The position numbers and the translations under genes are program-made. Below are positions 1-24,974 of a stretch of DNA of 24,974 bases, one piece after another. The notes under the pieces were generated by a model. That model was not told the origin of the DNA and did not search any database. It saw only the letters and a program-made list of their open reading frames with translations. The stretch lies in assembly GCA_000310025.1 (NCBI GenBank), contig FN648187.1, positions 366,124 to 391,097 of the forward strand, read 5' to 3'. The stretch is from Ectocarpus siliculosus (lineage: Eukaryota; Sar; Phaeophyceae; Ectocarpales; Ectocarpaceae). Within the stretch, counting starts at the first letter, position 1. Every line of letters begins with the position of its first letter.

Positions 1-140
1 GGGGGGGGGGGGGGGGATGGCGTCGAGAATCCCCGGCGGGACAAAATTGAGCCCCCAACCAAAGGCGCCAATAAAGCCAAGCATGCCTACGAATACTACC
101 CAGCATCATCGCTTATGATTTCAACAGCAGCCGCCGGTAC
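1..140. other. Left-edge stretch with 16-G run, no assigned exon
   Basis: Positions 1-16 are a pure G run, as seen at the retroelement tails elsewhere in the window, but here it is not followed by the element's conserved sequence. Positions 17-140 should be the start of the intron after the exon at 141-242. A short minus-strand open stretch (about 18-91) could encode a hydrophobic peptide containing G-A-F-G-W-G-L-N-F-V-P-P-G, which might belong to a further exon. No convincing splice sites bound it, so I do not call it. Confidence 0.3.
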
Positions 141-242
141 CTGTCGAACGCGAACAAAAACGTCGTCAACGCTCTCGTTCGGAGTCCCGTCGGTGTTGGG
201 AGGAGGGCGCCAAGTCAGGCTGATCGCATCCTTCTCGTAGAC
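141..242 (-). CDS. Exon 5 of the histidine-phosphatase-like gene (last one visible)
   Basis: There are 34 codons, phase 0 to 0, acceptor CCACCGCAAG|GTC and donor CAG|GTACCG. It encodes V-Y-E-K-D-A-I-S-L-T-W-R-P-P-P-N-T-D-G-T, then P-N-E-S-V-D-D-V-F-V-R-V-R-Q. The latter matches the 'GES..dv..Rv.q' helix of phosphoglycerate-mutase-like proteins. The C-terminal part with the second conserved His would lie further left. A retroelement C-run tail lies about 25 nt upstream of the acceptor in the transcript. Confidence 0.8.
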
Positions 243-3200
243 CTTGCGGTGGGAGAGTATGCGAGTAGGGGGGGGGCGTACTCTTATGTTTTGCATGCCT
301 TAGCGGTTAGACCATTGACCACGCGTCCTCGAGAGAACGGAGCATTGTTCCAACAGGACCGATCACCGATGGCCAATCGTTCCTTCCTACTTTGCCAAAG
401 GTGGCTCAAAAGTGTCTCCCCTAGTCTTGTCTATCCTAACGATATCCCTTCCCGCCTTTTCAAACCATTTCCTACTCCCCAGTACAGCTACCGTCCTCTC
501 CTCTCTATTCCATGCCTCAAACATCTCCCTGTGCGTCCCTTGTACTTTTCCCAGCTCAGTCATGTACACTTTTCTCTCCTTTTTGTACCACGGACATTCC
601 GCGACTACATGAACACGGTCTTCGCATTCGAAGCCGCAATCATATTTGAACTTGTCGTCTTCGTCGTCTACCGTCCTATGTCTTCGTCGACGTTCTCGAA
701 GGCCTATGTCCCCGGTCCTGAACTTGACCTTAACCTTTGTCCCATCCATTGGTCCATGTAGGTAATCCTTGAACCCTATTCGTTCTTTCAACATTCCGTA
801 CACTTCTAGACCCTCCTTATCCTTGGTTTCTTTCCTTTGATTCTGTTCTTCTCTCTCGGCACAAGCAACAGATATCTTGTCCTTGAACCCCTGTAGACCC
901 TCCGTTTCGGGGGGTAATTCTCATCTAAACCTTGCCTTCGGCCTGTTGACTTACAACACTAATTTCGAGACATCACCAACATTGGGGCATGCTTACAACG
1001 GGGGCATGGGGAGGAGTGGGGACACCAGAAAACGGGGTAAGGTAAGGTGTACACCGTTGCTAGGAACAAGACCCCTTGATGCAAGGGGTAAAATACTCAC
1101 TCTCGAGGATGACACGCGCAAGAGAAGCGGTCCCGTGCATTCCGTAAAGGTTGGGTCGCACAATGTGCAACAGAGCTGGTAAAACCAGGAACATGACCAC
1201 AATCCCAGAAACAAAATCACGCTCATCACCCATGGATATCAACAATGCCCTAGTCGGCACGTTCCCGACAGGGTATTTGCCCACAATCTCCACGCCGACA
1301 TGCTAATGTTGCATCGAGGGGGAGGCCGCGTCGGCACTACAATAGCTGTGTCCGGGATCCCCCCCAAAATAAATGACAACAACTTACATTGCGCGTAAAG
1401 AAAATATAATCGGCACTGTACTCATGCAGAGCAGCCTGCCCTTCGCCTCATCTAGCATGATCCAAAACAGGCAGATTGACGGGTATCCTTGGAGGCACAT
1501 TGGCGCGAGGTGGCTCCAAACCAACCTCTTGGCACCAAAACCGCTCAACCAAAAGAATGTCTGCAGCGAAAGAATAGCCAAGTCCATGAGCACGGACGAT
1601 ATGATTTTACGGACGTAGTATAAGACCCACCTCGGGAAGGACGGTCGCCACCTCCTTGCCGTCAAAGATGCCCATCCCTCGGGGCTCGAGGAAGGCGTAC
1701 TCGGGGATAACTCTTTCCTGATCGGTCCGTCACAAACGTCACAAGAAAAAAAAACGACATCGGTCCGTCACAAACGTAGCAAAAAAAAGCGATAGGAAGA
1801 AAGGTTAAGCGTGTTCAGGGATAACTCTCTCCTGATCGTGCCGTAACAAACGTAACAAGATAGAGCGATAGCAAGGAAGGATTAAGCGTTGTTCAGGTAT
1901 ATCTCTCTCCTCATCGTCGCATCCCGAACACAGTTAGAGCGATTTCTTAAGGGATAACAAGTCTGCACCGGTCGGCATAAGTTTGACGTACCAGCCGGGG
2001 TCACACAGGAGGAAGGTGCCACGGCAACTTTTTGTCTAGATGAGTACAACGATGAGAAGCAGACGTGTCTGGACCGCAAAAACCAGTGCGACACACCACC
2101 AACAAGAGCCACAGCAGTATGGTACGGTTCAACACAGCAGTGAGCCTCTGCTTCGAGCAGAAAACAAACAGAACGCCGACACCTTCGTCTCCATGCAGCG
2201 GGGGCTCCGCAACATCATATCCGTACCCCTACAATAACCGGTATCGAACAAAACAGACGCCCTCAACACTGCACTACAGCAGCGTCGGCTTCCGATGACG
2301 ACGCCGTCGTGAACAACCAAACCACTCGTATGTGCCGTTTCGCAATGAAACGTCCGTCATCTCGCCTACGAAAATCTACAGTAGGTACGATGGCTTCAGG
2401 ACGCGATGCTCCAGGCTGCTGCTGCATCGGACACTATGGCCTCACGGCAGGATACACAAGGCTGCTGCTGCAACGCCTTACGCACAGCTAAATAGATAGC
2501 GGCCGTAACACTTACCTGGCGGATGTCGAGCTCTTGTGCCAAGATTCTAGCCGTGTCCTGGGCGCGACTTTGCAAGAAGACGCGACGTGTGGATTTGAAA
2601 CGAAGAACGTCGACAGGGGGCGGGAGGACGGGTGTCAAAAACCGAGAACACAAGTTTGTGGTCGGAGAACGCACTCGTGACACACACGGGAACAGACGGA
2701 TACCGGCAAATAACAGCCCTCCAGGCGATTCATTTCTAGCCGGCCCACGCGTGGACGATCTAGCCACGTCCACACCACCACCGGTGGGACATCCAGGCTC
2801 TGGGATTGGGTCCAGCTGCTGTTTCGGTGCAAACATCCCGGCTCTTACCCCGCGCCCCAACTATTTTTAGAAACTATGCATGAAAACACAGAAGAACTAC
2901 CAGTTCGAGTATTAAACCACAGTCGGAGGGGGTGTGCTGAATTCTTTCAGTGAGTGGAGGGAGACCGGCTGGAAACTGGGCACATTGTGAGTCTGTTTTA
3001 AGCCCACTGTTTAGCTGGAAAAGTGCATTTTTCATGGGTTTGTTTACCTGGAGATGTCGGCCCAGATGAAGGCGTCACCCACGCCCAGCGCCCGCAGCAC
3101 GCCCGCGGCCCGCTGCGTCTCCTCCACCCCCTGGTCGGTGAGGCGGTTGTCGACGTGGAGCTTGTCGATGGGGTGGGACTGAACGACGCCTTCCTTGTCC

Positions 3201-3918
3201 GAGGCCCCCTGGCCCGACCTCATCAGGAAGTAGCGGTTGTTGAGCCTGACAAATAAATTCGTGTGAAAAAATCGGGCAGCAGTGGTGATGGGGTGGTCGT
3301 TGTTTTGTGCCTCAGCGATATGAATGTGGGCGGGTTCGCAATGCAATGAAGGAGGGGCAGCAAGCTCTCTGAGCCATTTTGGTTGACAGGAGCGCCCCAC
3401 GAGTGGTGACGACGATCGATCAAGAGGGGTCTCGTGGATCGCACCCATCGAAGGTGCACGCAAGCGCATGCCGACAAACTGCTGTGGTACACACAAACAA
3501 AGTTGTCTCCGAATAAACACGAATTTTACTTCTTTAATTCAGAGGAACACCGTGGACTATTGAACGGGGTTACAGAGCACCAAGAGAAACGTGCGTTTTG
3601 GACGATTAAACACCCCGACAACAAAACATTGTTCCTTGCTTCTGCCCACATCAATCGGCAAACTGACCTTGCGGGAGGGAAATCGAGCATGCCGTTCGCG
3701 CTGGCGCTCTCCGGCGAAGCGAGCACCAACCCCAGCGCGGCGGCGGAGGTTCCGAGAGCGGCCGTTGCTATGGAGGCAAAGAACCCGCCGCGGGAAACAG
3801 CGACGGCAGTGTGCCTAGAATCGGCATCATTTTCTCGTTTCGGTGTCTCGTGCCCCCCCGGCCTCTCCGTCGCCGCCATCTTGGGAACATCGGCTGCAGT
3901 TCTGCTGCTGCTGTCCAT
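141..3918 (-). CDS. Histidine-phosphatase (phosphoglycerate-mutase-like) protein with thylakoid-lumen-type targeting segment; multi-exon, 3' end outside window
   Basis: Five exons join in frame: 3918-3668, 3245-3048, 2567-2516, 1717-1631 and 242-141 (about 230 residues visible). The N-terminus is polar and is followed by a hydrophobic segment (residues about 46-69, S-R-G-G-F-F then Ala/Leu-rich) ending S-P-E-S-A-S-A-N-G, an A-x-A-type lumenal processing site. The mature part starts with F-P-P-A-R-L-N-N-R-Y-F-L-M-R-S-G-Q-G, which aligns to the N-terminal beta strand and RHG loop of the histidine phosphatase superfamily. Later exons give S-R-A-Q-D-T-A-R-I-L-A, the usual 'ra..TA' helix, then V-I-P-E-Y-A-F-L-E-P-R-G-M-G. 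The catalytic His of RHG is Ser here, so ordinary phosphohistidine chemistry is doubtful. If this is a heterokont, an ER signal peptide would be expected before the lumenal segment. None is visible, so an upstream exon may be missing: the frame stays open upstream of the chosen ATG, and an acceptor-like TTTTCGCAG lies near 4015. The substrate is unknown. Confidence 0.75.
268..905 (-). mobile_element. 5'-truncated LINE, C-terminal ORF end plus 3' UTR and C-run tail (copy R1)
   Basis: On the minus strand an open frame from about 890 to 384 reads G-F-K-D-K-I-S-V-A-C-A-E-R, then G-M-L-K-E-R-I-G-F-K-D-Y-L. A Cys/His knuckle follows (C-G-F-E-C-E-D-R-V-H-V-V-A-E-C-P), as in the C-terminus of many non-LTR retrotransposon proteins. 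The frame stops at TAG (near 386). The 3' UTR (about 277-385) ends in a C run (268-276). It lies in the intron after exon 4 of the host gene and is transcribed in the same direction. The rest of this intron (906-1630) shows no further recognisable gene. Confidence 0.75.
1631..1717 (-). CDS. Exon 4 of the histidine-phosphatase-like gene
   Basis: There are 29 codons, phase 0 to 0, with acceptor GATCAG|GAA and donor GAG|GTGGGT. It encodes E-R-V-I-P-E-Y-A-F-L-E-P-R-G-M-G-I-F-D-G. The 'pe..fLe.rg.G.feG' segment is where this family carries its conserved acidic/Arg residues. Degenerate copies of the first part of this exon with its acceptor lie in the intron just upstream (1704-1930). Confidence 0.82.
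1704..1930 (-). repeat. Tandem degenerate copies of an exon acceptor junction (three copies)
   Basis: The motif (plus strand) GGATAACTCTTTCCTGATCG at the start of exon 4 recurs near 1818-1837 and, more diverged, near 1894-1915. Shared flanking blocks lie between them (CCGTCACAAACGT, GCGATAG, GGTTAAGCG.GTTCAGG). In transcript sense the second copy reads GATCAG|GAG AGA GTT ATC CCT GAA CAC GCT TAA, a stop-terminated duplicate of the exon start. The remainder of intron 1931-2515 holds nothing recognised. Confidence 0.75.
2516..2567 (-). CDS. Exon 3 of the histidine-phosphatase-like gene
   Basis: This 52-bp exon runs from acceptor GTCTTCTTGCAAAG|T to a perfect donor CAG|GTAAGT. It completes a Ser codon and encodes R-A-Q-D-T-A-R-I-L-A-Q-E-L-D-I-R-Q, the 'S.raqdTA.ilA..l' helix that follows the second strand in histidine phosphatases. 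A longer upstream reading frame exists, but only this part fits the family and the phase. Confidence 0.8.
3048..3245 (-). CDS. Exon 2 of the histidine-phosphatase-like gene: core strand with R-S-G in place of RHG
   Basis: The acceptor is TTTATTTGTCAG|G and the donor AG|GTAAAC. The 198 bp encode L-N-N-R-Y-F-L-M-R-S-G-Q-G, then V-V-Q-S-H-P-I-D-K-L and D-N-R-L-T-D-Q-G-V-E-E-T. The last matches the family's 'd.pLT..G..qa' segment that follows the catalytic loop. Codon use is strongly GC-ending, as expected of a real exon here. Confidence 0.85.
3668..3918 (-). CDS. Exon 1 (visible) of the histidine-phosphatase-like gene: targeting segment
   Basis: It encodes 83 codons plus 2 bases, from the ATG at 3918 in a good initiation context (GCGCCATGG). 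It ends GCA AG|GTCAGT. A second in-frame ATG at 3879 (AAGATGGCGG) is an equally good start. It contains the hydrophobic segment and the A-S-A processing site, and ends M-L-D-F-P-P-A. The split Arg codon is completed exactly by the next exon. Confidence 0.7.
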
Positions 3919-4850
3919 GGCGCGGGCAGAATGTGCACGTTGACATGATACATGCAAGGTCAAGGTGAAACGAGAGGAAACCAGCGGAAGAGACTGCTGT
4001 CTTAACAGATAAGCTGCGAAAATACATACAACCTTTTATTTTATTTTTCCGTTCGACTGTGGGTATTGGGTATATCTCGAACGGGTAGTCTCTCTGTGTG
4101 TGTATTTACTTTTCCTAGTATTTTTTCAGGGCCAAACAGCACAGACCCTCTGACACGCTGATAATCAAAACTAAGACTTATGTACGTGGTCCATTGTTGC
4201 GCCCATAAAACTCCTCGAATAGTGGCCGAATTTCGTCGCAATGTCACCCTAGGGCCGACAAACGACCAGCTGCTACCCTGGACGCCCGTTCTGAGTCCAG
4301 AAGTATGTGTTCTACGTCGGAGCGCCGTGCGTGGGGCAACGGGGCAACGCACGGACGCGCGTGCGTGCCGTCAAACTGGTGAAGTTTGATTGGTCGCCTT
4401 TCCGACCATTCGCATACCCGACAGTTTTGTTCAACTTGACCTATGCGGGCCGTTGACGCAAGGGATTGTCTTAGGTCCTAGTTAGCTAGCCTGTGGCAGT
4501 ATCGAGGCGGGGAAGGCTGTCGCCCTCATACCCCGTAAGCCGGGATCTGCGAACCAAATCATCCCGGCACCTTGATTTTGGTCGCGTGCACGAGGCACAC
4601 GCCGCCGTTGGTCGGTTCGATCAAGAAAAAATCACACAGAATCTGAAGGCAGAGGAAATAAAGAACGCCTTAGTCAGTGCGCGACGCAACAAGACCCTTG
4701 TGCTCACGACTCAAGGATCCAAGGACACATCGGCGAGAATGCCAGTGCAAGTCTTCCAGTCTTGTCTAAATTGCAACAACCGCCTCCGTCCATGCCTACG
4801 GGTCGAGTTTACAGCAGCAATTTCTCTCCTCTTGCCTGCTGCGTGCCAAG

Positions 4851-5012
4851 TTGATGTTCCGGTTGGAGATGGTGCTGCGAGTGGTGAACGCTGAGGAGAG
4901 CGGGGTCGCAGTGAGGAAGAGGGCAGCAAGGCAGGCAGTCGCCAAGGCATTCGGGGAGGGTGCCATCGCTGAGGGGGGAATCTACGCTGCCTATCTCGAC
5001 AACACGCACAAG
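4851..5012 (+). CDS. Possible internal exon of an unrecognised gene
   Basis: A 54-codon open stretch, L-M-F-R-L-E-M-V-L-R-V-V-N-A-E-E then R-K-R-A-A-R-Q-A-V-A-K-A-F, has GC-rich third positions and ends at a donor-like AAG|GTGTGA. It is preceded by a pyrimidine tract and GCCAAG or, further up, TTTACAG. It looks like an amphipathic helix. I recognise no family and cannot link it to another exon with certainty. It could belong to the same plus-strand gene as 6207-7274. Confidence 0.3.
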
Positions 5013-6042
5013 GTGTGAAACAACGATGTGTGTGCGGTAGTGTGCGGGCGATGGGGTTGCGAGCGACTGCGCAGGTTGGTCACGCCGCACTCGGACACTC
5101 GGAACACCTTTGCTTCGAACCGAACGCGAAATCCATCCACGGAGCTCCCGCTCTACTCTAGTCTACTACACATGATTGATTGGGACCACGCCACATATAT
5201 AGCACAGACCTACAAATCTTAATGATCTTCGCCCCTCGTGAGGCAGGCGGCAACCCACTCCGTCCGATGATTGGAGGCATACATCAGTCCCTACCACGCG
5301 GATACCTCCCCCACCCGCTGGCACACCTTCGTCTCAACACGGGCAAGTGCTTTTCGTTTCGTGCTTTATATGCGTATCCAAGCGTATCCCGAGAGATTGC
5401 TGCCGCAGCAGCACAGCCCACAAGGTCCAGACGCAGGGGGGTTATCACCCCCCCCCCTCGTCCCCAGTTAGGAACGTGGAAGTACAGATATTGTCATCAG
5501 GTGTTATGCATAGACTGCATATCAAGTGGAACGAACTGAAGGTAGCGGGGATGCAGTAAATTAGGGAGAGCGAACAGGTCCCAGCACAATCCACACCACA
5601 GACAGCAGTAGCGCATGCAGGCGATGACTTTCAATTCGTCAATGGCCCGTGCGTGTGTGTGTCTACAAACGCTGGGCACGGAGGGGACAGAGGCAACTAC
5701 TGTATACTCCTGGGTGCCGAGAAAAGAGACCATGGCAGTAAACATGCGCATGCGGTATGTATATATGTATGCGTTCGCACACAGAAGGAGTGTCGTGTGT
5801 GTGTCCACGTGTAACGCACATTTCGTACCGCAGCAGTAAATATCCCTTGAGAGCGCCATCCTCGAAGAGAACGCCCTCAGGTCCACCCCAAATACAACCT
5901 ACCACCGGTGCACCACAAAAACCTTGAGAACGCCCCGGGCGTCCATATTGTTTTTTTAGTTGTTTTTGTAGTCGCCCCCATGTCGCCCTCTCACGGGGTC
6001 CCAGATCGTGATCTTTAGCAGCGCTGCTTTCTGTTCTCAGCC

Positions 6043-6104
6043 GGACTGAGGTTGACGTGTTTTCATTGCTTCATTGGTCAGCCGGTAAGTGCGGTTGATG
6101 GTAA
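6043..6104 (+). repeat. SINE-like dispersed repeat, copy a
   Basis: It shares GACTGAGGTTGACGTGTTTT, then TTCATTGGTCAGCCGGT and GCGGTTGATG, with copies at 16871-16914 (+), 18175-18224 (-) and 23378-23402 (+). The core GGTTAGCGCGGTCGATGC loosely resembles a tRNA D-arm/A-box, so a tRNA-derived SINE is possible. Confidence 0.5.
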
Positions 6105-6206
6105 TACCAAAGACACACATAAACACACACACACATGAACGGCCGCGAGTTTTCATGTGGGCCCGATGTGTTCCTCGAGGCCATGCACGTGTAGAGGGGG
6201 CAAGAA

Positions 6207-7274
6207 ATGGAGTGGGGAGGAACATTCGTGTTTGAGAGAGCAGGGAGATCGACTCTAGATTCACTATACCCATGGACAAAGCCCCGGCACGCAACAGCCC
6301 GAGAAAGCTGCGCGCTCCGCGGCTCAACACGGGTACCGGCGGACACAAAACCAACCAAATACATCCGCCCCCGACCCCCACCGCTTCCCCGCCCTCCCCC
6401 AGGCGGGAGCATCTTCAGGAGGCCCCGAACAAGGCCTCCGACGGGGGCCCTTTCGGCCTACGGGGCCGACGGTACCCCACCCGTCCTCCCGGATGATCCG
6501 CCGTCTCCAACTTGGTGGCCGCTTGAGGAATTCATGGTCGCGCGGGGGAGCCGTTTACCGATCTACACCTTCGTGTCACAGTTCACGGGAGAACACGAGT
6601 CCGCGCTCTTGCATGGTGAGGATGGCAGCCGCGAGGCGCCTTCACCGGAGCAAGTCGACACTGACGTGGGTTTTCTGCGCGGGTTGAACCTCCAAGGGCT
6701 CCAGGTGGGCGGGGCGTGTGACGCCCCAATCTGGAGGGTCATGGTGTCTCCAGCAGCAGCAGCCGATGGCAAAATACCACGATACGACGAGAACAGCTTA
6801 CCGACCCCCGCCACGCTAGTCGCAGACCTCAAGGCGACAGCTAACTTCAAGAGTGGCATCACCGACATGGATGATGACGGTCCACTGCCTTACCTGCGGG
6901 ACCGGCCGTTCGCCGACGAGATCCACGAGGACGACGACAAACAACACATCTTCGAGACGTTCGACGTTTTGTCAGAGAACATAGCGTTGATGGAACCTGA
7001 GGTAGTCGACCCGGCGATCAGTGAACGTCCGCTGGAACATATCGTGTGGTGCATTGAGGACACGTTGCAGAACTTGGCACAGCTCGCCGCCCTGAAGCAG
7101 TACGTGCTGAAGCAGCGAGTGTTCTATGTTCTGATACACACGGAACGGGTCAAACATGGTGTAAGCGGCTACGTTTCGAGCTCTCATGCGCTACTCCTAG
7201 CGCTGGGGGTGTCGCCCGTCACCGGAAATCTGGTCGGTGTCGTCGCAATGCAATTGTGTAAAGGCATGTTGTAG
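6207..7274 (+). CDS. Uncharacterised 355-residue protein, apparently intronless
   Basis: A single open frame of 355 codons with strong GC-third-position use, especially from about 6480 on. The first about 110 residues are low-complexity (R-P-R-P-P-P-L-P-R-P-P-P) and may not be coding. An in-frame Met in E-E-F-M-V-A-R-G near 6534 is a reasonable alternative start. The middle is acidic (D-M-D-D-D-G; H-E-D-D-D-K-Q). The C-terminal half has an amphipathic helix, E-H-I-V-W-C-I-E-D-T-L-Q-N-L then A-L-K-Q-Y-V-L-K-Q-R-V. I see no signal peptide or catalytic motif and recognise no family. A donor-like GTAAGC at 7161 could end an exon inside the frame, which would make the last 36 residues spurious. 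A retrogene or retroelement-derived ORF are alternatives. Confidence 0.55.
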   Translation: MEWGGTFVFERAGRSTLDSLYPWTKPRHATARESCALRGSTRVPADTKPTKYIRPRPPPLPRPPPGGSIFRRPRTRPPTGALSAYGADGTPPVLPDDPPSPTWWPLEEFMVARGSRLPIYTFVSQFTGEHESALLHGEDGSREAPSPEQVDTDVGFLRGLNLQGLQVGGACDAPIWRVMVSPAAAADGKIPRYDENSLPTPATLVADLKATANFKSGITDMDDDGPLPYLRDRPFADEIHEDDDKQHIFETFDVLSENIALMEPEVVDPAISERPLEHIVWCIEDTLQNLAQLAALKQYVLKQRVFYVLIHTERVKHGVSGYVSSSHALLLALGVSPVTGNLVGVVAMQLCKGML

Positions 7275-7376
7275 CTGAGCTGTATCGTAAGCCGGAATTC
7301 AGCTGTGCTTTGTCCTCGGTGTATCGTATTGGTGTGTTGGAGACGCTTGGCACAAGAGCCAACTGACGCATGACAA

Positions 7377-7382
7377 AATAAA
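7377..7382 (+). promoter_or_regulatory. Possible polyadenylation signal
   Basis: AATAAA lies about 100 nt after the stop codon of the plus-strand ORF, where a 3' UTR would end. It is the canonical animal/plant-type signal, but many algae do not use it, so this is only suggestive. Confidence 0.35.
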
Positions 7383-10134
7383 CGCAAGTTTCGGGTTTGT
7401 GCAGACTTAGCCGCTGTCGCCTCTATCCAAGGCCCCCTTTTTCGACCTAACCCAGCCCGCAAATAATTGAACCATCTCCGTTGGAGCACGCAAAGTGCCT
7501 GGCCTTCGAGTTTGCTCAAAGTACACGCCGCCAGAGCTGGCTTCTCCCTTGTCCACCCGTTCTCTGTAGAGCGATCCCACTTTTCCAAAGGCTTCCTCTT
7601 CCTGGAGTTAGGCATCTTGTAAGGCGACCGTTCGACCTCTTGTGCAAGCCAACATCAACCAAACCCGTAAAACCACCTCCATTCCATACCGTACGTACAC
7701 AGTTTGCGTAGGCCTCATTCCATACCAACACACACCACCCGCTGCTTCTTTGGTTCGTGTGTGTGTATGCCCGTCAGAGTTGTCGTCATCAGTGGTTTTG
7801 TCTGCCCATCCCTTCTTCCCTCTGCTCCACGGTGTCCCCCAGACCACTATTCTACAGCGTCACACTCCTCCCCGACCCTCTCATCGCACGAGAAAGTCAC
7901 ATGTAGTTGTTAATGAACTCCCGACTGAGCTCGCATACTTCACGACAGATGTGGTCCTCTACGAATTCCCAGCTGAGATAGGTGTGCCTCGCATATTTCA
8001 TATTTAATCTATGAAATAAAGGAGAAGGGGTTTCGTGTCCTTATCCCCCAACCCCGCCCCGTACTCCCTACTAAAACCAAGCTTACGTACGTATCCTCGC
8101 GAAGGCCATTACCTCCGCTCCAAGGCAGGTGGTCCTGGCCTGGTGTATATTTCCACCGCGGGCAACCCGCAGCCTGTTTCGATTGCCACCTGGAGACGAC
8201 GTCGTTAGCCGACTGGCTTGACAGCACTTGTGCTGCTTGGTGGTAGACGCGTGCACTAAGTTCGCGCAGCAAGTCCCAATCAAATTCCGGACCTCGTGGA
8301 GGATCCGGCTTTTACCTGTTCACGTAATAGCCATGTATGTGTGCGTCTCGCGGTGTGTTAACTTTTTTGTGTGACAGAGCGCGGGATGTTCCCATATTTT
8401 AGCCGATGGCCGTCATTGCTCCCGCTGACAGCTCTGAAAGCCGCTAGTATTGTGGAAACGGACGCGGTTTACCCGCCAATGGCCGGTAACCCGGGAAGGG
8501 TGTAGCGGTGTCACGAGATTGCGTGGTCGCTCAACAATTGTGCGGTCGCTCAACAGGGGGTCTCGCTAAACCGGGGCCCCTACTGAACGTTTGAGTATTG
8601 AACGAAAAAGATTGATGTAGTAATTCCATAAAAAAAACGATAATAGTAGTCTCGTCATCCATTGTCAACACCTTTCCGTGTGCTTTTTGTTTAACCAACC
8701 AGCGCCGTACAGGAGGGAGGCCACACCAGAGCTCCGTAGTCATGAGTTTGAACTCAAGACTTGTTGAAATACTAGAACTTGGACCCCGCCCCCCACTAAA
8801 ACCTAACTATTCTCTTTGTTGGCTATCTCACAGAGCAACAAGCCGCGATGCGCGTTGCCCTCAAAAACAAGACTTTTCGTAGATAGGTGACGGCGATTTC
8901 TCTGAGGCAAACCGCTGCTAGCTTTCCGAAGCAAACATCAAAACACACGACCACAACGACCTACGCGTTGTCGGCATCCAAACACAACAAGAATAGACGC
9001 CGCCCGATCGCCACCTCCAAGCCGTTACGCAATCAAAACTCAAACACAGCTAGTCTCCACCGACATTTCGCAATATTTAGTGTTCCGTATCTATGAGACC
9101 CACCCGATGCAAAGGTCTTGTAGGCTACGGAGCCCCTCCCTGGCAACACCTACATTGGACGGCAAATTTAACTATGTAACCACCAGAGATAGGCGACCGC
9201 TTCCCAGACTTGTTTTCAGGTTGCAGGTCGTCACGGTTCGAGGTGTACTCCTGTAGTGCTCCCATTCGGAAGATCGCAATCGCACGCGCGCTCTTTGTAA
9301 GGTCTCGAAGCGCGCCGTATGACAACCAAAACACGTCCGGCTTGCGACATACGATCAAAGAAGGAGCGTCTCCGTCATTCTCCATCATCGGTGAGCCTTC
9401 TTTTTTCCTGCATTCGACAGGGCATTCAACCACCCTCGATCACATTCTCACGAAAAATCCACACTCAGAGCTCTCAATAGCCTGCATTCGACAAGCAAGG
9501 CAGTCGTTCGCCCCCGATCACAACTTCCCACCAAAAAACCATCCATCCAATCAAAACCCGAAAACAATCTAGCCCACCTCTCCACGAAGCTCCACTCCTG
9601 ACAGCAGTCCGTACCGAAAAACCACACCTTCCAGACATGCTAGACATGGCGACGAACCTATCGCGCGCCGAACTCGACGCCATCCTCTTTCAAAGAACGG
9701 TTCCAGCAAGCCTCTGATCTCGTGGTTGGCGGAGGAAGCCTCATCCCGCCTCTTCTACCTAGAAACCCCGCAACACCTAGGAACAACTACCATCGCTAAT
9801 AGGGCCCCCGCCCCGCCCCGCCCCGCCCCGCCCAACCCTACCCCCCCCAAAAAATCTCCGGAACCGGTCCCTGAACTCCCCCGGCCAAACATTGCATGTC
9901 CTCAAGACGGATCTTCAAGCGTTCCGTCGTTCTTCTGCATAACTGCCAGCCGCAGACATGCCGACAGGGATGCTTTACCCGACCATCCGGTACGAAAGCT
10001 TTTTTCTTTCTAGCAATATTTTCTTGATGGTCGCTTCTTCCGCACAACTACTGGACGCTTTCTTCTACCGCTGTAAGCGCAAAGAAGTGCCTTCTTACTG
10101 ATCTAGAGATCCCTCGTCGTTCCTCGTCAGTCGT
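7383..10134. other. Spacer with no confirmed gene
   Basis: Only short frames on both strands, none with homology that I recognise. A degenerate coding-like patch near 8083-8283 (minus) and another near 9125-9433 have no supporting splice sites. The stretch includes the region downstream of the Tpr-like gene's stop codon (left of 10135), where I see no canonical AATAAA in transcript sense. Confidence 0.4.
9804..9833. repeat. GCCCC pentanucleotide repeat
   Basis: About five GCCCC units. The minus strand carries four or more GGGG tracts separated by single C residues, a G-quadruplex-capable array about 300 bp past the Tpr-like stop codon. Confidence 0.8.
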
Positions 10135-10284
10135 TTAGACCGGGTCGCCCTCGTCTTCCTCGTCAACCTCCCCGTCCTCGTCACCAGCAACCCTGCTACC
10201 CGAAACCCCGCCAGAGGCGTTCCTGTCGCCGGCGGCATCGGTGTCGCTGGCGGGAGCAGCACCCGTGGTTCCAGCAGCACTCTT
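10135..10284 (-). CDS. TPR: Tpr-like exon t16: terminal acidic exon and stop
   Basis: 49 codons and TAA. The acceptor GTGTTCAG|AAG follows t15 in phase 0. It reads K-S-A-A-G-T-T-G-A-A-P-A-S-D-T-D-A-A-G-D and ends G-D-E-D-G-E-V-D-E-E-D-E-G-D-P-V. An acidic C-terminal tail is typical of Tpr proteins, which supports the assignment of this exon and hence the gene's 3' limit. Confidence 0.75.
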   Translation of the reverse strand, partial: KSAAGTTGAAPASDTDAAGDRNASGGVSGSRVAGDEDGEVDEEDEGDPV

Positions 10285-13200
10285 CTGAACACGTTCCACG
10301 AAGCAGGCGAAACGGGAGCGGGGTCGGGGTGGGTGGGTGGGTACTCATGTATTGCATGCCTTCGCTGCTAGACCATTGACCGCGCATCCCTACAATGGGG
10401 GGGGGCGGGGGCGGGGGCGTACTCATGTTTTGCATGTCTTCGTTCTTAGGCCGTTGACGGCTCGTACTCGAGAGGACGGAGCGTTGTTCCCACAGGATCG
10501 ATCACCGATGGCCAATCGTTCCTTCGTGCGGGGCGGGAGGGAATCAGTGGTAACTCTTGTCTTTCAGCGGTGGTGAGAACGGCAAAATAGACGACACGGG
10601 CAATGAGGCACAAGCTGCCACTCGGGTTAGGTGCAGAGCGCATAGTCTTCCCCTCCGAAACGGGCTTCGTGCATCGCGTCGTTTAACAGCACCGGTCGAG
10701 CGGGTTCCCTCCGAAGTTCCTTCAAGAAAAGGATCCTAAACACGAAAGAAGTGAGTTCGGCGGCGTGTTGAAATGAACAGCCTGCCTCAAGAATTACGGG
10801 ATGGCAGTCCCAAAGTGGCGTCGGGGCAATACAGTACACCTTGTCGTTTCCCATGCATAAGACTAATTGCTACAATAGCTTGCAAAAATAGCCGCCACAG
10901 CAGAGCAAGAAGAGAAGAAGGGCATCCGAACCCTTGTCAGGGTTAAGATAACGGCATGCCACACCGCACAGGGGTGTCGGAGGGGGGGAGAGGAAGCCTT
11001 GCTAGATTAAGGCTAACCAATTGGACTACTCATCCAGCGCCGACTGAGTAGTCTAATGGATTTATTAGCCTTCATCTAAGGTTCTGATGCATGAAAACGG
11101 AGAGTTTGAAGGAAACAGAGAGACTAGGCCTGGACTGGTGAACAAGAAAAATCAAGTCTTGGGAGAGAATTTAGAAAAAAAAAAAAAGACGACAAACACA
11201 GAGAACAACCCGGTGCGTACCTCAGCCGAGGCAGCCGCAGAACCAGAAGCTTGGGCAGCGAAACGCTTCTCCCTGGCCGACAGAAGGACAAAGTGGAAGC
11301 ACGGGCGGAGGAATGCGTCAGACTCGGACACAACAAAACAATGGAGAAAACGACGGGACCAGAGAAGAACCGAAAACAAGCAGCAAGCAGCAGACAACGG
11401 AGTGATATCGGCCAGACAAAGAACATTGGACCAAGCCCTGCTCACTGCCAGGAGACATGTTTCGCGGGGAGACAAGAACAAAATCGGCGTACACCATCAA
11501 TGCTTCCGCAAAAAGATGAAATACGAGACAGGCCACTCCAAGCCTACACAACCACACGTCGAAACAGCAGTCACAAAACAGAATCGACAAAAACAGCAAA
11601 CCTGCGACATACAACCAACACCCACGACTGGCGTCGCGTGCTCGATCCGTTCGAACCTAACCTAAATCCGGTTCTCACTGGGTGGAATGGCATCGTACAG
11701 CACATGGAATACGACGGCACTCTGTGAAAACGGTCGCATCACAACGGGCTTTCCACGTGGATGCGACGACCACTACCACAACAACAATATGACGGCTTAT
11801 CCCCTCAAACACCAACCTTGCGGCCAGCGCCGCGGCAGCAGCCTTAGTCGCACCCCCGCCGCCGTCGCCCGGCTTCTCCCCCGCGCTCTCGCCCGCAGCG
11901 GTAGAAGAAGCAGCCGGGGTCGCAGTTGCAGCATTCGCCGCCGCCGCCGCAGCAGCAGCAGCAGGAGCCCCCGCCGAAGTCGAAGCCACCGGCCTGCCGA
12001 ACGTCGGCACCGCGGAGCCGAAGGAAGGGGGGACCGCTCCGGGAGCCGCGGCCGCGGGGCTGAGCCCGAACTTCAGCTGCCCGCCGCTGGTTGTAGTAGG
12101 AGACGAGCTGAACAGCGAGGACGACGACTTCTGCTGCTGCTGGGAGGGGAACCCTTGGGTCGAGGTGGTGAGCGGGGTGATCCCGAACGCCGTCGTCGGG
12201 GACGGAGGCGACGACGCGGAAGGGTTGGGGACCGGCAGGTTTACCGACCCGAAGGGAGAGAACCTGGGTTGAGTCACGACAACGGGGGCGCCGCGGATGT
12301 GAGAAAGGAAGAAGGGGATACCCACTCGTCGTCCGTGGGGCAAGGTGGTAGGTATGTTGATGTCGAAGACGGGGGTGCCTATGTGTTTCTCTACAGTGGT
12401 ACTGATACGCTACTAGGGGCCGACAGAAACAACACGACTACCGAGGTGGCACGAGAATTCGGTGGGGAGGTGGCGAGATATACACCCGTGAAATCAACGT
12501 CAGCTCTCGTTTTCCCTTTACACAGCCAGACACGCGGGGGGCCTGCTGTAATTGAGGCTTCTGATTTCTGAGCCCCCGTCAAACCGGCCCTGCCCCCGCT
12601 AGAAAACCAACCTACAACATCAAACCAAAACCTCACGTTGCGGCTGACGAGGGCGGCTTCATGGCAGGCAAGCCGCTGCTCCCGAACCCTCCCCCTACTC
12701 CGAAGCCGGCGAACCCTTTGCCGCTGCCGAACACGCCTCCTTTCCCACCAGCGCTGTCCTTCTCCCCGCTACCTCCTCCTTTCGCGCCACCAGCGGCGGC
12801 ATCTACCCCGCCGTCTCCTCCGCGCCCAACGGCACCGCTTCCATCCGCAGCCGCCGCCGCCGCCGCCGCCGCAGAAGCGGAGGACGGAGTGGCAGCAGCG
12901 CTACCGGCGGCGCTTGTGGTGGTGGTAGTCGTCGTCGTCGTCGTCGTCGTCGGTGACGAGAAGCCCGCGCCCAAACCAGCCGACCGCGCTCCCCACTTCA
13001 TGACCCCGAACTTGGCGGGTGCGGTGGTTCCCCCAGCAGCAGCAGCAGCAGCAGCACCAGGGGCAGCAGCAGCAGACGACGAGGATGAAGCCCCCCACCC
13101 GGCGCCGCTGAAGCCGAACGGCTTAGCGGTCGGGTTCAGCGAGGTATTGGTGGTGGTGGTGGCGGAAGCCGACCCAAAGATGCTGCCACCGCCGGCAGCA

Positions 13201-16200
13201 GCGGCGCTGGCCCCGAACCCGGGAGCGGGCGCGGGCGCGGGAGCGGGCGCGCCGGCCGCGCTGGTGGTGGTAGTAGTAGTAGTAGCAATAGATCCGGCGG
13301 CGGCGGGCGGCTTGGCAGCGGCGGGGGCGGTGGCGGCGGCTGTGCCCCCAAACCTCAGCATGCTCGAACCCGCGGCCGGCGCCGGCGACGCGGAAGCGAA
13401 GGGGTTGTCGGACGTCGGCGACGACGGTCCTCCGGCGGTAGCGGCCTCNNNNNNNNNNNNNNNNNNNNNNNNNNNNNNNNNNNNNNNNNNNNNNNNNNNN
13501 NNNNNNNNNNNNNNNNNNNNNNNNNNNNNNNNNNNNNNNNNNNNNNNNAACCAGGGAGCGTGTTCGTGGGTTCGTGAACTTTTGTGCATACGTTTGCCCG
13601 GCGGTAATGTGTCACACAGATCAGGGTGAGGGTTGGGCAACAGCTCCGTTCACGGTACCCAGCCACGTGCTTTTGCCAGGTTTAAGAGTCGAAGGGCGAG
13701 GGGGGGGGGGGGGTACTTTATCTTTTGCATCCCTTAGGGGTTAGCCCATGGAACACGCGCCCTCGAGAGGAGGGACCATTGTTCCCATAGGCCCGGGGGG
13801 GGGGGGGTTGTACTCATGGTCGTGCATGCCGTGGTCGTTATACCATTGACCTCATATCTCTACAAAGCCGGGACGGAGCACGCCGGGTTCTCACCGGACC
13901 AGGCTCTCACAAAACCAAGCGCGAAGCGCCGTGGGGTATTCCGCGAGTCGCACGAAGGGTGCGCTGCATCCTGCCAAGGGTGTTCGGCATCTTGTGCTTA
14001 CTTTCTTGCGTACGGATGACAGCTGCGTATGACTGAATTATTTTCTGGTGCTTTCACTTCCAGAGACAGTTAAAAGCATTGTGTAACTGCCTCGAGGGTG
14101 TTTGATCAATTTAACACTACGTGGTGCGATCATCCTCTTTTGCGCGGAGTGAGGGTTCTCGACCCCGCACAACATACCCTCTCGACCCGTATACGAGAGA
14201 GAACCAAGGCAACGACACCTTGGGGAGAGGAAACGACAAAAAGCACAACACGCGAGGTCGCAAAAAAAAAAGAAACGCTTCCATGTACATACTCGCTGCG
14301 CTGTATTAGCCTGTCCCTGGGAAGAGATAAAAAAAAAATTCCATGTTTATACTCGCGGCGCTCGATCAGTCTGTTCCTAGGAAGAGAGATAAAAAAATCG
14401 GTTCTATGTACAGTCTCCGCCATCAGCCTGTTCATGGAGAAGAGAGAGAAAAAAAAACGGTTCCATGATACACACTGCGCGCCATTCAGCCTGTTCCTGA
14501 GAGAGATAAAAAAAGCGGTTCTACAGTGTTACTCAACTGGGCGCCATCAGCCTGTTCCTGAGACAGATAAAAAACCATTTGCATGTACATACTCGCTGCG
14601 CTCTATCAGCCTGTTCCTGAGAGAGAGAGTGATGAAAGACTATTTCCAGTATGTCAGCCTGTTCCTGAGAAGAGATGATAAAAGCGGTCCCATGTACTCA
14701 CTGCGGGCCATCAGCCTGTTCCTGAGAGAGAGAGACTAAAACACGGTTCTACGCATATTGCTCACTGCGGGCCATCAGCCTGTTCCTGAGAGAGGCCTCT
14801 CCGCCGTCATCGCCACCGGCACCAGCCTCCGCCACCACCGCCATCGCGGAACGTCCCGCCGTAGTAGGCGACGCACCCCGCTGCTGCTGCTGCTGGGAGG
14901 CAGGGGCCGGGGAGACAGAACGGGTAGGGCGAGCGACGGCACCCCCTCCCCCCGCGGTAGCTGCAGCTGTAGCGGTGGTGTTGCCCTCCGTGCCGCCGGC
15001 CGCGGTGGCCGCCGCCGGCGCTGGCGCGGGCGCCGGCGCCGGCGTCGGCTGTCCTCCCTCGAGCTCGGCGACGCGTGCGTGCAGCTTGGTGATTAGGTCG
15101 TTCCTTTCCCTGACCTCCTGCTGGGCACTCGCGAGGGTCTGCGGCAGGGAGAGGGCCCCAACAGGGAAAGGTGGTGTGGGTGGGAATAACAAGAAGATTT
15201 GCCAGCATTTTTGGGTGGGGCATGAAAGGAAAGCGTGGCTTGCTAGGAACAAACCACTCGCAAAAAATATCTTGTGCTCCTCCATTTACCTAGTCTCCCA
15301 CAATAAATCTTTCATGGGGTCTTTTTTTTAGGACGGCATCTACGTACCCCACGGGGCCCACGAAAAGTGACTCTCTCTCGCTCTCGAGCGACAGTACTTT
15401 TACACTGCTGTACAGGCAGACGGCAGAAAATACCCCGTGGCAGTAGAGAAGACGATTCTTGAAACCTGGTCACCCCTCCCCTCTGGCGAAGCCTTCCACG
15501 CACCATAACAACGCTTGATGGGCTCGCTCGCTCACCTCCTTGATCTTGCGGCTGACCCCCTTCATGTTGTCGTACATGGTCCTGTTCGTGACGTTCTCGC
15601 GGTCCTTCGCCCGGATGGCCTCCTCCAACGACGCCACTTTCTTGCGGAGCATTTCCGACTGATTCGTAGCGATGACGACGGCGACGACAATGGTGTTGAT
15701 GATTTTGATGATGATGATGGCGGCGATGATGAAATCATGAAAATGGCGACGACGATGTTGATGTCGATGATGACAATGATGGAAGATGACGGTGATAGCC
15801 ACGATGACGATAATCATGGTGGTGATGGTGTATAGCCATGATGACGAGAGCCGATTGCGGTGGCAAAAGACAAGGTTGAACACGCGAGACAAAAAACGGA
15901 ACGCAGCGGTTATTATAGTACGCTCATCACCTCCTGGGTGTGGTACCCGGCGTGCCTGTACGGTGCAGGACCACTTATCCCAAGTGCCAACTGGCGTGAG
16001 CTTGAATCAAACAAGCCTTGTGCGCATAGATGTTGAAAGGTCTTGACAGCAACCACCAACTCGAGCTTGAACGGTACTTCTATCAATCACACGGCCTGAG
16101 CTTCAAAATACGCGTGCACTACTTGTAAAGCAATTTTGAACAGCACCAGCAGCACACCGACACCAAACGACCGTTTTCAACCCCCCAAAAGTAAAAAAAA

Positions 16201-19200
16201 AACAAACTTTTGAGGTCGTCAATAAATCCCTCACCTGGCCCGAGCCATCCTTGGAAGCGAGCGCCTGCCGCAGCTGTACCCTCAGAGCCTCGCCTTCCGC
16301 CTTAGCCTTGGCGACCTGATCGGTTGTCCGAACAGTAAAGACCATGAATTTGGTCATTCTCAGCTTGGGCCGTGTGCCACAATTCCACAAAAGGAAACAC
16401 AACCAGTGGCAACAACAACAACAACAAAGGCAGAACTACAACCAAAAAAAGACGACCACGCCAAAGACAGACAAAAAATAACACATTGCTCTTGGTTTTA
16501 TGGCCAGAAATTGTCGCGGTTCAACTATCAAGAGTGCTGTCCAACCAACAGCGGTTACGTGGGCGATATTGTTTCGTGCCGACGCTATCTACTAAAAAAA
16601 ACCCAGCAAAGCGGAAAGACCACACTTTTCACAGCTTGTCCGTGCCAACTCGCCTGCTCGTTGAGCTGCTTGGTCACGTTGGCCGTGGTGCTGTTGGCAC
16701 TGGCGCGAGTGCGAGCGTTCTCCTGCCTCAGGGAGGCAGCCTCAGCAGCGGCCTGCACAGACCACGAAGCAAAACACACACAATACAAGGAACATCGAGA
16801 AAAACACCCAGACAGAAAGACAGAAACCGTTAGAGAGCGTGTTCGCGTTTTTTGTTTTATCCCGCTATGAGAGACTGACGTCTTTCTTCGGTCAGACGGT
16901 TAGCGCGGTCGATGCAAAAAAAAAAAAGACCAACAAGTATCGCGCATTAAACGAGTAGGCTGCCGCAGCAACCAACTACCGAGGCAGACCGGTTGGGAAA
17001 TGTCTTTTAGGACGCGGGAACACGCTACATAGCGGCCCGCAGTCGATCGAGGGGTATGTAAGAACGAGCGGCGGACGAGTTGCTCTTGTTGTTGGGGAGT
17101 TGTTATCGTTTGGGGGGGACTTCCCCCCCCTTCACCCCCCGGTCTTCTTTTCGTGCCCGGGGGGGGGGGGGGGGGAGGGGGGGCAGTACGAGGTGGTGGC
17201 CGTACAGTAGAGCTCTCGGAGCGTGAAGGTCTCATTGTCGGTCGATTTTGGGAGTAGTCTACGCAGGTTTTTCAAAGCAAGCAAACATACTGGATAGAGT
17301 ATAGAATCGGCTAAGTTGGGGTTGGGGTTACGGTCTGCGTACCACATGTCAGATACTTTTTCGCAGCAACCTCCTACTTTCTTTGCGTAGGCAGTCCGAT
17401 CTCGATTGGATTTATTGGCCGATTTGGATAAAAGACCGAGGGAGAACCCAGCAATCGCACACGAGACACGTGAAAGACCAGTCGGGAAGTCTTGCGCAAC
17501 ACAATCGGCTGGTTGTCACACACAACAGCGGTGTCTCCAACAGCAACAAGACGCGATACCAGAGTCCGGTCATCGCAAAAAGACACACTTAATATATATA
17601 TGGGGTTTTGTTTAAATTAATTAAATTTTGGATTTTCGGGGACAAGGTTCACAAGAACCTCTACATCAATAGAAAAACAGGGCAAGGGCCTCCTTTCTCC
17701 TCACGTACTGTATGCATACAAACCTTGGAGGCTTTCTCCCTCTCTGCCGCAAGCTTGGCCTCCAGATCGCGGCTGGCAGCAGCCTGGCCATGTGTTTCGC
17801 CGTGAAAAAAAAACACACACACACGAAAACGAAAAGCAATAGAACAAAAAACGTCATGGTACCGGTTGCTTTTCGGCGTTTACACATGAAATATATTAGC
17901 AATGATTCAATTTGGCGGAATCGCAGAAATACGGAAACCCGCCAAAACATGGAATGTGGGAAACCGTGGAATGAGCGACCACTCCAACGGAACAACGCCG
18001 AACACGTAAATCTGGTGACATCTGAACAACCCTTGTGGCATACCACATGGACAACCGCACTGAAAATTGGTCTCTCATACCACACGTTAAGCTGCGGAAG
18101 GACGGAGGAACACCCAAATCTCAAGCGGAGGCCACCAACCAAAAAATACAATCGACAACGAGGGTGTCTTTATCGCTAGCATCGACCGCGATAACCGGCT
18201 GACCAATGAAAAGACGTCAGTCTCAGTGCGGTTGAAAACACAAATGCTTCTGAAGGCCACAATCTGGGACCCCGTGTGTGTGGGGGGGCTCCACACTAGT
18301 ATGATGGAATGGAAGGTGGAACAATCTACACGCTGAATTATTGGAAGAAAGGCTTACCTTTTGGGCGGCCGAGGCAGAAAGCGACTTCCTCAGCTCGTGC
18401 ACCTAAACACAACGCGGGCATGGGAAAAAAACGAGACATTTTATGAAAGAATATGCAAAAGCGACAAAGGACTCCTCGCGAAAGAGAAAGAGACGCTCGC
18501 TCCCCCGTTTAAGATTTACGGGAGGATCGTGCACTTTTGTTGTTGCATAGCTCTACATCACAAAAAGCGCGGATTGATCAATTGGAGCACCGTTTCTCTC
18601 TGCACATACGCTGTTCCAATCATTGGCGGAAGCGAGCATTTTTCTTGCAAAGTGAGTTTTCCTCTCGCTTTCGTTCCTGGTCTTGGGTGGAAAGCGCTAT
18701 TGTGTTCGTGTGTACACAGAGGGAAGAGAGTGCTGAACTCTTCTCGCATAAAAAATTGAAGGCAAAGCACCCCAGGAGGGATGGGTAGTGTGTCTCAGGG
18801 AGAGGGACGCTTCTGCGTGACCACGGGTTGGAGTACGTGGCACGAATGCCGTGAAGCGCTGATTTTGAAGTGATGACGAAAAAAAAAAAAAAAAGTTAGA
18901 TTTTCAACGTGAAGACGCTATGAATTCATTGCTATTTAATCTACCCAGGACTCTTTTTCTATGGATAGAGATGGACTCATTGTGTCATCTTCAACAAAAA
19001 TAAAAACAACAGAGCTTTGCTTCCTCCCGTTCACCTGAGGGAGGACCTTGGCCTTGATGGCGTTGGCATCGTCCCGCTCTTTCTCCGCCGCTGCCTTGCC
19101 GCGGGTGAGGTCGGCCTTGGCGTTCTCCAGGGCGGCCTTCGTTTGGTCGGCTTCGGCGAGGGCCTTGGCCAGCCGCTCCTTCTCGGCGATAACGTCTTCG

Positions 19201-22200
19201 TGGTCCTTGGGATCCACCTAAAACCACAACAACAATGACAACAACACCAACAATATGATCATCAACAACACAATCGAAATCAACGACAACATCGTCATCA
19301 TCAACAACAATAGCCACGAGAACAATAGAGGAAATAGAAACAACAGCACCAACGTGATCTTCATCAACAACAACACAACCAAAATCAACGACAACATCGT
19401 CATCAACAACGATAACAACGACAACAACAGAAGAAATAGCAACAACAGCACCACCAACATCATCATCATCAACAACAACACAAATCAAGATCAACGACAA
19501 CATCGTCATCAACAACAACAACGACAACAACGCTAGAAGAAAAAACAACAGCAACAGCACCGGCAACGGCAATAGCAACATGATCAACAACATAATCAAA
19601 ATCACGGACAATCGGTCATCAAAAACAACAACAATACAAGAAAACAAGAAATAACAACAACAGCAACAACAACAGCACCCACAACAAACACAACATCATA
19701 TCCAACACCCAACAACAACAACAATGTGCTACAGATTGGAGCTTTTACCGCGTTGAAACTGGCGGTGAGGCTGGTGACGCGCTTCTTCCAGTTTTCCACC
19801 TCCTTGCGGAGGCTTTCCTTCTCCGAGGCAAGGGATGCCGATGACGCCGACTGCTGCCTCTGCGCACGCTGGAGCGGAGCCATCTGGGCACGCAGCTGGC
19901 TCAGGCTATATTCGCGACAAAAAAGAGAGCCCAACAAAACAATTCACGGCGTGCGCACGCGTATTTAGCAGAAGACAGCTCAAAAATGTGATTGGGATGC
20001 AAGAGTTTCTAACGAAAACGGTTCCGAGAGAGCACCAACAAACAATTCACGGCTGATGAACATTTAGCAGAACAAGGGAAAGTAGAGTCTTTGGGATTAA
20101 ACGAAATAGGGACGTGGATGAGGATTGACACTTAAGAACGTGTGTTGTTTGCGTGCCTCTTCGCGACCCAAATAAGTTCAGGCTCGGGTTCGGGTTCAAC
20201 TATTTATACGGTTTCAAACCTGTTACCCACAGGGGAGATATCGCCGTACATGCTGCTCGGGGAACAGCAGCGGAAACACGGATTGGTCGGTAATGTAACC
20301 CTATGAAGACAATGCTCATGTCTGTAGATAGCGACTAATTCGTTGTGGCTCTTGCACGAAAAAAACTTCAAGCTCCAAACCATTTTGAGCAGATTTCTAT
20401 TTCGTCCAAACGTGCCAGTCCCAAGAATGGGCTAGTCATGTGTCTGTCACACCGTCACACAGAAGTGGCATCACACGCATTTCAACAACACCATCATGTC
20501 AGCCCTTCGCTTGGCACCCACGCAGCATGCTGTGACGAACACCAGCACGTCATATACACAAGAGACCCCGGACTGTTGTTCTCTTGCACAACCGGAGACT
20601 GCACCAACAAATGCACCGATGGCCTCAAAGGTGCATAAATCATAGGGCAGGATACTCATCCCACGCTTCGCAAGCATAACAAGGCAAGCACCGAAAAGAG
20701 AGGCGACAATTTATGCGAACGACGCAGCTAGCCGAAGGTGCAGTCGCGGGCCAAGGTATACACCCCACGCTTCGCACGCACAACAAGGCAAGCACGGAAA
20801 AGAGAGATGACAATTTACATGAACGACGCAGCTAGCCGAAGGTGCAGTCGCGGGCCAAGGTATACACCCCACGCTTCGCACGCACAACAAGGCAAGCACG
20901 GAAAAGAGAGATGACAATTTACATGAACGACGCAGCTAGCCAAGGTGCAATCACGCGGGCAAGGCATACACCCTGCACTTTTTATACTTGCGCAAAAAAA
21001 TAGGCACGCACCTCCCTTCGGCCGTACGGCTCCTGCGCTCCGCGTCCCCGAGCTTGCTCCGGAGCATGTCGTTGCTCTCGCGAAGGGTGCTGATCTGGGC
21101 CACCTCTTCCAGGAGTTTCCTGTGCTCCGCCTTGGAGACGGCCTCCACGCTCTCGGTCGCCGCCCTGGCACAACAGCGCAAGCAAACATGCGGTGATAAA
21201 AAAGACGGTATTTACATACAGCAGTGGTAGACACGGTTTAAGAGAGGGTCGTGACAAGCCAGTATTTCTCTTAAATCCGGTTTTCTCTTAAACCGTACTG
21301 CTGTGAAATGTATGTATTTCTCATGGTCATGACAAGCCAGTTCGACTCTCTTAAATCGGTACTTTCTCTTAAATAGTCTCTCTTAAACCGTAGCCGCCAC
21401 TGTAGGTAGAAGTGGGCCCATGAGAGAACGGTGCCATCAGGACGTGAAGCGAAACAAAACCAGGCAGGCAGGACCAGCCCACAGCCGGCTGCCAGCTCTA
21501 CTGCCACTTGTGACATTTCCCAAGCTCAACGGCCTGTTGTTGACTCCAAGAGACTCGAAGGCTCGCCCAGTGAAGTCCCACGTACAAAAACTCACAAATC
21601 TGGATATGTTTAGTAGGTACCTCTGGACTTCCTCCCGGGCCTCCCGAAGCGACTGCTTCGTGCGCTCCAGCTCCGCCTCTACCTTGGTCACCCTCTGCTT
21701 CGACAGCTCCAAGTCCGTCGTCACCACCTGCGGTGTTTCGCGGTTTACCGTCCATCCATCGGTTTTCTTATGTTAGTACAAAAGTGGTGAGGTATAAAGA
21801 CGAGAGTCCGTCGTCAACACCTGCGGTGTTTCGCGGTTTACCGTCCATCCATCGGTTTTCTTATGTTAGCACAAAAGTGGTGAGGTATAAAGACTATTAT
21901 AGAGTACAAGTTTGCTCCGCTGTGTCGCTCGCGGCTCACGTGCTGCTCTCCTAGCGACAGCCTACGCCCCACCCGGCCCCGTCTCCTCCTCTTCCGACTC
22001 CTTTCTATTTGTTTTCGCCAAATCGCCATTTGGATTTTCTGGCAAAGGTGTGTGCTATAACACGGTTCGTGCCTTTCTTCGCAGGCAGGTGCAACCTTTT
22101 CCTGCTCTGGCAATAATTACAGAGCAGGAAGAGGTTGCACCTGTCTGCGAAGAAAGACACGAGCCGGGTTAACACACACCTTAGACAGAAAATCCAAACG

Positions 22201-23888
22201 GCGATGTGGCGAAAACCAAAAAAAAGGAGTCGGAAAAGGAGGAGTCGGAAAAAGGAGGAGACGGGGCAGGGTGGCGTAGGCTTGCTAGGAGAGCAGCACG
22301 TGAGACCCGGGCGAAACAGCGGAGCAAACTTGTACGCGTAGCTACCTACAGCGCTCGGACTGCTCTACGAAGCGGCGCAACTAAATAGGCATCGCCGTGG
22401 TGGGGATACAGGAGACGAGGAGGGCTGGGCAAACGGAGTTTACAGCAGCAGGATTCAGGGTTTTCTGTCATGGGAGCGAGAGAGGTGGGACACATTGGGT
22501 GGGGTTAGCAGTGGAAGGAGTCCATGTGCCGCGACTCCACCTACACGGTCGAATACGGTACCGGCGACCGCCTCATGGCTACGCGGTTTGAGGAACAGAG
22601 CGAGATGACCGGAGCGGTGGATTTCGCAACTGCCTACGCACTGACAGAGGTCGCAGATGATGGACAAAAATAATAGGTTAAGGGATGGGCTCGATAACCT
22701 CATGCAGCGGTGTGTGTATGTTATAGTGGATGCTAAAGAGAACGGAGCGAGAGAGCCTGTCGGCGGAGGGTGTACTTGGCCCGTACGGACGCCATGAGCT
22801 GAACGATAACGGCAAACGACTGCTCAACTTCCGCGATAGACAACAAGCTCGCCGTCACCAACACCTCCTTCAGTACGCGCAAAGGCGGAGTATCACACAC
22901 CTTCAACGGCAGCAAGGGCACCAGGGTGGGCGACCTCAGCGTATAGGCTACATCTTAACGCGACAGGCACACCGACACGTCACCCCCCAAACAAACATAC
23001 ACTACTGTATTCCACTGACGTCATGGATGCATTGCTAACCTATTGCAGACCCCCGTTTATCTGTGGAAGAGATGATTATTTGTTGTGCCATAAGTGCGAA
23101 AAAGACAAAAACACTGTGTTCCGCTGCAGCTATTTACACGAATTCATTTGCTAACCTATCTCAAACTCTTTATCTGCGGAACAGAAAAATTTGTAGATAA
23201 CACTGCATTTGTACATACCTGGACATCTCGGCCCTTGTGGCGGACAAGTTCAGTCAGTTCCTTCACGGCGCGCGCAAGACGCATCTTCTCCTCCTTCTCC
23301 TCCCTGTCCGCGTCCCCCCCGCCGCCGCTCGCAGCTGGGTGAATAAAAAAAAAAACACACACACACACAAAACACTTGTCAGCCCGTTAGCGCGGTCGAT
23401 GCTAATAACAAAAAACAAACACACGCACGCACACAAGAATTATTCGAACCAAAACACAGATTAACAACGCCGAGTAGCGACAAGCACGGTGGCGGGGGGG
23501 GGGGGGGGACAACACGGCGGCTGCACCAAAAAAATAGGCGAAAAAAAACAAAAAAGTCTGCGGGGGACCTCCGCGGCCGTTCGCCCAAGACCCCGACCGA
23601 ACTGTCGCCCGAGACTACCCCTTCCCCCCCCAAAAAAAAACACCAACCCATCAGCGGGGGACCTCCGCCCGCCGTCCCCCCAGTCACCCGGACCCTAACC
23701 GTAGCCCGAGACTACTCACCTCCCCCGCCCTCCCCTTCCTCGACGACCCTGTCAGCCACGGCCTTGTCCTCCCTCGCGCGCTTCGCCTGGGCGGTTTCCA
23801 TCTGTTCCGTGAGGTTCTGGAGGTGCTTCGTGAGGATCTCGTGCTGGGAGTTCAGGCTTGCCAGGCGTTCCTTCGTGTCTTCGCATGT
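10135..23888 (-). CDS. TPR: Tpr/Mlp1-type nuclear-basket nucleoporin with FG-rich C-terminal region; 16 visible exons, 5' end outside window
   Basis: Exons, in transcript order: 23888-23720, 23334-23219, 21727-21621, 21164-21012, 19905-19749, 19217-19035, 18402-18358, 17783-17724, 16752-16654, 16315-16235, 15658-15536, 15138-14766, 13448(gap)-12637, 12263-11817, 11272-11221, 10284-10135. Phases agree at every junction except the one hidden by the N gap. Known family: Tpr/Mlp/NUA proteins are long coiled coils that form the nuclear basket and anchor mRNA-export and spindle-checkpoint factors. Match: L-N-S-Q-H-E-I-L corresponds to the family's 'LN.QN.LLh.ql'. L-L-E-E-V-A-Q-I-S-T-L-R-E-S-N-D-M-L-R and E-N-W-K-K-R-V, followed by V-D-P-K-D, are the most characteristic blocks of the Tpr/MLP1/MLP2-like domain ('LRESN..LR', 'W..R...L', 'DP.'). 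After the coil come a Pro/Ala linker, at least 13 FG dipeptides in Ala/Thr/Gly-rich sequence, a basic E-K-R-F-A-A-Q, and an acidic end, D-E-D-G-E-V-D-E-E-D-E-G-D-P-V-stop. The FG part is unusual for Tpr and could mark a fusion or a lineage-specific tail. Confidence 0.82.
10316..10396 (-). mobile_element. LINE 3'-end fragment, short subfamily (copy R2a)
   Basis: A G/T-rich tract (10316-10340) is followed by GTACTCATGTATTGCATGCC and CTAGACCATTGACC.CGCATCCCTACAA. It is the same short form as copies at 13795-13876 and 24891-24974. In transcript sense its C-rich tail ends about 30 nt upstream of the acceptor of exon t16. Confidence 0.7.
10396..10530 (-). mobile_element. LINE 3'-end fragment, long subfamily (copy R2b)
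   Basis: A G-rich tract (10396-10418) is followed by CGTACTCATGTTTTGCATG, CTCGAGAGGACGGAGCGTTG, GATCACCGATGGCCAATCG and TTCCTTC, collinear with the 3' UTR of copy R1. It abuts R2a head to tail. Confidence 0.75.
11005..11076. repeat. Short inverted repeat (hairpin)
   Basis: GATTAAGGCTAA on the left pairs with TTAGCCTTCATC on the right (one mismatch), and TTGGACTACTCA pairs with TGAGTAGTCTAA. The loop is TCCAGCGCCGAC. It is intronic in the Tpr-like gene (between exons t15 and t16). It could be a small MITE relic or a structured RNA segment. Confidence 0.7.
11221..11272 (-). CDS. TPR: Tpr-like exon t15 (52 bp)
   Basis: It completes a split Arg codon and encodes E-K-R-F-A-A-Q-A-S-G-S-A-A-A-S-A-E. 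Acceptor TCGGCCAG|G, donor GAG|GTACGC. The short basic patch before an acidic end would suit a nuclear localisation or pore-binding element, but this is inference. Confidence 0.65.
11817..12263 (-). CDS. TPR: Tpr-like exon t14: second FG-rich exon
   Basis: 447 bp, acceptor CAACCCAG|G, donor GCAAG|GTTGGT, phase 2 to 2. FG dipeptides sit in F-S-P-F-G-S-V, T-A-F-G-I-T-P, L-K-F-G-L-S-P, P-S-F-G-S-A and P-T-F-G-R-P. Four Gln and five Ser follow, then an Ala-rich stretch and G-D-G-G-G-G-A-T-K. The frame stays open to 11675 past the donor, giving a Val run from intron repeats. I prefer the splice because the next two exons fit its phase. Confidence 0.75.
12637..13448 (-). CDS. TPR: Tpr-like exon t13: FG-rich region (5' side hidden by assembly gap)
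   Basis: 270 codons plus 2 bases between the N gap and donor AAC|GTGAGG. FG dipeptides sit in L-R-F-G-G, P-G-F-G-A-S, S-I-F-G-S-A, K-P-F-G-F-S-G, A-K-F-G-V, G-V-F-G-S-G, A-G-F-G-V and G-G-F-G-S-S. They are separated by Ala, Thr and Gly runs, including a 12-residue Thr tract coded by (ACN)n. Such FG spacers bind nuclear transport receptors in nucleoporins. The exon may start in the gap or between it and 14765. Confidence 0.75.
13449..13548. other. Assembly gap (100 N)
   Basis: Exactly 100 N, the usual placeholder for a gap of unknown length. It interrupts the FG-rich exon t13 at its 5' side, in GC-rich low-complexity coding sequence. The phase between t12 and t13 cannot be checked across it. 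Confidence 0.98.
13700..13794 (-). mobile_element. LINE 3'-end fragment, long subfamily (copy R3a)
   Basis: A 14-G run, then TACTTTATCTTTTGCAT, CTTAGGGGTTAGCCCATGGA and CCTCGAGAGGAGGGACCATT. It is a diverged copy of the R1 3' UTR, in the intron upstream of exon t13. The rest of 13549-14279 shows no exon that I can support. Confidence 0.65.
13795..13876 (-). mobile_element. LINE 3'-end fragment, short subfamily (copy R3b)
   Basis: A 13-G run, then TTGTACTCATGGTCGTGCAT, TACCATTGACCTC and TCTCTACAAAGCCGGGACGG. It is nearly identical to the copy at the right edge (24891-24974) and directly joined to R3a. Confidence 0.75.
14280..14807. repeat. Minisatellite of nine about 60-bp units built from the t12 donor junction
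   Basis: Nine units each contain (plus strand) a variant of GCC-ATCAGCCTGTTCCTGAGAG followed by GATAAAAAA and GGTTC-CATGTACA. In transcript sense each unit is a pyrimidine tract, then CTCTCAG|GAACAGGCTGATGG, then a (C/G)CGCAGYGAGT-like site. The unit nearest exon t12 is its real 3' end and donor. Units start near 14281, 14341, 14404, 14463, 14521, 14582, 14646, 14690 and 14749. Confidence 0.85.
14766..15138 (-). CDS. TPR: Tpr-like exon t12: end of coiled coil and Pro/Ala/Gln linker
   Basis: 373 bp, acceptor CTGCCGCAG|ACC, donor CGCA|GTGAGC. It opens as coil (T-L-A-S-A-Q-Q-E-V-R-E-R-N-D-L-I, then H-A-R-V-A-E-L-E), then becomes low complexity (Thr-Pro-Ala-Pro repeats, five Gln, S-V-S-P, G-D-D-G-G). 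This is the switch from coiled coil to disordered tail. The last about 20 bases and the donor are the unit of the tandem array at 14280-14807. If that donor is not used, the frame stops after S-E-Q-Y-A. Confidence 0.75.
15536..15658 (-). CDS. TPR: Tpr-like exon t11
   Basis: 41 codons: S-E-M-L-R-K-K-V-A-S-L-E-E-A-I-R-A-K-D-R, then T-M-Y-D-N-M-K-G-V-S-R-K-I-K-E. Acceptor GAATCAG, donor GAG|GTGAGC. The coil resembles the part of Tpr just before the end of its coiled-coil region. Confidence 0.85.
15663..15840. repeat. Imperfect GAT/GAC trinucleotide block
   Basis: GATGATGATG and GACGACGACG stretches on the plus strand, hence CAT/CGTC-rich in transcript sense. It directly precedes the acceptor of exon t11 and probably forms its pyrimidine-containing acceptor region. 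Confidence 0.75.
16235..16315 (-). CDS. TPR: Tpr-like exon t10
   Basis: 27 codons: V-A-K-A-K-A-E-G-E-A-L-R-V-Q-L-R-Q-A-L-A, ending S-K-D-G-S-G-Q. Acceptor CGATCAG, donor CAG|GTGAGG, phase 0 to 0. Confidence 0.78.
16654..16752 (-). CDS. TPR: Tpr-like exon t9, probable GC-AG intron follows
   Basis: 33 codons: A-A-A-E-A-A-S-L-R-Q-E-N-A-R-T-R-A-S-A-N, then S-T-T-A-N-V-T-K-Q-L-N-E-Q. The acceptor is GTCTGTGCAG. The best donor is CAG|GCGAGT, a GC-type site. A GT donor 21 bases on (GCT|GTGAAA) would add seven residues in frame. Confidence 0.7.
16871..16914 (+). repeat. SINE-like dispersed repeat, copy b
   Basis: GAGACTGACGTCTTTC then GGTCAGACGGTTAGCGCGGTCGATGC, followed by an A-rich run. It matches copy c over about 45 bp. 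Confidence 0.65.
17724..17783 (-). CDS. TPR: Tpr-like exon t8 (60 bp)
   Basis: 20 codons, A-A-A-S-R-D-L-E-A-K-L-A-A-E-R-E-K-A-S-K, acceptor CATGGCCAG, donor AAG|GTTTGT. Phase 0 to 0, coiled-coil composition. Confidence 0.68.
18175..18224 (-). repeat. SINE-like dispersed repeat, copy c
   Basis: In minus orientation it reads GAGACTGACGTCTTTTCATT, then GGTCAGCCGGTTATCGCGGTCGATGC. It is the only copy in the Tpr-like gene's own orientation. Confidence 0.65.
18358..18402 (-). CDS. TPR: Tpr-like exon t7 (45-bp microexon)
   Basis: 15 codons, V-H-E-L-R-K-S-L-S-A-S-A-A-Q-K, between acceptor TGTGTTTAG and donor AAG|GTAAGC. It is phase 0 on both sides, so it could be skipped without a frameshift. It is too short to identify alone, but its position, phase and coiled-coil composition fit. 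Confidence 0.7.
19035..19217 (-). CDS. TPR: Tpr-like exon t6
   Basis: 61 codons, phase 0 to 0, acceptor TTTTAG|GTG, donor CAG|GTGAAC. It begins V-D-P-K-D-H-E-D-V-I-A-E-K-E-R-L. The 'DP.....L..Ek' start directly after the W-K-K-R block is as in other Tpr proteins. The rest is Ala/Lys/Glu coiled coil. Confidence 0.9.
19218..19740. repeat. CAA/ATC-rich low-complexity intron with about 105-bp higher-order period
   Basis: Almost the entire intron between t5 and t6 is A/C-rich on the plus strand (G/U-rich in the transcript). The block ATCAACGACAACATCGTCATC recurs about every 105 bp (near 19278, 19385 and 19490), with CAACAACA filler. No coding potential. Confidence 0.85.
19749..19905 (-). CDS. TPR: Tpr-like exon t5, carries the E-N-W-K-K-R block
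   Basis: 157 bp, acceptor ATATAG|C (an alternative CTGAG|C six bases on keeps the frame), donor GCG|GTAAAA. It encodes L-S-Q-L-R-A-Q-M-A-P-L-Q-R-A-Q, then S-E-K-E-S-L-R-K-E-V-E-N-W-K-K-R-V, matching the family's 'pL......l.aE...L..d...Wk.R...L'. Confidence 0.9.
20000..20640. other. Intron stretch with no recognised element
   Basis: Part of the intron between t4 and t5. Only short frames and a GGGTTC-containing patch near 20180-20200. Nothing that I can name. Confidence 0.4.
20647..20980. repeat. 104-bp tandem repeat, about three copies
   Basis: GAACGACGCAGCTAGCC starts at 20717, 20821 and 20925, an exact 104-bp period. Two units are near-identical; a partial diverged unit lies on each side. 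It lies about 30 bp past the donor of exon t4, inside the intron. Confidence 0.9.
21012..21164 (-). CDS. TPR: Tpr-like exon t4, carries the L-R-E-S-N block
   Basis: 153 bp, acceptor TTGTGCCAG|G, donor AG|GTGCGT. It contains H-R-K-L-L-E-E-V-A-Q-I-S-T-L-R-E-S-N-D-M, then L-R-S-K-L-G-D-A-E-R-R. This is the most diagnostic match to the Tpr/MLP1/MLP2-like domain. Confidence 0.9.
21217..21404. mobile_element. MITE with TA flanks and about 25-bp terminal inverted repeats (pogo/Tigger-like)
   Basis: The ends are CAG(CAG)TGGTAGACACGGTTT AAGAGAG and, inverted, CAGTGGCGGCTACGGTTT AAGAGAG, each bordered by TA, the Tc1/mariner target site. Inside are several TCTCTTAAA motifs in both orientations and a repeated GTCATGACAAGCCAG-like block. 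Length is about 184 bp; it is non-coding, so a non-autonomous derivative. The left end has an extra CAG triplet. Confidence 0.65.
21621..21727 (-). CDS. TPR: Tpr-like exon t3
   Basis: 107 bp, acceptor ACCGCAG|GTG, donor AG|GTACCT. It encodes V-V-T-T-D-L-E-L-S-K-Q-R-V-T-K-V-E-A-E-L and continues as a heptad-patterned coil ending R-E-E-V-Q. Its acceptor and first codons are duplicated 93 bp upstream. Confidence 0.85.
21712..21894. repeat. 93-bp tandem duplication spanning the acceptor of exon t3
   Basis: AGTCCGTCGTC-CACCTGCGGTG starts at 21712 and again at 21805, followed in both by near-identical sequence to AGGTATAAAGAC. The first copy contains the real acceptor and first about 16 bases of exon t3. 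The second creates a decoy acceptor whose downstream codons read V-L-T-T-D-S-R-L. Confidence 0.9.
21904..22335. repeat. Long imperfect hairpin, about 205-215-bp arms, 12-nt loop
   Basis: The left arm (21904-22108) and right arm (22121-22335) are inverted copies. Outer ends are ACAAGTTTGCTCCGCTGT and CAGCGGAGCAAACTTGT; the inner stem is CCTGCTCT/AGAGCAGG around loop GGCAATAATTAC. The arms differ by indels. The right arm runs directly into the LINE endonuclease fragment. Confidence 0.85.
22290..22960 (+). mobile_element. Decayed LINE endonuclease (EEP-type) fragment, antisense to host gene
   Basis: Pieces in shifted frames read L-V-R-V-A-T-Y-S-A-R-T, then V-G-I-Q-E-T-R-R-A-G-Q-T-E-F-T-A-A-G-F (catalytic-Glu motif of apurinic-type endonucleases), L-M-A-T-R-F-E-E-Q, G-P-Y-G-R-H-E-L-N-D-N-G-K-R-L-L-N-F, and N-K-L-A-V-T-N-T-F-F-S-T-R-K. 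Stops and frameshifts separate them. No reverse transcriptase is present. It is intronic in the Tpr-like gene. Confidence 0.8.
23219..23334 (-). CDS. TPR: Tpr-like exon t2
   Basis: 116 bp, acceptor TTCACCCAG|CT, donor CAG|GTATGT. It completes the split codon of t1 and reads A-S-G-G-G-G-D-A-D-R-E-E-K, then M-R-L-A-R-A-V-K-E-L-T-E-L-V-R-H-K-G. This corresponds to the family's 'l.evvk.lRrek' segment. The A-run/CA-run beside it (23345-23370) is the pyrimidine-rich acceptor region in transcript sense. Confidence 0.83.
23378..23402 (+). repeat. SINE-like dispersed repeat, partial copy d
   Basis: GTCAGCCCGTTAGCGCGGTCGATGC followed by an AAC/A-rich tail. It is truncated at its left end against a CA repeat. 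Confidence 0.5.
23720..23888 (-). CDS. TPR: Tpr-like exon t1 (first confident exon in window)
   Basis: 56 codons plus 1 base: T-C-E-D-T-K-E-R-L-A-S-L-N-S-Q-H-E-I-L, then H-L-Q-N-L-T-E-Q-M and a charged coil ending E-E-G-E-G-G-G. The donor AG|GTGAGT is ideal. The acceptor is ACAG directly after a 14-C run that belongs to a retroelement tail. Confidence 0.85.
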
Positions 23889-23892
23889 CTGT

Positions 23893-24055
23893 GGGGGGGG
23901 GGGGGGTTCTCATGCTTCTTACGCTTTAGCTTTGGCCACGCGTCCTCTAGCATTGTTCCCACGAGATGGATCGCCGATGGCCAATCGTTCCTTCCCACAG
24001 TGCCAAAGGTGCCTCAAGAATGTTTTCCCTATCCTACCTGTATCACTTTAGGGCG
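23893..24055 (-). mobile_element. LINE 3'-end fragment with C14 tail forming a splice acceptor tract (copy R4)
   Basis: A 14-G run (23893-23906), then TTCTCATGCTTCTTACGCTT, GCCACGCGTCCTCTAGCATTG, GCCGATGGCCAATCGTTCCT and CAGTGCCAAAGGTGCCTCAA. The last part is the end of the LINE ORF, as in copy R1. In transcript sense it ends C14-ACAG immediately before exon t1. Confidence 0.8.
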
Positions 24056-24516
24056 GGGGGTGGGTACTAGGCGCTCGGAGTTAGGGCTCGCGTGAGGCGG
24101 TTTCAAAGCTTGTTGCGTGTTCTTAACATACTTCGACCAGAGGACAGGACAGGACAGGCGAAATTTGCACATCCTGTGTTGGGACAGTCAGCTGCCTCTC
24201 CTTGCTCTATCAACCATCGTGATCGTATACAGTGAGCGTCCGCACTTAAAAAAGAGCTTGGGAAACAAGAAATTCAGGCTCAACAACAAAAAAACGTAAA
24301 CAAACGTGCTCTGTCAAGAAGAAGCCTACAAGTATATAGTCGCTGTCGGGGCATCAGAGAAGACTAAGAAACGGACGACCCTCAGCCAAAATGTACAAAA
24401 AGCAAGGCGCGATATCTGTTCTCCAGCACGTCATACGGCTATGTTTCAAATTTACCAAAGAGGGGTCCCGGCGGACATCGAGAAGGTAAGCTCCTTTTTT
24501 CTCAGAAAAACCTCCT

Positions 24517-24690
24517 AATTTCAAGATGCGTGAATACCTTGATAGGGCGGGCGCGTCGTGTATAAACCTCATTTCAGGATGCGTATCCCTTGGTGGGGCG
24601 GTCGCGTGTTGTATCCCTCATTTCAAGATGCGTGTATCCCTTGGTTGCGCGGGCGCGTTCTGTATAAACCTCATTTCAAGATGCGTCCTC
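24517..24690. repeat. 52-bp tandem repeat, about 3.3 copies
   Basis: TTTCAAGATGCGT...CCTTG starts near 24517, 24569, 24619 and 24671, with GGGCGGGCGCGT and TATAAACCTCA shared between units. Confidence 0.85.
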
Positions 24691-24696
24691 CAGTAC

Positions 24697-24817
24697 CCCC
24701 GTAGTGTCCCTTGTTGAGAGCACCCTCGCGGCCCTCCCACCGAGCCCGGGCCCCAATCAATTCCGCCCCCAGACTGTCCTTGCCATGTTGCGCTTCCCTC
24801 GCGCCCTTGTCACTCCC
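24697..24817 (-). CDS. TPR: Candidate upstream coiled-coil exon of the Tpr-like gene
   Basis: After acceptor TATCGACAG the frame reads G-S-D-K-G-A-R-E-A-Q-H-G-K-D-S-L-G-A-E-L, then I-G-A-R-A-R-W-E-G-R-E-G-A-L-N-K. This resembles the 'E...aR..We.re..L' coil that precedes the L-N-S-Q segment in Tpr proteins. The only GT donor nearby (G|GTACTG) leaves phase 1, which does not match exon t1 (phase 0). So another exon, or a different donor, must lie between, or this is not an exon. Confidence 0.4.
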
Positions 24818-24890
24818 CTGTCGATACCAATGCACCAGTCCCAAACCGAGAGACAACACCAGGTTTTGAAAAAGGGGGTCCCGTGTAAAT

Positions 24891-24974
24891 GGGGGGGGGG
24901 GGGGGTGTACTCATAGTCGTGCATGCCGTAGTCAATTTGACCATTGACCTCGCATCCCTACAAAGCCGGGACGG
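24891..24974 (-). mobile_element. LINE 3'-end fragment, short subfamily, cut by window edge (copy R5)
   Basis: A 15-G run, then TGTACTCATAGTCGTGCATG, GACCATTGACCTCGCATCCC and TACAAAGCCGGGACGG. It matches R3b closely. Confidence 0.75.

What the first reader, a model, noticed from the sequence alone, without database searches (positions are those of the whole stretch)
10135..15138. Tpr/Mlp nuclear-basket coiled coil carrying an FG-repeat tail
Seen: exons with Tpr hallmark blocks (L-R-E-S-N; E-N-W-K-K-R then V-D-P-K) are followed, in phase wherever phase can be checked, by two exons with at least 13 FG dipeptides in Ala/Thr/Gly-rich spacers, then an acidic end. Known: animal Tpr, yeast Mlp1/2 and plant NUA are not FG nucleoporins. 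Inference: in this lineage the basket protein may itself bind transport receptors, either by fusion with an FG nucleoporin or by growth of a low-complexity tail. The link between exon t12 and the FG exons crosses a 100-N gap and a minisatellite, so two adjacent genes remain possible.
Basis: partly seen in the sequence, partly recalled or inferred. Interest (0 to 1): 0.75.

Follow-up and report, generated by a model that had tools for sequence, protein, structure and literature searches.

The report
Nuclear-basket protein with FG-rich tail
A eukaryotic genome encodes the scaffold protein of the nuclear-pore basket (Tpr) and, probably in the same gene, a disordered tail with 13 visible FG motifs that could bind transport receptors; human Tpr is already known to have a smaller version with three, so this looks like an enlarged form of a known feature and is not a new kind of protein.

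Summary
The observation mostly holds. On the minus strand 12 exons (23888-14766) read as one open coiled coil that aligns along its length with human Tpr (typed from recall) far above shuffled controls. After a 100-N gap come four phase-compatible exons (13448-10135) with 13 FG dipeptides (3.4 expected; 0 of 20,000 shuffles reach 13) and an acidic end. The join from exon t12 to the FG exons is not shown: the acceptor is unseen, the t12 donor is weak, and reading past it meets a stop after five residues. I favour one gene (about 0.7): about 93% of the visible interval is minisatellite or repeat, and the joined protein has the tail order of human Tpr. So this is most likely an FG-expanded variant of a known feature. 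Fusion with another FG nucleoporin gets no positive support.

The parts
23720..23888 (-). t1, coiled-coil exon (first found in the window; the contig ends at the window end)
   Evidence: open frame and splice sites; contig end
23219..23334 (-). t2, coiled-coil exon
21621..21727 (-). t3, coiled-coil exon
21012..21164 (-). t4, coiled-coil exon with LRESN block
19749..19905 (-). t5, exon with ENWKKR block; first of two matches in the genome for a recalled human Tpr query, at E 4.2
19035..19217 (-). t6, exon beginning VDPK
18358..18402 (-). t7, coiled-coil exon
17724..17783 (-). t8, coiled-coil exon
16654..16752 (-). t9, coiled-coil exon (GC donor)
16235..16315 (-). t10, coiled-coil exon
15536..15658 (-). 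t11, coiled-coil exon
14766..15138 (-). t12, end of coiled coil and start of Ala/Gly/Pro/Thr-rich tail (no FG in it); weak donor GCA|GTGAGC; read-through stop at 14751-14749
14267..14794 (-). minisatellite, about 60-bp unit, repeating the last bases of t12 with its donor
13694..14187 (-). dispersed repeat inside the t12-f1 interval (14187-13795 in most listed copies, to 13694 in a few)
13549..13699 (-). stretch running up to the gap, 83% identical to one stretch of contig C15
13449..13548 (.). run of 100 N
12637..13448 (-). f1, FG exon (8 FG), 5' end hidden by the gap
11817..12263 (-). f2, FG exon (5 FG)
11221..11272 (-). f3, short exon
10135..10284 (-). f4, last exon, acidic C-terminus and stop

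Best explanation
One gene encodes a Tpr (nuclear-basket) orthologue. Its coiled coil would form basket struts (inferred from Tpr/Mlp biology). Its long disordered C-terminal tail carries 13 visible FG dipeptides in Ala/Gly/Ser/Thr/Pro-rich spacers and ends in a short acidic stretch. The tail most likely works as an enlarged version of the human Tpr tail: a flexible FG segment at the distal basket that binds importin beta-type receptors through their FG pockets and helps receptor or cargo docking at the nuclear end of the pore. Shown: exons, open frames, FG enrichment and the Tpr-like coiled coil. Inferred: the t12-f1 join, receptor binding, location and function, and that the extra FGs arose by growth of a low-complexity tail.
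For: Alignment to human Tpr (recalled) along t1-t12: score 288; maximum 195 in 1000 heptad-class shuffles, 166 in 1000 local shuffles, 146 reversed; t4-t6 core 179 against a maximum of 92 in 2000. FG 13 against 3.4 expected, 0 of 20,000. Testable junctions in phase. Of the visible interval t12-to-gap (14765-13549, 1217 bp) about 79 bp (14266-14188) matched neither the minisatellite nor a repeat. The t12 tail is already A/G/P/T-rich like the FG spacers. No second copy of t3-t6 found: 4 matches, each this locus, of 16 candidates scored. The genome's Nup98 has a similar FG-in-Ala/Pro/Gly style. Human Tpr has 3 FGs and binds importin beta via its FG pocket (PMC2770460 passages).
Against: The t12-f1 join is unseen. 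The t12 donor scores 3.83, second lowest of 15, and 8.4% of 1761 GT sites on that strand score as high; its read-through stop makes t12 a possible last exon. Pfam calls no Tpr or FG family here, nor Tpr N-terminal domains in the genome. Codon use does not single out the FG frame: f1 0.037 against 0.234 for a frame with three stops; f2 0.139 against 0.136 for an antisense frame; stop-free antisense frames exist. The human Tpr query gave only E 4.2 at t5 and its N-terminal part gave nothing. A review says human TPR functions are largely independent of its FGs. No related genome was available for comparison.
Confidence: 0.66

Rival explanations
1. Two adjacent genes on one strand: Tpr ends in t12 (or in an unseen short exon), and a separate FG nucleoporin starts in or near the gap and runs f1-f4.
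For: Stop five residues past the weak t12 donor; gap of 100 N of unknown true size; no expression evidence; no Pfam link of the FG exons to Tpr. [quoted passage not shown] brucei NUP140 is almost wholly FG repeats (PMC11825100 passages).
Against: About 79 of the 1217 bp before the gap matched no repeat, leaving little unique room for two gene ends outside the gap, although intergenic DNA can be repeat-rich too. Tpr would be left with a tail of about 95 residues and no acidic end.
Confidence: 0.22
2. Fusion: the FG exons derive from a former FG nucleoporin (such as a Nup153- or Nup1-like basket protein) that was joined to Tpr.
For: More FGs (13) than the 3 of human Tpr; other basket FG proteins are neighbours in the pore (PMC11416316 passages).
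Against: f1-f4 match no Pfam family; Nup98- and NUP50-domain genes exist elsewhere. Nup153 was not searched for. Tail growth explains the same facts.
Confidence: 0.06
3. The FG reading is a by-product of GC-rich low-complexity DNA and not a functional FG domain.
For: f1-f2 are rich in simple repeats, antisense frames are also open and codon use is indecisive, and no FG family matches.
Against: FG dipeptides exceed composition (0 of 20,000 shuffles); the two other sense frames of f1 hold 6 and 3 stops; f1-f2-f3-f4 join in phase at GT-AG sites.
Confidence: 0.05

Closest known systems
Human/vertebrate Tpr
   Same: Coiled coil aligned along t1-t12, including the EK..L...V..WK.R block, then a disordered tail with FG dipeptides. 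That the human tail also has an acidic region is recalled.
   Different: 3 FGs in human Tpr against 13 here; the coiled coil after the WK.R block is shorter here as modelled.
Yeast Mlp1/Mlp2 and plant NUA (AtTpr)
   Same: Named as Tpr homologues of the basket in PMC8421043 (passages).
Nup153 / Nup50 (basket FG nucleoporins)
   Same: FG motifs at the basket; 25 and 5 FGs in the human proteins (PMC9132428 passages).
   Different: f1-f4 match no Pfam family; a NUP50 match lies elsewhere in the genome. Nup153 was not searched for.
Nup98 of the same genome (contig C27)
   Same: FG motifs in Ala/Pro/Thr/Gly-rich spacers.
   Different: 30 FGs in one 607-codon open stretch, GLFG and FSFG types among them, with a PF13634 match; PF04096 matches lie nearby on the same strand.

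Membership tests
Tpr/Mlp nuclear-basket proteins | Collinear central-to-C-terminal coiled coil | tested here: met
   288 against a maximum of 195 in 1000 shuffles; t4-t6 179 against 92 in 2000. The human sequence was typed from recall; Pfam matches to PF07926, PF25481 and PF25785 check it.
Tpr/Mlp nuclear-basket proteins | Pfam PF07926 (TPR_MLP1_2) | tested here: inconclusive
   No match. The best human stretch covers residues 1-87 of the typed fragment, while the aligned part starts at about residue 60 of it, so most of that region lies upstream of what the window holds.
Tpr/Mlp nuclear-basket proteins | N-terminal Tpr domains PF25481 and PF25785 | tested here: inconclusive
   The window ends with the contig; no match elsewhere in the genome, but these searches go exon by exon and had no eukaryote in which a match is known.
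Tpr/Mlp nuclear-basket proteins | Long disordered C-terminal tail with acidic stretch | tested here: inconclusive
   Met if t12 joins f1-f4; the join is unseen.
Tpr/Mlp nuclear-basket proteins | Location at the nuclear basket | not testable with these tools
   Needs imaging or affinity capture.
FG nucleoporins | Many FG dipeptides in a low-complexity, presumably disordered sequence | tested here: met
   13 FG in 486 residues, 0 of 20,000 shuffles reach it. Disorder itself was not computed.
FG nucleoporins | Pfam PF13634 (Nucleoporin_FG) | tested here: not met
   No match at E up to 10, while an FG stretch of the genome's Nup98 matches at 2.8e-14. I claim FG-like behaviour and do not claim membership in this Pfam family.
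FG nucleoporins | Binding of transport receptors | not testable with these tools
   Inferred from human Tpr (PMC2770460 passages).

The most novel reading that the evidence does not exclude
In this lineage the basket scaffold itself carries much of the basket's FG load: a Tpr whose tail places a dozen or more receptor-binding motifs at the distal end of the basket, where the yeast and mammalian model puts docking and keeps FG repeats at the proximal end (PMC11416316 passages). Basket structure and receptor binding would thus be merged in one polypeptide.
Probability: 0.4. Interest if true: 0.55.

Novelty: new variant of a known kind. Interest (0 to 1): 0.4.

Why it matters
If the join is real, the number of FG motifs on Tpr is evolvable, from 3 in human to at least 13 here. 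That gives a natural test of what the weak FG tail of human Tpr does, and of the idea that FG repeats stay at the proximal basket. Annotation that leans on Pfam would miss it: Pfam names neither half.

Tried and rejected
A second allele or copy to bridge the gap: f1 matched in full only itself; the other 57 of 58 listed matches cover short simple-repeat stretches of it (40 of 72 candidates scored). t3-t6 matched only this locus. Finding the N-terminal half of Tpr: the contig ends, and Pfam or recalled human N-terminal queries found nothing; this does not show absence. PDB search with the coiled coil: three weak matches to other proteins, E 0.05-0.8; a recalled human Tpr fragment: none. Viral contigs: none confirmed. 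Codon bias to prove the FG frame: indecisive. The C15 copy of the stretch before the gap: in its 3.5 kb no reading frame of 120 codons or more has over 2 FGs. A + strand open frame at 6492-6887 has no Pfam family. Structure prediction was not run: a long coiled coil plus a disordered tail would not test the join. Paper searches that might have shown an FG-rich Tpr outside animals were (papers listed of papers found: 1 of 1, 14 of 14, 10 of 247, 8 of 8, 3 of 3, 9 of 9, 12 of 54). They showed me no such report in titles, abstract starts or the passages I opened; this is not proof of absence.

Odds mended on checking: the lack of an anchor domain in f1-f4 was dropped as an argument against two genes, because FG proteins without other features are known; the one-gene tail-growth reading goes from 0.72 to 0.66 and the two-gene rival from 0.20 to 0.22.

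Full report
What is there. The window is the end of contig C46. On its minus strand I placed 12 exons, t1-t12 (23888-14766), which give 555 codons without a stop, and 4 exons, f1-f4 (13448-10135), which give 486 codons and a stop. The visible splice sites are GT-AG, with one GC-AG after t9, and the phases agree; the acceptor of f1 is not visible. Between the two sets lie 1217 bp (14765-13549) and 100 N.

Is the coiled coil Tpr? Pfam does not say so: five matches below cut-off, the best to other coiled-coil models (SHE3, CENP-F), none to Tpr; PDB sequences give three weak matches to other proteins. I compared it with human Tpr, typed from recall; the typed pieces match PF07926 (5.2e-28), PF25481 (2.4e-28) and PF25785 (8.2e-26), and the typed part of the tail holds two FGs, where papers report three in the whole tail. 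The local alignment runs from t1 to the end of the coiled coil in t12, score 288, against a maximum of 195 in 1000 heptad-class shuffles, 166 in 1000 local shuffles and 146 for the reversed sequence; the t4-t6 core scores 179 against a maximum of 92 in 2000. A recalled human Tpr query of 230 residues put t5 first of two matches in the genome, but at E 4.2 with four candidates scored, so that alone proves nothing. No second copy of t3-t6 was found: 4 matches, each at this locus. Most of the human PF07926 stretch lies upstream of the part the window holds, so its absence is not surprising.

Are the FGs real? 13 FG dipeptides in 486 residues (8 in f1, 5 in f2); mean of shuffles 3.4, maximum 11, 0 of 20,000 reach 13. 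The 555 residues of t1-t12 hold no FG. Against: PF13634 does not match, although an FG stretch of the genome's Nup98 does at 2.8e-14; codon use does not favour the FG frame of f1 (0.037, against 0.234 for a frame with three stops), and in f2 an antisense frame nearly ties with it (0.136 against 0.139); stop-free antisense frames exist in both. The Nup98 of the same genome has FG motifs in similar Ala/Pro/Gly spacers.

Does t12 join f1? Not shown. For: the interval is a 60-bp minisatellite that repeats the end of t12 with its donor (14794-14267), a dispersed repeat (14187-13795, in a few copies to 13694; 48 matches listed, itself included, 40 of 2333 candidates scored), and a stretch up to the gap with one further copy on contig C15 (13699-13549, 83%). 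About 79 bp are left over, so about 93% is repeat. An intron swollen by repeats fits this well, although intergenic DNA can be repeat-rich as well. The t12 tail is already Ala/Gly/Pro/Thr-rich, and the joined protein has the order of human Tpr (its acidic part recalled). Against: the t12 donor scores second lowest of 15 (3.83; 8.4% of 1761 GT sites score as high), and read-through gives a stop after five residues. That f1-f4 lacks an anchor domain is no strong argument: FG proteins without other features are known (PMC2951903 passages; T. brucei NUP140 in PMC11825100 passages).

What it means. [quoted passage not shown] importin beta binds Tpr with an apparent Kd of 50 nM, and no specific binding could be measured for the FG-pocket mutant I178D in the range tested. 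[quoted passage not shown] PMC10802689 (preprint; passages, abstract start): TPR treated among eleven FG-Nups, its FG-rich C-terminus extending 108 nm. So 13 FGs here would be an expansion of a known tail. PMC11416316 (passages) puts FG repeats at the proximal basket and the unstructured Tpr/Mlp ends at the distal basket; an FG-rich Tpr would cut across that separation, which is the main point of interest. Nup98-domain and NUP50-domain matches exist elsewhere in the genome, so nothing indicates that Tpr replaced those; Nup153 was not searched for.

Verdict. Observation mostly right, interpretation partly right, background claim wrong for animals; most likely a new variant of a known kind, held back by one gap in the sequence. 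Confidence was lowered slightly on checking (see Tried and rejected).

Noticed in passing
14267-14794: Minisatellite whose unit repeats the last bases of exon t12 with its donor, behind a pyrimidine-rich AG. A script listed eight copies of a short motif, t12's own included; several still look like a short exon with a 3' and a 5' splice site.
   Followed up: partly
21712-21894: Tandem duplication of 93 bp (97% match) that copies the acceptor and first bases of exon t3, making a possible decoy 3' splice site upstream.
   Followed up: no
13694-14187: Dispersed repeat of about 390 bp, mostly 90-92% identical to many places on many contigs of the genome.
   Followed up: partly
20660-20973: Three tandem copies of a 104-bp unit in the t4-t5 intron.
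   Followed up: no
L007 (G000:C27:1528900-1537900): Nup98-like gene of the same genome: an open stretch with 30 FG dipeptides, a GLEBS match below cut-off and, nearby on the same strand, PF04096 matches above cut-off.
   Followed up: partly
L008 (G000:C33:3351168-3351287): Match to the NUP50 domain, 36.8 bits, above the Pfam cut-off of 22.5.
   Followed up: no
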